Positions 1 to 64,000 are shown, counted from the first letter of the stretch. The stretch: 64,000 nucleotides of DNA from Gemmata sp. (GCA_025055115.1 JANWYJ010000079.1:1-64000); one strand, 5' to 3'. Made by a program: numbers and translations. Notes: generated by a model from the sequence alone, not told the origin.

Positions 1-8
1 ACTATACT

Positions 9-172
9 TTTCCTCAGCCACTGCGAACCCCCAACGCTTCCCACGATACGTTTCCTCAGCCACTGCTAACCCCAACGCTTCCCACGATACGTTTCCTCAG
101 CCACTGCGAACCCCAACGCTTCCCAGGATGCGTTTCCCCAGCCAGTGTTAACCCAACACGCTTCCGAGCGAG
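9..172. repeat. Four tandem copies of a 41-42 bp unit
   Basis: Copies begin at about 9, 51, 92 and 133, with a core reading CCTCAGCCACTGCGAACCCC followed by an AACGCTTCCCACGATACG-like half. The first three are almost identical. The fourth is diverged and runs over the stop codon of the pyrophosphatase gene at 148-150, so the array may have grown out of that gene's 3' end. The array probably continues left of the window. No coding function is evident. Confidence 0.85.
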
Positions 173-708
173 GCCCGGAATCGCTCGACCGAAGCACGCA
201 CTTCGGCGGTACCGTCTTCGGTGGAGTCCCAACCGATCGGTTCAATCGTCACGCCTTCCAACTGCTTGTAGGTGGTGAAGAAAAACTCCACTTCCCGGAT
301 GAAGTGTGCTGGCACATCGGACAGTTGCCGAATGTGGGCGAAGAGGGGGTCTTTGTGAGGTACGGCGAGAATTTTGTAATCGTTTTGCCCCTTATCACGC
401 ATGCGAAACATACCGACGACCCGGGCTTCAATGAGACAGCCGGAAAACGTCGGTTCATTAACCATCACTAGAGCATCGAGGGGGTCGTTATCCTCGGCCA
501 GGGTTTGCGGGATGAAGCCATAATCCCCCGGGTAAACTGCGGAACTGTACAAATACCGGTCAAGTTTGATCAGTCCTGTGACTTTGTCCACTTCAAATTT
601 ATTCCGCTTGCCTTTGGGGATTTCGACGATGACGTTCACAACCGCCGCCTCCCCGGTGCCGGGCGGAATCATCATGTAATCGCGGATGTAATCACGTCGA
701 ACAAACAT
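148..708 (-). CDS. ppa: Inorganic pyrophosphatase, soluble family I
   Basis: This cytoplasmic enzyme hydrolyses pyrophosphate to two phosphates and so pulls biosynthetic reactions forward. The 186-residue product has the family I signature EDNDPLDALVM, whose acidic residues bind the metals, plus the expected YPGDYGFIPQT and KDPLFAHI stretches. Its length suits a bacterial family I enzyme. An open frame extends upstream to 1110, but I chose the ATG at 706-708 because family homology begins there and AAGGA lies six bases before it. The 295 bases between this start and hsp20 show no gene. A tandem repeat abuts and partly overlaps the 3' end. Confidence 0.93.
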   Translation of the reverse strand: MFVRRDYIRDYMMIPPGTGEAAVVNVIVEIPKGKRNKFEVDKVTGLIKLDRYLYSSAVYPGDYGFIPQTLAEDNDPLDALVMVNEPTFSGCLIEARVVGMFRMRDKGQNDYKILAVPHKDPLFAHIRQLSDVPAHFIREVEFFFTTYKQLEGVTIEPIGWDSTEDGTAEVRASVERFRASLGSVLG

Positions 709-1003
709 AGCGGTTCCTTCAGCAATCGTATGTCGCGTGCTGATAGAGTACGGCTTTGACGGCCTGGAAAAACGTCCCTGGCTTCGGAAAGCCCACAATT
801 GCGGGAAAAAGAGGGGATGCGACGAGCGGGCGGCCAGAAATTCCACCACCTCCAACCCACGTGGGTTGTATCGGTGAGGGAGGAATGATGAGAAAACCCT
901 GATGGGAACGGGGTATTTCAGAAATGACCGACGGGAATTCACGGGGCCATGATTCTCGGGATCATGGCCCCATTTGTGGTCGTGTTCACGAAACTGGCGT
1001 CGC

Positions 1004-1444
1004 CTATTCGCGAATGGTGACGGGCACCGTCCGTGGTTTGACGGCGGCAATCTTCGGGAGAGTGACTTGCAAAACGCCGTTGGTGTAGGTCGCTTCGACC
1101 TTCTCGGCATCCACCGGCACTGGCAATGCGATCACGCGGGTAAATTCGCCAGTCGCTCGTTCCCGGCGCAGCCACGTCACATTGTCGGCAGCGGCCGGCG
1201 CCGGCCGTTTCGCTTTTATCGTCAGCTGATCGCCCCCAGTGACAGTCACTTCAAGTGACCCCCGGTCGACCCCGGGCAAATCCCCTTCCACATAAATAGC
1301 GTTGTCGTCATGCCAGACATTGAGTGGGAAACTCCCGGTGGCCGAATGGCCCGACAGGCGACCGAACAAGGAGGCAAATTCATCGCCGACTGCCGAAAAT
1401 TCATTCAAGAGCACGTTAAAGGGATAGCGGGCAGTACGCGTCAT
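1004..1444 (-). CDS. Hsp20/alpha-crystallin family small heat-shock protein
   Basis: This is an ATP-independent holdase that binds unfolding proteins in the cytoplasm and assembles into oligomers. The 146 residues hold an alpha-crystallin domain from about 38 to 135. It ends with the GVLQVTLPK motif typical of the family, and a short C-terminal tail with VPVTI may serve as the I-x-I-type oligomerisation motif. The ATG start has GAGG six bases upstream. The gene is transcribed towards ppa from a 358-base divergent region shared with the CPBP-like gene. That region contains a tandem near-palindrome that could be an operator. Confidence 0.9.
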   Translation of the reverse strand: MTRTARYPFNVLLNEFSAVGDEFASLFGRLSGHSATGSFPLNVWHDDNAIYVEGDLPGVDRGSLEVTVTGGDQLTIKAKRPAPAAADNVTWLRRERATGEFTRVIALPVPVDAEKVEATYTNGVLQVTLPKIAAVKPRTVPVTIRE

Positions 1445-1802
1445 CGTTCACCTCATTCATCTCATCAAGAAAAGGGTTTCAACTTATCCATTCAGAGGAA
1501 CCGCTCACGACAAACGATTCACGGTTTTTGCTCAGTCCCAGGCCAGAATACTTGATTCAAGCTTGATTCAAGCGGCGTGCCAAATGTCGGCCCACCTCCG
1601 ATTAGGACGGGATTTCCTGTCTCAATCGCCGGAAAATAGCGGTAAAAAATCCGGTGAGCTTTCATGCCCATTCCCAGGGTCGATTCCGACCAACTGCCAA
1701 GTTGGCAGCTTTTGTGGACAAATTCCGCCGCTATTGATCGTTCTTGCGGGTAAAATTCCTCGGCATCGTGAGAATGCCCCCACAGGCTTGAGTTATCCGT
1801 GT
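1445..1802. other. Divergent intergenic region between hsp20 and the CPBP-like gene
   Basis: These 358 bases have no supported gene. The frame of the CPBP-like gene stays open upstream to 1563, but the translation there is low-complexity and unlike the protein. The only clear structure is a tandem near-palindrome at 1551-1572. No CIRCE element was recognised. Confidence 0.5.
1551..1572. promoter_or_regulatory. Tandem 11-bp near-palindrome, candidate operator
   Basis: CTTGATTCAAG occurs twice in direct succession (1551-1561 and 1562-1572). Each copy is itself an inverted repeat with arms CTTGA and TCAAG. It lies about 107 bases upstream of the hsp20 start in a divergent region, a plausible place for a repressor site. 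Function is inferred from symmetry and position only. Confidence 0.35.
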
Positions 1803-2723
1803 ATGTTTCCTGAATCCCGCGATCCTGCGGACCCCGATTTCCCGCATCCTTCCAATCCGCGGGAACCTCCCGAGCGCCCATTAGCCACGCCGGCGCTGGT
1901 GTTTTGCCGGCGTTGCGGCGAGATCGCGACTCCGGTCGCCAACTGCTGTCCGTGGTGTGGTTATTGGGTGGTTGGTCCGCGACCGGCGGCGCGTCCGGTG
2001 GCGCGGCCCGTCGCCACCGCGCCAGAAGAGGACTGGCACTTCGAGCGAACGCTGGACGATCGCGCCACCGGCTGGCCAGTTTCTACCGCGGCGACCCATC
2101 CGTTGGTCGTGGTGATGGTGGCGTATGGGCTGCTTTTGGCCGGATTGCTCGCCGTCGCCTTTCTGGCTGCTGTTTACGAGGCCACGACCACAGAAGAACT
2201 GTCCGATTGGATGGTTGGGGCCGGTATCGTCAGTACGCTTGTGACCGTGGTGGCTTGGAGTTTGGTGCGGCGTGAAGCTCAACAGCCTGTGCCCTTGGGT
2301 ACCCGCACCGGAACGTGGCTGATCGCGTTGCCGGTTTTGGCCTTGCTGCTGGGCCTCAACATTGCCTTCATCACCGTCCTGCGCGAACTGTTGCGTCCCT
2401 TCGGCATCCCTGAAGGCCCGCGGATAGAACTGACGTTCTTCACGGTATTGCTGATTTGCGTTCAACCCGCAATTGTGGAGGAATTATTCTTCCGGCAAAT
2501 GGTGTTGGGGGTCTTCCGGAGGCGAGTGAATAAGCATCTGGCGGTATGGCTGACAGCATTGATGTTTGCGCTGGCCCATTTGGGGCAGGTGTTCGCCATG
2601 CCGTATTTGTTCGTCGCCGGTGGTTTCTTTGGCTATGCCCGGGTCTATGGGGGGTTGCCACTGGCGATGCTCTTACACTTTATCCATAATTTTGTGGTGA
2701 TTGCTTACGACGCCTGGGGCTGA
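1803..2723 (+). CDS. CPBP-family intramembrane metalloprotease with N-terminal zinc ribbon
   Basis: The family (CAAX protease/bacteriocin processing, ABI) consists of membrane-embedded proteases that cleave prenylated proteins or small peptides. From the ATG at 1803 the protein has 306 residues. Near residue 36 a zinc-ribbon pattern CRRCG...CPWCG appears, then a linker and several membrane helices. The three catalytic motifs are present: EELFFRQ (EExxxR), FALAHL (FxxxH) and HFIHN (HxxxN/D). The frame continues upstream to 1563 without recognisable content, so the start is chosen from homology, with only a weak ribosome site. The next gene on the same strand also starts with a zinc ribbon. Substrate unknown. 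Confidence 0.82.
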   Translation: MFPESRDPADPDFPHPSNPREPPERPLATPALVFCRRCGEIATPVANCCPWCGYWVVGPRPAARPVARPVATAPEEDWHFERTLDDRATGWPVSTAATHPLVVVMVAYGLLLAGLLAVAFLAAVYEATTTEELSDWMVGAGIVSTLVTVVAWSLVRREAQQPVPLGTRTGTWLIALPVLALLLGLNIAFITVLRELLRPFGIPEGPRIELTFFTVLLICVQPAIVEELFFRQMVLGVFRRRVNKHLAVWLTALMFALAHLGQVFAMPYLFVAGGFFGYARVYGGLPLAMLLHFIHNFVVIAYDAWG

Positions 2724-2838
2724 GCCAGGCTACGTTGCTCGTTCCACACCGAGGCCGGTTGTGGGCTGAAACTCGGCGCCGCGAACAATTTCGTACTAAA
2801 CTGCGCGTAGGCTCGCCCCATCGGATCGGACTTGCCTT

Positions 2839-3927
2839 ATGCAGTTATTTTGCCCCACTTGCCAACTGGCTGCGGCGGCCGCCCAGAGGTGCCCCCGGTG
2901 CGGTGGGTTGTTGTTGTTGCCTCATGAAACCGGCGAGTGGCGGAGTCCCCGATCCCGCGCCTTTCCGCTGCAGCCGCCGCAACCTCCGGTGGCTCTTCAA
3001 GTTGCGTTTGGCGTCGTACTGACTATCGGTCTCTATGCGGGCCTGCATCAAGTTGTGATCGGCTTACTGGCCAGTATTGAATCGGGTGTGGATGACGGAT
3101 GGTTCAACGACTGGGGGGAGAAGTCGGGAACCGATCCGGGCCTCCGGTTGGTGGCGGTGGTCTTTGGAGCCTTGATCGCGGCGGCGGGGCGAGTCTCCGG
3201 CTTCACTATCGGGAGCCTGGTGGGGGGAATCAGCGGAGTTGTTTTTCTGGCCGCGTCCTGGTTCACACGTGGGACGGCCGACTTCTGGGATTACTGCCAG
3301 GGGGCCTTATTGGTGGGCGGTGGCGGGCTGGCCGGGATGCTGGCTACGCGCGTGTGGGGAGCGATTCCCACCGTGGAGATGCCGGTCGTCGAGCGGAACC
3401 GTCTCAGTTCCTCGTTTCTGGCGTTGCCGAAGGAGCGGCCGTCGCAACGACCGACCGCGTGGTTGCGGATTGTACTGGGCGCTGCGGTGATGGTTGTGGC
3501 GGTTGCGACGGCGGATACTCTTCGCACGGGTGCCCAGAAATACTCCGGGGGGCTGCTGAAGGTCAGCAGTGTGGGGCAAGCTCAATTCTTGACGTGGCAG
3601 ATCGCGGTGGTGGGGATTCTGGGTGGCGGGGCGTTGGCCGGGGCCAGCACCGGAGCGGGGATTCGTCACGGCGGTATCACGGGTGTGTTGGGAGCGGCTG
3701 GGGTTCTGGCGCTGACGGCTTGGGAGGGAGAAAGTTTCCGTCCGGTGAAGTATTGGCTGAGCCAACTGCAACTCGGTGGCGTCGGCCCCAACGACCCAGC
3801 GGCGCTGGTAGCGACCACGTTGTGGCTTGTGGTGCTGGGGGTTCTCGGTGGTTGGTTAGGCAATATGCTCTTTCAACCCCTGGCTCCCCCGCACATGCGG
3901 CAGCGTCTGCGCAGTAGCTGGGATTAA
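2839..3927 (+). CDS. Zinc-ribbon multi-pass membrane protein of unknown function
   Basis: I do not recognise a named family. The 362-residue product begins with a compact zinc ribbon (CPTC at residues 5-8, CPRC about 10 residues later). About seven hydrophobic, Gly/Ala-rich segments follow, several with small-residue patterns such as IGSLVGGISG that often pack helices closely. It follows the CPBP-like gene by 115 bases on the same strand and shares the ribbon-plus-membrane layout, so the two may be functionally paired. The 242-base space before the next gene holds nothing clear. Membrane location is secure; function is not. Confidence 0.7.
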   Translation: MQLFCPTCQLAAAAAQRCPRCGGLLLLPHETGEWRSPRSRAFPLQPPQPPVALQVAFGVVLTIGLYAGLHQVVIGLLASIESGVDDGWFNDWGEKSGTDPGLRLVAVVFGALIAAAGRVSGFTIGSLVGGISGVVFLAASWFTRGTADFWDYCQGALLVGGGGLAGMLATRVWGAIPTVEMPVVERNRLSSSFLALPKERPSQRPTAWLRIVLGAAVMVVAVATADTLRTGAQKYSGGLLKVSSVGQAQFLTWQIAVVGILGGGALAGASTGAGIRHGGITGVLGAAGVLALTAWEGESFRPVKYWLSQLQLGGVGPNDPAALVATTLWLVVLGVLGGWLGNMLFQPLAPPHMRQRLRSSWD

Positions 3928-4169
3928 CGCCACAGCAGCACCAGCGGCATTCGCTTTTCCCTTTCCCCCCAAATCGGGGTCCAAATCACTGCGCTTGTTC
4001 GTGCGGTGGAAGGACGATCCATCTCCGGTTACTCGGGTCAGTAGCTCCGGCGCACCACCACTGCACCTGAGACTGCGGCGGCAGGACCAGCGGGCTTCTT
4101 TTTTCCCTGATCAGGAGCAGAGATTCGCCGGGTGATCGCAGGGTTCAGTCGTCATCGGGGGTTTGGTCG

Positions 4170-5570
4170 TTATTTCTCCCAACGGAGGAAGCGTTGATTG
4201 GGGTCGAAGCGGCCGGCAAAGGCTTTGTCGTGCAGGTAATTGGCCCGGGTGTGCCGCGTGGTGGGGCCACCGGTGATGGCTACCAGCATTTCGTCCGGGT
4301 GCAGTTCCGACGCCAACTGGGCGTCATCACCCAGAATCAAGCGCCAACTGTGCCGCGACGCATGTCCTGGTACACCGAAGGCTTGCAGCACCGCGGCATT
4401 GTTGACGAGCGATTCCCAGTGGTTGGGATAGAGTTTCATCATCTGGCTGAGGTCTTGCCAGAAGGTCCACAACTGCATGCCGTAGCCGCGCAGGAGGGAA
4501 ACCGCTTGCGGTAACAGATCGAGTGAACCCAGTTGTGCGGCTTCATCGAGTAGAAACAGGGTGCGACGGGGGGGCAGCCGCGTGCGTCGCATCACCACCG
4601 TCATGAGGGTGACGACCCACAGTCGCAGCAATGCCCGGTGGCTGTGGAGTTTCTCTGGTGGCAGCACCAGATAGATCGTCATCGGTTTGTTGTTGAGCAG
4701 ATCGTTGAGGGAGAATGTGGAGCGTTCCAGGCAACGGGCCACGCTGGTACTGCCTAAACACTTCACAAAGGTGGTCGCCGTGGTGCGGATACAGGGCCGG
4801 GTTTTATCCGAAGGTGCCGCCAGATAGGCGATGAATTCATCGCGAGCCAACGGCGACATCGTTTTCTTGCGGGTATCCAAGGCCACGGCCAGGGTGTAAT
4901 CGAGATCGTCGTTGTACAAAAGTTCGCGCAGAGTCCCGAGATGGCGCCTCTCGGGGGGGGAACTGGTCGCGACATCGGCCAGCAGGCCCGCTACCAGTCC
5001 GCGCCCGGTATCTTCCCAATACCGATCGGTGCTGAATTCATGCCCCACGGCCAGTTGGGCCGCCAGCATCTCCGCGTCCGACTCGACATCCGAGCCGGGA
5101 ATACTGAACAGGTCGAAGGGATTCAGCTTGTCGGTTTTGTCCTTCGGTGTGACGAGGCTGAACGGATCGAGGACGACCACTTGCTGGCCGATTTCTCGGC
5201 GGTAGCGCGCGGTGACTTGGTAATTCTCCCCTTTGATGTCCGTGACGATGATGGAACCGGGGTACGTCAGAAGCGCTGGAATGATCGCTCCCACGCCCTT
5301 GCCCGCGCCCGTTGGCGCAATGGTCAACAGGTGACCATCGCCGCTGTAGGTGAGTGGCTCGCGACGGAGGTGGGAAGAAGCTGAGGGTCGGAAACCGAGC
5401 TGTGACTGGTATGCTGTGCCTTGCCAACCCAGGAACAAGGCCGAGCCATCGTCGGGGAGAACACAGCGGGCCGGGGTTCGCCGCACGCGGGGCTTTTTCG
5501 CCGCCGCGTGCCCTGCGCCACCGGGTGGGGTGTTCTCGGCCGAGCTTTCCACACTGTTTCTGTCGCTCAT
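4170..5570 (-). CDS. VirD4/TraG-type coupling ATPase without membrane domain
   Basis: Coupling proteins of this family are hexameric ATPases that recruit DNA or protein to type IV secretion channels. The 466-residue product has Walker A APTGAGKGVG near residue 90, VTDIKGENY after it, Walker B LFLLDEAAQLG near 345 and LWTFWQDLSQM, which fits the TraG/TraD core. The usual N-terminal transmembrane helices are absent; the start is polar and Ala/Pro-rich. The ATG at 5570 has GGGAG six bases before it. No relaxase, VirB-like channel gene, integrase or oriT is visible, so this is an orphan. It could move nucleic acid in a non-conjugative setting or be a remnant, though the frame is intact. Confidence 0.85.
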   Translation of the reverse strand: MSDRNSVESSAENTPPGGAGHAAAKKPRVRRTPARCVLPDDGSALFLGWQGTAYQSQLGFRPSASSHLRREPLTYSGDGHLLTIAPTGAGKGVGAIIPALLTYPGSIIVTDIKGENYQVTARYRREIGQQVVVLDPFSLVTPKDKTDKLNPFDLFSIPGSDVESDAEMLAAQLAVGHEFSTDRYWEDTGRGLVAGLLADVATSSPPERRHLGTLRELLYNDDLDYTLAVALDTRKKTMSPLARDEFIAYLAAPSDKTRPCIRTTATTFVKCLGSTSVARCLERSTFSLNDLLNNKPMTIYLVLPPEKLHSHRALLRLWVVTLMTVVMRRTRLPPRRTLFLLDEAAQLGSLDLLPQAVSLLRGYGMQLWTFWQDLSQMMKLYPNHWESLVNNAAVLQAFGVPGHASRHSWRLILGDDAQLASELHPDEMLVAITGGPTTRHTRANYLHDKAFAGRFDPNQRFLRWEK

Positions 5571-6052
5571 CAACAACTCCCGTGGCCCCCGCCTCATCGA
5601 ATCACGGGGTCGGCGCCCATTGGGACCAGTGCATTTTCATCCGGTCCAACGACGCGATCACCGCCCATCCCGGACCGTTCTTCCTAGTTCGGTCGAACTG
5701 CTCGGCTGATCAAAGCCAGTTATCCCATGATACGCCACGGCCACCCGGTGTGGGGGGCTTTTCCACCGCCCTTCACATTTACCCGATGCACCCCAAGCGA
5801 ACTACCTCCGTTGACGAAGACAGGAAAACCCTTCTAGCGACAACCCTCATCGTGTCGGAACCTGGGAATCAACGCGCCGGAGGTGGACGAAGACAGGAAA
5901 ACCACATCTCAGCTCACCTTCGTCCAGCAATAGCGTCTGAATCATCGCCCCGGAGGTGGACGAAGATAGGAAAAGCCCTTAAACGACAACCGCCCGGAGA
6001 TAGGGCCGGGCGGCTGTGCGATGGGGATCGTGAACCGTGTGTGTTCACGGTG
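5571..6052. other. Intergenic region with 73-bp-spaced direct repeats
   Basis: These 482 bases contain no convincing gene. Long frames across it on the + strand are antisense shadows of the flanking genes. Its notable content is the three-copy repeat at 5813-5990. Confidence 0.5.
5813..5990. repeat. Three direct repeats at exact 73-bp intervals
   Basis: The core GACGAAGACAGGAAAA (T for C in the last copy) begins at 5813, 5886 and 5959, exactly 73 bases apart. Copies two and three also share CGGAGGTG immediately before the core and a similar GAATCA block before that. Copies one and three share CCCTT and CGACAACC after it. The material between the conserved blocks differs. This resembles a repeat-spacer layout but is degenerate and has no cas genes nearby. 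Confidence 0.75.
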
Positions 6053-6466
6053 TTAGCGGTGGGCTTTATGGCAACCCATGCAGTCGAAGCTGCCCAGCCC
6101 TTTGGTAACGGCTTTGGCGTCCTTATCTTCGCAGGCTTTCAGAATGGTTTTGGTGTTGGCGGCGAACTTTTCGCACTGCATCTTCCACGATTCGTCGGTG
6201 CCTTTGGGTGGCTTGTTCTTGCCAATCACCGCACCCAGATCGGCCCATTCTTTGGCCAGCTTGGTGGCGTCGTCCCACTTGCCCGCTTTGGCCGCCGCCC
6301 CGATGCTGGTCTTATAGTTGTTCTTGTCCTTGAAGCTTTTGCGCATGATTTCGCTGATTTCGACGACCTTGTCGTCGGCTGCGCGGCTGCCGCTGCTGTA
6401 GGCGATGAGCCATGCCGCCATGCCTAACACACCGGCCACGGTCACTTTCAACAACTTACGCACCAT
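6053..6466 (-). CDS. Small exported c-type cytochrome
   Basis: The product of 137 residues has a signal peptide (hydrophobic segment about 6-25, ending in SRAA) and a single haem-binding CMGCH close to the C terminus. A Lys-rich alpha-helical body precedes it. That order, helical bundle then C-terminal CxxCH, is the cytochrome c-prime/c556-like arrangement, so a periplasmic electron carrier or ligand-binding cytochrome is likely. The ATG at 6466 is chosen because AGGAG lies eight bases upstream; the frame stays open to 6499. No redox partner gene lies next to it. Confidence 0.8.
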   Translation of the reverse strand: MVRKLLKVTVAGVLGMAAWLIAYSSGSRAADDKVVEISEIMRKSFKDKNNYKTSIGAAAKAGKWDDATKLAKEWADLGAVIGKNKPPKGTDESWKMQCEKFAANTKTILKACEDKDAKAVTKGLGSFDCMGCHKAHR

Positions 6467-6880
6467 CGAACACACTCCTGTTGCAAACAACCCAACCACG
6501 AACCGGACGAGTGACCGTCACCCGCCCGGTGGGGAGTTCCTATCGAATCCTGGCAGTCAAGCCATTACCTCAAGACTCGCTGTCTCAGACGCGAGCGGGG
6601 AGGCAGGTATTCGCGCAAATTGATATTCCGTCACGGTTTATCAACGGGCACGAATGCTATCGGCATGTTGGATCACACCAGAGCCTCCGAAGATAAAGCC
6701 GGCGATCCAGTTCGTCAAGAACGAACCGGCCAGAACCGGCCGCTTCGGGCGCAGACGGACCCCTTGTTCCGCGACAGGGCCACAACACCGGGAATTGTCG
6801 ATACTTGCGGCGGATAGTCCGCTATTCTGGATAGTGTTCCAGGCCGTTGGCAGGGATCGACTCGAAGCGAGGGAATCTGT
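6467..6880. other. Intergenic region upstream of the first sulfatase
   Basis: These 414 bases separate the divergent cytochrome and sulfatase genes and should hold both promoters. I see no strong sigma-70-like pair. A short inverted repeat GCGGA-TAG-TCCGC lies near 6810, about 70 bases before the sulfatase start. A hydrophobic minus-strand frame ending at 6641 is not supported as a gene. Confidence 0.4.
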
Positions 6881-8269
6881 ATGAAACGCTGGGCTTTCCT
6901 GGGGGCGCTGCTGGCTCTGTTCCTTCTGGCCCCTGCGGGTCGTGCCCAGGACAAGCCGAACATTGTTTTTTTCCTGGCCGATGATTTGGGTCGGGAAGAC
7001 TGCGGCTTCATGGGCGGCCGTGACATCCGCACCCCCCACATCGACAAACTCGCTGCCGCCGGTGCCATCCTTGATGCCTTCTATGTGCAACCGCTCTGCA
7101 CCCCCACCCGAGCGGCGCTGATGACCGGCCGTTACCCCATGCGGCATGGCTTACAAGTGGGCGTCGTTCGGCCCTGGGCTCGCTATGGCCTACCTCTCGA
7201 AGAGCGCACGCTCGCCCAAGCCCTGCAAGAAGCCGGCTATGTGACCGCGATTATCGGCAAATGGCACCTGGGCCATCACGCTCCCGAGTACCTACCCACC
7301 CGCCGCGGCTTCGACTACCAATATGGCCACTACAACGGGGCGATCGACTACTTCACCCACCGCCGTGATGGTGGCCTCGATTGGCACAAAAACGATCGCG
7401 CCTGCCACGATGAGGGTTATTCCACACACCTGATCGCCCAAGAAGCGGTGAAGTTCGTCCACGACCATGCCGGGAAAAAACCCTTCTTCCTCTATGTACC
7501 GTTCAATGCCGTTCACACGCCGTTGCAGGTTCCCGAAAAGTACCTGAAGCCTTACGCCCACCTGCCGGAACAACGCCGGACATTGGCGGGAATGCTGGCG
7601 GCCATGGACGAGGCCATCGGCCAGATTGTCGAGGCTGTCGAAAAAGCGGGCGTGCGGAAGAAGACGCTGTTTATCTTCAGTAGCGACAACGGCGGCTTCC
7701 AACCGGGGGTCGTTACCAATAACGGCCGGTACCGGGCTGGCAAAGGCACTCTCTACGAGGGGGGCGTGCGTGTGTGTGCTTTCGCTACCTGGGATGGCCA
7801 CATTCCGGCGGGCCGCACCATCACCGAACCGCTGCACATGGTCGATTGGTACCCCACGCTCGTGAAACTCGCCGGAGCCTCCCGCGAACAAAAACTCCCG
7901 CTTGATGGCCGCGACATCTGGCCCACCCTGACCGCCGGCAAACCCTCGCCGCATGATGCCATTCTGCTCAACACCACCCCCAATACCGGAGCTGTCCGCG
8001 TGGGGGATTGGAAGTTGGTCGTCATCCGTGGTCCGGAAGACCCTGATGGTAACCCCATGCCGAAAAAAAAGGACGTCCAACCCCGTGTCGAACTCTTCAA
8101 CCTCAAAGACGACCCGTATGAGAAAAAGAATTTAGCCGATGAAAACACGGAAAAAGTGGAACAACTCAAAAAAGTTCTCGCGGCCTTCGCCCAAGAAGCG
8201 CTCCCACCCAAAGCCCACCCAAAACCGGCCGATTTCCAAGCACCGAAAGTTTGGGGAGAGAAGGACTGA
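6881..8269 (+). CDS. Secreted S1-family sulfatase
   Basis: This enzyme hydrolyses sulfate esters, probably on a glycan, in the periplasm. The 462 residues begin with a signal peptide ending near AGRAQ, then NIVFFLADDLG with the first metal-binding aspartates. The active-site motif CTPTR follows at residues 73-77, where Cys must be converted to formylglycine. IIGKWHLG and FIFSSDNGG, two further family blocks, follow in order. It is the only sulfatase of the region on the + strand and is followed by fhcD 120 bases later. The C-terminal 30 residues are Lys/Pro-rich. The specific substrate cannot be read from the sequence. Confidence 0.9.
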   Translation: MKRWAFLGALLALFLLAPAGRAQDKPNIVFFLADDLGREDCGFMGGRDIRTPHIDKLAAAGAILDAFYVQPLCTPTRAALMTGRYPMRHGLQVGVVRPWARYGLPLEERTLAQALQEAGYVTAIIGKWHLGHHAPEYLPTRRGFDYQYGHYNGAIDYFTHRRDGGLDWHKNDRACHDEGYSTHLIAQEAVKFVHDHAGKKPFFLYVPFNAVHTPLQVPEKYLKPYAHLPEQRRTLAGMLAAMDEAIGQIVEAVEKAGVRKKTLFIFSSDNGGFQPGVVTNNGRYRAGKGTLYEGGVRVCAFATWDGHIPAGRTITEPLHMVDWYPTLVKLAGASREQKLPLDGRDIWPTLTAGKPSPHDAILLNTTPNTGAVRVGDWKLVVIRGPEDPDGNPMPKKKDVQPRVELFNLKDDPYEKKNLADENTEKVEQLKKVLAAFAQEALPPKAHPKPADFQAPKVWGEKD

Positions 8270-8389
8270 GTGCGGGGCCATGGCCGCGGATTTCCCGATG
8301 CGGCAAGTTGGCAGGAGAAAGACTGCGCGGGCGGCCATCGAGTTTGTATCACAAGCGCACGCCCTATCGTTGGCTGTGGAGCTTGTGCG

Positions 8390-9295
8390 GTGCTGACGCT
8401 CAATGCCGTAGAAGTCGAAGAAACGTTCGCGGAGGCATTCCCCATGACCGCGCTGCGTGTGGTGGTCACGGCGGAAACGCTCCTGTGGGCGCGCAGAGCC
8501 GGCCAATCGGCCACCGGTTACGCAGCCAGTGTTATCGGCTGCGATGCTGAAGCCGGGATCGAGTGCGAATTGGCCCCTGCGGATACACCCGATGGCCGGC
8601 CGGGGGTGTCGCTTTTGTTCTTTGCTTTCAGCCGCGAGGCATTGCAAAAAGCGGTCAGTAACCGTATCGCCAATTGCGTTCTCACCTGTGCGACGACTGC
8701 ATGTTTCAATGGTTTGGAGGGTGAGGCGGGCCGATCGGTACGCATTGGCGGGCTTCTGCGCTATTTCGGCGACGGATGGCAAATCAGCAAACGGCTCGAC
8801 GGCAAACGCTATTGGCGCCTGCCGACGATGGACGGTGAGTTTTTGTGTGAAGACATTTTTGGTACCGTCCGCGGTGTGGGGGGGGGCAATTTCCTCATTC
8901 TGGGCGAAACGCAGGCCCAGGCTCTGGCGGCCGCGGAAGCCGCGGTGGCGGCCATCCAAAGCGTTCCCGGGGTGATTCTACCGTTCCCGGGGGGCATTGT
9001 TCGCAGTGGTAGCAAGGTGGGCAGCAAGTACAAGGGTTTAAAGGCCAGTACCAATGAGGCTTACTGCCCCACACTCCGGGGCGTTGTGGAATCGCGCCTG
9101 CCGGAGGGAGTCCATGCGGTGTACGAAATCGTGATCGATGGCCTTGATCTGGCATCCGTCGAGCGGGCGATGCGAGTGGGGATCGAGGCGGCGACGCGAT
9201 GCCCAGGTGTGCGGCGGATCAGCGCGGGCAACTATGGCGGCCGACTGGGGCCTTTCCACATTCACCTGGCCCAGCTCGTCGCCTCAGCGGTTTGA
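8390..9295 (+). CDS. fhcD: Formylmethanofuran:tetrahydromethanopterin formyltransferase
   Basis: The enzyme transfers a formyl group between methanofuran and tetrahydromethanopterin. In aerobic bacteria it works in the direction of formaldehyde oxidation with the FhcABC subunits. The 301-residue product matches the family in length and in features such as VEVEETFAEAF at the start, FPGGIVRSGSKVGSKYKG in the middle and ISAGNYGGRLGPFHI near the end. A longer frame starts at 8270, but the GTG at 8390 fits the family N terminus and has GGAG eight bases before it. None of the usual fhcA, fhcB, fhcC, mch or mtd neighbours is in this window. Confidence 0.92.
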   Translation: MLTLNAVEVEETFAEAFPMTALRVVVTAETLLWARRAGQSATGYAASVIGCDAEAGIECELAPADTPDGRPGVSLLFFAFSREALQKAVSNRIANCVLTCATTACFNGLEGEAGRSVRIGGLLRYFGDGWQISKRLDGKRYWRLPTMDGEFLCEDIFGTVRGVGGGNFLILGETQAQALAAAEAAVAAIQSVPGVILPFPGGIVRSGSKVGSKYKGLKASTNEAYCPTLRGVVESRLPEGVHAVYEIVIDGLDLASVERAMRVGIEAATRCPGVRRISAGNYGGRLGPFHIHLAQLVASAV

Positions 9296-9343
9296 TCCTG
9301 GAGGACTTTGCCGCGGTCGACAGGCAGGGCATTGGACAAGCCG

Positions 9344-10867
9344 TCAGTTGCTCATCATGACCGCGGGAGCTTGCGTGCGTTTCAGCTCGGCGACCAGGGC
9401 TTTGCGCATTTGGGCCAGTTTTTCGGCGTGGACGACCGCGGCGGCGAGGTTTTTCATTTCCTCTGGGTCGTTGTTGAGGTCGTACAATTCCTCGGGCACG
9501 CCCGGTTGCAGATACCGAACATACTTCCAGCCGCCGACAATGACCGCGGTGTAGTACGGCACACGCTGGTAGATCGCTTTCTCCGGTTGCCGTTGGAGAA
9601 GTTGAGCGACGTCGTGGCCGTAGCGATCACCGGTGTGTTCATACAAACAGGGGTGGTTCCACGCGGCTTTGGGGTTTTTCAGAAGGGGGGTGATGTCGCG
9701 GCCATGCAATTCGACAGCGGGCTTGATGCCCGCAAGGGCATGGAACGTGGCCACCAGATCAGGAGCATTCACCACCTGCTGACAGACCTGACCTTCCGCG
9801 ACTGTGCCAGGCATGGAGATAATCAGCGGTGACCGGTAGGTGGCCTCGTAGGGAGCGACTTTCATCCGCATGCCGTGTTCCCCCATGGCGAAGCCTTGGT
9901 CGGCGGTGTAAATCACCAGGGTGTTGGCGAGTTGATCAGTTTCCTGCAGGGCTTTGATCAATTCGCCGACGCCCTCATCAATCGCAGGTACACATTCGTT
10001 CATTTGACGTACCCACGCTTCAAACTCTACACCTTGGCGACCTTGGGCCACATCACCGACTTTCTCACCACTGGGTCGGGCATAGACTTTGCCATCGTCG
10101 GCTTGGCGCCAGGCGAGGGTGTTTTGGAGGTAGTCGGGCTTATCCGGCCAGGGGCCGAGTAAATCCGCGGGTCGGGGCACCTTCGCATCTTTGTACAGGC
10201 CCTTGTGACGCGCAGCGGGTTTCGACGGGCCATGAATGCTGCCGTAGCAGAGCCACAAAAACCACGGTTTTGTTTTGTCGCGGTGTTGGCCGCGGATGTA
10301 TTCGACCGCCCACTTCGTGTAATTATCCGCCGGGTAGCCGTCGACGGTGTGTTTTTCGCCGTTGATTTCGAGAATTTGCGTATCGTAGTAAGCGCCGGCG
10401 TTTTCGGGGTATTTCGGGCGGTTCCAGACGATTTGGTAGTCCCAATCGCGGCCAAAACCAGCATCCACTCCGGTGTGCCATTTGCCGATTTGGGCTGTGT
10501 GGTAGCCATTTTTCCGGAAGTGAGCCGGCCAGAAGGGGCACTGCTGCGGATCGTAGCTGCTGGCGGGGTAGGGTTGAGTCATCCGCATCGACTGAATGCC
10601 GTGCGGTTGGTGCCCGGTGAGGATCGACGCCCGCGACGGCATACACCAGGCGCCCAAATACGCCCCGTGGAAGCGCACACCGCGCTTGGCCAGGGCATCG
10701 ATGTGAGGTGTCTTCACCCACGGCCACGCTTCCGGATAACAGCCGACCGTTTTATAGGATTGATCGTCGGCATAGATGAACAGAATGTTCGGCTTGGGGC
10801 CATCGGCCGCCACGACTTCGGTGGCCATACCCCCGGCGACGGCGATACTCAACACCAGACGAAGCAT
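9344..10867 (-). CDS. Secreted S1-family sulfatase
   Basis: A 507-residue sulfatase with a signal peptide (about 1-21), NILFIYADDQS metal-binding block, CMPSR formylglycine motif at residues 75-79 and IGKWHTG. VIYTADQGFAMGEHG is the C-terminal half metal site, a pattern often seen in choline-sulfatase or heparan-sulfatase relatives. The ATG at 10867 has GGAGG seven bases upstream; the frame stays open to 11008. It is the last gene of the minus-strand cluster, 105 bases after the previous sulfatase. Substrate not determinable. Confidence 0.9.
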   Translation of the reverse strand: MLRLVLSIAVAGGMATEVVAADGPKPNILFIYADDQSYKTVGCYPEAWPWVKTPHIDALAKRGVRFHGAYLGAWCMPSRASILTGHQPHGIQSMRMTQPYPASSYDPQQCPFWPAHFRKNGYHTAQIGKWHTGVDAGFGRDWDYQIVWNRPKYPENAGAYYDTQILEINGEKHTVDGYPADNYTKWAVEYIRGQHRDKTKPWFLWLCYGSIHGPSKPAARHKGLYKDAKVPRPADLLGPWPDKPDYLQNTLAWRQADDGKVYARPSGEKVGDVAQGRQGVEFEAWVRQMNECVPAIDEGVGELIKALQETDQLANTLVIYTADQGFAMGEHGMRMKVAPYEATYRSPLIISMPGTVAEGQVCQQVVNAPDLVATFHALAGIKPAVELHGRDITPLLKNPKAAWNHPCLYEHTGDRYGHDVAQLLQRQPEKAIYQRVPYYTAVIVGGWKYVRYLQPGVPEELYDLNNDPEEMKNLAAAVVHAEKLAQMRKALVAELKRTQAPAVMMSN

Positions 10868-10971
10868 ATTGCGGCCTCCACGAATGAGCCAAGAACTCCT
10901 GCAAGCTGGTGGCGCAATCCACCCCGGGGATTGTCGATAGCGTCCCCGATGGATGGAGCACGGAGCGGCCG

Positions 10972-12738
10972 TCACTTCTTCTGCACGGTCACATAAAACG
11001 CCCCACACAGGTCTTGGCCACGAGCATCGGCAAACCAGGCTTGAAGCGTCGTTTTCCCCGCCGGCAGTTTGGCGGTGATCCGAACGCTAGTTTGTCGGGG
11101 ATCGGCTGGAGCTTCCACCGTCTGACCCGCGATAGCGATTTTCGCACAAGCAATATGGGGGAAGGCCACTGTCATCCGTTGGCCTTTGGGCCGATTATCG
11201 GGGGATTTTTCATTCGGTTCATACTTATCACCCAGCGCTGCGCCCGTCTGTTCCGGCCAGCGACGCAGGATGAATTGATATTCGCCAGGCTCTTCCACCA
11301 AGATATGCCATTTGCCGCCAGTCGGTCCACCCACCGCTGCGCGGACATGGCCGCTATTGTCCGCGTAGATATTCTCCCAATCCCCACTATTGAGTTCCAC
11401 CACGGGTTGCTGCTTCGATCCAATACTGATCGGAACGAAGTCGTTCACAAGCGGCTCCACCCCTTTCCACCACTGCTCGTAGTACTCCCGCAGTGTGTTC
11501 AAAATATCACTACGTTGATCTGCTAAGTTCGTTTTTTGTTCGCGGTCGGCGTGGATGTCGTACAACTCCTGGCCGTGAACGAGCCGCCAACGGCCCCAGA
11601 TGACGCACGATTCAAACTTTTTGGGGGTTTGCCCATATTGGACCACCAATTTGCGCTCAGGGAATTGTGCGGTTTCCCCTCGTAACAGTGGTACCAGACT
11701 CCGCCCGCGATAAGGCTCGTCCTGGGCTGGCCATTGGGGCGGTTGAATACCACACAGTTCGCAGAGCGTGGGGAATAGATCAGTATTTTGGGTCGGTGTG
11801 TCGATGTCCCGAGGCCGGCCCCATCCGCCCTTGGGCCAACGCATCCAACAGGGAACCCGGTGGCCACCTTCGTAATACATGGTTTTACGACCACGCAAAC
11901 CGGCGTTGAAAATGTGGACGCCCGCCGTGCCGCCATTATCGGTCATGAAAATCACGATGGTGTTGTCGCGGAGCTTGTTGTGGACCAGGAATTGTTCGAG
12001 GTCACCGAAGCGTTTGTCGATGTGGGCGATCATCCCGAAAAAACCGGCGGGTCCTTTACCCTGATACGGCCGGATGTATTCGTCGAAATCGATATGCGGG
12101 GCATGGGGGGCATTTGTCGCCAGATAGCAGAAGAACGGTTGGTTTTGGGCATGGCATTCTTTCATCCAAGCGATGGCGCGGTCGAACCACAGATCGGTGC
12201 AGTGGCCTTGGTAGCGTTTGGGAACGCCATTGTGGAAGTAGCGGCCGTCGATCAGGGGCCAATCGAACTCGGGTGTGCTGTGCAATTGCCCCCAACCGAG
12301 GTGGTAACTGGCTTCGTGGAAGCCTTTGTCCATCGGGCGATGCGGGTAATGGTCGCCGAGGTGCCATTTGCCAAAAAGGCCGGTGCGGTAGCCCGCTTGA
12401 GCGAACACTGCCGGCAAGGTTGGCAAACCCGGGCGGAGGAAGGTTCGCCCAGCAGTCACACTGGTGGCACCATTGCGGAGGGCACTCAGTCCACTCATGA
12501 GTTGTCCGCGGGTGGGGGTGCACATCGGGCTGACGTGGAAATCCGTGAAGCGGATCGCCTCTTTGGCGAAGGCATCCAGATGGGGTGTTTTCAGAACCGG
12601 ATTGCCGGTGAAGGAAAAATCCCCCAAGCCTTGGTCGTCCGTCATCACCATCAGGACATTGGGTCGGGGGGCATCGGCTGCCGCTGCTGCCGCTGTACCC
12701 ATCGCCGTGATCAGGAAGGGGAGAAGCCAGCGTGTCAT
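10972..12738 (-). CDS. Secreted S1-family sulfatase with C-terminal beta domain
   Basis: From the ATG at 12738 (GGAGG nine bases upstream) the product has 588 residues. It shows a signal peptide to about residue 22, NVLMVMTDDQG, CTPTR at 73-77, LFGKWHLGDHYP and IVIFMTDNGGT. After the catalytic part, roughly the last 120 residues (GEYQFILRRWPEQTG onward) form a separate region with the look of a beta-sandwich accessory domain, perhaps for glycan binding. The frame continues upstream into a sulfatase remnant, which is not part of this protein. Confidence 0.9.
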   Translation of the reverse strand: MTRWLLPFLITAMGTAAAAAADAPRPNVLMVMTDDQGLGDFSFTGNPVLKTPHLDAFAKEAIRFTDFHVSPMCTPTRGQLMSGLSALRNGATSVTAGRTFLRPGLPTLPAVFAQAGYRTGLFGKWHLGDHYPHRPMDKGFHEASYHLGWGQLHSTPEFDWPLIDGRYFHNGVPKRYQGHCTDLWFDRAIAWMKECHAQNQPFFCYLATNAPHAPHIDFDEYIRPYQGKGPAGFFGMIAHIDKRFGDLEQFLVHNKLRDNTIVIFMTDNGGTAGVHIFNAGLRGRKTMYYEGGHRVPCWMRWPKGGWGRPRDIDTPTQNTDLFPTLCELCGIQPPQWPAQDEPYRGRSLVPLLRGETAQFPERKLVVQYGQTPKKFESCVIWGRWRLVHGQELYDIHADREQKTNLADQRSDILNTLREYYEQWWKGVEPLVNDFVPISIGSKQQPVVELNSGDWENIYADNSGHVRAAVGGPTGGKWHILVEEPGEYQFILRRWPEQTGAALGDKYEPNEKSPDNRPKGQRMTVAFPHIACAKIAIAGQTVEAPADPRQTSVRITAKLPAGKTTLQAWFADARGQDLCGAFYVTVQKK

Positions 12739-12908
12739 GTTGGGAAACCTCCAACGTGTCTGGTGCATGCATGCCGCCAAGTAGTGGTCGACGGTCCGCG
12801 TTGGCTGGAATTCATCGACGGCGATGACAAGCACGTTGAGCTTCCGCGCTTCGGCCAAGCGGAGAGCCGCTGAAGCCAACGACCTGCCGAAGGCCAGCGG
12901 GAAAACGG

Positions 12909-13233
12909 TTATCCAGCCCATTGCAATAGCTCACGGATCTCGGCCCGCGGACGGGAGTGATTGAGCATGGCCCCATTGCGCATCGGGTCGAGGCCGGTGA
13001 GTAGGGCGGGGCGACTGGTAGCGCAACTGGGCGAGGCGACAAAGACCTGGGTGAAGGTCATGCCGGCGGCAGCTCGCCGAGCCAGGGGGGGTCGGCACGA
13101 GGGTACCGCCGTAAGGTGCGGTATCGTTCCACGTCCGGTCATCCGCGATGAAAACAACGATATGCGGCTTGTCGGCAGCACTGCTGGCGGAGCCGAGGAG
13201 CACCCCCCACACCACGCAGAAGAGCCGGGTCAT
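12909..13233 (-). pseudogene. Broken sulfatase gene fragment
   Basis: The sequence starts with an intact signal peptide (MTRLFCVVWGVLLGSASSA) and VVFIADDRTWND, a sulfatase N terminus. The frame is lost at a run of seven G (13086-13092, + strand) and resumes in another frame as AAGMTFTQVFVASPSC, then a CATSR motif where Pro is replaced by Thr, LLTGLDPMRNGA and a stop at 12909-12911. Only about 100 residues of a normal 450 or more are left, and a few residues are also missing at the shift. The sequence resembles the heparan N-sulfatase-like branch. It lies between the sialate esterase and the next sulfatase, so a once complete gene was probably deleted here. Confidence 0.8.
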
Positions 13234-13263
13234 CGTGTTCGTCCTTCTTGAGAGTCGCCAGCG

Positions 13264-14787
13264 TTATCGGTTCGCCGGCGGCCGGATGCGAAACGGCGAC
13301 GCCGGCAACCCGTGCCCGTTCAACAGATTGCAGGTGGGGTTGGAAGCCCACGCATAACGGACCGCAACGGGTTCCTTCACCTCGGGATGAGAAACGACCA
13401 CCGTATCGCCCTCAATACGGGCCGTCGCGGGTTTCCACACCCCATCTGCACCCGCGATTTCGAAGCCTTTCACGTCGCCGTCGGCGCGCAGACCTCCGTC
13501 AGTATGGAGGAAGGAGACGACGATAGCTCCCGCACGCACGACGTGCTGCGCTGGCAGCGGTCCACTGGTCGCAATGCCTTGGCGGCCATACACACGTCCC
13601 AACGCCCACAGCGCCAACCGCCGACCGACCTCTTGCTTGTTGACCGGGTGAATATCCTTCGGATCGCCAATGTCGATCGTGATGGCCATCCCTGTGTTTG
13701 GCAACTGCAGTGTTTGCAGCATGCCCTCTTGGACCAAGGACCATCCTTCCCCCGGGCGTTCAAAGTTCGGCAACTGCACCCATGCGCAGGGTAGCTCCTC
13801 CCCCCAGCGCCGCCGCCAATCGGTCACCAGGGCTTTGAGCTGATGGTGATATAACGCCGCCCGCTCCGGGGAATGCGTGTTCGCTTCGCCCTGATACCAC
13901 AACACCCCCCGGATGGCGAAAGGGATGAGGGGATGAATTTTGCCATTAAAAAGCCCACCGGGCGGGCCGCGGCGTTCGTGGGCCGCCACCGGATCGGTCG
14001 GCCGCGGCGGCGGCATCTGGCCTGCAGCGTGGGCCGCTTCGACCTGTTCGCGCCACCGGGCCAAAGCCTTGGCATAGTTCGCTTTCGCTTTCTCGACATC
14101 GAAATTCTTGTACGCTTGCATGTTGGCTTCGTGGGCCAACTTCAGCTCCGGGACAGCCGCTTGCACCTCCGCGGCTATCCACGATTCAATCGGTGTCCCA
14201 CCGACCGATGCGTTGATCAGCCCAATGGGAACTTTCAATTCGCGATATAAGACACGGCCGAAAAAGTACAGCGTCGCCGAAAAACCACCCACCGTCTCAG
14301 GAGAACAGACCGTCCACGTCCCGGTGGCGACAGTGGAGGGCGTTGGGCTGGCTGGGGAGTTTTCCTTGAACAGGCGAATCTGCGGCAACTGAGCCGCGGC
14401 TTTCTCGGTCGCAAAATCGCGGCAGCGGTTGACCGTCATGGCCATGTTCGATTGCCCCGAACCGAGCCACACCTCACCGACCAACACATCCTTCACTTCG
14501 CATTGGCCGCGCGACGACGCGGCAACCAACGAGCGTGGTTCGGCACTGGCGGCGAGTTTGTCGAGTTGGACTTGCCAGCGGCCGTGCGCATCGGCCACCG
14601 TGGTGTGGGTTTGCCCGGCGAAAGAAACGGTGATGGTCTCGTGGGGGTCGGCCCAGCCCCACACCGGCACGGGTTTGTCCCGTTGGAGAACCATATGATC
14701 GGCGAAGATGGCGGCCAGTTTCAGGTCCGCCGCTGGCAGAGGAGCGGCCCCCAGCACAACACCCACGAGAGCAAGGAAGCGTTTCAT
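13264..14787 (-). CDS. Sialate O-acetylesterase-like secreted SGNH hydrolase
   Basis: The 507-residue product starts with a signal peptide (about 1-19), then a beta-rich N-terminal region and LGSGQSNM, whose Ser is the SGNH nucleophile. GLINASVGGTPIESW follows, and near residue 400 DPKDIHPVNKQEVG supplies the Asp-His pair. Family members remove acetyl esters from sialic acids or other sugars, so this enzyme could deacetylate the glycan attacked by neighbouring sulfatases. The ATG at 14787 follows a weak GTGAG. The next sulfatase upstream ends only 104 bases away on the same strand. Confidence 0.88.
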   Translation of the reverse strand: MKRFLALVGVVLGAAPLPAADLKLAAIFADHMVLQRDKPVPVWGWADPHETITVSFAGQTHTTVADAHGRWQVQLDKLAASAEPRSLVAASSRGQCEVKDVLVGEVWLGSGQSNMAMTVNRCRDFATEKAAAQLPQIRLFKENSPASPTPSTVATGTWTVCSPETVGGFSATLYFFGRVLYRELKVPIGLINASVGGTPIESWIAAEVQAAVPELKLAHEANMQAYKNFDVEKAKANYAKALARWREQVEAAHAAGQMPPPRPTDPVAAHERRGPPGGLFNGKIHPLIPFAIRGVLWYQGEANTHSPERAALYHHQLKALVTDWRRRWGEELPCAWVQLPNFERPGEGWSLVQEGMLQTLQLPNTGMAITIDIGDPKDIHPVNKQEVGRRLALWALGRVYGRQGIATSGPLPAQHVVRAGAIVVSFLHTDGGLRADGDVKGFEIAGADGVWKPATARIEGDTVVVSHPEVKEPVAVRYAWASNPTCNLLNGHGLPASPFRIRPPANR

Positions 14788-14891
14788 CGTCGTTCTCACC
14801 AGAATGACCCGCGAAGCTTGATGTCCTATTGGGAACCCCACCGGCGTACAGATCAGACATTCCGGCCGCCGAGAAACCCGCGGCGGGAGGG

Positions 14892-16661
14892 TCACTTCAC
14901 CAAGATCAGCTCGACTTGCTGCACATCCGCCACTTGTTGGCCGGGTATTTTCGTTGCTCGCAGCGTCAGCGTGCCTTTCCCTGCGGGCAACGCTACGACG
15001 CCCAACGACAGCGGGCGGAAGTCTTTGACATACGATTCGGCCCCACGGTCAACGCGGTCGTGCTCCTGACCGCGGAGGGGCGGGTTGTGGGCCGTGCGGA
15101 TGGTTGCGGTCCATTGGGCCTTGCCCAAAACCAGTTCCACGGTAGCACCAACATCGGCGTCAGGGCAAGTGTAGCGCAGGATCGCTTCGTACCGGCCAGC
15201 GGTGTGAATGTCGATATCCCACGTCATGCGGTCGTCGGGTTTGGTCCAGTGCGTGAAGAACGAGCAGTTCGGTGCCGCGGCACTCCGCCGGACACCCCCA
15301 TGGGGCACCCCGTCGCGAGCGGGCAACACAGTGCGTGGAAATTCGGGATACCCCACGGGAAACGGCCGCCGATCCGCGGGGGACCATGCCCGGAAAACAT
15401 CGTCTTTCCAGGCGGCCACAGCTGCGGTGAGTTTCTTGAGAACCTCGGGTTTGGTCTCGGCGATGTTTCGGGTCTGGCCCGGGTCGGCGTGCATGTCGAA
15501 CAATTGGCCGATGGGGTCGAGGCGGTAGCGTGAATCGCGGGCGCTGATGCGGCCGGCCCAATGCTGAAACAACACTCGATCCGGCACTTTCTGGTCGTGG
15601 CCGAGAAGGAGCGGGGCCAGACTGATACCGTCGAACGGCTGATCGCCCACGCGGCGAATCCCCGCCAGCTCAATGAGGGTGGGGTAGAGGTCGATGGCCG
15701 CGGCGATGGGTGTGACCACCGTGCCTGGGCGGATGTGCTTCGGCCAGCAGATGTGCAAAGGTGACCGCACCCCCCCCTCGTCGGTACTGCCTTTGTGACC
15801 TTTCAGGCCACCGTTCCAGCGTGGCCCGTTGGGTCCGTTGTCACTGAAGTACACCACAATCGTTGGCTCGTCGAGGTGGTTGTCGCGGAGGGCCATCCGC
15901 AACCGACCGATGTTGTCGTCGATGTTTTCGCACATAGCCAGTGCGGCCCGCGTGTGGTCGAGGTTTTCTTTTTGGGTCCCGGTGAGCTTCAAGGGGGCTT
16001 TCTCGAACCGCCGCCAGTATTTATCGGGAACCTGCATCGGCGAGTGCGGGGTGTTGAGGGCCAGAAAAATGAACGATGGCCGTCCGGCGGTGGCGTTCTT
16101 CTTCAAAAAATCTATCGCCCGGGTGGTGAGATCATCGACGATGTAGCCAGTTCCTTGGACCTCCTGGCCGTTGTGGTCGAGGGTGGGGTTGAAGTATTCG
16201 CCCCAGTGTCCTGAGGTGAAGCCGTAATACTCGGTGAAGCCGCGGCCCTTGGGATGGTAGGGATATTGGCTGCCGTTGTGCCATTTGCCGAAACAGGCAG
16301 TGGCGTAACCGGCGGCGTGGAAGGCTTCAGCGATGGTACGCTCGTCGAGGTTGAGTCGCTCCAGCCCCGTGCTGACGCCGCGAACCCCACACCGCGGATG
16401 CCAGCGACCCGTCAGGAACTCGGCCCGGGTCGGCGCACAGACGGGTTGAACGAAAAAGTTCTCGAACTTCGCCCCTTCGCGCGCCAGTGCATCCAGGTGC
16501 GGGGTGCGGAGATTGGTGTTGCCATTGATACTCAGATCGCCCCACCCCTGATCATCGGTGAGGATCACCACCACGTTGGGTTTCTCCGCGGCTTCGAGAA
16601 GGTTGCCGGCGAAGCCGATCGGCACGAGGACCGCCAATAGCCACAGGATGTACCAATGCAT
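14892..16661 (-). CDS. Secreted S1-family arylsulfatase-like enzyme
   Basis: The 589 residues include a signal peptide to about residue 25, VVILTDDQGWGDLS, CAPTR at 75-79, CFGKWHNGSQYPYHP and VVYFSDNGPNG. The last 150 residues form an extra domain of beta character (DIDIHTAGRYEAILRY), as in the sulfatase ending at 10972, which suggests the two are related. The ATG at 16661 has GAGG eight bases upstream. It belongs to the co-directional cluster, 96 bases after the ThuA-like gene. Substrate unknown. Confidence 0.9.
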   Translation of the reverse strand: MHWYILWLLAVLVPIGFAGNLLEAAEKPNVVVILTDDQGWGDLSINGNTNLRTPHLDALAREGAKFENFFVQPVCAPTRAEFLTGRWHPRCGVRGVSTGLERLNLDERTIAEAFHAAGYATACFGKWHNGSQYPYHPKGRGFTEYYGFTSGHWGEYFNPTLDHNGQEVQGTGYIVDDLTTRAIDFLKKNATAGRPSFIFLALNTPHSPMQVPDKYWRRFEKAPLKLTGTQKENLDHTRAALAMCENIDDNIGRLRMALRDNHLDEPTIVVYFSDNGPNGPRWNGGLKGHKGSTDEGGVRSPLHICWPKHIRPGTVVTPIAAAIDLYPTLIELAGIRRVGDQPFDGISLAPLLLGHDQKVPDRVLFQHWAGRISARDSRYRLDPIGQLFDMHADPGQTRNIAETKPEVLKKLTAAVAAWKDDVFRAWSPADRRPFPVGYPEFPRTVLPARDGVPHGGVRRSAAAPNCSFFTHWTKPDDRMTWDIDIHTAGRYEAILRYTCPDADVGATVELVLGKAQWTATIRTAHNPPLRGQEHDRVDRGAESYVKDFRPLSLGVVALPAGKGTLTLRATKIPGQQVADVQQVELILVK

Positions 16662-16757
16662 GGGTGGGGCCTCAAGGCCGGGTGTGGATAGGGTATGTCG
16701 AGGCTTTCTCATTAATGGCAACTGTTTCCGCGCCGCGGCGTGGCGGCCGCGGACGGG

Positions 16758-17675
16758 TCACTTCCTGCGCGGCTGCGGTTCGACCGAATCGGGCTGGAAC
16801 GTGGTCAATTCCGGTAGCCGGACCTTCATGCCGTCGCGGGGAACCTCGTGCTGGGCCGTCCACACGATCGCGTTGAGGATGAGGGTTCGGAGATCGTCGT
16901 TAGCCCAATTGCGGTAGAAGTGCGGCATAACGATGCCCACCCCGCGGCCCCCATCGCTACGTTCCACCGCCCAGGCAACGGTCTCGCGCTGGGGTTTCTC
17001 CGGGGGTAACATGGCGGTGGCCAGGGCCGTGACATTCTTGGCGGGTCCCTGGGGGCCAAAGTAGTTGTTGATGTACGGTTCATCGTGAATCGTGAAGGCT
17101 TTCCAGCCGCGGACCACCGGGTGATCCTTCGCCGCCGGTTCGATCGTGGCTTGTGGGAAGACACGAGCGATCGACTTGTGATGCTGGCAGCGCGTGGCGA
17201 AATAGCCACCCATCCAGTGGAGCAGCGGATGGTCGCCATCCGCGGCGACGTGTTTGGCTTCCAGACCCGTGGCGTAGTGCAGGCCGACGATCCCGCAACC
17301 GGCCTTCATCATCGCGGTCAGATCGGCCATAATAGTAGCGCGGTCGGGCATGACTTCCGGCGGAAAAAGGTCGCCGATGAAGACGACCGTGGCCACGCTG
17401 GCGAATTCCTTGCGTGCCTCCCGGGGCCACTGCGTGATGAGGTCGGCTTTCCATGTCCCCGGTGGAAACGCGGCCACACAGTGTTGGAGCAGGCGACCGC
17501 CAGCGCCGACTTCATGGGTCCCGGGGGGGTGGTTCGATGGCCCCACGACAATGAGGACGCGCTGGGCTGGTTCGCGACGGGGTGCAGCGGACAGCGGCAG
17601 CGATGTCAGCATGGCCGCGGTCCCCGTGGCCAAAGCATCGCGCCGGGTCGGCGCTGAACGGTGGCTCGAACTCAT
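16758..17675 (-). CDS. ThuA-like domain protein with Tat-like signal
   Basis: ThuA domains have a glutamine-amidotransferase-like fold and act in sugar catabolism, best known beside ThuB in trehalose use. The 305-residue product has TRRDAL followed by a hydrophobic stretch, resembling a Tat signal. The body has VLIVVGPSNHPPGTHE, a conserved block with GIVGLHYATG, and HDEPYINNYF. The start at 17675 is preferred because GGAAGG sits eight bases before it; ATG and GTG codons at 17681 and 17684 are too close to that site. It follows the TIM-barrel gene by 24 bases and so is probably co-transcribed with it. Confidence 0.85.
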   Translation of the reverse strand: MSSSHRSAPTRRDALATGTAAMLTSLPLSAAPRREPAQRVLIVVGPSNHPPGTHEVGAGGRLLQHCVAAFPPGTWKADLITQWPREARKEFASVATVVFIGDLFPPEVMPDRATIMADLTAMMKAGCGIVGLHYATGLEAKHVAADGDHPLLHWMGGYFATRCQHHKSIARVFPQATIEPAAKDHPVVRGWKAFTIHDEPYINNYFGPQGPAKNVTALATAMLPPEKPQRETVAWAVERSDGGRGVGIVMPHFYRNWANDDLRTLILNAIVWTAQHEVPRDGMKVRLPELTTFQPDSVEPQPRRK

Positions 17676-17699
17676 GGGCATCACCTTCCGAAGGTTACG

Positions 17700-18761
17700 T
17701 TATGATTGCGGTATCAATCCCGTTTTGGCAACATAGTCCCAAGATGCGCGAACATTCGCCTCTTCCACTTCCAACTGTTCCTGCAGACGTCGTGAGCTGA
17801 TGCGGGGGAGCGGCTCTGGGCGGGTGTTTTGGCGTACAAACGCGAGCATCCGCGCCAACGCCCGGCCGGAAACGCGCTCGAGCGTGGCCCAATACTTCTC
17901 GGTTAGGCAGGGGATAGAAAGCGGATCGCGGGTGATCATTTCCAGGTGGAAACGAATCTTGGGTTGGGCCTTGCGAATCGTCGCGATGAGCGCTGGGAGG
18001 TCGAGAACGCCTTGCCCCAGCGGCACTTCGGCGAGGCGGAAACCATCGGGTGCTTCCTCCACCGCCATGTCTTTCAGATGCACCGTGCGGCCGTAAGGAG
18101 CCAAGGCCGCGATGGTGGCCGGTGCCTCTTCGAGCAGGGCGAGGTTATTGCCGGTATCGATACAAACGCCGACAAATTCACTGGAAATGGCTTTGAGCAG
18201 TTCGAGCAGTTCCTCGGTCCGAAAGTCTTTATGATTTTCGACCGCCAGATGAACTTTGTGTTTTTTCGCTACCGGTTCGGCCCGCTGGAGCATCGCCTGC
18301 GCCCGCTGAACGAACGCGGTGTAGTCGCTGGCTTGGGTGAAGGTTTCGTAACGTCGTCCTGCCAGCAGTACCGTGCGAACAACCGTGGCACCGCAATTGT
18401 GGGCTGTGGCCAATTCCGCGGTAAAGCGTTCGAGCGCGGCGTGGTCGTCGGTCGGGGGGGCGACGATGCCTTCGAGCGCCATGTCAGCCTTCTCGGCCAC
18501 ACGGCGGAGGGTGCGGGCCTCCGCGGGTGATTGGGCACCCAGCGGAATCTGGATGGCGTTGGCACCACGCTCGTGGGCGAAGTGGAGAAAGCGGAGCGGG
18601 TCGGCCAATCCCTTGTCCTTTTCGGCCCGGGCGCGGATGCCATAGGAATAGATGAGCAAACCGAGAGGCACGCGCGGCCATTTGTCGGCCGCCACTGCGC
18701 GTGGCGCTACGGCGACACCAAGCGGTACGGAAGCGACGAATTCTCGGCGTGTGAGTTTCAT
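17700..18761 (-). CDS. Tat-exported sugar phosphate isomerase/epimerase-like TIM barrel
   Basis: The 353-residue product begins with LTRREFVASVPLG, a clear twin-arginine signal. The rest fits the xylose-isomerase-like TIM-barrel superfamily: VHLAVENHKDF, VGVCIDTGNN and TVHLKDM carry the Glu, Asp and His typical of its metal site, and FHLEMITRDP supplies another Glu. Family members isomerise, epimerise or cleave keto-sugars. The ATG at 18761 has AGGGG eight bases upstream; the frame stays open to 18803. It lies between the Gfo/Idh/MocA and ThuA-like genes on the same strand, which points to a shared oxidative sugar pathway outside the cytoplasm. Confidence 0.85.
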   Translation of the reverse strand: MKLTRREFVASVPLGVAVAPRAVAADKWPRVPLGLLIYSYGIRARAEKDKGLADPLRFLHFAHERGANAIQIPLGAQSPAEARTLRRVAEKADMALEGIVAPPTDDHAALERFTAELATAHNCGATVVRTVLLAGRRYETFTQASDYTAFVQRAQAMLQRAEPVAKKHKVHLAVENHKDFRTEELLELLKAISSEFVGVCIDTGNNLALLEEAPATIAALAPYGRTVHLKDMAVEEAPDGFRLAEVPLGQGVLDLPALIATIRKAQPKIRFHLEMITRDPLSIPCLTEKYWATLERVSGRALARMLAFVRQNTRPEPLPRISSRRLQEQLEVEEANVRASWDYVAKTGLIPQS

Positions 18762-18846
18762 GATTTCGGCCCCTGGCCATTCGTCGGGGTTGGTTCCCCA
18801 CACCGGTGATGGTGCTCTAAATCCCTAATGTTCCAGCGTTTTCGGG

Positions 18847-18894
18847 TTTTGGAAGGGCGTTGCCGGTAGATTTTGGAAGGGCGTTGCCGGTAGA
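18847..18894. repeat. Two tandem copies of a 24-bp unit
   Basis: TTTTGGAAGGGCGTTGCCGG plus TAGA occurs at 18847-18870 and again at 18871-18894 without change. It lies 18 bases past the stop codon of the Gfo/Idh/MocA gene, between it and the TIM-barrel gene. Confidence 0.85.
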
Positions 18895-18911
18895 TCATGG
18901 CCGTTTCCGGT

Positions 18912-20288
18912 TCAGCCGACACCCAGCGCTTGTAATTCTTTGTCCCACGGAGCGCGGTAGGGGCGGGTGAGCCGTTGGTTGGCCTCCGCGTCATGGGGTA
19001 CGCGGTGGGTTTGCCAATCCCACCGGAGGGAACGGCCCAATTGCAGCGACAAATTCGCCAGATGGCAGGCGACCGCTGTGCGGTGGGCACTGGCCAAATC
19101 CGCGATCGGTGTTTTCCGCGATTTGATGCATTCGAGGAAATTCCGGGCATGGGCGCGGTATTGCGCGGCACTGCGGCCCGTTGTATCTTCGAGGGCTTCG
19201 GTGCGGGGTTGGTCGGGGCCGGCGCGGGGTTCGGCCTTGGGTCCGCCGGCGGGGTGGCCCTCTTTGGCCCCAGGGATTTGCTGGGCTGCGGGAGTATTCG
19301 GGTCGGGGGTGACGCGAAAACCGCTGCGGTTGATGGTAAGACTGCCGCGTGTGCCGTAGAAGGTCAGGCCGAATTCGGCGCGTTCGCCGTGGGCGGCTTC
19401 GCGCATGACGAAGGCCGCCGAGAAGGTTTGGCCGTCGAAGAGAGCATCTTGTGTGTCGGGGGTTTCGCCATTGTCGGTGAGGGCATAACGTCCGCCGATC
19501 GACATAACCGCTTGCAGTGATTGCAGGCCCAAAATCCAATCGACGATGTCGAGATGATGCGCGCCGAGGTTGGTCATTTGCCCGCCGGAGTAATCCCAGA
19601 ACCAACGGAAGTGGTAAAGAGCGCGGTGGGGATTATAGGGGCGCAGCGGCGCTGGACCGAGCCAGAGGTTGTAATCGAGTTCTGCCGGGGGTGGGCCGTC
19701 GGGTGGGGAGCCAAACCCGGGTGCGATGTTGCGGATCGACGGCATGCGTACCGAGACGACCGTGCCGATGTGCCCGCGGCGGATAAGATCGCGAGCTTTT
19801 TGGTAATGGGGGCCGGAGCGTTGTTGCGTGCCAACCTGAATGACCCGCTGAGTGCGTGCGGCGACGGTTTGCATCCACTGGCCTTCGCGCACAAACAGCG
19901 TGAGGGGCTTTTCGACGTAAACATCTTTGCCCGCATCGCAGGCGAGCATCGTCATGAGGGCATGCCAATGGTCGGGAGTGGCGACGATCACCGCGTGCAC
20001 GTCTTTGGAATCAAGGAGTTTGCGGAAGTCGGTGTAACCGGTGGCCCGCCCGCCTGTGGCCGCGACACCTTCTTTCACGCGGCCGCGATGGCAGTCGGCG
20101 ATGGCCACAACGGTGGCCTCCGGGAGTTGGCTGAACGTCGTCACGTGGGTTTGGCCGATCAGCCCGTAGCCGATGATGCCGATGCCAACGCGTTCATTGG
20201 CCCCGCGAACGCGGGCATAGGTGGCCGCGGTCAGCGCGGTGGCCCCGGCAGTCGAGAGGAACACACGGCGATCGGCGTGGGTTTCCAT
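18912..20288 (-). CDS. Tat-exported Gfo/Idh/MocA-family oxidoreductase
   Basis: The family oxidises or reduces sugars with tightly held NAD(P). The 458-residue product has a Tat signal (ADRRVFLSTAG), a Rossmann motif VGIGIIGYGLIGQTH near residue 33, the conserved VYVEKPL with its catalytic Lys, and GGQMTNLGAHHLDIVDW, whose His residues line the active site. Residues about 340-370 form a Pro/Gly-rich insert. The AGGAG ribosome site overlaps the stop codon of the upstream sulfatase, so translation may be coupled. A folded, cofactor-loaded enzyme exported by Tat would oxidise sugars in the periplasm, as glucose-fructose oxidoreductase does. Confidence 0.9.
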   Translation of the reverse strand: METHADRRVFLSTAGATALTAATYARVRGANERVGIGIIGYGLIGQTHVTTFSQLPEATVVAIADCHRGRVKEGVAATGGRATGYTDFRKLLDSKDVHAVIVATPDHWHALMTMLACDAGKDVYVEKPLTLFVREGQWMQTVAARTQRVIQVGTQQRSGPHYQKARDLIRRGHIGTVVSVRMPSIRNIAPGFGSPPDGPPPAELDYNLWLGPAPLRPYNPHRALYHFRWFWDYSGGQMTNLGAHHLDIVDWILGLQSLQAVMSIGGRYALTDNGETPDTQDALFDGQTFSAAFVMREAAHGERAEFGLTFYGTRGSLTINRSGFRVTPDPNTPAAQQIPGAKEGHPAGGPKAEPRAGPDQPRTEALEDTTGRSAAQYRAHARNFLECIKSRKTPIADLASAHRTAVACHLANLSLQLGRSLRWDWQTHRVPHDAEANQRLTRPYRAPWDKELQALGVG

Positions 20289-20300
20289 GACTGAGCACTC

Positions 20301-21779
20301 CTAACGCTGGGCCGGGGGAACATCGGGGGGAAACTGCTGGTGCAGGGCCGCGCGGGCCGCTTGCAGTTGGGGGCTGTCTTTCTTGTCGGCGAACAGGTTG
20401 CGGGCGTTTTCCAGTTCGGTCACTCGCTCGTAGTATTCGACCCCCAGCAATTTCCCGGTTTTCCATTCGCGCCACTCGGTATAGCGGCCATGGGCGGTCC
20501 GGACGCTGTAGCCCATGGCCTCCGGCCGGTCTTTCTCCGTGCGATCGTAATACGCCGGGCGCGGATGTTGCGTGAAGGCAACGGTTTTCGTTCCCTTCTG
20601 ACCGTTGAGAACTGGCACCAGGCTGTGGCCTTCCAATCCGGGCGGGGCTTTCAGCCCGCACAGATCGGTGAGCGTGGGGAAAAGATCGAGCAACTCTACA
20701 ACGTCGGCGATGGCTTTCCCGGCAGTCTGCATCCCCGGGGCGGCGATGATGAGGGGAACGCGGGCATCCTGCTCGAAGCAGGAGGTTTTGCCCCACAGCC
20801 CGAACTCACCAAGATGGAAACCGTGATCCGAAAGGAAGACGACGATGGTTTTGTCGGTCAGTTGGTGGTCGTTGAGGGCTTTCAACACCCGGCCCACTTG
20901 GGCATCGAGGTAGCTGATATTGGCGAAGTAGCCGTGACGCAGGGTGGCGATCTGGGCGGCGTTAGGTTGGAATTGCTTGGGAGGAGCACCCAGAATTTCC
21001 CGGCTGTCGTGGAAGGCGATGGCCGGTGCGCCGTCCGGTCGGGCGCTGGCGCGCAGTTCGGGAATATCGGTGGGTTGGTAGAGGTCCCAGTATTTCTTTG
21101 GTGCATTGAACGGGGCGTGGGGTTTCCAGAAGCCGACGGCCAGAAAGAATGGTCGATCTTTCACTTCCGCCAGCACGCGCACCGCTTCGGCGGCCACGCG
21201 GCCATCGTAGTAGGCGTCGTCGGGCACATCGCGTTGTTCGCACAGGGGCACGCGACCATACATACGGTCCATGGGGAGCGCGCGATTGGGGGGCAGTTCG
21301 CCCTTCACTTGCGCTATATCGTCGCCGTGATTGGCGTAATGGAGAAATTCATCGGCACTCCACGAGCGGCGGTCGCCCTTCTCCGTCGTGTGCCAGTTGT
21401 GGAAGATTTTGCCCACACAACGGGATTGATAGCCGTTATTCTTGAAGTGCTGTGGCAGTGTGACCACATCGGGGTTGTTTGTGCGGAAATGCTGGCTATT
21501 GGACCACAGCTGCAGGGTATCGGGCCGCCGCCCGGTCAGCAACGACGAGCGTGACGGATTACACAACGCTTGTTGGCAGAACGCATGATCCAGGCGGACC
21601 CCACGTTGGGCGAGGGCATCGAGGTGAGGCGTTTTCGCTGGCGAACCATAGCACCCCAAATCGTTGCGCAGATCGTCGGCCATGATGAATAGCACGTTGG
21701 GTTTCTCCGCGGCCGACACAACCACGGAAGCCCCCAGGTGCGTGACCAGCGCAAGAATCGGTAACAACTCTCGGATCAT
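20301..21779 (-). CDS. Iduronate-2-sulfatase-like secreted sulfatase
   Basis: The 492 residues have a signal peptide to about 24, NVLFIMADDLRNDLGCYG, CNPSR at 73-77, GRRPDTLQLW and SRCVGKIFHN; this set is characteristic of the iduronate-2-sulfatase-like branch. VVFLSDHGFHLGE completes the metal site. The ATG at 21779 has GAGG seven bases before it. It overlaps the ribosome site of the Gfo/Idh/MocA gene, so the two are likely one transcript. The branch assignment is from motif memory; the real glycan could be any 2-O-sulfated sugar. Confidence 0.9.
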   Translation of the reverse strand: MIRELLPILALVTHLGASVVVSAAEKPNVLFIMADDLRNDLGCYGSPAKTPHLDALAQRGVRLDHAFCQQALCNPSRSSLLTGRRPDTLQLWSNSQHFRTNNPDVVTLPQHFKNNGYQSRCVGKIFHNWHTTEKGDRRSWSADEFLHYANHGDDIAQVKGELPPNRALPMDRMYGRVPLCEQRDVPDDAYYDGRVAAEAVRVLAEVKDRPFFLAVGFWKPHAPFNAPKKYWDLYQPTDIPELRASARPDGAPAIAFHDSREILGAPPKQFQPNAAQIATLRHGYFANISYLDAQVGRVLKALNDHQLTDKTIVVFLSDHGFHLGEFGLWGKTSCFEQDARVPLIIAAPGMQTAGKAIADVVELLDLFPTLTDLCGLKAPPGLEGHSLVPVLNGQKGTKTVAFTQHPRPAYYDRTEKDRPEAMGYSVRTAHGRYTEWREWKTGKLLGVEYYERVTELENARNLFADKKDSPQLQAARAALHQQFPPDVPPAQR

Positions 21780-21925
21780 CAAAGTTCCTCTGCCGCAAGG
21801 GGATTACGAATAACATCACGACCCACAGGCACCGATCGATGAAACGGCGGTCTTTGCTTTTTTTGTGCGCCAGGGCGACGGAAGGCGGCGCGGGCCGGCC
21901 CCCCGCGGCGAACAACGGCCATCGT

Positions 21926-23596
21926 TCACGGCTTCTTCTTGGCCACTGGCCAAGGCTCAACAGAGGTCCGCTGGGCGTAGGCGTCGTATTGGGCGGCCAA
22001 TTCCTTGACCTTTTCCGGCATCTGGGCGGCCAGGTTGCGGGATTCGACACGGTCTTTGGCAATGTCGTACAGTTCCCACGGCTGACCGTGCTTGGCCACG
22101 AGTTTCCAATTCCCCACACGCACCGCCCGGTTGCCTTCGTGTTCCCAATAGAGCGCATCGCGTGGCAGCGCTCGGTTGGCAAAGACCGGGACGAGGCTTT
22201 GGCCTTCCAGCGGGGTGGCCTCGGGCGGGTAGTGTGCCCCAGCCAGTTCGTAGAGCGTCGGCGCAATGTCGATCAGGTGAGCCGGTTGATGCCGCAATTC
22301 GCCCCGGGCCGTGATTCCCTTGGGCCAATGGACGATGAGAGGAGTGCTGATACCACCTTCATGAACCCAGTGCTTGTATTCGCGAAACGGTGTATTGGAA
22401 ACGTTGGCCCAGCCGCGGCCGTAGGCGATGTAGGTATCGGGGGGGCCGGGCATGACGCGGTTACCCATGCGGATGGGGTAGCCATCGCGGGTTTGGGCAG
22501 GTACGCTGCCGCCGGCCGCGAAATCTTCCGGCTTCATTGGTGGGAAGGTGGGTTTCTCGGGGCGGGCAATATTGGGGTGATTTTTGTTTCCCGTGCGGCC
22601 CATGAGTTCTGCACACGCCCCGTTATCTTGCAAGTAGACAATGAGCGTATTTTCCAGTTGCCTGTTTTTCTTCAACGTGGCAACGATCCGACCGATGCCT
22701 TGATCCATGCGGTCGATCATCGCGGCATACACTTCCATGCATGCCGCTTCCCATTTCTTATCCTCCAGCTTGTTCCAATCGTCCGCCGTGGGGCACATCG
22801 GCTGTTTCGGGTCAATGAGGCCAAGTTGGGCGGCTTTCTGGAAGCGGGCCTGGCGGATTGGTTCGTAGCCCCCATCGTACTGACCTTTGTACTTGGCGAT
22901 GTCTTCCGGGAGAGCATGCATCGGCCAGTGCGCCGCGGTATACGCCACATAACAGAAAAACGGCTTCTCCGGGTGCTCCTTGGCATGTTCTTGGAGAAAG
23001 CGCACGGCATGATCGGAAATGGCATCGGTATAGTAATAGGTCTTCGGTTTGTACTCGGGGTCGGCGTAGGGGGAAATCATGGTGTTGTCGCGAACGAGCG
23101 ACGATGGATCGTAGAAGCTACCGGCCCCGTGCAGGGTGCCATAGAAGCGGTCGAAGCCCCGTTGTAACGGCCAATTGTGTTTGGGTCCGTCTTGGCTGGT
23201 AAAGCGGGTGACGTGCCACTTGCCCACGGCATAACACCGGTAGCCGGCGGGTTTCAGCACTTCACCCAACAGACGGCACGACGTGTTCAGATCGCCGCGA
23301 TAACCCGGCTTGCCGTCGTCGGTCATCATGTGGCCGATGCCGGTTTGATGCGGGTACAGGCCTGTCAGGAGGCTGGCCCGGGTGGGGCAGCAGCGGGCGG
23401 TGTTGTAAAACTGGGTGAAACGGAGGCCCTGGGCTGCGAGCGCATCGAGAGTCGGTGTGGCGATTTCCCCGCCGTAGCAGCCCAGATCGGTGAATCCCAT
23501 ATCGTCCGACAGGATGATCAGGACATTCGGTTTCTCGGCCGCCAGGCCCAATCCTGTGCCGGCGACAATCGCCAGAAGGCTGAGGGAGCAGCGCAT
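21926..23596 (-). CDS. Secreted S1-family arylsulfatase
   Basis: From the ATG at 23596 (AAGGA eight bases upstream) the product has 556 residues. It shows a signal peptide to about 18, NVLIILSDDMGFTDLGCYG, CCPTR at 69-73, CYAVGKWHVTR and IVYLQDNGACAE. These match the large bacterial arylsulfatase group with a sizeable central insert (about 230-300). It is the first gene of the minus-strand cluster and is followed 146 bases later by the iduronate-2-sulfatase-like gene. Substrate cannot be assigned. Confidence 0.9.
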   Translation of the reverse strand: MRCSLSLLAIVAGTGLGLAAEKPNVLIILSDDMGFTDLGCYGGEIATPTLDALAAQGLRFTQFYNTARCCPTRASLLTGLYPHQTGIGHMMTDDGKPGYRGDLNTSCRLLGEVLKPAGYRCYAVGKWHVTRFTSQDGPKHNWPLQRGFDRFYGTLHGAGSFYDPSSLVRDNTMISPYADPEYKPKTYYYTDAISDHAVRFLQEHAKEHPEKPFFCYVAYTAAHWPMHALPEDIAKYKGQYDGGYEPIRQARFQKAAQLGLIDPKQPMCPTADDWNKLEDKKWEAACMEVYAAMIDRMDQGIGRIVATLKKNRQLENTLIVYLQDNGACAELMGRTGNKNHPNIARPEKPTFPPMKPEDFAAGGSVPAQTRDGYPIRMGNRVMPGPPDTYIAYGRGWANVSNTPFREYKHWVHEGGISTPLIVHWPKGITARGELRHQPAHLIDIAPTLYELAGAHYPPEATPLEGQSLVPVFANRALPRDALYWEHEGNRAVRVGNWKLVAKHGQPWELYDIAKDRVESRNLAAQMPEKVKELAAQYDAYAQRTSVEPWPVAKKKP

Positions 23597-23900
23597 GGGG
23601 GATGTCCTTCTCTGGCCGAGGGGGTCCGACTTCGTTTGGTTGTAACGTGTTGCCGCCGGGATTTCCAAGATTTTCTTTTTTCAGGAGAATCCGTGAACCG
23701 CACGGGGTGGTCGCTACGAATGGGGTAGCTCGTCGGTCCGGGCGTGTTGTTGATGAAGACTATCGAATCGTTGTCGTCACGATCGTCACTGCGGATGGGG
23801 CGGCTTGTCGGTGCGGGCGTGTGCCAATCGCACGACTCGGCCGCGTGCGGCCGGGTCAGCCACCCGGCCGCGTCGCTTCTTGCGCGTCTCGGTGCGCGTC
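23597..23900. other. Intergenic region between the sulfatase and prolyl oligopeptidase genes
   Basis: These 304 bases carry no supported gene. They contain a pair of direct repeats 75 bases apart and a 12-bp duplication next to the oligopeptidase stop codon. The sulfatase cluster promoter should lie here. Confidence 0.45.
23718..23822. repeat. Imperfect 30-bp direct repeats 75 bp apart
   Basis: Copies at 23718-23747 and 23793-23822 agree at 25 of 30 positions and end in an identical GGGCGTGT. The intervening sequence is unrelated. Confidence 0.7.
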
Positions 23901-23904
23901 TCAC
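23881..23904. repeat. 12-bp tandem duplication overlapping a stop codon
   Basis: TGCGCGTCTCGG at 23881-23892 is followed by TGCGCGTCTCAC at 23893-23904. The second copy overlaps the oligopeptidase stop codon (minus strand, 23901-23903). Confidence 0.6.
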
Positions 23905-26066
23905 TTCGGGATGGTCGGCTCGAAGTTGAGCGTTTTGACGAGGAAAGCCCATTGATCGGCGACTTCCTCAATGATTTTCGTCGTCGGTTTTCCCGCACCG
24001 TGGCCGGCTTTGGTCTCGATGCGGATGAGCACGGGGGCGGAGCCGCGTTGCTGGGCCTGCAGCGCCGCGGCGAATTTGAAGCTATGGCCGGGTACGACCC
24101 GATCATCGGTATCGGCTGTGGTCACCAGGGTGGCCGGGTATTCCTTGGGACCGTTGCGCAACACGACATGATAAGGGCTGTATTGGTAGAGGGCTTGAAA
24201 TTCCTCCTTGTTATCGCTGGAACCGTAATCGTCGACCCAGAAGCGGCCCGCGGTGAACTTCTGGAAGCGGAGCATGTCCATCACGCCCACCGCCGGTAAG
24301 CAGGCGCCGTACAGATCGGGGCGTTGCGTCAGGCACGCGCCCACGAGCAAGCCGCCGTTGCTGCCGCCTTGGATCGCCAACTTCTTGGGAGTTGTGTACT
24401 TCTCTTGGATGAGATACTCCGCGGCGGCGATGAAATCGTCGAAGACGTTCTGTTTGTGCTGTTTGGTGCCGGCGCGGTGCCACGCATCTCCGTATTCACC
24501 GCCACCGCGCAGGTTCGCCAGCGCAAACACTCCGCCCATTTCCATCCACTGCAGCCGTGATACTGAGAAACCTGGGGTCAGCGAGATATTGAAGCCACCA
24601 TAACCGTAGAGCAACGTCGGGTTATTGCCGTCGCGTTTCAGGCCCTTCTTGTGAGCAATGAACATCGGCACTTTGGTGCCATCTTTACTGGTGTAAAAGA
24701 CTTGTTTCACTTCATAGTCGTCGGGGGAGAACTTGACCTTGGCTTCGCGGATCAGTTGGCTTTCGCCCGTGTGGATGTCGTAGCGGTAAATCCGTGTGGG
24801 GGTGGCGAAGCTGCTGAAGGTGTAGAAAGTTTCCGTATGCTCACGTTTGCCGCCAAAGCCGCTAGCCGTTCCAATCCCCGGCAGTTGGACATCGCGGACA
24901 AACTGGCCGTTGACGTCGTAAACCTTGACAGCCGTCTTGGCATCCTTCAGATAGCTACAGATGAAACGATTCCCAACCAGGCTAACGCTCTCGAGCGGTT
25001 CGTTGGCCTCTGGTATGATCGTTTTCCAATTCTTCTTGTCCGGGTTCTGGGTATCGATGGCGATGACCTGATACTTGGGCGCTTGGTAATCGGTTTGGAA
25101 GTAAAAAACGCCACCATCATTACCCAGGAAGTTGAATTTGTTGTCGTGATTGTCAATCAGCTCGATGATTTTGCTCTCAGGTACGCTCAGGTCTTGATAG
25201 GCAATCCGCACCTTGCGGCTGGTGGTTCCATCGCCGATGGCGATGATCAGCCAGCGGCCATCGTCACTGACCTCTGCGCTGATGGTCCATTTGGGGTTGT
25301 CGGGGCGTGCGTAGATGAGTTTGTCTTCGCTTTGGGGGGTTCCGACCTTGTGGTAATAGAGCTTCATGTCCACATTCAGGTCTTGGAACGCAGCGCCCAT
25401 TTTCGGTTCGGGGAAACGGCTGTAATAGAAGCCCTTGCCGTCCTTGGTCCAGGCCGCCGTGCTGAATTTCACCCATTTGAGTTCATCGGCCAGCGGTTTA
25501 TGGGCGGCGATGTCGAAGACTTTCCAGGTCGTCCAGTCGGAGCCGGCCTCTGCGACGCCATAGGCCATGAGTTGAGCGTCGTCGCTGATGGCCAAACCCG
25601 CCAAGGCGATCGTGCCATCTTTGCTCCAGGTATTGGGATCCATGAGCAATTTCGGCTCAGAGTCCAGGGAGTTTTGGAAAAAAAGAACGTTTTGATTCTG
25701 CAAGCCGTCGTTGCGGAAGAAGAAGTAACGCCCGCCGACTTTAAACGGGGCTGAGATTTTCTCGAAATTGAACAGGTCGGTGATCCGCTTTTTGATGGCT
25801 TCACGCTGCGGAATGCTCTCCAAATACGCGAAAGTCACGCGGTTTTGGGCTTCCACCCAATCGGCCACCTCCGGGTTTTTCCGCACATCGTCCTCCAACC
25901 ACCGGTACGGGTCGGCCACGGCCACACCGTGGTAATTGTCAACGACATCCACTTTCTTCGTTTCGGGATACTTCAACGCTTTCGGCTCCTGAGCTTGGGT
26001 GAGGGAAACCACTGTCGCGGCCACAGCGATGAGCAACGCCGTGATCACCCCATGGGTCCAGCGCAT
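23901..26066 (-). CDS. Prolyl oligopeptidase (S9A), exported
   Basis: This serine protease cleaves short proline-containing peptides after Pro. The 721 residues start with a hydrophobic signal segment (about 8-26). An N-terminal part and a seven-bladed propeller (about 70-420) follow, then the alpha/beta-hydrolase domain. The catalytic triad is visible as Ser in GGSNGGLL (near 555), Asp in DTDDRVVPGHS (near 640) and His in TKAGHGAG (near 680). Length fits the family. The ATG at 26066 has AGGAG seven bases upstream. It stands alone, 52 bases downstream of the response regulator. A signal makes it periplasmic, unlike many cytosolic relatives. Confidence 0.93.
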   Translation of the reverse strand: MRWTHGVITALLIAVAATVVSLTQAQEPKALKYPETKKVDVVDNYHGVAVADPYRWLEDDVRKNPEVADWVEAQNRVTFAYLESIPQREAIKKRITDLFNFEKISAPFKVGGRYFFFRNDGLQNQNVLFFQNSLDSEPKLLMDPNTWSKDGTIALAGLAISDDAQLMAYGVAEAGSDWTTWKVFDIAAHKPLADELKWVKFSTAAWTKDGKGFYYSRFPEPKMGAAFQDLNVDMKLYYHKVGTPQSEDKLIYARPDNPKWTISAEVSDDGRWLIIAIGDGTTSRKVRIAYQDLSVPESKIIELIDNHDNKFNFLGNDGGVFYFQTDYQAPKYQVIAIDTQNPDKKNWKTIIPEANEPLESVSLVGNRFICSYLKDAKTAVKVYDVNGQFVRDVQLPGIGTASGFGGKREHTETFYTFSSFATPTRIYRYDIHTGESQLIREAKVKFSPDDYEVKQVFYTSKDGTKVPMFIAHKKGLKRDGNNPTLLYGYGGFNISLTPGFSVSRLQWMEMGGVFALANLRGGGEYGDAWHRAGTKQHKQNVFDDFIAAAEYLIQEKYTTPKKLAIQGGSNGGLLVGACLTQRPDLYGACLPAVGVMDMLRFQKFTAGRFWVDDYGSSDNKEEFQALYQYSPYHVVLRNGPKEYPATLVTTADTDDRVVPGHSFKFAAALQAQQRGSAPVLIRIETKAGHGAGKPTTKIIEEVADQWAFLVKTLNFEPTIPK

Positions 26067-26118
26067 GATGCGACTCCTGTGAAAAGCGGGCGAGGGGATG
26101 AGAGGGATTATAGACGGA

Positions 26119-26547
26119 TCAGCGTCGCAAGGCGTGGCGCACGGCTTCGAGTAAGGTGGTGATGCTGAAGGGCTTTTCTAAAAGCGGCTCATCGACGGGC
26201 AGCGGCTCGGGAGCGGTGTTCACACCCCCGGGAAAGGCCGACATGAACAGTACCGGCACCTCGGGGCGCAGCTGCCGCACGCATGCGGCCAATTCCGTCC
26301 CAAGTACTTGTGGCATAATCACATCGGTCAAAACCAAATCGAACTGCGCCGGGTTGGCCACAAACAATTCCTGCGCGCTGTGCCCATTGACAGCCGCCAC
26401 GACAACGTAACCAGCCTGTTGCAGCGCCGCGACCACAAAAGTTCGCACCGCGTCATCGTCTTCCGCGACCAGGATCACGGGGGGCCGGTTGGTCAGTGAC
26501 GAAGAGTGTGTGCGAGAAGTGGAGGACAATCCGTGTTCGACCGACAT
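26119..26547 (-). CDS. Stand-alone response-regulator receiver protein
   Basis: The 142-residue product is a single CheY-like domain after a short polar lead. ILVAEDDDAVR carries the acidic pocket, LVLTDVIMP the phospho-accepting Asp, FMSAF the switch Ser and LLEKPF the conserved Lys. There is no output domain. This pattern is also typical of receiver domains cut off from hybrid kinases. The ATG at 26547 is favoured over a GTG at 26577 because AGGT lies five bases upstream. It lies downstream of the HDOD-kinase gene on the same strand, so a signalling link is possible. No histidine kinase is nearby. Confidence 0.85.
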   Translation of the reverse strand: MSVEHGLSSTSRTHSSSLTNRPPVILVAEDDDAVRTFVVAALQQAGYVVVAAVNGHSAQELFVANPAQFDLVLTDVIMPQVLGTELAACVRQLRPEVPVLFMSAFPGGVNTAPEPLPVDEPLLEKPFSITTLLEAVRHALRR

Positions 26548-26669
26548 CGCGCACCTATGGAAAACAAAGGATGGCACGGGCTGGAGTTCACAGACCGCGG
26601 GAATCGAACGACGAAAGTGTTGTTTTCTGAATAAGAACCACTCCGGGACCTGGCAACACCGCCCCCCGA

Positions 26670-26702
26670 ATTCCAGAACAACTGAAATTCCAGAACAACT
26701 GA
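26670..26702. repeat. 17-bp tandem duplication
   Basis: ATTCCAGAACAACTGA begins at 26670 and again at 26687, in the 243-base gap between the response regulator and HDOD-kinase genes. Confidence 0.7.
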
Positions 26703-26790
26703 TGAGAGGGATTTCCGGTGATAGCGGAATGGTGTACTACGGCCTGGCCCCTTGGGGGGTCGGGTCGCGTAACACGGGCCCCACATCGTG

Positions 26791-28746
26791 CTAGCGTCGG
26801 GGTGAATCGCTCAGAGCCGCGACTACCGCGTTGGCGTCGGGGTAACGGTCTTGTGGATTCTTACTCAGTAAGCGCAGAATCACCGCTTCCAGTGACTCCG
26901 GAATGTGCGGTCGAACCTGACGCGGCGGCACCGGTTGAAGTGAACAGACACTATGATACACCGCCGCGCAGGTTTGCCCCGGAAACGGCAACCGCCCCGT
27001 GGCCATCACATAAATCACAGCACCAAGGCTGAATAAGTCGGATAGCGGCGTAGCCTCCCGACCGTGGATGATCTCCGGGGCCATATAGAAGGGTGTACCG
27101 ACCAAGGAGCCTTCGGCCGTCATCTTGGCATCATCGCTCACCCGAGCTAGCCCAAAATCGGTGATTTTCACCCGCCCCGTGTCATTTTCGATGAGAATGT
27201 TGGCCGGTTTGATGTCGCGGTGGATGATGTTCTTGGCATGCGCGGCCGCCAAACCCTTCGACACTTGGCGGGCGATATCGAATACCAAAGGAATCGGTAA
27301 CGGTCCATGTTGTTGAATCTGGCTCTCCAAGCAGCTTCCGTGGATGTACTCCATCGCCAGATAGGCCATGCCGGCGAATTCCCGAACCGCATAAATGCAC
27401 ACCACATGCTCGTTTTGAATCGCGGCAGCGACCCGCGCCTCGCGGGCAAACCGCTGTTGCGCTGCGGGCATGGCCGCCAACTCCGGAGCGAGCATCTTAA
27501 TAGCGACGTGACGATCCAAACTCGGTTCGAAAGCTTTGAAGACGTAGCCCATCGCGCCGCGGCCAACGATAGCAAGCAGATGGTATTCGCCCAGTAAACA
27601 GCCACCGGCGGGGAAGTTCTCAAAAAACGCCGGACCAAACTCCGGCAGTTCGGCCACGGGGGCATACCCCGCCGGCATCACGGCTGTCTGTATCGGATCG
27701 GGTGCAGGGGTTCGCCGCGGCGCGTGGGGAATGGTACCGCTCAGCCGTGTCCGGCTTGTCTCGACCGTCAGATTCACCAGTTCCGCCGCCCCCACGGCGA
27801 GCATGGCCGCAAAATCCGGACATTGGCCAATATCTTGATTGAGGACGTTGGCGAAGGCTTCGACTTTGGGCGCAACCTTCTGCAGGAAATCGATTAACGC
27901 CGATTGCGACAGTTGGAATTGCTCCCGGGCGGTGCGGAGAAGGTCTTCGAGCAAATCCGCTCGCTGCACCACCGCATCCAGTTGCACCAAGCGGCTGGCA
28001 AACGCCAACAATTCGGCCCGCTGCCGCCGATGTGGGAAGGCTGTGGTCATCAATTGCGGTTGGTGATGGAAGCGGATCGGCTCCACAATATCGTCAGGTA
28101 GCTTCCAACTGCGCAAAAGTTCAGAACTGACATCGGCATGGTCGATCCCGAACGAGGCAATCTCCGCCGCACATGGATTTTCGAGGATGCGCTCGGAATT
28201 CCGCTGGATATGCTCTGCCCACTTGTCGGGAAAAGCCTGTTGGAGCAGAGCTTCGCCCATATCACGCAGTAGACCCGCGACCAAGTCGTCGTCCGGGGCC
28301 GAACGGCGGGTCAGTAGAGCCAATTCCCGAGCAATGATCGCACCACCAACCGACGCAATCCAAAATTCGCGGAGTTCCGCTTCGTTGGAACGCGGGTTCT
28401 TCACCGCCGGAAGCGATAACCCCAAAGCCAACGACCGGACCGTTTTCAAACCCAACACCTGAACGGCCCGTGCTACGGAAGCTACCGGTTGCTTCAACCC
28501 ATAAATGCACGAATTGACAGCCCGCAACAGCTTGGCACACAATGCTGGGTCCAAACTCAGCAGTGCGATGATTTCTTGCGGATCGCAATCCGGTTTACTG
28601 GCGGCATTCACCACTTGCACCGCCACCGCGGGTGGTGTGGGCAAACGGTTAGGATCGAGCACCCTTGCCAGGATATCCGCACGAGTCTGTGGATGTCGAC
28701 TGGGCACCAGGGTGATCTGGCTGGGAGGGAATGTTATCGCTGACAC
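26791..28746 (-). CDS. HDOD domain fused to Ser/Thr protein kinase
   Basis: The 651-residue product combines two signalling modules. Residues 25-230 form an HDOD domain, a degenerate HD-hydrolase fold that serves as a signalling scaffold (LDPALCAKLLRAVN and the later DHADVSSELLRSWKLP block). After a helical and then Pro-rich linker, residues 387-645 form a Hanks-type kinase: VGRGAMG glycine loop, AIK with Lys417, HRDIKPAN at 509-516, DFG at 530-532 and APE at 556-558. All catalytic residues are present, and no membrane helix or PASTA repeat is seen. The start is GTG without a strong ribosome site, and an inverted repeat (28744-28761) overlaps it. Confidence 0.9.
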   Translation of the reverse strand: MSAITFPPSQITLVPSRHPQTRADILARVLDPNRLPTPPAVAVQVVNAASKPDCDPQEIIALLSLDPALCAKLLRAVNSCIYGLKQPVASVARAVQVLGLKTVRSLALGLSLPAVKNPRSNEAELREFWIASVGGAIIARELALLTRRSAPDDDLVAGLLRDMGEALLQQAFPDKWAEHIQRNSERILENPCAAEIASFGIDHADVSSELLRSWKLPDDIVEPIRFHHQPQLMTTAFPHRRQRAELLAFASRLVQLDAVVQRADLLEDLLRTAREQFQLSQSALIDFLQKVAPKVEAFANVLNQDIGQCPDFAAMLAVGAAELVNLTVETSRTRLSGTIPHAPRRTPAPDPIQTAVMPAGYAPVAELPEFGPAFFENFPAGGCLLGEYHLLAIVGRGAMGYVFKAFEPSLDRHVAIKMLAPELAAMPAAQQRFAREARVAAAIQNEHVVCIYAVREFAGMAYLAMEYIHGSCLESQIQQHGPLPIPLVFDIARQVSKGLAAAHAKNIIHRDIKPANILIENDTGRVKITDFGLARVSDDAKMTAEGSLVGTPFYMAPEIIHGREATPLSDLFSLGAVIYVMATGRLPFPGQTCAAVYHSVCSLQPVPPRQVRPHIPESLEAVILRLLSKNPQDRYPDANAVVAALSDSPRR

Positions 28747-28818
28747 GGATCACCGTCCGTGAGTAAATGCCGTGGTAGGAATCGGTGTTATCGTGTGTTT
28801 AACTTGCGACACAAACAC
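28744..28818. promoter_or_regulatory. Two inverted repeats in the HDOD-kinase/glgX divergent region
   Basis: CACGGA-TCACCG-TCCGTG at 28744-28761 overlaps the GTG start of the minus-strand kinase gene. GTGTTT (28795-28800) and AAACAC (28813-28818) form a second pair 12 bases apart. Both are the right size for operators or leader hairpins; no regulator is known, so this is inference from symmetry. Confidence 0.3.
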
Positions 28819-29043
28819 CGCGTGGTCAAATTTTTCCTATCTCTCTTAGTAGCAACAACTTACTTTTCATTTCACGCAACGACAGACGACAGGCCGGCAT
28901 CAGGGCTGCGGGCTAGAGCCTCTCGATGAAAAGCATCTGACAATCGGAAATCCAATGGCAACGAGAAACACCTCTGCTGGTAGTTGCCTGCGGCCAGTTC
29001 ACCTATAAGCGTATCTCGGTTCATCCAGTGTTGGAGCTTGGGG

Positions 29044-31338
29044 ATGTCCACTTTTCGTACCAGTCGAGGGCGGCCACTGCCTCTGGGAGCCACGGCGACC
29101 CCGGAGGGAATCAATTTCGCCCTGCTGTGCCGCCACGGGCACGACATCACCTTGGTGATTCTTCCCGAAGAGGGCGGCAACACGCCCCTAGCGGAACTTC
29201 GCCTCGACCCGCACAAGAACCGTACCGGCGACCATTGGCACATTCGCGTTCACGATCTGCCAGAGGTTTTCTGCTACGGCTGGCGGGTAGATGGCCCGCG
29301 CGGCCCTCGGACGCGCTTCGATCCATCACGGTTGTTGCTCGATCCGGCCGCGACCGTGCTTTCGCATGGTGAAGTGTGGGCGGGGACTTGCGAAATCGAC
29401 CCCGCCCGCACCCTCCGCCGCAGCCTTTTCCGCCGAGGTATTCGCTATGATTGGGGCGACGATGCCCCACCGCTGATCGAATATGAAGATTCCATCATCT
29501 ACGAACTGCACGTCCGTGGATTTACCTGTCATCCCTCCAGTGGGGTGGAACACCCCGGCACCTTCCGCGGCCTCATCGAGAAGATTCCCTATCTCAAATG
29601 GCTGGGGATCACGGCGGTTGAACTGATGCCAGTATTCGAATGGGACGAATGCGATTGTCCTTTCACCAACCCCTTCACCGGCGAGAAACTCACGAACTTT
29701 TGGGGCTATAACCCCATCGCGTTTGCCGCCCCCAAGGCCGCGTTTGCCTCCAACGCCAAGCAACATCTGCAAACGCACGAATTCCGCGACATGGTGAAGG
29801 CCCTGCACGCCGCGGGTATTGAAGTGATTCTCGATGTCGTGTTCAACCACACTGGCGAAGGCGATGATCGCGGGCGAACGTACAGCTTCCGCGGTCTGGA
29901 TAACGAACTGTACTATCTACTCGATGAACAGGGGCGCTATCTGAACTACTCAGGTTGTGGTAATACCGTTAACTGTAATCATCCCGTGGTGCGCGATCTG
30001 ATCATGACGTGCCTTCGCTATTGGGTCGGCGACATGCATGTCGATGGTTTCCGCTTCGATTTGGCAAGTATTTTGGGGCGTGACCGGCGCGGCCATGTGA
30101 TGGTCGAACCGCCGGTGATCGAAAGCATTACCGAAGATGGAGTCCTGGCGGATGCCAAACTGATTGCCGAGCCGTGGGATGCTGCAGGTTTGTATCAAGT
30201 CGGGCGGTTCCCTTTCGGTCGCCGTTGGAGTGAATGGAATGGTAAGTATCGTGATGATGTGCGTCAGTTTTGGCGTGGTGATTTGGGCTTCGCTGGCGCC
30301 GTGGCGAGCCGCATTTGTGGTAGCTCCGATCTGTACCAATGGAACGGACGGCTGCCGCGACATTCCATCAACTTCATCACCGCCCACGACGGCTTTACTC
30401 TCTACGATCTGGTGAGTTACAACCACAAGCACAACGAAGCCAACGGCGAGGGCAACCGCGACGGCTCCAACGAAAATCACTCGTGGAATTGCGGTGTCGA
30501 AGGCGACACCGACGACCCGGCCGTGCTGCGACTTCGCTACCGGCAAGCCCGGAACATGATGACCACGCTAATGCTCAGCCAAGGAGTGCCGATGATTCTG
30601 GCCGGCGATGAATTTCTCCGCACGCAAAAGGGCAACAACAATGCGTGGTGCCAAGATAACGAGATTTCCTGGGTCAATTGGGAATTGGCTGAGAAACACA
30701 AGGATTTTTTGCGCTTCGTCCGGGAATTGATTTGGTTACGCAAGCGGCATCCCGCACTGCGGCGGCGGCGATTCTTTCTGGGCGAACTGCTGCGCAGCGA
30801 TTTTCCGCGCGAGCGTGGCCCTCACACCCCACCTTATTCGTCCACCTCGGTACCGATTCCGCCTGAGGTCGCGGAGTTGTTCCCCAGCGCTGGACCGGTC
30901 CGCCCTGGAGATGCCGGCTTACCCCGCGACATCGAAACGCCGCCACCAGGCGGATACAACCGCCCACCCCGTGACCCGAGTTGGTCGGCCCCGGTCTTGG
31001 CCGACATCCATTGGCACGGCGTCGAACCTTATAAGCCCGATTTCAGCTTCACCTCGCGAACGCTCGCTTTCGCCCTCGATGGCCGTTTCACCGGGCGTGA
31101 ACGCGACCCCGACTATCAAATCGATAACGATTTTTATGTGGCTATGAATGCCTGGACAGAACCGGTGCGCTTCCGCATCCCGGCGGCCCCGACCCGCCGT
31201 CGCTGGCATCGCGTCATCGACACCGCGTTAACACCCCCGGAGGATTTTGTGCCTGAAGGAACCGGTCCCGTGATCGCCGAGGGCACGGTGTATCCTGTGG
31301 CTCCCTACAGCATGATTGTGCTCATCTCGGAAGCCTGA
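29044..31338 (+). CDS. glgX: Glycogen debranching enzyme (GH13 isoamylase type)
   Basis: The enzyme hydrolyses alpha-1,6 branches of glycogen. The 764-residue protein has an N-terminal CBM48-like region (1-140), then the GH13 barrel. Asp339 in DGFRFDLAS is the nucleophile, Glu376 in LIAEPWDAAG the acid/base and Asp449 in ITAHDGFTLYD the stabiliser; HNEANGEGNRDG is typical of GlgX/TreX. Residues about 583-648 are a Pro-rich insert not expected in the family, located before the C-terminal beta domain. The ATG at 29044 has GGAG seven bases upstream; the frame opens at 28984. The last 34 bases around the stop are duplicated downstream. Confidence 0.93.
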   Translation: MSTFRTSRGRPLPLGATATPEGINFALLCRHGHDITLVILPEEGGNTPLAELRLDPHKNRTGDHWHIRVHDLPEVFCYGWRVDGPRGPRTRFDPSRLLLDPAATVLSHGEVWAGTCEIDPARTLRRSLFRRGIRYDWGDDAPPLIEYEDSIIYELHVRGFTCHPSSGVEHPGTFRGLIEKIPYLKWLGITAVELMPVFEWDECDCPFTNPFTGEKLTNFWGYNPIAFAAPKAAFASNAKQHLQTHEFRDMVKALHAAGIEVILDVVFNHTGEGDDRGRTYSFRGLDNELYYLLDEQGRYLNYSGCGNTVNCNHPVVRDLIMTCLRYWVGDMHVDGFRFDLASILGRDRRGHVMVEPPVIESITEDGVLADAKLIAEPWDAAGLYQVGRFPFGRRWSEWNGKYRDDVRQFWRGDLGFAGAVASRICGSSDLYQWNGRLPRHSINFITAHDGFTLYDLVSYNHKHNEANGEGNRDGSNENHSWNCGVEGDTDDPAVLRLRYRQARNMMTTLMLSQGVPMILAGDEFLRTQKGNNNAWCQDNEISWVNWELAEKHKDFLRFVRELIWLRKRHPALRRRRFFLGELLRSDFPRERGPHTPPYSSTSVPIPPEVAELFPSAGPVRPGDAGLPRDIETPPPGGYNRPPRDPSWSAPVLADIHWHGVEPYKPDFSFTSRTLAFALDGRFTGRERDPDYQIDNDFYVAMNAWTEPVRFRIPAAPTRRRWHRVIDTALTPPEDFVPEGTGPVIAEGTVYPVAPYSMIVLISEA

Positions 31339-31415
31339 CCTGGGTTCGCGTGGTGTTAACCGTGGGCACCAGCGCCGCAATAGCATGATTGTACTGATCT
31401 CGGAAGCCTGATCTG
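31309..31415. repeat. 34-bp duplication of the glgX 3' end, 73 bp apart
   Basis: Bases 31309-31342, holding the last glgX codons and stop, recur at 31382-31415 with three changes (shared AGCATGATTGT and ATCTCGGAAGCCTGA). The offset is 73 bases. The second copy lacks a reading frame and so is a by-product of duplication. Confidence 0.85.
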
Positions 31416-31462
31416 AGCACCATCATGAGTAAACTAATGAACAATATGAACATAAAAGTAGT

Positions 31463-31499
31463 ACGGCGTCATTCCCGACCACTGTCGGGCGGACGCCGT
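31463..31499. terminator. Strong two-part hairpin between convergent genes
   Basis: ACGGCGTC (31463-31470) pairs with GACGCCGT (31492-31499), and inside it CCCGAC (31474-31479) pairs with GTCGGG (31484-31489). On the minus strand the hairpin is followed by CTACTTTTATG, a weak U-rich tract, so it best fits a terminator for the DUF1559 gene. It may also stop glgX transcripts. Confidence 0.5.
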
Positions 31500-31559
31500 T
31501 GGCGCATGGGCCACGCCTTCAGTCTCTGTTTACCTGAAACTCAAAAACGAACTCGAATT

Positions 31560-32672
31560 TTAGAAGTCGACGTTGATGACTTCCCCCCCAGCCCGGGTGC
31601 CCAGTGCTGAGAACGCTGCGGGAGAAATCGTGTCGCGGATGAAGCGCACACTGCCGTCGCCCATCACAAAGTTCGCACCCCCGGCATGCCGGCTGCCGAA
31701 ACTCACTTCATATGCCGCCCAGTTCAGGTCATTGTCGGCCCAGGTCGTCGCGGTGGGGTGCGGCCGCGGATAGTTGATCCGCACCGCGGTGCTGCCCCCC
31801 ATTTCCGACCAATCGGTACCTTCCCAACAGTCGAAGTCATCGCCCCCAATGATGTAGTGGTCTTTCTTGCCAGCATTGCGGTTCGATTCACCCAGCGATG
31901 AGTAGGTGGGCAACAGCGGGTCGGGTTCGGCTTCACCGATCATCAGCGTGTTGGAAAGACCGTCGGTAACACTCAGAAGCGTCACCGGCCCCCCTGGGCC
32001 ACCATTGGCCAACCGCGTCCCGCTACAGCCGGTGCCGAATAGACGTGGTCGTACAATGAACATCCCGTCGAGTTCCGAAAGATGCCTGGCGCCGGGAATC
32101 ACCCCCGCGCCGACCCCCCAGCCCAGTTGGCAGGGCGTCTGCCCACCCGCGGGTTTACCATCATGCGGCTGTAGCCCCGTGACCACACCCAGATAGTTCC
32201 CGGTCGCCCGATCAGCAAACCACGGCGGATTTTCGACCGAGCCATCGAAGAGCCGCTCGGGGATATTCGTTGAGGGGCAGCGGTAGGTCTTAATCGGTGT
32301 ACCGCTGGCGGCCACATGCCGAATGAACGGATCGCTGGAGGTAATCTGCGGATTGACGACCGCTGTCGCTGCGGCCCAGTTCACCGCACCAAACGACAAC
32401 GCTTTGAAGAGCGGGTCTTGCTCAATGTAGGGTAGCAAGAAGGCCGTCCAGTGCGCGCCTTCTTCCGCTTCGCCCAACATCGGCACGCGGTCGTTGTGGA
32501 CATTGGCGAAGTTATGAACCGCCAACCCCATCTGCTTGAGGTTGTTCTGGCAGCTCATGCGAGCCGCGGCTTCGCGGACTTTCTGTACTGCCGGCAATAA
32601 CAAGCCGATGAGAATCGCGATAATCGCGATCACCACCAACAACTCGATGAGTGTAAAACCTCGGCGCTTCAT
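31560..32672 (-). CDS. DUF1559 pseudopilin-like protein
   Basis: This family is hugely expanded in planctomycetes, and members are thought to be type II secretion/pilin-like surface or periplasmic proteins. The 370 residues open with the prepilin motif KRRGFTLIELLVVIAIIAIL, where cleavage after Gly and methylation of Phe are expected. At the end HAGGANFVMGDGSVRFI is the H-x9-DG signature. A Cys-rich middle could form disulfides. The ATG has GGAG seven bases upstream. The small lipoprotein gene lies 57 bases upstream on the same strand, a common pairing in this phylum. Confidence 0.93.
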   Translation of the reverse strand: MKRRGFTLIELLVVIAIIAILIGLLLPAVQKVREAAARMSCQNNLKQMGLAVHNFANVHNDRVPMLGEAEEGAHWTAFLLPYIEQDPLFKALSFGAVNWAAATAVVNPQITSSDPFIRHVAASGTPIKTYRCPSTNIPERLFDGSVENPPWFADRATGNYLGVVTGLQPHDGKPAGGQTPCQLGWGVGAGVIPGARHLSELDGMFIVRPRLFGTGCSGTRLANGGPGGPVTLLSVTDGLSNTLMIGEAEPDPLLPTYSSLGESNRNAGKKDHYIIGGDDFDCWEGTDWSEMGGSTAVRINYPRPHPTATTWADNDLNWAAYEVSFGSRHAGGANFVMGDGSVRFIRDTISPAAFSALGTRAGGEVINVDF

Positions 32673-32729
32673 CGTGCTTCTCCCCCCAAAAAGTGGCGCA
32701 AAATACCGTCGCCACGGTTTCCTTGGCCG

Positions 32730-33206
32730 CTACTTGGCCGGAATATCGTATATAAACACATTTTCACTACTGGTGACTGTGAAACGCACCGGTGTGGTGC
32801 TGTTAGCTTTGCCTTCGAGGTGGCTGTCAGGCACCAACTCGACCATGGTGATACCCACTTCGCTCGGTTTGTCGTCCGCACTGAGTTTGGCTGAGGCAGG
32901 GGTGTTGTGCCGGGGCACTTGGCACGAGAAGGTGACGGTGTATTCCCCCGCCGGCAGGCCGACACCCGTATTGCTGCGCACCACCAAGTGGCCGTGCTGG
33001 TCGGTTTCACCCACCCCCATGTTGAAGCGATTGACCTCACCGGACGCTGGCCGGAAGTAGACCAACAACCGCGGATAGGCCTTGCCGCCTAAAGTCACCT
33101 GACCTTTGATCTCGTAAATGGGCGGGTCACCGCCGCAACCGGTCAACGTCACTCCGGCCATCAGACTCGCAACAATTGCTAGCCCCCGGGTCATTGGTGT
33201 CACCAT
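32730..33206 (-). CDS. Small exported lipoprotein, planctomycete type
   Basis: The 158-residue product has a lipoprotein signal with lipobox LTGC near residue 24. A single beta-rich domain follows (IKGQVTLGGKAYPRLLVYFRP and LPAGEYTVTF), resembling carboxypeptidase-regulatory/transthyretin-like folds. Such proteins are very often encoded right before DUF1559 genes in planctomycetes, as here, but their role is not established. I chose the ATG at 33206 because GGGAGG lies six bases upstream; an internal Met at 33194 is less well placed. Confidence 0.8.
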   Translation of the reverse strand: MVTPMTRGLAIVASLMAGVTLTGCGGDPPIYEIKGQVTLGGKAYPRLLVYFRPASGEVNRFNMGVGETDQHGHLVVRSNTGVGLPAGEYTVTFSCQVPRHNTPASAKLSADDKPSEVGITMVELVPDSHLEGKANSTTPVRFTVTSSENVFIYDIPAK

Positions 33207-33410
33207 GCTCACCCTCCCCAATTGCTCGCCGCGCGAAGTTTGGAAGAGGAACGAGTGATCAGGCCGCCTCGATAATCCCCCTCCCCCCAACTTCCCGACG
33301 CGACATCAGGGTAACGATCCTTGAAGAATGTCTTGTGAGGTGTTTTTGTAGATTCAGTACAGATTGAGAATCTGTATAGATCAGTTTGAACTATACAGAG
33401 CCGGAATGAC

Positions 33411-33518
33411 GGGAAAGCCAGTTCGTCGGCGGATGCCTTTTCATTTGCTACTTCTCGGACTCGTTTTTGAGGGGAATTGTTAGTGGGAAAGCCAGTTCGT
33501 CGGCGGATGCCTTTTCAT
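33411..33518. repeat. Perfect 34-bp direct repeat, 74 bp apart
   Basis: Identical copies lie at 33411-33444 and 33485-33518, beginning GGGAAAGCCAGTTCGTCGGC and ending TTTTCAT. The 40 bases between them are unrelated. Confidence 0.9.
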
Positions 33519-33530
33519 CCCTGTGGCAGA

Positions 33531-33576
33531 AGATGGCCGAGAACATCATCGAAAGATGGCCGAGACCATCATCGAG
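33531..33576. repeat. 23-bp tandem pair
   Basis: AGATGGCCGAGAACATCATC plus GAA (33531-33553) is followed directly by a copy with two changes (33554-33576). Confidence 0.85.
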
Positions 33577-33960
33577 AAGGGAAAAAGTTCCCTGGCAAAG
33601 GCCTTGTTCATTCAACTTGCGGATGAGAACGGCTTGTAGCAGTCGGGTATCCGCGTGGCCACTGATCAGTTCTTGGACAGCCCACCGATGAGCTGGAAGA
33701 TGTTTCTCTGTTTTTCCGAGATGGATTGCTTTTCCGAGATGGACTGCGATTGATCAGTTCTTGAACAGTGCGATGGCGACGGCGTGCGGTAATGTGTGCG
33801 ATCCGTCAGTTATTTCGGCGTGAAAGGTACGAAGTGCATATAAGAAATCCTAAGGCGAACGTGCCGGCGCAAGGCGGTCGTATTCGTTCATCCTGAGAAC
33901 GCGTATGATGATCCCCGGCTCCGGAGGCTTTTGATACCGAACACCGAAATTGAGGGAACC

Positions 33961-35424
33961 ATGACTGGAAGTAGCACCAAGAAGACCGTCACGCTGATTC
34001 CCGGTGATGGGATTGGCCCGGAATGCGTGGAGAGTGCCCGGCGCATCATTGATGCCACCGGCGTGGCGATCGAATGGGAAGTGCGGCATGCGGGTGAAAG
34101 TGTCTTCAAGCAAGGGATTCCCTCGGGTGTTCCTCCGGAAACGATTGAATCGATCCGCAAAACCCGTTGCGTGCTCAAAGGACCGCTGGGAACGCCGGTG
34201 GGTTATGGGGAGAAGTCGGCCAACGTCACGTTGCGCAAGCTGTTTGAAACCTTCGCCAACATCCGCCCGGTGCGGGAACTGCCGGGCGTGCCCACTCCCT
34301 ACAGTGGCCGCGGCATCGACTTGGTCGTCATTCGCGAAAATGTCGAAGACCTTTACGCCGGGATTGAGCACCTGCAGACGCCGGGTGTGGCGCAGTGTTT
34401 GAAATTGATCAGTCGTAAGGGATGTGAGAAAATTGTGCGTTTGGCGTTTGAGTTTGCCCGCAGTGAAGGTCGCAAAAGTGTTGCTTGTGCAACCAAATCG
34501 AACATCATGAAGCTTACGGAAGGGATGCTGAAGCGGACCTTCGAGGAAATCGCCAAAGAGTACCCCGACATTCAAGCGTGGCATGTGATCGTCGATAACT
34601 GTGCCCACCAGTTGGTCAAAAAGCCAGAACAGTTCGACGTCATTGTGACCACCAACATGAATGGCGACATTCTCAGCGACCTCACCAGTGCCTTGGTGGG
34701 GGGCTTGGGCTTTGCCCCCAGTGCCAATTTGGGTAACGATGTGGCGATTTTTGAAGCGGTGCATGGCAGTGCTCCCAAATATGCTGGCAAAAACATCATC
34801 AACCCCACGGCCGTCATCGGCAGTGCCATCATGATGCTGCGGCATTTAGGGGAATTGGAAACAGCCGCCCGCGTCGAAAATGCCCTTTTGGTGACGCTCG
34901 AAGAAGGAAAGGTCCGCACGGGGGATGTGGTCGGCTATGATAGTGGGAAAGCCGGCACAACGACGGCCTTCACCGACGAAATTATCCGCAATCTCGGTCG
35001 AACCCCGAAATCCGTGACCATCCGCACGTATCGGCCCTTGCAGATTCCCCGACTGTCCTCCGATCCGGTCAGTGTGCGACCGCAGCAGCGGAAAGTGATC
35101 GGAGCGGATGTGTTCGTCGAAACTGGGGAGCTGCCACCGGTATTGGGGCCGGCACTCGAAACGCTCGCCCAAGGCACGGCGTTGAAGCTGAAGATGGTGT
35201 CGAACCGCGGAACTCAAGTGTACCCCGACAAGGGCACGATGATCGACTGTGTCGACCATTATCGTTGTCGCTTTGTGTTACGAGAGGCCCAGGGTGAGCT
35301 GACCGACCAACAGTTGCTCGAACTGCTCAGCCGCATTGGTTCCCGGTATCGTTGGGTCCATGTCGAGAAATTGCAGGAATTCGATGGTCAGCCCAGCTAT
35401 ACTAAAGCACAGGGCGAAGACTGA
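33961..35424 (+). CDS. icd: NADP-type isocitrate dehydrogenase with C-terminal extension
   Basis: The enzyme oxidatively decarboxylates isocitrate to 2-oxoglutarate in the TCA cycle. The 487 residues contain IPGDGIGPE (13-21), substrate-binding KSANVTLRK (85-93), VIRENVEDLYAG (123-134) and the family signature NMNGDILSDLTSALVGG (232-248). HGSAPKYAGK with Lys-Tyr predicts NADP rather than NAD. Beyond about residue 350 lies a 135-residue extra domain, as in the long Thermus/Rickettsia-type enzymes. The ATG at 33961 follows GAGGG; an upstream TTG frame start at 33931 is less likely. The ABC gene begins 18 bases after the stop. Confidence 0.92.
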   Translation: MTGSSTKKTVTLIPGDGIGPECVESARRIIDATGVAIEWEVRHAGESVFKQGIPSGVPPETIESIRKTRCVLKGPLGTPVGYGEKSANVTLRKLFETFANIRPVRELPGVPTPYSGRGIDLVVIRENVEDLYAGIEHLQTPGVAQCLKLISRKGCEKIVRLAFEFARSEGRKSVACATKSNIMKLTEGMLKRTFEEIAKEYPDIQAWHVIVDNCAHQLVKKPEQFDVIVTTNMNGDILSDLTSALVGGLGFAPSANLGNDVAIFEAVHGSAPKYAGKNIINPTAVIGSAIMMLRHLGELETAARVENALLVTLEEGKVRTGDVVGYDSGKAGTTTAFTDEIIRNLGRTPKSVTIRTYRPLQIPRLSSDPVSVRPQQRKVIGADVFVETGELPPVLGPALETLAQGTALKLKMVSNRGTQVYPDKGTMIDCVDHYRCRFVLREAQGELTDQQLLELLSRIGSRYRWVHVEKLQEFDGQPSYTKAQGED

Positions 35425-35442
35425 CCAGCGGCCGGAGGCACG

Positions 35443-37209
35443 ATGACCGAAACCCAGACGCACCACAGCCCGGTCGCATCCGCCCACGAGCCGGGCCACG
35501 ATCACGATGATGGCCACGGCCACGGCCACGATCACCCGCCGGCACGGCCGTTCACCCGGCTGCGGCTTCTGCTCCAGCCGGAGCGGCGTGATATTTTCGC
35601 CATTATTCTTTTTGCCTTTGCCGTGGCGGTGTTGTCGTTGGCCACGCCGATCGCCGTGGAGACGTTGGTCAATACCGTGGCCTTTGGCATTCTCATGTGG
35701 CCGGTGATTGTTATCGCCACGGTGCTGATGTGCTGTCTGGGTTTGGCGGCGACGATCCGGGCCATGCAGGTGTACGTCATTGAGTGCCTGCAGCGCCGCT
35801 TGTTTGTCCGTGTTGTTGCCGATTATGCCTATCGCTTGCCGCGGTTGCGGCTCGAATCGTTTGACTATCGTTACGGGCCGGAATTGGTCAACCGCTTCTT
35901 CGATGTTTTGAATGTGCAAAAATCTGCGGCCACGCTGCTGATCGACGGGGTGTCCGTCATCGTCACTGCCGGCGTCGGCATGATCGTGCTCGCCTTCTAC
36001 CACCCCTTCCTGTTGGGCTTCGACATCATTCTCATCGCGCTGATGGCGTTCTTGATGTTCGGCTTGGGTTGGGGGGGGATTCGCACGAGCTTGGAAGAAT
36101 CGCACGCCAAGTACGATGTCGCCGCGTGGCTGGAGGAATTGCTCCGCTGTTTGCGAGCCTTCAAATTCGCCAGCGGCCAGACGTTGGCCCTGCACAAGGC
36201 CGATCAACTGGCCAATCAGTACGTGCGGGCCCGCGAACAACATTTCCGTATTGTCTGGCGACAAACACTCTTCGCGTTCGGCGTTCAGGTTGTTGCGAGC
36301 ACAACGCTACTTGGTTTGGGCGGCTACCTGGTCATCACGCAGCAACTGACGCTCGGCCAACTGGTGGCTGCGGAGATGATTGTGACGCTCGTGGTGGCCT
36401 CGGTTTCTCGGCTTGGCAAGTATGCTGAAGTCTTTTACGATTTAATGGCAGGAGCGGAGAAACTGGGCCTTATTACTGACTTGCCACTGGAACGAGAAGG
36501 AGGCGAGACCCCCCCGGATTCGGGCAAGGGTATCACGATCCGGGTCCGTGGCGTTGATCACATTATTCGCCATTCGCTGCCAACCGCTAGCGAATTGACG
36601 ATCGCGGCCAACGAACGGGTGGCCATTGTCGGCCCGCCGGGGTCGGGAAAAACGACATTTTTTGAATTCCTCTGTGGCTTGCGTGAATCCCGGCATGGCC
36701 GCGTGGAGATCGACGGCATCGACATCCGCTCGCTGTCGCTGGAATATCTCCGCGAACAGATGGCCTTGGTGGAATGGTCCGACATCTTCATCGGCACAGT
36801 GCATGAGAATGTCCGCGTCGGCCGCACGCACTTGAGCGCAGCCGATGTGCGTGATGCCCTCCAGGTTGTGGGGCTGCTCGGCGTGGTTCACGATTTACCC
36901 CAAGGCTTGGAAACGCAACTGGTACCCAGCGGCCGACCGCTCTCGGCCAGCCAGGCGTTGCGTCTGACGATTGCCCGAGCCATCGCTGGACGGCCACGCT
37001 TGCTCATTTTGGATGGTGTGTTAGATGCCCTTGATCTGCGGGAATGCCCCGAATTGTTGCCCTGTTTGTTCGATCGCCAAAACCCGTGGACGTTACTTGT
37101 CGCCTCCGCTAACCCGGTGGTGGTTGGCCTGTGCGATCGCATCATCAGCCTGTCCGCCACCGACCTGACGCGACTGGCCCAATTTACCGAACCGGGGAGC
37201 AATCCATGA
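35443..37209 (+). CDS. ABC exporter, fused membrane-ATPase, with degenerate ATPase motifs
   Basis: The 588-residue product begins with a His/Asp-rich stretch (about 7-31) that could bind metal. A six-helix exporter membrane domain (about 48-330) and a nucleotide-binding domain follow. Walker A VGPPGSGKTTF is intact and the signature is LSASQ. The Q-loop Gln is replaced (LVEWSDIF), the catalytic Glu after Walker B is Gly (LLILDGVLD) and the H-loop His is missing (TLLVASANP). So ATP may be bound but hydrolysed poorly unless it pairs with another ABC subunit. GGAGG precedes the ATG. The stop overlaps the HlyD-type start by four bases. Confidence 0.87.
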   Translation: MTETQTHHSPVASAHEPGHDHDDGHGHGHDHPPARPFTRLRLLLQPERRDIFAIILFAFAVAVLSLATPIAVETLVNTVAFGILMWPVIVIATVLMCCLGLAATIRAMQVYVIECLQRRLFVRVVADYAYRLPRLRLESFDYRYGPELVNRFFDVLNVQKSAATLLIDGVSVIVTAGVGMIVLAFYHPFLLGFDIILIALMAFLMFGLGWGGIRTSLEESHAKYDVAAWLEELLRCLRAFKFASGQTLALHKADQLANQYVRAREQHFRIVWRQTLFAFGVQVVASTTLLGLGGYLVITQQLTLGQLVAAEMIVTLVVASVSRLGKYAEVFYDLMAGAEKLGLITDLPLEREGGETPPDSGKGITIRVRGVDHIIRHSLPTASELTIAANERVAIVGPPGSGKTTFFEFLCGLRESRHGRVEIDGIDIRSLSLEYLREQMALVEWSDIFIGTVHENVRVGRTHLSAADVRDALQVVGLLGVVHDLPQGLETQLVPSGRPLSASQALRLTIARAIAGRPRLLILDGVLDALDLRECPELLPCLFDRQNPWTLLVASANPVVVGLCDRIISLSATDLTRLAQFTEPGSNP

Positions 37210-38597
37210 TTGCCACTGTCCGACCACGTCCGAGCTTTACGCCGCCCGGCTCGTTTGCGACTCTGCAGCGCGTCCGCACCCCCCGCAGCGCCCGGTGGAT
37301 GGGTCGTTTTCTGCTGTTGTGCTTCGTCTTTGGGCCGTTCATCCTGATCTTTGTCCCGTGGCAACAAACCGTTCGCGGGCGTGGACAAATTGTGGCCTAC
37401 GCGCCCACTGAACGCAAGCAGGTGGTCACGGCCCTCGTCAGTGGCCAGGTCCGCAAGTGGTATGTGGTCGAAGGTTCGCGAGTCAAGATGGGCGATCCGA
37501 TTGTCGATATTGATGATAACGACCCGGAACTGGAATCGCGCTTGTTGACACAAAAGGAATTCCAATTGGGTCGCAAAAAAGCGGCGGAAGATATTGTCGA
37601 TTTGCAGAAAAAAGCTTTGGCAGCGCAGATCGAGGCGCAAAACGCCGCGGTGCTAGCGGCCAAAGCCAACCGCGATGCCGCCAAACTCTTTATCAATGTG
37701 GCCAAGGAGACGAAAAAGAATAACGAGTTTGCCCGGGATTTTGAGAAGCGCCGCTACGATATGTTCGAACGGCTCTTCCGGGATCGGGAATTTGGCGGCC
37801 TCGAATCCGGACTCAACCGCGACGAAGCCAAAATGCGCTACGATCGCGCTGAAACCGATGTGGCCCGCGCCGAAGCGGAGATCAAACGGGCCGAAGCGAC
37901 ATTATTGACCAATGAATCCTTACTGTTACGGGCCGAAGCGGATGCCATTACAGCCGTCGCCACAGCCAACCGTGAACTCCGCCGAGCCGAGCAGGAACTG
38001 TTCAACATCGAACGCGAACTCCAGGATATCGAAAACCGCATTGAACGCTTCAAAGCCCGTTTTGTGAAGTCGCCCTGTGATGGGACCGTGTTCCGCATCT
38101 CCGCCAATGCCAGCCAGGGTGGCCAATTGGTCAAGGAGGGTGATGAACTGGCCGTGATCGTTCCCGACACCGAAGACCGTGTGGTGGAACTATTTATCAA
38201 TGGCGTCGACGCCCCCCTCATTGCGGCCCACATGGAGCAGACGGGGCGCGGCCCCCACGTGCGCTTGCAGTTTGAAGGATGGCCAGCGATCCAATTCGCG
38301 GGCTGGCCTTCAGTCGCGGTGGGAACCTTCGGCGGACGGGTGCGACAAATGGACCCCACCGATGACGGACACGGCCGGTTCCGCATCCTCGTGGAACCGG
38401 AAGAAATGTTTGAAGGCGATCAGTGGCCAGAAGGCATCTACTTGCGTCAAGGCAACCAGGCGGTCGGCTGGGTGTTCCTCAACCGGGTCACACTGGGATT
38501 CGAACTATGGCGACAGTTCAACGGATTCCCACCGGTCGTAGCCCCCAAACCGCCCAGCAAGGACGACAACAAACCGCCCAAGGTCAAAATCAAATAA
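37206..38597 (+). CDS. HlyD-type membrane fusion protein
   Basis: Membrane fusion proteins bridge an inner-membrane exporter and an outer-membrane channel. The 463 residues have one membrane helix (about 34-54), then a barrel-sandwich half ending near GDPIVDIDDNDP. A long helical hairpin (about 115-285) rich in Ala, Glu, Lys and Arg comes next, then the second lipoyl half (KSPCDGTVFRISAN) and a beta-barrel region. The tail is Pro/Lys-rich. The ATG overlaps the ABC stop (ATGA), so the two are translationally coupled. With the ABC and TolC-like genes it makes a type I-like export set. Confidence 0.9.
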   Translation: MIATVRPRPSFTPPGSFATLQRVRTPRSARWMGRFLLLCFVFGPFILIFVPWQQTVRGRGQIVAYAPTERKQVVTALVSGQVRKWYVVEGSRVKMGDPIVDIDDNDPELESRLLTQKEFQLGRKKAAEDIVDLQKKALAAQIEAQNAAVLAAKANRDAAKLFINVAKETKKNNEFARDFEKRRYDMFERLFRDREFGGLESGLNRDEAKMRYDRAETDVARAEAEIKRAEATLLTNESLLLRAEADAITAVATANRELRRAEQELFNIERELQDIENRIERFKARFVKSPCDGTVFRISANASQGGQLVKEGDELAVIVPDTEDRVVELFINGVDAPLIAAHMEQTGRGPHVRLQFEGWPAIQFAGWPSVAVGTFGGRVRQMDPTDDGHGRFRILVEPEEMFEGDQWPEGIYLRQGNQAVGWVFLNRVTLGFELWRQFNGFPPVVAPKPPSKDDNKPPKVKIK

Positions 38598-40351
38598 GCA
38601 CATCGGCCGCGATCATCACACTGGCGGGTCTGCTCCTCGCTGGCGGCGGCTGCGTCAGCACACCGCCCAGCCACCCGCCAGCCGCCGGCGAGGGTTGGCC
38701 CGCCCTGCCAGCCTCGCTGGCTCAGCCAACAGTCAGCCCGCAACGCCAGGCTCTGCCTCACCAGGCTCGGCCACAGCCTGGCTCGACCCGGACCGCGGCA
38801 GGCACGCCCATGCCAGCACTGACCAGCCCGCCGCATGATGCCATCCACCAGGCCGCCCATCGCGAAGCCGCCACACGCGACGAACGCTTTGTCCTCTTCC
38901 AACCCGAACAACTGCCGCCGCCGCGGCCGGTGGCGCCGAAACTCGGTGCGGAACCGCCCCCGCCACCCAAAGAACTGCCCCCGGTTGTTGGCTCGCCCCC
39001 CAGTGTTGGCGGGCCTCTCCGCCTGGAGGAAGTTCTCGAATCTGTCGAACGGCATTACCCGCTTCTGCGCGCCATTGAACAAGAACGTGCGATTACTGGC
39101 GGACGGTTATTGTCATCGTTGGGCGTCTTCGATTTCAATCTTCTTGCCTCCGTGGAAGGCCAAGGCACCACATACGACAACTTCCGCAGCGGAGCAGGTT
39201 TCAACCAGATGCTGCCTATCGCTGGCTTGGGGCTTTTCGCCGGCTATCGCCACGGTGTTGGCGACTTTCCCACCTATAACCTCGGCCAGAAAACCGCCGA
39301 CGGGGGCGAATTCCGCGCCGGCTTCAGCCTGCCGTTGCTCCGCGACCGAGCCATCGACCGCCCCCGGGCCAACGTGCAACAAGCTCGTATCGACCGGCAA
39401 ATCGCGGAACCGACCATCGAACGCCAACGCATCGACTTCCAACTCGCCGCGGCCCGCACCTACTGGAATTGGGTCGCTGCTGGACAGCGACTGAAAGTCG
39501 TGCAGGGCCTGGTAGACTTGGCGCTTGAACGCGATGAGCAACTGAAACGTCAGGTGGAGATCGAACGGATCGCCAATATCGAACGGATTGATAATCAACA
39601 GAACCTGGCCCTCCGCTACGGGTTGTTGATTCAAGCGCAGCGAACATTTCAGCAGGCGACCATCGAATTATCGCTGTTCCTCCGCGACGAGCTGGGGCAA
39701 CCCACACTCGCCAGTTTGGAGCGCTTGCCAGATTTTCCCGCCATTGAGCCGGTCGATCTGCGTCGCTTCGAGGAAGCCTTGCGGATCGCCTTTGAGCTGC
39801 GCCCCGAACCGCGGCGGCTGCGGCTGCAACGGGACCGCGTCGCCATTGAATTCGAGTTGGCTCGCAACCATTTGCTACCAGCGGTTAACGCGGTCGTGGC
39901 CGCCTCACAGGATGTCGGACCAGGGAAAAGTTCCCTGTCGGGACCCAATGGTTTGGACCGGACGAACCTTTCCGCAGCTTTGGCCTTCCAACTGCCGGTG
40001 CAACGGCGCGATGCCCAAGGCCGGATGTTGGCGGCCCAAGGGCTACTCATTCAATTGGAACAACAACTCCGGCAGGCCGAAGATGTGGTACGGGCCGAAG
40101 TCCAGGACACCTTCACGGCCCTGGAACGTGCTTACGAGTTTTACCAACAGGCGAAAAATCGCGTCGAGTTGGCCCGGATTGTCGCCCGCGGTGAACGCGA
40201 GTTGCTCCGGCAGGGGCGCAGTACGGTTCTGGCGGTGACACTGCGGGAGCAGGCCGCTTTCGATGCCGAGGTGATTGAAATCGACGCCCAACTTAATTAC
40301 TTCCGGGCCTTGGCCGCCTTCCGCGCCGCATTGGGTATTGGTGGCAAGTGA
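38507..40351 (+). CDS. TolC-family outer-membrane efflux protein
   Basis: The channel component of export systems. The recognisable protein begins with a lipoprotein-like signal (IITLAGLLLAGGGC) just after the HlyD stop, then a Pro-rich linker of about 100 residues. The TolC repeat region follows from LRLEEVLESVERHYPLL, with helical repeats up to the C terminus. The start is unsure: the ATG at 38507 lies within the HlyD gene (91-base overlap), a GTG at 38423 is also in frame, and no normal start codon lies between 38507 and the signal. The gene is convergent with the metal RND operon, whose own outer-membrane channel is missing, so it could serve both. Confidence 0.8.
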   Translation: MATVQRIPTGRSPQTAQQGRQQTAQGQNQISTSAAIITLAGLLLAGGGCVSTPPSHPPAAGEGWPALPASLAQPTVSPQRQALPHQARPQPGSTRTAAGTPMPALTSPPHDAIHQAAHREAATRDERFVLFQPEQLPPPRPVAPKLGAEPPPPPKELPPVVGSPPSVGGPLRLEEVLESVERHYPLLRAIEQERAITGGRLLSSLGVFDFNLLASVEGQGTTYDNFRSGAGFNQMLPIAGLGLFAGYRHGVGDFPTYNLGQKTADGGEFRAGFSLPLLRDRAIDRPRANVQQARIDRQIAEPTIERQRIDFQLAAARTYWNWVAAGQRLKVVQGLVDLALERDEQLKRQVEIERIANIERIDNQQNLALRYGLLIQAQRTFQQATIELSLFLRDELGQPTLASLERLPDFPAIEPVDLRRFEEALRIAFELRPEPRRLRLQRDRVAIEFELARNHLLPAVNAVVAASQDVGPGKSSLSGPNGLDRTNLSAALAFQLPVQRRDAQGRMLAAQGLLIQLEQQLRQAEDVVRAEVQDTFTALERAYEFYQQAKNRVELARIVARGERELLRQGRSTVLAVTLREQAAFDAEVIEIDAQLNYFRALAAFRAALGIGGK

Positions 40352-40412
40352 CGCGGAGTCCCTCCGTCGTCGTCTGCGGCGGCCGGGTTTGGCTCGCGGA
40401 TGGACCCTTCAT

Positions 40413-40892
40413 TCACTTTTTGGCGGGTTTCTCCGCGAATTCGCCGCTATATGGTTTCCCGTCCAGTACCCCCGTCACAGTCCCTTTGTACTCCATTTCC
40501 TGGGCGAAGCCATCGTGCTGACCGGTGAACTGGTGGGCTTTGCCCTCGGCATCGGGATCGGCAGCGCGCAGGTCCACTTCGATCGGCGGTTCGGTATTGG
40601 TCACGATCAGCCGCAGTTTCTCGGCCTTGACGCGCACCGGTGTTTTTTGATCGACGCCGAAAAGCCAGATGGTCGCTTCTTTCTTGCCATGATCCGGTCG
40701 GAATTCGCCGTGGTATTTGCCGAAATCGAAGATCGTGCCGCCGTGGGGGCCTTCGCCATGTTCGTGGTCATCGTCGTTGGAATCGGCAGGTTGGGTCGAT
40801 GGCGAAGGGGTTGGCGCTTGGGGGTTGTTGCAACCCACCGCGGCGAATAAGCCCCATGTGAGGACAACCCAAGCCGGTATGGACCAGTTCAT
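40413..40892 (-). CDS. His-rich small lipoprotein of the metal efflux operon
   Basis: The 159 residues start with a lipoprotein signal and lipobox AVGC (Cys21). A Pro/Ser/Thr linker and a His/Asp cluster DDDHEHGEGPHGG follow, then a beta-rich domain without recognised family. The His-rich part suggests binding of a transition metal in the periplasm. Its ATG overlaps the RND pump stop by four bases, so it is the last gene of that operon. GGAG lies seven bases before the start. Exact metal and role are unknown. Confidence 0.78.
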   Translation of the reverse strand: MNWSIPAWVVLTWGLFAAVGCNNPQAPTPSPSTQPADSNDDDHEHGEGPHGGTIFDFGKYHGEFRPDHGKKEATIWLFGVDQKTPVRVKAEKLRLIVTNTEPPIEVDLRAADPDAEGKAHQFTGQHDGFAQEMEYKGTVTGVLDGKPYSGEFAEKPAKK

Positions 40893-43800
40893 CGCTCAAC
40901 TCCGTGGTGAGAATCACTCCCCGGGTATGGCTCCCCTCCCACCGCGGGAGGTTGCGCCCAGGGATCGGTGCCCGGATGGCGGGCGGCGAGACGTTCGGCG
41001 TCGTGACCGCTGAAGCGCCAGAACAGGCCGGGGTGAATCAGAAATTCGCAAAAGGTACTGGTGGCAAGACCACCGAGAATCACGGTAGCCACCGGGTAGA
41101 GAATTTCGCGACCGGGTTTCAACCCCTCGGCGACCAAAGGTACCAGCGCCAGGGCCGCGGCCAGTGCGGTCATCAGCACCGGCGCCAGCCGCTCCAGACT
41201 GCCGCGAAGAATCATGTGTTGGGTGAAGCGTTCTCCTTCTTCGCGCATCAAGTGCATATAGTGGGAAACCAAGAGAATCCCGTTGCGGGTGGCGATGCCG
41301 CCCAGGGAGATAAAACCGACCAGGCTGGCCACCGTGAGCGTCTGCTCGGTGATGACCAAGGCCAAAACGCCCCCGATGAAGGCTGTGGGAATGGCGTTGA
41401 GAATTTGCAGCACAATGCGCCAGGAGGGAAACAACAGCAACAGCACCGCGAAGATACCCACAACGGAGACAGCGGCCAGCATCGTCATCAGTCGGGTGGC
41501 GCGGCGCTGGTTTTCAAATTGCCCGCCGTAATCGACCAGATAGCCCGGTGGCAGTGTGGGCTTGATCCGTTCATCGACTCGCTTTTGAATATCGCGGACC
41601 GTCGAGGCCAGGTCACGCCCTTGGACGTTGCAGCGAATGATGATGCGGCGGCGGATGTTTTCGCGGTTGATGGTATTGGGTCCGAGGCCTTCGCGAATGT
41701 CGGCCACTTCGCCGAGTAGGACCGGTTTTTGCCCCGGTCGGTCGATGCGCAGCCGGCCGAGGTTGGGTAAATCCGTTCGGAACGGTTCATCGAGCCGCAC
41801 CACCAGATCGAAGCGTTTCTGCCCTTCGACAATTTCCGAAACCTCTTCGCCTTGCAAGGCGGTCTTGACCACACTGGCGACTTCGGCCCGGGTCAAACCG
41901 TGGAAGGCCAAATCCGCCGGGCGCAAGCGCACATGAATTTCCCCGGTTGCTTGTTGCAACTCCACAATCGGTGTCACCACACCCGGTATATCGGCAATGG
42001 CCGTTTTGAGCCGTTCCGCTTCGCGTTTGAGAATATCGAGGTCGTCGCCATACAGCTTGATGGCGATCTGAGCGGCCACCCCGGAGACGGCGTGGGAGAT
42101 GAGGTGGGCCAGTGGCTGCTCGGCGTCGATGTCCGCACCTGGAGCGACTTCTTTCAAGTCGGCCAGAAGTCGTTTCAGCACTTCCTCACGCGTCAAGCCC
42201 GACTCGGGGTTGATGCTCAGAATGTATTCGGTGCGGTTGATGGGTTCGACATGCTCATCGCGTCCGGCACGTCCGGTGCGTCGCGCAAAGTGCAGCACGA
42301 GGCCGTGGGGGTTGTTTTCGGTCTTTTGTAAATACTTCAGGCGTGCATCAATGACACGGCAGAGGGTGTTCGACGCTTCGAGGGACGAACCCACCGGGAG
42401 GGCCACGTTGACTTGCACACTGCCTTCATCAAAAGGCGGCAGGAAATCGGCCCCCAAGCGGGTCAATTGCCAACCGGCCAGCGCCACCACAACCCACGTC
42501 AGCACGATCAGCAACAGTGCCCGCTTCATACTGAAGCGGATGAGTGGCCGAGCCAGGAATTTCAGCAACCGGAGCAAAGGGCCATCGCGTTCGGCATGAA
42601 CTGCCCGCGACCGCGCCAGCAAGTAGTACGACATCACAGGCGTTACTGTGACCGACACCCAAAGCGACGCCAGAATCGAGACAATGTAGGCCAAACCCAG
42701 TGGAGCAAACAAGCGGCCTTCAATTCCTGACAGAGCAAACAAGGGCAGAAATACCAAGACGACGACGGACGTCCCAAAGACGATCGCCGAGCGGATTTCG
42801 CGGCTGGCTTCATACACCACACGCAACGGATGCTGGGGTTGAGCTGCGTGATTGTTCTCGCGCAAACGGCGGAAGATATTCTCGACATCCACAATGGCAT
42901 CGTCGACCAATTCGCCCATCGCCACGGCGATACCGCCGAGGGTCATCACGTTGATCGACAATTCCGTCCCGGTCAGTTGCCCGATGACCTTGAATACCAT
43001 GACGGTTACTGCGATTGAGAGCGGAATGGCCGTCAGGGAGATGAACGTCGTGCGGACGTTCATCAAGAAGAGTGTCAAGAGAATCAACACCAGCAAGGCC
43101 CCCAAAACCAGGGCTTCGCCGACGTTATAGATGCCCCGATCGATGAAGTTCTTCAGTTGAAACAGCTCGTGATGGACGACAACATCCGGGGGCAAGCCCG
43201 GTTCGAGTTCGTAAAGCGCTTGATGAACCGCATCGGTGACAGCCCGCGTATCGGCATGCGGTTGTTTGACGATGGTGAGCAGTACACCAGCCATGCCGTT
43301 GACGCTCGCATCACCACGTTTGAGTTCCGAGCCTTCCACGACCCGAGCGATTTGGCCCAGCAGAATTGGCCGGGCGGTGAGCGTGGTAGTCGCCGCCGAC
43401 GGATCGCGGGCTTCGGGATGAATATCCTCCTGAGGGGGTGGGGGTTTGACCACCACTTGCTGCAGATCCGCGATCACCTTCGCTGGGTCCGGGCCGAGCA
43501 ACGCCAGAACGCGAATCGGCTTCTCACCATCACCACGGACATCGTAGCCACCGCTGGTATTGAGGTTGCTGGCGCGGAGGGCTGCTTCCACTTCGGGTAC
43601 GGTCACATGAAATTCCCGCATCGCCACCGGGTTGAGCAGCACCTGGTACTGTTTCCGTTCCCCGCCGAGCACCATCACGTCGGCCACACCAGGCACCCGG
43701 AGCAATCGCGGCCGGATCGTGAAATGCGCCAGCGTACCCAGTTCCAGCGGCGAGGTCGAATGGTCTTTGGACGTGACACCCACGAGCATGATCTGGCCCA

Positions 43801-44206
43801 TGATCGAACTGGGGGGTGTCATTTGCGGTTTGATGCCCGAGGGAAGTTGGTCCATCACGGTGGCGATGCGTTCTTGCACGGTTTGCCGCGCTGCCCGCAC
43901 TTCGACATTCCATCCGAATTCGACGTAGATCACCGCCACACCCGCAGCGCATTGGCCGCGGACGGCTTCCACGCCATTGGCACCGAGGATGGCGGCTTCC
44001 AGTGGATAGGCCACCCGAGCCTCGATGTCGTCGGGAGCCATGCCCGGGCATTCGATAAGTAGCACCACGCGCGGCCGATCGAGATCAGGCAGCACATCAA
44101 TCGGCAAGGTTGTGGCCAGGTACGATCCATACAGCAACACCATGATGGCAGCGAGGACCACCAGAGCGCGATAGCGCAAAGAAGTGCGAATAAGTCGGTC
44201 GAGCAT
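40889..44206 (-). CDS. Heavy-metal efflux RND pump, CzcA/CusA type
   Basis: The inner-membrane proton-driven pump exports metal ions through a tripartite complex. The 1105 residues show RND architecture: helix 1, a large periplasmic loop, six helices, a second loop and five more helices. Blocks typical of the HME class include IDVLPDLDRPRV, the acidic pore region MGELVDDAIVDVENIFRRL, PPFDEGSVQVNVALP and LSGIEGRLFAPLG. It is a little longer than usual, with an insert near residues 240-265. A ribosome site overlaps the adaptor stop, nine bases away. Which metal (Cu/Ag or Zn/Co/Cd) is moved cannot be decided here. Confidence 0.92.
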   Translation of the reverse strand: MLDRLIRTSLRYRALVVLAAIMVLLYGSYLATTLPIDVLPDLDRPRVVLLIECPGMAPDDIEARVAYPLEAAILGANGVEAVRGQCAAGVAVIYVEFGWNVEVRAARQTVQERIATVMDQLPSGIKPQMTPPSSIMGQIMLVGVTSKDHSTSPLELGTLAHFTIRPRLLRVPGVADVMVLGGERKQYQVLLNPVAMREFHVTVPEVEAALRASNLNTSGGYDVRGDGEKPIRVLALLGPDPAKVIADLQQVVVKPPPPQEDIHPEARDPSAATTTLTARPILLGQIARVVEGSELKRGDASVNGMAGVLLTIVKQPHADTRAVTDAVHQALYELEPGLPPDVVVHHELFQLKNFIDRGIYNVGEALVLGALLVLILLTLFLMNVRTTFISLTAIPLSIAVTVMVFKVIGQLTGTELSINVMTLGGIAVAMGELVDDAIVDVENIFRRLRENNHAAQPQHPLRVVYEASREIRSAIVFGTSVVVLVFLPLFALSGIEGRLFAPLGLAYIVSILASLWVSVTVTPVMSYYLLARSRAVHAERDGPLLRLLKFLARPLIRFSMKRALLLIVLTWVVVALAGWQLTRLGADFLPPFDEGSVQVNVALPVGSSLEASNTLCRVIDARLKYLQKTENNPHGLVLHFARRTGRAGRDEHVEPINRTEYILSINPESGLTREEVLKRLLADLKEVAPGADIDAEQPLAHLISHAVSGVAAQIAIKLYGDDLDILKREAERLKTAIADIPGVVTPIVELQQATGEIHVRLRPADLAFHGLTRAEVASVVKTALQGEEVSEIVEGQKRFDLVVRLDEPFRTDLPNLGRLRIDRPGQKPVLLGEVADIREGLGPNTINRENIRRRIIIRCNVQGRDLASTVRDIQKRVDERIKPTLPPGYLVDYGGQFENQRRATRLMTMLAAVSVVGIFAVLLLLFPSWRIVLQILNAIPTAFIGGVLALVITEQTLTVASLVGFISLGGIATRNGILLVSHYMHLMREEGERFTQHMILRGSLERLAPVLMTALAAALALVPLVAEGLKPGREILYPVATVILGGLATSTFCEFLIHPGLFWRFSGHDAERLAARHPGTDPWAQPPAVGGEPYPGSDSHHGVER

Positions 44207-44215
44207 GGGCCAGCC

Positions 44216-45589
44216 CTAGTCGTGTTCTTCGTGGAAGGTTCCATCGGCGTGCCAGTGGCCTTTTTTGCCGCCAGCACCCATCGCTGCCGCTTGAAAGGCT
44301 TTCAGAGCGCGGTTGACCGCGGCCGCGTTGTTGCGCAGCAGATAGACGCCCGGTTCGATACCGTTGCCGCGAGCGATAGCAACATTGAGCCGATCTTCAC
44401 CCACAATCACAGCCCGACGGCGTTCAAACGCCTCACCGTTTTGACGAAAAACGTAAGCATCGGCACCCTCACGAACAACGGCGTCCGCGGGAAGGACAAA
44501 GACCTGGGGAATCGTACCGGTGGGAATGCGAAGGCGCACGTGCCGCCCAGGTCGGTAACGCCAAGCCAGGTACATTTTGCCGTCGCGTTCGTAAGGTTTG
44601 ACATCATTGACCAGCCCGACGTAAAACGGGAAGGTCCGTGTCGCTGCATCGGTCTTACCCACCGAGCGGATAACCAGTTGCGTCTCCTCCAAACCCACAC
44701 CGTGATGGTGGTGATGGTCTTGGAAATCGACCCCGATAGCGCGACCATCACCAGTCGCATCGGTGACAAGATCGGCTTCCGTTTCAAAGGCCTGGCCTTG
44801 GATGAGCACTTCCCGGTAATCGGCCAGCCGCGCCAGCAGTTGCCCGGTGATGACCCCCTGCCCTTGGGTGACAGCAATCGACTCCACTTCAAACGGATAA
44901 GACGTGGACTCAGTCCCACCGACCGCTGGCTGTGCTGTGGGTGCCCTGACCACGATCTCCGTGATGAAATCTCCCGCTTCGGCTTGCTTTACCTGGTCGT
45001 CGGAAAAGCCAAAAAGCTTCAGTTGCCGCCGAAAGCCTTCGCGTTGGGTGGTCAGCCGGCGGATGGTGTTTTCCTCATCGAGCAGTTCAAAAGCGGCTTT
45101 GGTGCCGATGTCCACCAACCGTTTGATCTGATCGCGACGGGCCGTGGCGGCGATGAGGTCTTTGGCCGAGCGCGCCAGCTCGGTTTGAATCGTCTGGACC
45201 AATTCACTGGTCAGAAGAATCGTGAACAACGGATCGCCCGGACGAACCGCTTCACCAGGGACCACATGAATCTGGGCGACAATGCCGGCCATCGGCACCG
45301 ACACCGCCCGGGCACGCCCTGGAACATCGACCATCACCCCCGGAATTTCAATCACCTTCTGGTAGGTGGCCAGGCGGGCCTCTTCACTGCGTAGCCCCAG
45401 CCCGCGCACGGCTTCCTCACTGAGTTTCACACTGGTGATTTCCACCGCGGCGGCAGGCGATGCTGCCGCGGGAGCTAGCCGAGACGTTTCCACCCCCAGC
45501 CAACGTTCACGCTCACGCCACGCCCCCCAACCGATGGCCGCGAGCAATGACACCAACCCCACCCAGCGCATCACACGACGCCACCACAT
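44216..45589 (-). CDS. Periplasmic adaptor of heavy-metal RND efflux (CzcB/CusB type)
   Basis: The 457 residues have an N-terminal membrane anchor or signal (about 8-22), then VSVPMAGIVAQIHVVPGEAVRPGDPLF, a lipoyl half. A helical hairpin (about 110-180), the second half and a beta-barrel part with YRPGRHVRLRIPTG follow. Two features point to metal contact: a DHHHHHG cluster near residue 293 and a C-terminal HWHADGTFHEEHD. GAGG lies six bases before the ATG. It is the second gene of the operon, after the His-rich small protein and before the pump. Confidence 0.9.
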   Translation of the reverse strand: MWWRRVMRWVGLVSLLAAIGWGAWRERERWLGVETSRLAPAAASPAAAVEITSVKLSEEAVRGLGLRSEEARLATYQKVIEIPGVMVDVPGRARAVSVPMAGIVAQIHVVPGEAVRPGDPLFTILLTSELVQTIQTELARSAKDLIAATARRDQIKRLVDIGTKAAFELLDEENTIRRLTTQREGFRRQLKLFGFSDDQVKQAEAGDFITEIVVRAPTAQPAVGGTESTSYPFEVESIAVTQGQGVITGQLLARLADYREVLIQGQAFETEADLVTDATGDGRAIGVDFQDHHHHHGVGLEETQLVIRSVGKTDAATRTFPFYVGLVNDVKPYERDGKMYLAWRYRPGRHVRLRIPTGTIPQVFVLPADAVVREGADAYVFRQNGEAFERRRAVIVGEDRLNVAIARGNGIEPGVYLLRNNAAAVNRALKAFQAAAMGAGGKKGHWHADGTFHEEHD

Positions 45590-45709
45590 AAGGCACCTCG
45601 CCGTAAAAGCAATGTATAAAAAGACTTAGGATTGAATGAAGAGTGTCACCGACGTGGGAGCAATACACCCGAACGGGCCGCTCGCCCAAGCGCGCAGGGA
45701 ATCAGCCGG

Positions 45710-46099
45710 CTAAATTCTCAGTGCGCAATTTTTCAAAAAAAGCCAATTGGGGGGGTGATGAAAAACGGCCGCCACGACCCACAACCACGCCGGAGAGCGG
45801 ACTTGCTCTTCAAGAAGCCGATCGAGCCACACGGCAGTCAGTTCCACCACGATCAGGGGTGGCGACGGAGGTGCCGTCGCGAGAGCGTCGGTCAGGGCGA
45901 TGGCGTCGGCATCGTGGTCGGTTTCGGTGGGAGTATCGCTGACCGGAACGATGGGAAGGAGCCGTTCGAGCAATTCGCAGGCATGGAGGTGCGGTGTGAG
46001 GCGATGATGGGCCAGGTCTGGGTGATGGTGCGCGTGCGCCGCGGCAAGTCCTGCCTGAAGCAGGATCAGGGCCAGCGCCACCAGCCGCATCAGCACCAT
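45710..46099 (-). CDS. His-rich exported small protein heading the metal efflux operon
   Basis: I do not recognise a family. The 129-residue product has a signal peptide (about 4-20) followed by AHAHHHPDLAHHRLTPHLHA, one of the densest His clusters in the window, then an acidic part and a Trp-rich C terminus. The ATG at 46099 is preferred because AGGAGG lies 11 bases upstream; longer frames to 46213 lack this. It is first in line with the adaptor, pump and His-rich lipoprotein genes, with a 120-base gap to the adaptor. Periplasmic metal binding is the natural guess. Confidence 0.7.
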   Translation of the reverse strand: MVLMRLVALALILLQAGLAAAHAHHHPDLAHHRLTPHLHACELLERLLPIVPVSDTPTETDHDADAIALTDALATAPPSPPLIVVELTAVWLDRLLEEQVRSPAWLWVVAAVFHHPPNWLFLKNCALRI

Positions 46100-46287
46100 A
46101 CGACAATATACCTCCTCATCATTATCATTGCCATCCGGCAGGCACGCGTCAATCGGGAAGTGGCCGGGTCTGTCTGGCCATTCCCCACCGTTTCGCTCCG
46201 GTGATGTTGCCAAGCCGCTATGGACGCGATCGGCAACAACGATGACCTCATTTTTACATTAGACTTTCCTGAATTAGACTTTCTTAG

Positions 46288-46398
46288 ACTTTCCTGACGC
46301 AGAACCGGATGAACCTCACTTTCACATTGAACTTTCCTGACGCAGAACCGGATGAACCTCACTTTCACATTAAACTTTCCTGACGCAGAACCGGATGA
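46288..46398. repeat. 43-bp tandem repeat, about 2.6 copies
   Basis: Units start at 46288, 46331 and 46374 with ACTTTCCTGACGCAGAACCG. The first two are nearly identical across 43 bases and the third is cut off after 25. Shorter copies of the TTAGACTTTCCTGA part lie just upstream (46258-46287). Confidence 0.9.
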
Positions 46399-46491
46399 GA
46401 TAGAAGAAGCGACAACGACGATCCTCTTACCCACCCACCAGAATTGGCTTTCCCATCCACCTGTATCGAGAAAGCCGTTGGCCCTGTTTGC

Positions 46492-46519
46492 TTGACAGCA
46501 TCACTGGCCTTTGTAGGAT
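46492..46519 (+). promoter_or_regulatory. Candidate sigma-70-type promoter for the nuo operon
   Basis: TTGACA (46492-46497), a perfect -35, is followed after 16 bases by TAGGAT (46514-46519), which matches four of six -10 positions. It lies about 120 bases before nuoA. Planctomycete promoter consensus is poorly known, so this is a prediction. Confidence 0.5.
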
Positions 46520-46541
46520 CACTACTGGACGATTCCGTCGG

Positions 46542-46568
46542 CCTCGACTGCGGTCGAGGTTGTTTTTT
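46542..46568 (+). terminator. Terminator-like hairpin in the nuo leader
   Basis: CCTCGAC-TGCG-GTCGAGG (46542-46559) is a perfect seven-pair stem with a four-base loop. TTGTTTTTT follows at once, the textbook form of an intrinsic terminator. It lies between the candidate promoter and nuoA, about 70 bases before the start codon, so it could attenuate nuo transcription or end a very short leader RNA. Confidence 0.6.
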
Positions 46569-46637
46569 GGCGGTCCTTGTGAAAAGATTCACTAAGAAGC
46601 GGTTATTTTCGTGCTTTATCGCCCTGCGAGTTGACGG

Positions 46638-47078
46638 ATGCCTGCAATCCCTGTTCAAACGCCGGCCGGTCTGGAACCTGCGTTCGACCTCAGCGCGTAT
46701 TACCCTGTATTAATCTACGCGGCGGTCTGCGCGCTGGTCGGCTTTGGAGCCGTGGCCGCGACCCACTTGTTCCCCTTCAAGCCGCGTAAACCCCATCGCA
46801 TCAAGCAAATGCCGTATGAATCCGGCATGGACCCGGTCGGCTCGGCCCGGATGCAATTCGACATCAAGTTTTACCTCATTGCCATCACCTTCCTCATCTT
46901 TGATGTTGAACTGCTGTTCTTGTATCCATGGGTGGTGATCGCCTTCGCGGAGGGTGGCGATCCGCTGTGGCGAACGGTGTTTGGCACCGTCGCGTTCTTC
47001 GCGGTGTTGGTGTTCATTGGGCTTTTGGGAATTGCGTACCTGTACGAGTGGCGTAAAGGAACCTTCTCATGGCGCTAA
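46638..47078 (+). CDS. nuoA: NADH-quinone oxidoreductase subunit A
   Basis: A membrane subunit of complex I at the junction of the peripheral and membrane arms. The 146 residues hold three helices (about 24-44, 76-98, 109-131). The family block [20 protein letters not shown] lies in the loop after helix 1, and [11 protein letters not shown] with the conserved acids is in helix 2. The ten-base overlap with nuoB implies translational coupling. A weak GAG lies seven bases before the ATG. The N terminus is slightly longer than usual. Confidence 0.95.
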
Positions 47079-47671
47079 CGAATCTGCTGCCGGATTTCTT
47101 GGTGACCAAGCTCGACGCCCTCGCGAGCCTATTACGCAAGCACAGTTTGTGGCCGATGCCATTTGCCACCGCCTGTTGCGGCATCGAACTGATGGCCACA
47201 GCCAGCAGCCGGTACGACATTGCCCGTTTTGGCGCCGAAGCCATGCGTTTCTCGCCGCGGCAATGCGACGTCATGATCGTCGCTGGCCGCGTGGTGATGA
47301 AGATGGTGCCGGTGATGCAACGGATTTGGCTGCAGATGCCCGAACCCAAATGGTGCATCAGCATGGGAGCCTGCGCCAGTTCGGGTGGCGTGTTTGATAC
47401 CTACGCGGTGGTGCAGGGGATCGACCGTTTCATTCCGGTGGATGTGTACGTTCCCGGCTGTCCACCGCGACCGGAGCAACTCATTCGCGCGGTGTTAGAT
47501 TTGCAAGAAAAAGTTCAGAAGACCGGGACCATCGACGCCCGGGAATTCGCAGATCGGACCACTTACGAAGGCCCGACACCGCTGGCCCAAGAACTGGCCC
47601 CAGAACAAGCCATCGTCGCCCCCGGCGATTACCGCACCGCCACCCGGTTGCGCTCGCTGCCACTGGCGTGA
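47069..47671 (+). CDS. nuoB: NADH-quinone oxidoreductase subunit B
   Basis: The subunit that holds cluster N2, the last iron-sulfur centre before quinone. The 200 residues contain [23 protein letters not shown] and [10 protein letters not shown], which supply the four N2 ligands. A C-terminal extension of about 35 residues ([11 protein letters not shown] onward) is polar. AAGGA lies eight bases before the ATG, which sits inside the end of nuoA. Its stop overlaps a possible GTG for nuoC, but nuoC more likely starts at 47716. Confidence 0.96.
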
Positions 47672-47715
47672 ACCGCACCCGTGGATTTTGCATCCCTCGA
47701 CAGGCGACCTCACAT

Positions 47716-48219
47716 ATGGCCACACTCGACCAACTGCAGGCCCGATTCCCCGGCGCTTTCACGACGTCATCCTTCCGTGACAATGTCCGGGTGCTGATCA
47801 ATGCGGAAAAAGCCCCTACGGTCCTATTTCCCCTGCTGAAGTTCCTCAAAGAGGAATGCGGTTTCGACATGCTCGCCGAGCTGGGCGGCATCGACTACCT
47901 GAACTACCCCCAGGCTACCGACCGCTACTGCGTGGTGTATGGTCTGACAAACACCACCACCGGCGAGCGCCTGTGGGTGAAGGCGTTTGCCAACGATCCC
48001 GACCCCCAGTTGCCCTCGGTGGTCCCCTTGTGGAACGGAGCCAATTGGATGGAACGGGAAGTGTACGATATGTACGGTGTCCGCTTCACCGGCCACCCCG
48101 ATCTGCGGCGCATCCTATTGCCCGCCGAATTCACCGCCTTCCCGCTGCGCAAAGATTACCCCTTACGCGGCTATGGCGAACGCCACAACTTCCCCATCGT
48201 GACCCGAGCGGAGAGTTGA
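47716..48219 (+). CDS. nuoC: NADH-quinone oxidoreductase subunit C
   Basis: A 30-kDa-type peripheral-arm subunit that supports NuoD near the quinone site. From the ATG at 47716 there are 167 residues with the family's ANWMEREVYDMYGVRFTGHP, RRILLP and FPLRKDYPLRGYGER. The frame opens earlier at a GTG (47668), but those residues do not look like the family. nuoD follows after 186 bases with no gene between. Confidence 0.94.
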   Translation: MATLDQLQARFPGAFTTSSFRDNVRVLINAEKAPTVLFPLLKFLKEECGFDMLAELGGIDYLNYPQATDRYCVVYGLTNTTTGERLWVKAFANDPDPQLPSVVPLWNGANWMEREVYDMYGVRFTGHPDLRRILLPAEFTAFPLRKDYPLRGYGERHNFPIVTRAES

Positions 48220-48405
48220 TTGGCCGTTTTCACCCTGGCAACACATGCACTCAGAACCGCAGAAAACCCGAAGCGCCCAGGCCGCGGTATCGTCCCGCGA
48301 TCAACAGATCGTCCGGATACGGTTGTTATTCCGACTCAGGGTGTGATGGTGATACCGGTGTAGCCCACGCGCTTGATACCCGAGTTAATCTGGTGAGGGA
48401 CAGAC

Positions 48406-49641
48406 ATGCCGCTTCAAACCGCGTCACCGGTTCTCGACGATGATATTGCCGGTGCGGATCAAGAGTTTCTCTACACGCTGAACTTCGGGCCGCAGCACCC
48501 GGCCACACACACCACGCTGCGTCTGATTCTGACCCTCGACGGCGAAACCATCGTCAAAGCGGTACCCGACATCGGCTTCCTGCATTCCGGGTTTGAAAAG
48601 CTCGGCGAAGACCTCGACTTCAATCAGTACGTCACGATTGTCGACCGGATGAACTACATCTCCCCGGTAGCCAACGAAATCGCCTGGCACCATACTGTGG
48701 AGAAGCTCCTGGGCATCGAGATTACGCCGCGGTGCAAATACATTCGCACGATTTTGGCGGAATTGGCCCGTATCAGTGACCATCTTCTGTGCATTGGTGC
48801 CGCTGCCCTCGATCTGGGAGCGCTGACAGCTTTTCTGTACGCCTTTAACACCCGCGAAAAGGTCTACAACATCATCGAAGCGACCTCGGGGCAGCGGTTC
48901 CACCCGTCGTACACTCGCGTCGGGGGCCTGATGGCCGACATTTCCGACGACGTCATCGCGCTGATCCGCGATTTCGTCGCGACTTTCCCCAAAGCCCACA
49001 ACGACATCTGCCGCTTGCTCAACCGCAACCGGATTTTCATCGACCGGACCCAAGGGATCGGTGTTCTGTCGAAAGAAGATGCGATCAATTGGAGTTGCTC
49101 CGGCCCGGTGGCCCGTGCCAGCGGTGTCGTGCGCGACCTGCGCAAAGACGAACCCTACCTCGCCTACGGCGAACTGCAAAGTGCCTTCAAAGTGGTGTGT
49201 GGCAAAAGCGGCGACTGCTACAACCGCTACCTTGTTCGTATGGGTGAGATGCTGGAATCGTGGAAGATCATCGCCGCCGCCATCGAGAATCTGCCCGCCG
49301 GCCCCGTGAATGTCGATCTCAACGAGAAACTCACCATCCCGGATAAACCCGCAACCTACCGCAGCATCGAAGGGCTGATCCAGCACTTCGAGCTATTTAT
49401 GTGGAATCGCCGCTGGGAAACCCCGATCAACGAAGTGTATGGAGCCAACGAAACCGCTAATGGCGAACTGGGCTTCTATGTCGTTGCCGATGGGAGCGGC
49501 AAAGCCTTCCGGGCACGGACACGCCCACCCTCATTCATCCACTTCGCCATCTTCCCGCTGTTGATCGAAGGCCATCAAATTTCCGATGTCCCCGCGGTAT
49601 TGGGAAGTCTCAACATCATCGCGGCAGAATTGGACCGTTGA
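48406..49641 (+). CDS. nuoD: NADH-quinone oxidoreductase subunit D
   Basis: The 49-kDa-type subunit lining the quinone cavity with NuoB. The 411 residues contain NFGPQHPATHTTLRL, whose His is the quinone-site residue. DIGFLHSGFEKL, ARISDHLL, FHPSYTRVGGLMADI and a C terminus ending in LDR, typical of the family, follow. A few usual residues differ (Ser for Arg in FLHSG). A GAGGG lies just before the ATG. The 180 bases before nuoE hold no gene. Confidence 0.95.
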   Translation: MPLQTASPVLDDDIAGADQEFLYTLNFGPQHPATHTTLRLILTLDGETIVKAVPDIGFLHSGFEKLGEDLDFNQYVTIVDRMNYISPVANEIAWHHTVEKLLGIEITPRCKYIRTILAELARISDHLLCIGAAALDLGALTAFLYAFNTREKVYNIIEATSGQRFHPSYTRVGGLMADISDDVIALIRDFVATFPKAHNDICRLLNRNRIFIDRTQGIGVLSKEDAINWSCSGPVARASGVVRDLRKDEPYLAYGELQSAFKVVCGKSGDCYNRYLVRMGEMLESWKIIAAAIENLPAGPVNVDLNEKLTIPDKPATYRSIEGLIQHFELFMWNRRWETPINEVYGANETANGELGFYVVADGSGKAFRARTRPPSFIHFAIFPLLIEGHQISDVPAVLGSLNIIAAELDR

Positions 49642-49821
49642 TCATGACTCCCCAAAACCAGCAAGCCCAAAGCACCCACGCTAACCGACCCCCCAAGGAC
49701 CACGGCAACGCAAAGCCTGCACAACGACCAAGGATTTGGCGATAGGCAACCGATAGCGCACGGGTGAAACTGCTTTGTTGCGATCAGCCAGACCCGAATT
49801 GAGTCCTGCGAGGTAACGCTC

Positions 49822-50304
49822 ATGCCGGTATTGAGCGCTGAAATCCGCGAGAAAATCCAGAAACTCATCCCCCTGTATCCGCGCAAACAAGCGGTCACGC
49901 TGCCGGCGTTGCACCTGGTTCACGACACCCTGCGCACCGTCAGCAACGATGCCATCGTCGAGATCGCCGAGCTGCTGGAGTTGCACCCCTCCGAAGTGCA
50001 CGACACCATGACCTTCTACGCCTTCTTCAAAGGTGAAGGCGAAAAACTCGGCAAAACGCGGCTGTGGATTTGCCGCGGCCTGGCCTGCATGCTCCGCGGT
50101 GGCTACGAACTGATCGAACATTGCCAACAGAAACTTGGCATCCAGTGCGGACAAACCACCGCCGATGGCCAAATCACCCTGGAATTTGCCGAATGCATCG
50201 GGGCTTGCGACGGCGCTCCGGCGTGCCTGGTCAACGATGTTCACGCCATGAACATGACACCCGAAAAAGTCGACGAATTGATCACAGAGCTAAAATTGAA
50301 GTAG
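49822..50304 (+). CDS. nuoE: NADH-quinone oxidoreductase subunit E
   Basis: The 24-kDa-type subunit with the [2Fe-2S] cluster N1a beside NuoF. The 160 residues have a thioredoxin-like fold. The ligands are in CRGLAC and ECIGAC, close to the common spacing. The N-terminal helical bundle (PLYPRKQAVTLPALHLVHD) is normal. GAGG lies eight bases before the ATG. The 271 bases to nuoF show no convincing gene. Confidence 0.94.
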   Translation: MPVLSAEIREKIQKLIPLYPRKQAVTLPALHLVHDTLRTVSNDAIVEIAELLELHPSEVHDTMTFYAFFKGEGEKLGKTRLWICRGLACMLRGGYELIEHCQQKLGIQCGQTTADGQITLEFAECIGACDGAPACLVNDVHAMNMTPEKVDELITELKLK

Positions 50305-50575
50305 TCGTACCGGAGACGCGACAGGTCATGGGCCAACGACTTCGAGTTGCCCAGCACCCCCACGGAACCGAACCCCGGCGTGTCCACCGACCATGGCTCA
50401 CCCACAACTTTGTGATCGCGTGGCACAAACCCCAAAACCCCGATGAATCGGCGACAGTATGAGCCATCGTCCATGAAAAGCCTGGGAAGAACGTATCGAC
50501 CGCATGAACGACGCTCCGTACGCATGGACGTTCACGCGCGGATCATAACCCAACGCACCAACCCCCAACCGACCT

Positions 50576-51940
50576 ATGCCCTACGAACCTGTATTACTCG
50601 CACGCATCCACAAGCCGGATAGCACCCGGCTCGAAGGCTACCGCGCCGATGGCGGGTACGAAACCTTCGCACGCGTGCTGAAAGACAAACAACCCCACGA
50701 GGTTGTGCAACAAATCAAAGACAGCGGATTACGCGGCCGCGGCGGCGCCGGCTTCCCCTGCGGGCTGAAATGGACCTTCCTCCCGAAAGATCACCCGGGG
50801 CCAATCTACCTGTGCGTCAATGCCGATGAATCCGAACCGTGTACCTACAACAACCGCATCCTGATGGAAAAAGACCCCCATCAGGTCCTCGAAGGCGTCA
50901 TACTCGCCTGCTATGCCATCCGCGCCCAGAAAGCCTTCTACTACATCCGCTACGAATACGGAGATGCCTACCGAGCGACGCAGGCCGCTGTCGACGAACT
51001 GTATGCCGCTGGGTTGCTCGGCCAGAACATCCTCGGCAGCGGCTTCAACCTCGATATTGTGGTGCACCGCGGTGCCGGAGCGTACATCTGTGGCGAAGAA
51101 ACCGGTCTGATCGAATCGCTCGAAGGGAAACGGGCCTGGCCGCGGATCAAACCCCCCTTCCCCGCGATCGAAGGCGCCTTCCGCAAGCCCACCATCGTCA
51201 ATAACGTCGAAACACTCGCCTGCGTCAACCAAATCCTGCGCCGCGGCGTCGATTGGTTCAAATCGCTGGGTGTGCCGCCCGACCCCAACAACCCCCGTGA
51301 CGCAGGCAGCTACGGCCCGAAATTGTACACCCTCGCCGGACACGTCGAAAAACCATGCTGTGTCGAACTGCCGATGGGTGTTAGCCTGCGCGAACTTGTC
51401 GAAAAGCATGGCGGCGGCGTGTGGAAAGGACGCAAAGCCAAAGCGATCAACCCCGGTGGGCTGAGCATGGGCTTTATCCGTTGCGATGCCCCGCTGAAGG
51501 GTGAAGATGGTAAAACCGAGTATGACATTCCCCTCGACTTCAACGGCCCCGGTAAAGCCGGCTGCCTCGGTTTAGGCACCGCTGCCGTCACCGTCATCGA
51601 CGATCAAACCAGCATGATCGACGTTCTTCACAACACCTGCCAATTCTTCGCCCACGAAAGCTGCGGACAATGCACCCCCTGCCGCGAAGGCACCGGCTGG
51701 ATGCTCAAAATCATGGACCGCATGCGCCGCGGGCTGGGTCGCCGCGAAGACCTCGACATTCTCATTGACGTTGGCGAACGAATTGGCATCATGCCCGGTA
51801 CCACCATCTGCGGACTCGCCGACGGTGCCGGCTGGCCGGTCAAAACCGCCATCCGCAAATTCCGCGACGAGTTCGAAGCAGCCATCAAAAGCGGTGCGAA
51901 AAGCCCATACGCCCGCTCGCTGGCGATGGCCGGGCACTAA
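50576..51940 (+). CDS. nuoF: NADH-quinone oxidoreductase subunit F
   Basis: The NADH-oxidising subunit with FMN and cluster N3. The 454 residues include LRGRGGAGFPCGLKW (NADH/FMN), VNADESEPCTYNNR (FMN; Cys and Tyr differ from the common GTF), GAYICGEETGLIESLEG and the cluster motif SCGQCTPCREGTGW with a later GTTICGL. Length matches the family. There is no clear ribosome site, as for several genes of this operon. A lipoprotein gene starts 21 bases after the stop and separates it from nuoG. Confidence 0.95.
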   Translation: MPYEPVLLARIHKPDSTRLEGYRADGGYETFARVLKDKQPHEVVQQIKDSGLRGRGGAGFPCGLKWTFLPKDHPGPIYLCVNADESEPCTYNNRILMEKDPHQVLEGVILACYAIRAQKAFYYIRYEYGDAYRATQAAVDELYAAGLLGQNILGSGFNLDIVVHRGAGAYICGEETGLIESLEGKRAWPRIKPPFPAIEGAFRKPTIVNNVETLACVNQILRRGVDWFKSLGVPPDPNNPRDAGSYGPKLYTLAGHVEKPCCVELPMGVSLRELVEKHGGGVWKGRKAKAINPGGLSMGFIRCDAPLKGEDGKTEYDIPLDFNGPGKAGCLGLGTAAVTVIDDQTSMIDVLHNTCQFFAHESCGQCTPCREGTGWMLKIMDRMRRGLGRREDLDILIDVGERIGIMPGTTICGLADGAGWPVKTAIRKFRDEFEAAIKSGAKSPYARSLAMAGH

Positions 51941-51961
51941 CAGTTCCTCGGAGGGGCCGCG

Positions 51962-52783
51962 ATGCGTTCTGTTCTGCTGATCGCGCTGCTGATTCCGCTG
52001 CTATTCACCCTGGGATGTGGCCAGCGGACCGCCCGCAAACCCGCGGCAAAGCCCACGGAAACGGCTGCTGCTCCGCAGCCAGCTCCGCCGCCACCCGCCG
52101 GAGTCGCAGAAAAAAACACCCCAACCAACCCCAAAACCCCCAACGACGCCGATGATGAACCCAATTGGCTAAAACCCACCCCCCGACCGGAACCCACCGT
52201 CGCCCCCGGCGGTAGCGGCAAAGTCCCCTGGGGGATCATCCCCCCCGACGGCGGCTGGAACAACCCCAACCCCAGCATCCCACCGATGCCGCAACCCGCG
52301 CCCCTTCCGCAACCCCCACCGAACTCACCGCCGCAACCACGACCCCAACCGCCGGCCGTCGGCCCGGCCAAGCCCCCGCCGCAACCGCTGCCCCAACCGC
52401 CACCAGGCATGGGCCGGCTCGACCCACAACCGCAACCAGCTTCTCCCCCCGCTAAGCCCCCCTCAGTCGACCCGACCGAACTGCCAGTCGTGACGGAAGC
52501 TGACATGAAGGAAGTATGGATTTTCATCGAAAACGCCTCGCTGGCCAGCGGCCGGATGCCGCCCCCCGTACTCACTTATACGGCCTTGGTGGAAGCGAAA
52601 TCGAAGGCCGCACCCTTGGTGAAAGCCGGTTCCATCTACCTGACCGGCTCACCACAACGCGAAAGCATCTGGGCCTTCGACTTCCGAGCTTTCAGCCGCG
52701 GCGAACCCGTCCTGGTCGCTACCCACAACGGAGTCGAAACACTCACCGTGGAACAACTGAAAGCCCGCTTGGGAGCAAAATAA
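51962..52783 (+). CDS. Proline-rich lipoprotein inserted in the nuo operon
   Basis: I recognise no family. The 273 residues have a lipoprotein signal with lipobox LFTLGC (Cys19). A disordered stretch of about 140 residues extremely rich in Pro, Gln and Lys follows (about 27-165). A compact C-terminal domain of about 100 residues (VTEADMKEVWIFIENASLA onward) has mixed helix and strand. GGAGGGG lies eight bases before the ATG, one of the best ribosome sites in the operon. It lies 21 bases after nuoF and 288 before nuoG, in the same direction, so it is probably co-expressed. The Pro-rich arm could span the periplasm. Confidence 0.75.
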   Translation: MRSVLLIALLIPLLFTLGCGQRTARKPAAKPTETAAAPQPAPPPPAGVAEKNTPTNPKTPNDADDEPNWLKPTPRPEPTVAPGGSGKVPWGIIPPDGGWNNPNPSIPPMPQPAPLPQPPPNSPPQPRPQPPAVGPAKPPPQPLPQPPPGMGRLDPQPQPASPPAKPPSVDPTELPVVTEADMKEVWIFIENASLASGRMPPPVLTYTALVEAKSKAAPLVKAGSIYLTGSPQRESIWAFDFRAFSRGEPVLVATHNGVETLTVEQLKARLGAK

Positions 52784-53071
52784 GGGACTATTGCGATTTC
52801 CCGCGCCCCCAGGTCGCTCGCAATCCCTGGGGAAAATGACGGAAAAATGATGGAAAACAGCCAGAAAGTGCTGGATGGGAAAAAATGAAGCCCACACCAC
52901 CCGACGGCGCTGGGCATTCCTACCCAAGCTCGGGGTCATATATCACCCGCTGGAGGGATGCCCACCGACGCACCCGATGAGAATCACCCGATCATAACTT
53001 CTCCTGGGTCTTCGGTCTTGGTGTGGTCAATACTCACAACGATATTCCTCCCAGTTGCCTAGGATTTGTTC

Positions 53072-54763
53072 ATGCCAACGGTCTATGTGAACGATAAGCC
53101 GGTCGAAATCGGCACCGCGAAGCTCAACTGCGTTCAAGCCGCGGAACGGGCCGGGGTGTTCATTCCCCACTATTGCTGGCACGAAGCTTTATCCGTGGTG
53201 GCCAGTTGCCGGATGTGCTTGGTCGAAGTCGGCGAACTCAAGGACGGCAAAGTGATCATGCAGCCCAAAGTCGTTCCTGGCTGCCAAACCCCGGTGAAAG
53301 ATGGCACGGTCATCGTCACCGGCGAGTACGATAAACGCGATCCCAGCCTGCCGCCGCTGCCCTACGACCCCAACTACACCAAAATCCCCCTCGGCGAACG
53401 GGCGAAAAAAGCCCAAGCCGATACTCTGGAAGCCTTGCTGCTCAATCACCCGCTCGATTGCCCGGTCTGCGATAAAGCCGGGGAATGCAAACTGCAAGAC
53501 TTCAGCTACAAATACGGCCGCTCCGAATCGCGCATGGTCGATGTGAAAAACACCCCGCCCAACAAACCACACATCTCCAGCACTATCACACTCTTCACCG
53601 ACCGTTGCATCATGTGTACCCGCTGTGTCCGCTTCACCCGGGAAATCAGCGGCACAGCCGAACTGCAAGTCGTCGGTCGCGGCCATCACGAAGAAATCGA
53701 TATTTTCCCCGGCCGGCCCCTCGAAAACAAACTGGCCGGCAATGTCGTCGATCTTTGCCCTGTGGGCGCGTTGGGCAGCAAAGACTTCCTTTACAAACAA
53801 CGGGTGTGGTACCTGAAAACCACCGAAGGCGTCTGCAACCGATGTTCCACAGGCTGCAGTACTTACGTCGATTCCAATAAAGACATCGTCTACCGGCTCC
53901 GCGCCCGTACCAACCTCCAGGCCCAAGGCTACTTCATCTGCGACGAAGGGCGCTACGGCTACCACCACGCCAACGCTGCCGAGCGGTTCGTCCGCCCCGT
54001 GGTGAAAACCAACGGCCGCTTCCAACCCCAACCGTGGAATCGGTTACTACCCCAACTGAAGCAAGAATTCACAACCGCGGCCCAAACCCACCCCCGCGGG
54101 GTCGTCGCGGTGCTGTCGCCGTTTCTCACCGTCGAGGAAGCCTATTTGTTGGGCCGTTACTTCAAATCACTGGCACCGGAGGTGCGGCTGGTCCTCGGTC
54201 CGGTACCAGTGATCGGGGAGGACGACAAATACCCCAAAAACGCCCGCGGCGAACCCGTCGAACCCATCAAATTCATCATCCGAGCTGAAAAAGCCCCCAA
54301 CCGCATCGGTGTGGAAGAAGTGCTCAAAGCTCTTCAGGGCGAGGTCATCCCGCTGGCCACGATCACCAACGAGACCCTGACGGCGCTGTGGTTCGCTGGC
54401 GGCTACCCGGACCCGGCCCACCTCGATGCCCTCATTCCGACCCGTTGGGCGATGCCTCCCCTGCTGGTGACCCAAGACATCTTACCCACTATGATGAGTG
54501 CCGCGGCCAAGTACATTCTGCCGGCGACCACCGGTTTTGAGAAAGACGGAACTTTCGTTAACCATGCGGGTTACGCCCAAACGTTCAGCCGGGCTGTCCG
54601 CCCCCCCGTCGAAGTGCGCAGTGAGTTGCAATTAGCCTTCGATCTGTTGGGCCGACCCGGCTTGGTACAGCCCGCCGCGATCCGCCAGGAAGTGGCGGCG
54701 GCAATCCCCTACTTCGCCCAACTCGGGGCCACCAACCCAGCGCCCCCGAGCCATCATCAATAA
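53072..54763 (+). CDS. nuoG: NADH-quinone oxidoreductase subunit G, short form
   Basis: The largest iron-sulfur subunit of the peripheral arm. The 563 residues show the N1b ligands (C35, C46, C49, C71), HPLDCPVCDKAGEC, the 4Fe-4S set DRCIMCTRCVRFTREI, and GVCNRCSTGCSTYVD. The molybdopterin-oxidoreductase-like part is only about 300 residues, much shorter than the about 900-residue E. coli protein. TTG at 53066 is in frame, but the ATG at 53072 has AGGA seven bases upstream. nuoH follows after 111 bases. Confidence 0.93.
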   Translation: MPTVYVNDKPVEIGTAKLNCVQAAERAGVFIPHYCWHEALSVVASCRMCLVEVGELKDGKVIMQPKVVPGCQTPVKDGTVIVTGEYDKRDPSLPPLPYDPNYTKIPLGERAKKAQADTLEALLLNHPLDCPVCDKAGECKLQDFSYKYGRSESRMVDVKNTPPNKPHISSTITLFTDRCIMCTRCVRFTREISGTAELQVVGRGHHEEIDIFPGRPLENKLAGNVVDLCPVGALGSKDFLYKQRVWYLKTTEGVCNRCSTGCSTYVDSNKDIVYRLRARTNLQAQGYFICDEGRYGYHHANAAERFVRPVVKTNGRFQPQPWNRLLPQLKQEFTTAAQTHPRGVVAVLSPFLTVEEAYLLGRYFKSLAPEVRLVLGPVPVIGEDDKYPKNARGEPVEPIKFIIRAEKAPNRIGVEEVLKALQGEVIPLATITNETLTALWFAGGYPDPAHLDALIPTRWAMPPLLVTQDILPTMMSAAAKYILPATTGFEKDGTFVNHAGYAQTFSRAVRPPVEVRSELQLAFDLLGRPGLVQPAAIRQEVAAAIPYFAQLGATNPAPPSHHQ

Positions 54764-54874
54764 CCCTGGAAGCGGTGACAGAGGATCGACCCCGCCGTCC
54801 GACCGCTTGCGACCACCACTGACCTCGGCCACCGAGGGAGCGTCCACCCCTGTTACCCACCGACTGGAATCGCT

Positions 54875-56116
54875 ATGCCGCTATTTGATCCTACCACCAC
54901 CGCCATCCTCATCGTCGGCGTCATTGCCGGCGTGATGGGAGTTTGCGCTTATCTGACCTTAGGTGAACGGAAAATTTCCGCCTGGATGCAAGACCGCATC
55001 GGCCCCAATCGCGTTGGTCCGGGCGGCTTGTTACAGCCGATCGTCGATGGTGGGAAGTTCTTTCTGAAGGAAGAAGTCATTCCCGATCATGTGGATAAAG
55101 TGTTTTATGTGATCGCGCCGGCTGTGGCCCTTACCACCGCTCTGTTGGCTTTGGCGGTGGTCCCGATAGGAGCCACTACCCCCGCCCCCGACCCGGTGGC
55201 GATAACACCCCTCGGGGCGGTCGATGCCTTCTACCAACAACAGGCGGAGTATCAGAGTCACTTCAACTTCATCATCGCCCCCGGCTTGGACATTGGCATA
55301 CTGTACATCTTTGCCCTGGGTTCTCTGGCCGTCTATGGTGTCATTCTCGCCGGTTGGAGTGCGAACAACAAATACTCTCTCCTGGGAGCCTTGCGCAGCT
55401 CCGCCCAAATTGTCAGTTATGAAATCCCCCTGGGACTTTCCGTGTTGGGGGTGTTTCTAATTGTTGGTTCGCTCAATCCCGAAAAGATCATCGCTTGGCA
55501 AAGCACCCACGGTTGGTTCATCGTCTTCATGCCACTAGGATTTCTACTGTTTTTGACCAGTAGCTACGCCGAATGCAGCCGCCTGCCCTTCGACTTGCCC
55601 GAAGCCGAACAAGAACTCGTCGGCGGTTACCACACCGAGTACAGCTCGCTCAAACTCGGCCTGATGCTGCTGACGGAATACGTTCACCTGGTGACCGCCA
55701 GCTTCATCATCGCGGTGTTGTTCTTAGGCGGGTGGAACTTGTTGGGACTGGAAAGCCTGTTTGAGAATCCCGTGGCGACGGCAGTGATGAAGCTCCTCAT
55801 TCTCACCGGCAAGATGGTGAGTTTGTGCATTTTTGCACAATTCATCCGCTGGACCATTCCCCGTTTCCGCTTCGACCAACTGATGAACCTGGCGTGGAAA
55901 GTGATGATCCCGCTGACTCTTCTGAACTTTCTCGCCGTCATGTTCCTGCTCCAATGGCAGTTGCCCTTATTTATACTAACGTTCATCAATGTTGTGCTCT
56001 TTTTCGGGGCCGGACTGTTCGGAGTCTGGTTCCGCGGATCGGTTTCCAATCCGAAACGCCGGGTGGTGAAACTGCCGCCCGGGCTGCCCCCGGGGGTAAC
56101 CTTTGCGGGCCGATAA
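54875..56116 (+). CDS. nuoH: NADH-quinone oxidoreductase subunit H with enlarged loop
   Basis: The membrane subunit that forms the quinone entry. The 413 residues contain ERKISAWMQDRIGPNRVGPGG, the family motif after helix 1, and YSLLGALRSSAQIVSYEIPL and LPFDLPEAEQELVGGYHTEY later. Between helix 2 and helix 3 (about 100-135) the loop is some 30 residues longer than usual (GATTPAPDPVAITPLG then a Gln-rich part). By family topology that loop faces the periplasm. nuoI begins 63 bases after the stop. Confidence 0.95.
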   Translation: MPLFDPTTTAILIVGVIAGVMGVCAYLTLGERKISAWMQDRIGPNRVGPGGLLQPIVDGGKFFLKEEVIPDHVDKVFYVIAPAVALTTALLALAVVPIGATTPAPDPVAITPLGAVDAFYQQQAEYQSHFNFIIAPGLDIGILYIFALGSLAVYGVILAGWSANNKYSLLGALRSSAQIVSYEIPLGLSVLGVFLIVGSLNPEKIIAWQSTHGWFIVFMPLGFLLFLTSSYAECSRLPFDLPEAEQELVGGYHTEYSSLKLGLMLLTEYVHLVTASFIIAVLFLGGWNLLGLESLFENPVATAVMKLLILTGKMVSLCIFAQFIRWTIPRFRFDQLMNLAWKVMIPLTLLNFLAVMFLLQWQLPLFILTFINVVLFFGAGLFGVWFRGSVSNPKRRVVKLPPGLPPGVTFAGR

Positions 56117-56179
56117 TCGGGCCATCGGGTGACGGATGAACTCCCTCGGTGAATCGAAACGCTATCTCACGGTGCTGCC

Positions 56180-56746
56180 ATGCCAATACCTGAATCCGAA
56201 GTGACCTGGGTGGAAGAGGCGAAATTGGGCCTCTGGGAGCAACTGTATGTTCCCGCCCTGGTGGCTGGGCTGAAAACCACGCTCAGCCATATGTTCAAAC
56301 CCAAAATCACCGAGCAATATCCCGAACAGGAACCCCAACTGCCGGCAAACTACCGGGGTGTCCATCGTCTCAACCGCGACGAAGCCGGACGGGTGAAGTG
56401 TGTGGCTTGCTATATGTGTGCCACCGCGTGCCCAGCGCACTGCATCGACATTGTCGCGGCTCCGGCTCCGCCAGAATGGCAAAAGGATGGCCGCGAAAAA
56501 TATCCCGAAACCTTCGTGATCGACGAATTGCGCTGCATCTACTGCGGGATGTGCGAGGAAGCCTGCCCCGTGGATGCGATTGAACTGACGACCCTCTACG
56601 ACCTCACCGGCTTAAGCCGCGAACAGATGATCTTCGACAAAGAGAAGCTCCTGAGCGTCTTTGATGTCACGACCCAAGCTGGTACTGACCCGATCCGCAC
56701 ACGTTCCGGTCCCCTGGGGCCGGCCAGCGAACCACCCCCGGCGTGA
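56180..56746 (+). CDS. nuoI: NADH-quinone oxidoreductase subunit I
   Basis: A ferredoxin-like subunit with two [4Fe-4S] clusters (N6a, N6b) leading to N2. The 188 residues contain CVACYMCATACPAHCIDI and CIYCGMCEEACPVDAIEL, the complete pair of motifs, and FVIDELRC between them. The N-terminal amphipathic segment is normal. A short hairpin GCCCTT-CCG-AAGGGC lies at 56752-56766 just after the stop, without a T-run. Confidence 0.96.
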   Translation: MPIPESEVTWVEEAKLGLWEQLYVPALVAGLKTTLSHMFKPKITEQYPEQEPQLPANYRGVHRLNRDEAGRVKCVACYMCATACPAHCIDIVAAPAPPEWQKDGREKYPETFVIDELRCIYCGMCEEACPVDAIELTTLYDLTGLSREQMIFDKEKLLSVFDVTTQAGTDPIRTRSGPLGPASEPPPA

Positions 56747-56981
56747 TCTACGCCCTTCCGAAGGGCCAGCCCCCCAGCAACCGCCCGACGCGCCGCGACA
56801 ACGCCGACCCGCCAAACGGCAGATGGAAACTGACCCCCTCGCTGCCCGTTTCGGGCCGGCCTCCGGCGGATGTTGCGGATAGGTGCTGACGTTGCGGATA
56901 GGTCCGGATGGTATTGCCTCGGCGTCGTACTGCCCGTGCTGCGTGCTTGCCACGAGTCAGGGTCCAAGGGGTCGACCGATT

Positions 56982-57077
56982 CTTCAGCCCGGAAGGCGTG
57001 TTTCACCCTGCGGCTTCAGCCTGGAAGGCGTCTTTCACCTTGCGGCTTCAGCCCGAACGGCGTGCTTTTCCCTGCGG
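56982..57077. repeat. Three tandem 32-bp units
   Basis: Units begin CTTCAGCCCGGAAGGCGTGT or a close variant at 56982, 57014 and 57046, each 32 bases and ending in TGCGG. Divergence grows to the right. Confidence 0.85.
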
Positions 57078-57145
57078 TCGGCTATGTCGGTCAGTGCCTC
57101 CAAGGCCGTTGCAGAACCCGAAAAAAGAAGCCGCATTCGGCCACA

Positions 57146-57181
57146 ATCCCAATGTGTTGAAACATCCCAATGTGTTGAAAC
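57146..57181. repeat. Two tandem 18-bp units
   Basis: ATCCCAATGTGTTGAAAC occurs twice in succession (57146-57163, 57164-57181) without change. Confidence 0.85.
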
Positions 57182-57270
57182 AACCGCGAGCCTCCGAGAG
57201 CATGGCTTCTCCACCCCGATTTTCCTGGTTTGAGAACCGATTTTAGGCCGGCGGAAATGATACCCCACTT

Positions 57271-57316
57271 CGCACCGGTTCATCAGTCCGCCTCGCACCG
57301 GTTCTTCAGTCCGCCA
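57271..57316. repeat. Two tandem 23-bp units
   Basis: CGCACCGGTTCATCAGTCCG plus CCT (57271-57293) is followed by a copy with two changes (57294-57316). Confidence 0.8.
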
Positions 57317-57425
57317 CGACCTCGACGACGACCGCCGCCACCACGACGGTTCCAGTGATGCCCACTGCGCTCCGGTTCTTCGGCCCGGAGGATGTGTTTC
57401 TCTGGTCGGATTTCTCCGCGCAGCG

Positions 57426-57453
57426 CTGACGCCACGACAGCAGCTTATATATC
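57426..57453 (+). promoter_or_regulatory. Weak internal promoter candidate before nuoJ
   Basis: CTGACG (57426-57431) and TATATC (57448-57453) are 16 bases apart, about 40 bases before nuoJ. Matches to consensus are only partial; the AT-rich TTATATATC in GC-rich surroundings is the main reason to list it. Confidence 0.25.
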
Positions 57454-57494
57454 ATCGTCGTTCGGCTTGTGACAAACTTCACGAGCAAGGTACG

Positions 57495-58715
57495 ATGTTG
57501 TTTGCACTCAGTCCAACGCAAGAAACCACAGGTTATGTTGCCGTCGCGACGCTGCTGGCCATTGCGGGGGTGTTTCTGCTACTTCCGCGCCCCCGCGGGC
57601 GGTTCGTCCCGGGGGGAATAGCCCTACTGATCGCCGCGGCCGCGGTCTTCGGTACGTGGTTATACCGCACATTCGGCCAACCGATGCCCGATGTGATTGG
57701 CTCGGCCCTGTTTTGGCTCTTTTCTGCCGGGGCAGTGGTTTTTGGGACGGTTCTCGTCACCCAGCGGAACCCGGCGCGCGGCGCGTTGGCGTTCGCGTTT
57801 GTCATTTTGAGCACCTGCGGCCTTTTCCTGCTACTGGCCGCCACTTTCCTGATGGCCGCAACCATCATCATCTACGCGGGGGCCATTGTCGTCACTTTCC
57901 TTTTTGTGCTGATGCTGTCGCCGTCCCACGCTCCGACCGACGAAAACGATCGCAGCCGCGAGCCGCTCGCCGGGGCGTTGGCCGGCTTTGCTTTCGTCGG
58001 CTTGGTGCTGTTGGCGTTATTTCAAACCAGTCTGACCAATCAACGGGATCATTTGTTGGCGCAATTAGTCACCCCGTTGGAACGAGAGAAGCTGGCGGCG
58101 GCAATTGCCCAATTGGACGCGGCCGAGAAAGCCCTGGCCGGTGACACCAGCACCGCGGTGGCCCGTGAGCAGCGGTTGGCGGCGTTTGACGCGGCTTTCA
58201 GTCCGGTCCGCAATGCCCTGGCCGAAGTGGTGGGAGTATCCAGCGCCGAGCAGATTCACAGCCCCCAGGAAGGCTCGCTGCCGCAGCGTTTAGGCCGCCT
58301 GGGGACGGTCTCGGGTGGGCCGGAGAAACTGTTTCGTGCCGATGTCGCGGCGCGGCAAACTCTGACACAGGCGGCCACAGTCCGCGAATTACTCCACCGC
58401 GTGCCCCCGACCGTGGAAGCGATCATCAGCATGCCCGCAGCGGGTCAACCGGTGGATGTAGCTACGGCCCAAGCGGAGGTGCGGAAGCTGCGGGATGCCG
58501 TGGTCCTTCTCCACGGAGCCGGGCTGATGCCTGCGCGGAATGTGGCGAATTTGGGTTATGGTCTGTATGCGGAACATTTGTTGGCCATTGAACTGGCGGG
58601 GGTTTTATTGCTGGTCGCCACCATTGGCGCGGTAGCCATTTCCCATCGGAAACGAGAGCCTTTGCCGACGCCGGATGCCAAGAACGCTCCGGCTGGCGTG
58701 GAGGGGGTGCAGTGA
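57495..58715 (+). CDS. nuoJ: NADH-quinone oxidoreductase subunit J, greatly enlarged
   Basis: NuoJ is a five-helix membrane subunit near the quinone end, usually 165-200 residues. This one has 406. The canonical helices are at about 66-88, 96-119, 121-140 (IIIYAGAIVVTFLFVLML), 157-176 and 362-383 (HLLAIELAGVLLLVATIGAV). Extra parts are two N-terminal helices (about 12-30 and 40-58) and about 170 soluble, mostly helical residues (about 178-348) between the last two helices. The frame is continuous and the expected last helix follows, so this is not a frameshift. The stop overlaps the nuoK start by four bases. Confidence 0.92.
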   Translation: MLFALSPTQETTGYVAVATLLAIAGVFLLLPRPRGRFVPGGIALLIAAAAVFGTWLYRTFGQPMPDVIGSALFWLFSAGAVVFGTVLVTQRNPARGALAFAFVILSTCGLFLLLAATFLMAATIIIYAGAIVVTFLFVLMLSPSHAPTDENDRSREPLAGALAGFAFVGLVLLALFQTSLTNQRDHLLAQLVTPLEREKLAAAIAQLDAAEKALAGDTSTAVAREQRLAAFDAAFSPVRNALAEVVGVSSAEQIHSPQEGSLPQRLGRLGTVSGGPEKLFRADVAARQTLTQAATVRELLHRVPPTVEAIISMPAAGQPVDVATAQAEVRKLRDAVVLLHGAGLMPARNVANLGYGLYAEHLLAIELAGVLLLVATIGAVAISHRKREPLPTPDAKNAPAGVEGVQ

Positions 58716-59143
58716 CCATCACTTTATGGCACTTTCTCGCTGTAGCAACGGTATTGTTTGGTCTGGGTTGGGTCGGTTTTCTCACCCGGCGCAATCTCAT
58801 CACCATGTTTTTATGTGCCGAGATGATGTTGCAAGGCGTGGCGATCAATTTCGTAGCCTTTGCGTTTTACCATGGGAATTTGCAAGGCCAGGCGTTTGTG
58901 TTGTTTTTGCTTGCCGTTGCGGCGTGTGAAGCGGGCATCGCCCTGGCATTGTTTGTCAGTCTGTATCGCCGTCAGCGGTCGTTGGATAGCTCGGATTGGC
59001 AACACTTACGGGAACCGGGCATTCCCGTAGCGGTGGACGAGGAACCGCTCCCGGCGGCTCCTGACGAACGCTTCCCCACGCTGCCACCCGCGGGGGTCCG
59101 CCCAGCATCGGCGCTAGGTCCGGAGGAGGTGGCCCGTGTCTGA
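58712..59143 (+). CDS. nuoK: NADH-quinone oxidoreductase subunit K with C-terminal tail
   Basis: A three-helix membrane subunit with key Glu residues for proton transfer; both are seen, in CAEMMLQGVAINF and AACEAGIALALF. The 143 residues exceed the usual about 100 by a C-terminal Pro/Glu-rich tail (about 100-143) without membrane segments. Start is GTG overlapping the nuoJ stop by four bases. Its own end overlaps nuoL by eight bases, and the nuoL ribosome site lies within the tail's codons. Confidence 0.93.
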   Translation: MTITLWHFLAVATVLFGLGWVGFLTRRNLITMFLCAEMMLQGVAINFVAFAFYHGNLQGQAFVLFLLAVAACEAGIALALFVSLYRRQRSLDSSDWQHLREPGIPVAVDEEPLPAAPDERFPTLPPAGVRPASALGPEEVARV

Positions 59144-61091
59144 ACCGACGTCACTGGCCCTGGCGATTCTTGCCTTACCCCTTGCGGCCGCAGTGCTGGC
59201 GTGGCTGTCGGCCGCCAACGCCACGACGAAAAAACTCGCTCACCTGCCGCTGATCCTGGCCTGTGCCGCCGCAGCGGTCCTGGCGGTGATCCTATTGGGT
59301 CAGATGCTGGATGGGCATGAAAGCCGCTACACTTCCGAGCCACTGACGTGGTTTGCTGCTGGGCAGCTGGATGTTCACTTCACCATCACCGTCGATGCCC
59401 TGGCGACGGTGATGCTGGGCATGATCACGTTCATCGCCACGTTCATCGCCTTGTTTTCCAGCGGCTACATGCATGGCGATCGCGGTTATGCTCGTTTCTT
59501 TGCGGTGATGAGCTTTTTCGTCTTCAGCATGTGCGGGCTGGTGTTGGCCAACAATTTTCTGCTGCTGGTGGCGTTTTGGGAAGGCGTGGGTCTGTGTTCG
59601 TACCTGTTGGTGGGTTATTACTTCGAGAAACCCAGTGCCGCCGCGGCGGCGCGGAAGGCGTTCCTCGTCACGCGCTTGGGTGACACGGGCTTTTTGCTCG
59701 GTATTTTCCTGCTGTGGAAGATGGGTGGCGGGCATACCGATTTAGACTTGCTCTTTGCCCACATCCGCGACCATCCACCCGACCCCGGCCTGCTGACCAC
59801 CGCCTGTTTGTTACTTTTCTGCGGCGCCGTGGGCAAAAGCGCGCAATTCCCGCTGTATGTGTGGTTGCCCGATGCGATGGAAGGCCCCACCCCGGTTTCC
59901 GCTCTGATCCATGCCGCCACGATGGTCACCGCGGGGGTATACCTGCTAGCCCGCTGTGCGCCGCTGTTTGTGCTCTGCCCCGAGGCGCAAATCGTGGTTG
60001 CCGGCGTGGGTGGCATCACCGCGCTTCTGGCCGCTTTTCTGGCTCTTGGCCAGACCGATCTGAAGCGCATTCTCGCCTACTCCACCGTCAGCCAGCTGGG
60101 CTATATGTTCATGGCCCTGGGCACCGGCGGGGCGATCAGCCCGGCCTTCGCGGTCGGTGCCGCTATGTTCCACCTGTTCACCCACGCCTTCTTCAAAGCC
60201 TTGCTGTTCCTCTCCGCCGGCAGTGTGATGCACGCCATGGGGAATGTGATCGACATCACCCGCTTCAGCGGCTTGCGGAAAGTCCTGCCCATCACCCACC
60301 TCACCTTCCTCTGTGGGGCGGCGGCCCTGGCGGGGGTTCCGCTACTGTCGGGCTTTTGGAGTAAAGACCTCATTTTGGAATCGCTCACCGAAGCCAGCGA
60401 AAGTGCCAGCCCCTACAGTGCTGGCTATTTCGTGCTGTTTCTCAACGCCTGCCTGACTGCCGGGCTAACCGCCTTCTACACCTTCCGGGCCTACTTCCTG
60501 ACCTTCTGGGGGCCTGAAAAAATCCCCGCGGAGGCCGGCGACCACGCCCACGAATCACCGCGTTCGATGACCATTCCGCTCATGGTGTTGGCCGTCGGAG
60601 CTGTGTTCGTGGGGGGGGTCGTCCAGCCGTTCACCCACTGGTTCAGCGATTTTCTGGGCACCAGCCCCTCCCTGACCGAAACCCAAGCCCCAATAGCTCG
60701 TGCCGTGGAACATCATCTCAACTGGACCTTGATCAGCATCAGTGCCAGCCTGGCCATCGCGGGGATTGTGTTGGCCTATGTTCTGTACCGGGATGGCCAA
60801 GAGAAACCTCTCGGTGGTATAGACACACTGTTGGCCCTTTCCCGCAACAAGCTTTACGTCGATGAGGTGTATTACGCCCTGATCGTCCGACCGGCCGAAG
60901 TGCTGGCGTTTCTAGTGCGCGTCTTCGATGGCTTCCTCGACGGGCTGACGCGTCTTGTCGCGGCTATGCCGCGTCTGCTGGCGGCACTGATTCGCCCATT
61001 ACAAAACGGTCTGGTTCAGTTTTATGCTCTGGCGATGGCCCTAGGCCTGACGGTGTTCGTGGCATTTGTGATTTTCCGCATGGCTCGCTAG
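59136..61091 (+). CDS. nuoL: NADH-quinone oxidoreductase subunit L
   Basis: The outermost antiporter-like subunit of complex I, which carries the long lateral helix. The 651 residues include FWEGVGLCSYLLVGYY with the key Glu, KSAQFPLYVWLPDAMEGPTPVSALIHAATMV, and ILAYSTVSQLGYMF, where Lys and His residues form the proton path. The lateral helix region follows about residue 500. Length is normal, unlike NuoJ and NuoM. The GTG at 59136 has AGGAGG six bases upstream. Confidence 0.95.
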   Translation: MSEPTSLALAILALPLAAAVLAWLSAANATTKKLAHLPLILACAAAAVLAVILLGQMLDGHESRYTSEPLTWFAAGQLDVHFTITVDALATVMLGMITFIATFIALFSSGYMHGDRGYARFFAVMSFFVFSMCGLVLANNFLLLVAFWEGVGLCSYLLVGYYFEKPSAAAAARKAFLVTRLGDTGFLLGIFLLWKMGGGHTDLDLLFAHIRDHPPDPGLLTTACLLLFCGAVGKSAQFPLYVWLPDAMEGPTPVSALIHAATMVTAGVYLLARCAPLFVLCPEAQIVVAGVGGITALLAAFLALGQTDLKRILAYSTVSQLGYMFMALGTGGAISPAFAVGAAMFHLFTHAFFKALLFLSAGSVMHAMGNVIDITRFSGLRKVLPITHLTFLCGAAALAGVPLLSGFWSKDLILESLTEASESASPYSAGYFVLFLNACLTAGLTAFYTFRAYFLTFWGPEKIPAEAGDHAHESPRSMTIPLMVLAVGAVFVGGVVQPFTHWFSDFLGTSPSLTETQAPIARAVEHHLNWTLISISASLAIAGIVLAYVLYRDGQEKPLGGIDTLLALSRNKLYVDEVYYALIVRPAEVLAFLVRVFDGFLDGLTRLVAAMPRLLAALIRPLQNGLVQFYALAMALGLTVFVAFVIFRMAR

Positions 61092-61144
61092 CTGACGCAA
61101 ACGGCTCCGTTTCCGGTACAGAGAAACTCAGGAACTGGAACGCA

Positions 61145-63187
61145 ATGTCGATCACCGCTGTTCTCCGGATTGTGGTTCTACTGCTGGTGCTGATGCCGTT
61201 GGTATCAGCCCTGATTCTGCCGATGTTGGGCCGTTGGAGCCGACGTGCTGCCCTGCTGCTGGCACTCGTCCACGGCGGATTGACCGCGGCGGTGGTCGCC
61301 TTGGCCATTCCCACCTTGGCCCTGCGCGCCGACGACGATGCCCGGCGTGGCAGCGGCAGCTTAGTATTCCAACCGGAATTTGTGCCTGGCGACACCTACG
61401 CTCGCTTCAACGACGAAGGCAGCGATGGCCGTACCCGTTGGACCCTCTTCCGCCTCTCCGCTAATTCCAGCCAACCCGGACCGAATATCCAATTTTTCCT
61501 GGGTATCGACGGCTTGAATCTGTGGTTGGTGGCCCTGGCCAGCTTCCTGCTGGTGCCGGCGATTCTCATTTCCTGGAACACGGTTGCGGACCAACCGGGG
61601 TCCTACTTCGGCTGGCTCTTTCTGCTCCAAGCCGGATTGATCGGCTGCTTTTTGGCATTCGATGTCATTCTCTTTTACGTTTTCTTTGAGCTGACGCTCA
61701 TCCCAGCGTTTTTCTTGATTGGCCGCTGGGGTGTTGGCTCGGGGCGACGGGATGCCGCCCGCAAATTCTTCCTTTACACTCTTGCGGGCAGTCTGCTGAC
61801 GCTATTGGGGATTATTGGCGTGGTACTCACCAATCCGGTCCCGGTTCACCCGGAGACGGGCTTTCCCACCCAAAACGTCTTGGTGAAAGTGGAAGTTCCG
61901 GACGCTGGCAGCCCCACGGGCAAGTCGCGCGAATTTGTTTGGGCAAAACGGATTCATACCTTCAGTCTGCCCGATCTGATGAACGCCGTGCCCCGGTGGC
62001 TCACCGCGGAAAAAGCCGCCCAGACAGCCCTGACGGAAGCGCAACGGGAGATGGAACTGGCTCAAGCCCTCGTGCGCGCCGGCGAGAAAGAACTGGCCCA
62101 ACGCCGGGCGGCCCTCGAAGCCGCTCGCCAAGGGAAAGATGGCGCCGCGATCCGTGCCGCCGAAGCCGCTGAACAGCACGCTCTTCAAATGCTGAACGAT
62201 TGGCGAGCGAACTGGCAGGCCGCTGTCCGACTTTCCGACAGCGCGACGAAACTACTCCCGGAAGCCCGCCGGCTTCAAGCCAACGCCTCCCAGCTCCAAT
62301 TCTGGCTGTTTGTGGCCCTGATGGCCGGATTGATGGTGAAAGTTCCGGTCTGGCCATTCCACACCTGGCTGCCCGCCGCTTACGGAGAAGCTCCGATCGG
62401 CGTGGTCATGTTGCTCTCAGGACTGATGGCCAAACTCGGGACTTTCGGCATGGTGCGTCTGGTACTGCCCTTGGTTCCCGATGCAGCCATCCACTACGGG
62501 CTGCCAGTGATTGGTGTGTTGGCTTCCGTCGGCATCGTTTACGCCGCGTTCTGCGCCTTGGCTTCCAAAGATATGAAGCTTTTGATCGCCTACAGCTCCA
62601 TTTCCCACCTGGGTTTCCTCGTCCTCGGTATCTTCGCCTTCAATAGCGAAGGTCTTAGCGGGGCCGTACTGCACATGATCAACCATGGGCTGAGTACCGG
62701 GGCCTTGTTTGCCGTGCTGGGCTTCTTCACAACTCGCTACGGCACCACGGAAATGGCCCGCTTCGGGGGGCTGATGGGCCGCTTCCCGGTCCTGGCTGTT
62801 CTGACCTTCGTCCTGGCGTTGGCCAGTGTGGGGCTGCCCGGATTAAACAACTTCGTCAGCGAAATGCTTATGCTCGCCGGACTGTTCCGCACGAACAATC
62901 CCCATGTGACCAACCTGTGGCCGGCCGTTGTGGCCGCATTCGGCATTTTCTTGGGAGCCTGGTACACGTTGACCATGCTGCAACGGGTCTTCTTCAACCC
63001 CTTGAAGGAACCGCAGCCAATAATCACAACGCCGGTGAACGATGTGAACAATCGCGAATTCTCCGCGTTAGGACTTCTGGCCCTGTTGTGTTTGGTGTTG
63101 GGGCTGTTCCCCCAACTTGTGCTAGACACGATGAAGCCCGACATCCAGATACTCGCGAACATCGGTGACGCCGCCCGAACGCGCTGA
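61145..63187 (+). CDS. nuoM: NADH-quinone oxidoreductase subunit M with coiled-coil insertion
   Basis: An antiporter-like proton-pumping subunit, usually about 500 residues. This one has 680. The core is canonical: FYVFFELTLIPAFFLIGRWG with the key Glu, KVPVWPFHTWLPAAYGEAPI, and LIAYSSISHLGFLVLG. Between helix 6 (about 209-228) and helix 7 (about 384-403) lie some 155 residues where about 35 are usual. Residues 287-375 are rich in Ala, Glu, Gln and Arg in heptad-like order, suggesting a helical hairpin. A second, smaller extension is at about 60-115 after helix 2. A 22-bp tandem repeat spans the stop codon. Confidence 0.93.
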   Translation: MSITAVLRIVVLLLVLMPLVSALILPMLGRWSRRAALLLALVHGGLTAAVVALAIPTLALRADDDARRGSGSLVFQPEFVPGDTYARFNDEGSDGRTRWTLFRLSANSSQPGPNIQFFLGIDGLNLWLVALASFLLVPAILISWNTVADQPGSYFGWLFLLQAGLIGCFLAFDVILFYVFFELTLIPAFFLIGRWGVGSGRRDAARKFFLYTLAGSLLTLLGIIGVVLTNPVPVHPETGFPTQNVLVKVEVPDAGSPTGKSREFVWAKRIHTFSLPDLMNAVPRWLTAEKAAQTALTEAQREMELAQALVRAGEKELAQRRAALEAARQGKDGAAIRAAEAAEQHALQMLNDWRANWQAAVRLSDSATKLLPEARRLQANASQLQFWLFVALMAGLMVKVPVWPFHTWLPAAYGEAPIGVVMLLSGLMAKLGTFGMVRLVLPLVPDAAIHYGLPVIGVLASVGIVYAAFCALASKDMKLLIAYSSISHLGFLVLGIFAFNSEGLSGAVLHMINHGLSTGALFAVLGFFTTRYGTTEMARFGGLMGRFPVLAVLTFVLALASVGLPGLNNFVSEMLMLAGLFRTNNPHVTNLWPAVVAAFGIFLGAWYTLTMLQRVFFNPLKEPQPIITTPVNDVNNREFSALGLLALLCLVLGLFPQLVLDTMKPDIQILANIGDAARTR

Positions 63188-63221
63188 GTGTACAGCAACA
63201 ACGCGCTGAGTGTACAGCAAC
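63178..63221. repeat. Perfect 22-bp tandem duplication across the nuoM stop
   Basis: AACGCGCTGAGTGTACAGCA plus AC occurs at 63178-63199 and 63200-63221. The first copy contains the last nuoM codon and its TGA. A 12-base palindrome GCAACTAGTTGC follows. Confidence 0.92.
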
Positions 63222-63286
63222 TAGTTGCCGAAGCCTTGTTCCTGTGGCGAGCGATTCCTCCGGCTACACAAACCTCATAACCTGCG

Positions 63287-64000
63287 ATGACCGATCCACT
63301 TTATCAACAAACGCTCACCGGGGTTTTCCGGCACGCGATCCCGGAAATGATCCTGCTTGGCACAGCGTGTATCGTGTTGCTATTGGGTTCGGTTGTGAAC
63401 CGGCGGTGGCTGTGGTTTGTTGTTTCACTTCTGGGTGTGATAGCGGCATTGATTGTAGCCGGAACGCTTCGGCCGCAACCGCCGGAATTACTCACTGTCT
63501 CGCCTCTAATCCCCGACGCGGCCGCGGCCTTTGTGCGTTGGGTGGCCCTGATCGCGCTAGCCGTGTTGCTCTTCGTCGCGTGGGGGGAAACGGATCGTAG
63601 CAACGCCGCGGAATACTACGGTTGCTTGTTGATTACCGGAGCGGGCGTTTCGCTGGTCGGCCGAGCGAACGACTTGGTAACTTTGTTTCTGGCCCTCGAA
63701 CTGCTTTCTATTCCCACTTACGTTTTGCTCTATTTACCCGCCCGAGACCTACGGAATCAAGAAGCCGCGACCAAATATTTCCTTCTGAGTGTGATGTCGT
63801 CGGCGGTGGTGCTGTTCGGTTTCAGCTATCTGTATGGCCTGACCGGCAGTGTGAACCTCACGATGATCGCGGAGGCGATCACCCAGGCCCACACAACGGC
63901 CGATCGGCCCAATCCCATGGCGATGTTAGCCGCGGTGATGGTCCTGGCGGGCCTCGGTTTCCGTCTGACAGCGGTACCGTTTCACTTTTACGCGCCGGAT
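63287..64000 (+). CDS. nuoN: NADH-quinone oxidoreductase subunit N, cut by window end
   Basis: The antiporter-like subunit next to NuoJ/K. The 238 residues visible from the ATG at 63287 have no stop and include helices in order, FLALELLSIPTYVLLY with the key Glu, and the start of the block FRLTAVPFHFYAPD. The reading frame is open at base 64000. Spacing from nuoM is 99 bases. It completes the standard nuo order. Confidence 0.93.
   Translation, partial: MTDPLYQQTLTGVFRHAIPEMILLGTACIVLLLGSVVNRRWLWFVVSLLGVIAALIVAGTLRPQPPELLTVSPLIPDAAAAFVRWVALIALAVLLFVAWGETDRSNAAEYYGCLLITGAGVSLVGRANDLVTLFLALELLSIPTYVLLYLPARDLRNQEAATKYFLLSVMSSAVVLFGFSYLYGLTGSVNLTMIAEAITQAHTTADRPNPMAMLAAVMVLAGLGFRLTAVPFHFYAPD

Follow-up and report, generated by a model that had tools for sequence, protein, structure and literature searches.

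The periplasmic face of respiratory complex I is enlarged in Gemmata sp. (GCA_025055115.1, JANWYJ010000079.1:1-64000), and this enlargement of core subunits is real and conserved in a bacterial family. Large loop additions were found in NuoH, NuoJ and NuoM, which are encoded in one operon of the 64,000-nucleotide stretch of DNA that was analyzed, hereafter the window. The window genes and gene parts given below with coordinates lie on the plus strand.

The window contains the genes nuoA to nuoN in that order, all 14 in one operon (46638..63998, from NCBIfam and Pfam profiles and ORFs); nuoF and nuoG are separated by a gene for a lipoprotein. The genes nuoC to nuoM were assigned by NCBIfam/Pfam profile search, and the identities of NuoH, NuoJ and NuoM were confirmed by both databases. 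nuoA (46638-47078) and nuoB (47069-47671) were named from sequence and position, and nuoN, which extends beyond the window end at 64 kb (the contig ends at 64173), was assigned from its partial sequence. Judged from these genes, the complex is in its core an ordinary 14-subunit NADH:quinone oxidoreductase, with proton-pumping activity predicted. Another contig of the same genome contains a second complex-I-like cluster. Short tandem repeats (32 nt x3, 18 nt x2 and 23 nt x2) are found in the 750-base stretch between nuoI and nuoJ (56747-57494), where no convincing gene was recognized.

Loop lengths were measured as the residues between fixed alignment anchors, with E. coli K-12 as the reference and loci from Chloroflexi, Nitrospirae and Acidobacteria as further controls. 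The NuoJ TM4-5 loop has 162 residues compared with 2 in E. coli (about 160 more) and 6-9 in other phyla. The NuoM TM6-7 loop has 156 compared with 25 (about 130 more) and 17-36, and the NuoM TM2-3 loop 62 compared with 28 (34 more) and mostly 22. The NuoH TM2-3 loop has 37 residues compared with 6 in E. coli and 15-22 in other phyla, an excess of about 15-31. An insertion scan across the subunits, which was not aimed at the named loops and had only three usable outgroups for NuoJ, recovered the same enlarged loops, and the large loop additions in it were periplasmic loops of NuoH, NuoJ and NuoM. NuoL showed a single 9-residue insertion, and NuoN, scored in the relative L074 because the window NuoN is incomplete, showed two insertions of 9-10 residues. 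A preliminary description of this DNA had given about 30, 170 and 120 extra residues for NuoH, NuoJ and NuoM and had called the catalytic helices intact and continuous. The measured lengths bear out the former, and the latter agrees with insert-flanking helices that align unbroken to solved structures. That description was correct but understated, because the NuoM TM2-3 loop, an N-terminal extension of NuoJ, the C-terminus of NuoH and a NuoK tail come in addition. The NuoK C-terminal tail (42 residues, 102-143; 59015..59140) was found by the insertion scan and is cytoplasmic by topology. No significant Pfam matches to the inserts were obtained.

The NuoJ TM4-5 insert (residues 184-347; 58044..58535) is predicted to fold as a confident four-helix bundle on the periplasmic side. 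The AlphaFold2 model, a monomer built from a shallow alignment of 47 rows, has a pLDDT of 77.9, a pTM of 0.65 and seven TM helices, with the bundle at 188-345 and its helices mostly at pLDDT 92-97; at this pTM the orientation of the domain is uncertain. The insert measures 146-174 residues in all 15 genus members with a recovered nuoJ, 88-152 in related Gemmataceae-type loci and mostly 11-60 in other Planctomycetota, where L092 (124) and L160 (83) are among the exceptions. An origin of the domain from a gene elsewhere in the genome was considered and is unlikely: matches to the insert in the family are single per genome, and the match in the window is nuoJ itself.

NuoJ also carries an N-terminal extension of two extra TM helices (residues 1-70, or 67-70 residues; 57495..57704), placed at 7-29 and 38-60 in the AlphaFold2 model and missing from the list of the preliminary description. 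It occurs in most sampled 14-subunit operons of Planctomycetota, Phycisphaerae included, and is absent in other phyla and in the second complex-I-like cluster. The two-TM extension is an older, phylum-wide element.

In NuoM, the TM6-7 insert (residues 230-383; 61832..62293) is predicted to consist of beta strands followed by a two-helix coiled-coil hairpin whose second helix enters TM7. The AlphaFold2 monomer model, from a shallow alignment of 42 rows, reaches a mean pLDDT of 92.4 (mostly 89-97 in the insert region) and a pTM of 0.90. It places strands at 232-270 and helices at 288-330 and 333-399, of which the latter passes into TM7 without a break, and the hairpin sequence has a seven-residue (heptad) periodicity. 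The body of the model superposes on E. coli NuoM with Z 49.6 and 2.1 A over 495 residues. The pumping residues E182 in TM5, K399 in TM7, K430 in TM8 and E573 in TM12 are invariant among homologues. The TM2-3 periplasmic loop (residues 56-115; 61310..61489) is enlarged as well. In the loop comparison, the TM6-7 loop is enlarged in all 17 NuoM proteins of the genus, the window counted. Lengths above 100 residues are limited to the window, its sister G310 (L069), L070, L076, L078 and L100; the remaining 11 of 17 have 45-46 residues. The long hairpin is restricted to a sub-branch. In the more distant Gemmataceae locus L144 the loop has 100 residues. The NuoM of the second complex-I-like cluster (L086, G000:C93:30000-49900; L105) has its own TM6-7 loop of 109-112 residues, which is unrelated in sequence to that of the window.

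The enlarged NuoH TM2-3 periplasmic loop (residues 100-136; 55172..55282) is without any K or R. NuoH also has a 49-residue C-terminal extension that contains a ninth hydrophobic TM helix (55967..56113). The insertion scan found this extension absent in most of the outgroups used; Thermus thermophilus Nqo8 (4he8) aligns into this additional TM region, and its TM2-3 loop is short.

The membrane side was derived from the alternation of TM helices, with the N-terminus outside, and from the positive-inside pattern. The three large inserts fall outside and the short Arg/Lys-rich loops inside, and the two extra NuoJ helices preserve the topology register. The ND4 TM2-3 and TM6-7 loops are periplasmic in the structure from P. 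denitrificans, and the NuoM placement agrees with it (PMC11522691). The periplasmic location given in the preliminary description is therefore supported by topology for NuoH, NuoJ and NuoM, and for NuoM also by that structure. Since the inserts share one predicted side and those of NuoJ and NuoH are present in closely related genomes, neither opposite-side placement nor absence from relatives counts against the claim for NuoJ or NuoH.

Comparison of sister genomes shows purifying selection on the NuoJ and NuoM inserts. Between the window and G310 the inserts are 78-80% identical, with no gaps in NuoJ or NuoM. The NuoJ insert has a dN/dS of 0.12, the NuoM TM6-7 loop one of 0.17 and the NuoM hairpin alone one of 0.26, compared with 0.04-0.06 for the subunit cores; these ratios are rough because synonymous divergence is high. 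The hairpin evolves much faster in L070, L076 and L078 (dN/dS 0.6-0.9). A sequencing or frame artefact, or chance, was ruled out by the same gap-free loops in G310 together with dN/dS.

Two further membrane proteins served as controls. COX1 of the same genome, aligned to a solved oxidase, has no large insert. SecY has no domain-sized internal loop insert, and its loops are modestly longer. At its N-terminus, SecY (L189:1138-2673; putative start codon) is extended by about 50 residues that include two hydrophobic stretches. Given this extension and these loops, some general tendency to growth may therefore exist. A general bloating of loops in all membrane proteins is weakened by COX1, NuoL and the L074 NuoN, and the growth in SecY is only modest.

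The lipoprotein gene between nuoF and nuoG (51962..52783) encodes 273 aa with a signal bearing a conserved Cys, a Pro-rich linker and a C-terminal domain (52490-52780) that has one copy in its own genome. It is a dedicated nuo-operon gene. All 18 of 18 clear family matches are located between nuoF and nuoG; three weaker matches and one tandem copy share this position, and another match is at a contig end. The profile is present in 47 of the 102 genomes of the order, and among 246 phylum genomes it found one marginal case besides the window's own. A few genomes have a second, weaker match outside the operon, and G311, G330, G356, G362, G385 and G398 each have two neighboring domain matches on one contig, resembling a tandem duplication. 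The profile search gave no match in G302, G298 and G306, which belong to the genus and retain the NuoJ insert; therefore, the lipoprotein is not an obligatory partner of that insert. In G302 and G298 the nuoF-nuoG gap is filled by other ORFs. At the site that holds the lipoprotein in sister genomes, L080 has an unrelated 145-residue ORF (L080:10864-11301), presumably of the GxxExxY type. The C-terminal domain of the lipoprotein may resemble pilin-like DUF1559-type tails; Pfam gave no support for this reading.

Raw loop lengths were strongly correlated across 68 loci. They were corrected for phylogeny by independent contrasts on a NuoL tree, and ten pairs were tested in total, the NuoJ extension counted. 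Two of the five cross-subunit correlations survived the contrasts: NuoJ TM4-5 with NuoM TM2-3 (r=0.39, p=0.0008) and NuoM TM6-7 with NuoH TM2-3 (r=0.35, p=0.005). No significance remained for NuoJ with NuoM TM6-7 (p=0.07), NuoJ with NuoH (p=0.09) or NuoM TM2-3 with NuoH (p=0.29). After Bonferroni correction for the ten pairs, the NuoJ TM4-5/NuoM TM2-3 pair survives and the NuoM TM6-7/NuoH TM2-3 pair is borderline. Such covariation in length is compatible with contact between the parts, without demonstrating it.

We propose that in Gemmataceae-type planctomycetes the membrane arm of complex I gained folded additions on its periplasmic face, which would comprise the NuoJ four-helix bundle, the NuoM coiled-coil hairpin and the longer NuoM and NuoH TM2-3 loops, added to the older pair of NuoJ TM helices. 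The additions may brace the periplasmic side of the arm, may offer a surface on which a partner complex or the nuo-linked lipoprotein, for example, could dock, and may stand in for inter-membrane-space accessory subunits of mitochondrial complex I; they would take no part in proton transfer. This lineage-specific elaboration of an ordinary 14-subunit enzyme, structural or docking in role, is probably the correct reading. Rather unlikely is neutral or slightly deleterious loop growth without specific function in a lineage that tolerates long extracytoplasmic loops. Loop lengths do differ widely among species, the NuoM hairpin is confined and in part fast-evolving, SecY has also grown, and the second cluster has arrived at an unrelated long loop in the same place; however, both large inserts are confidently predicted to fold, they are gap-free and constrained between sister genomes, and NuoL and COX1 are without such growth. 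A very improbable alternative makes the NuoJ bundle a periplasmic domain for sensing or ligand binding, through which complex I would be regulated. McpN (6gcv), the ligand-binding domain of a bacterial sensor, is among the fold matches with Z 9.3, but the matches are generic helical bundles, the best being a designed protein at Z 12.7, within the background that the tool warns of. Furthermore, a PDB sequence search with the insert gave no match, as was the case with Pfam, and no conserved binding motif or CxxCH haem motif was recognized in it by eye. The missing better fold match does not prove a new fold.

The preliminary description had joined the three parts, perhaps with the lipoprotein, into one periplasmic superstructure. 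Its shared face holds, as does the dedication of the lipoprotein to the nuo operon; constant co-occurrence does not, because NuoJ inserts are found without the long hairpin or without the lipoprotein. That these parts form one continuous superstructure, possibly with the Pro-rich linker as a tether between complex I and either the outer membrane or another complex, is unlikely. In its favor, every large loop insert lies on one face, the lipoprotein is locked to the operon, some loop lengths covary after correction, and the hairpin helices, with 43-48 residues and an estimated length of about 65-70 A (1.5 A per residue), could span to a neighboring subunit. However, NuoJ and NuoM are not neighbors in the membrane arm, where NuoK and NuoN sit between them, and in the model the hairpin helix is an extension of TM7 and would thus appear to point away from the membrane. 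More doubtful still is the fully assembled version, a continuous scaffold of NuoJ bundle, NuoM hairpin and NuoM/NuoH loops that is bound by the lipoprotein, whose linker would tether the enzyme either to another respiratory complex or to the outer membrane.

Returning to the elaboration favored here, the window complex resembles the E. coli membrane arm (3rko, 7nyh) in its subunits, its pumping residues and a NuoM body that superposes; it differs in that E. coli NuoJ (184 aa) and NuoM (509 aa) are without the inserts and without the NuoJ two-TM extension. In mitochondria, the membrane arm receives additional mass on its positive side from the separate CHCH-type subunits NDUFA8 and NDUFS5. The window likewise has extra protein on that side, but here it is built into core subunits, and a test for twin CX9C motifs found no cysteine in the translations of the NuoJ insert (184-347) or the NuoM insert (230-383). 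In Paracoccus denitrificans complex I (8qby), enlarged ND4 (NuoM) TM2-3 and TM6-7 periplasmic loops have been described, and where NDUFA8 and NDUFS5 are lacking the domain is reported to be stabilized by the TM2-3 hairpins (PMC11522691). By analogy with these loops that replace accessory subunits, the role of the additions is most likely structural or docking. The P. denitrificans additions are beta-hairpins and one flexible ND5 loop, whereas the folds predicted for the window are a coiled-coil hairpin within the 156-residue NuoM insert and a helical bundle of 160 residues in NuoJ. Thus, the novelty claimed against model complex I stands for scale and not for kind. No papers on planctomycete complex I inserts were found in a literature search, and a variant with core-subunit periplasmic domains is apparently undescribed in the literature searched.

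Bacterial complex I is usually viewed as the minimal form, with extra mass coming as accessory subunits. In Gemmataceae, folded periplasmic domains appear to have been added to the core subunits themselves, and a lipoprotein has taken a fixed place in the operon. The periplasm of Gemmataceae is enlarged and invaginated, itself a puzzle. The family may offer a natural test case for two questions: whether the arm must be braced on its positive face, and where partner proteins can dock.
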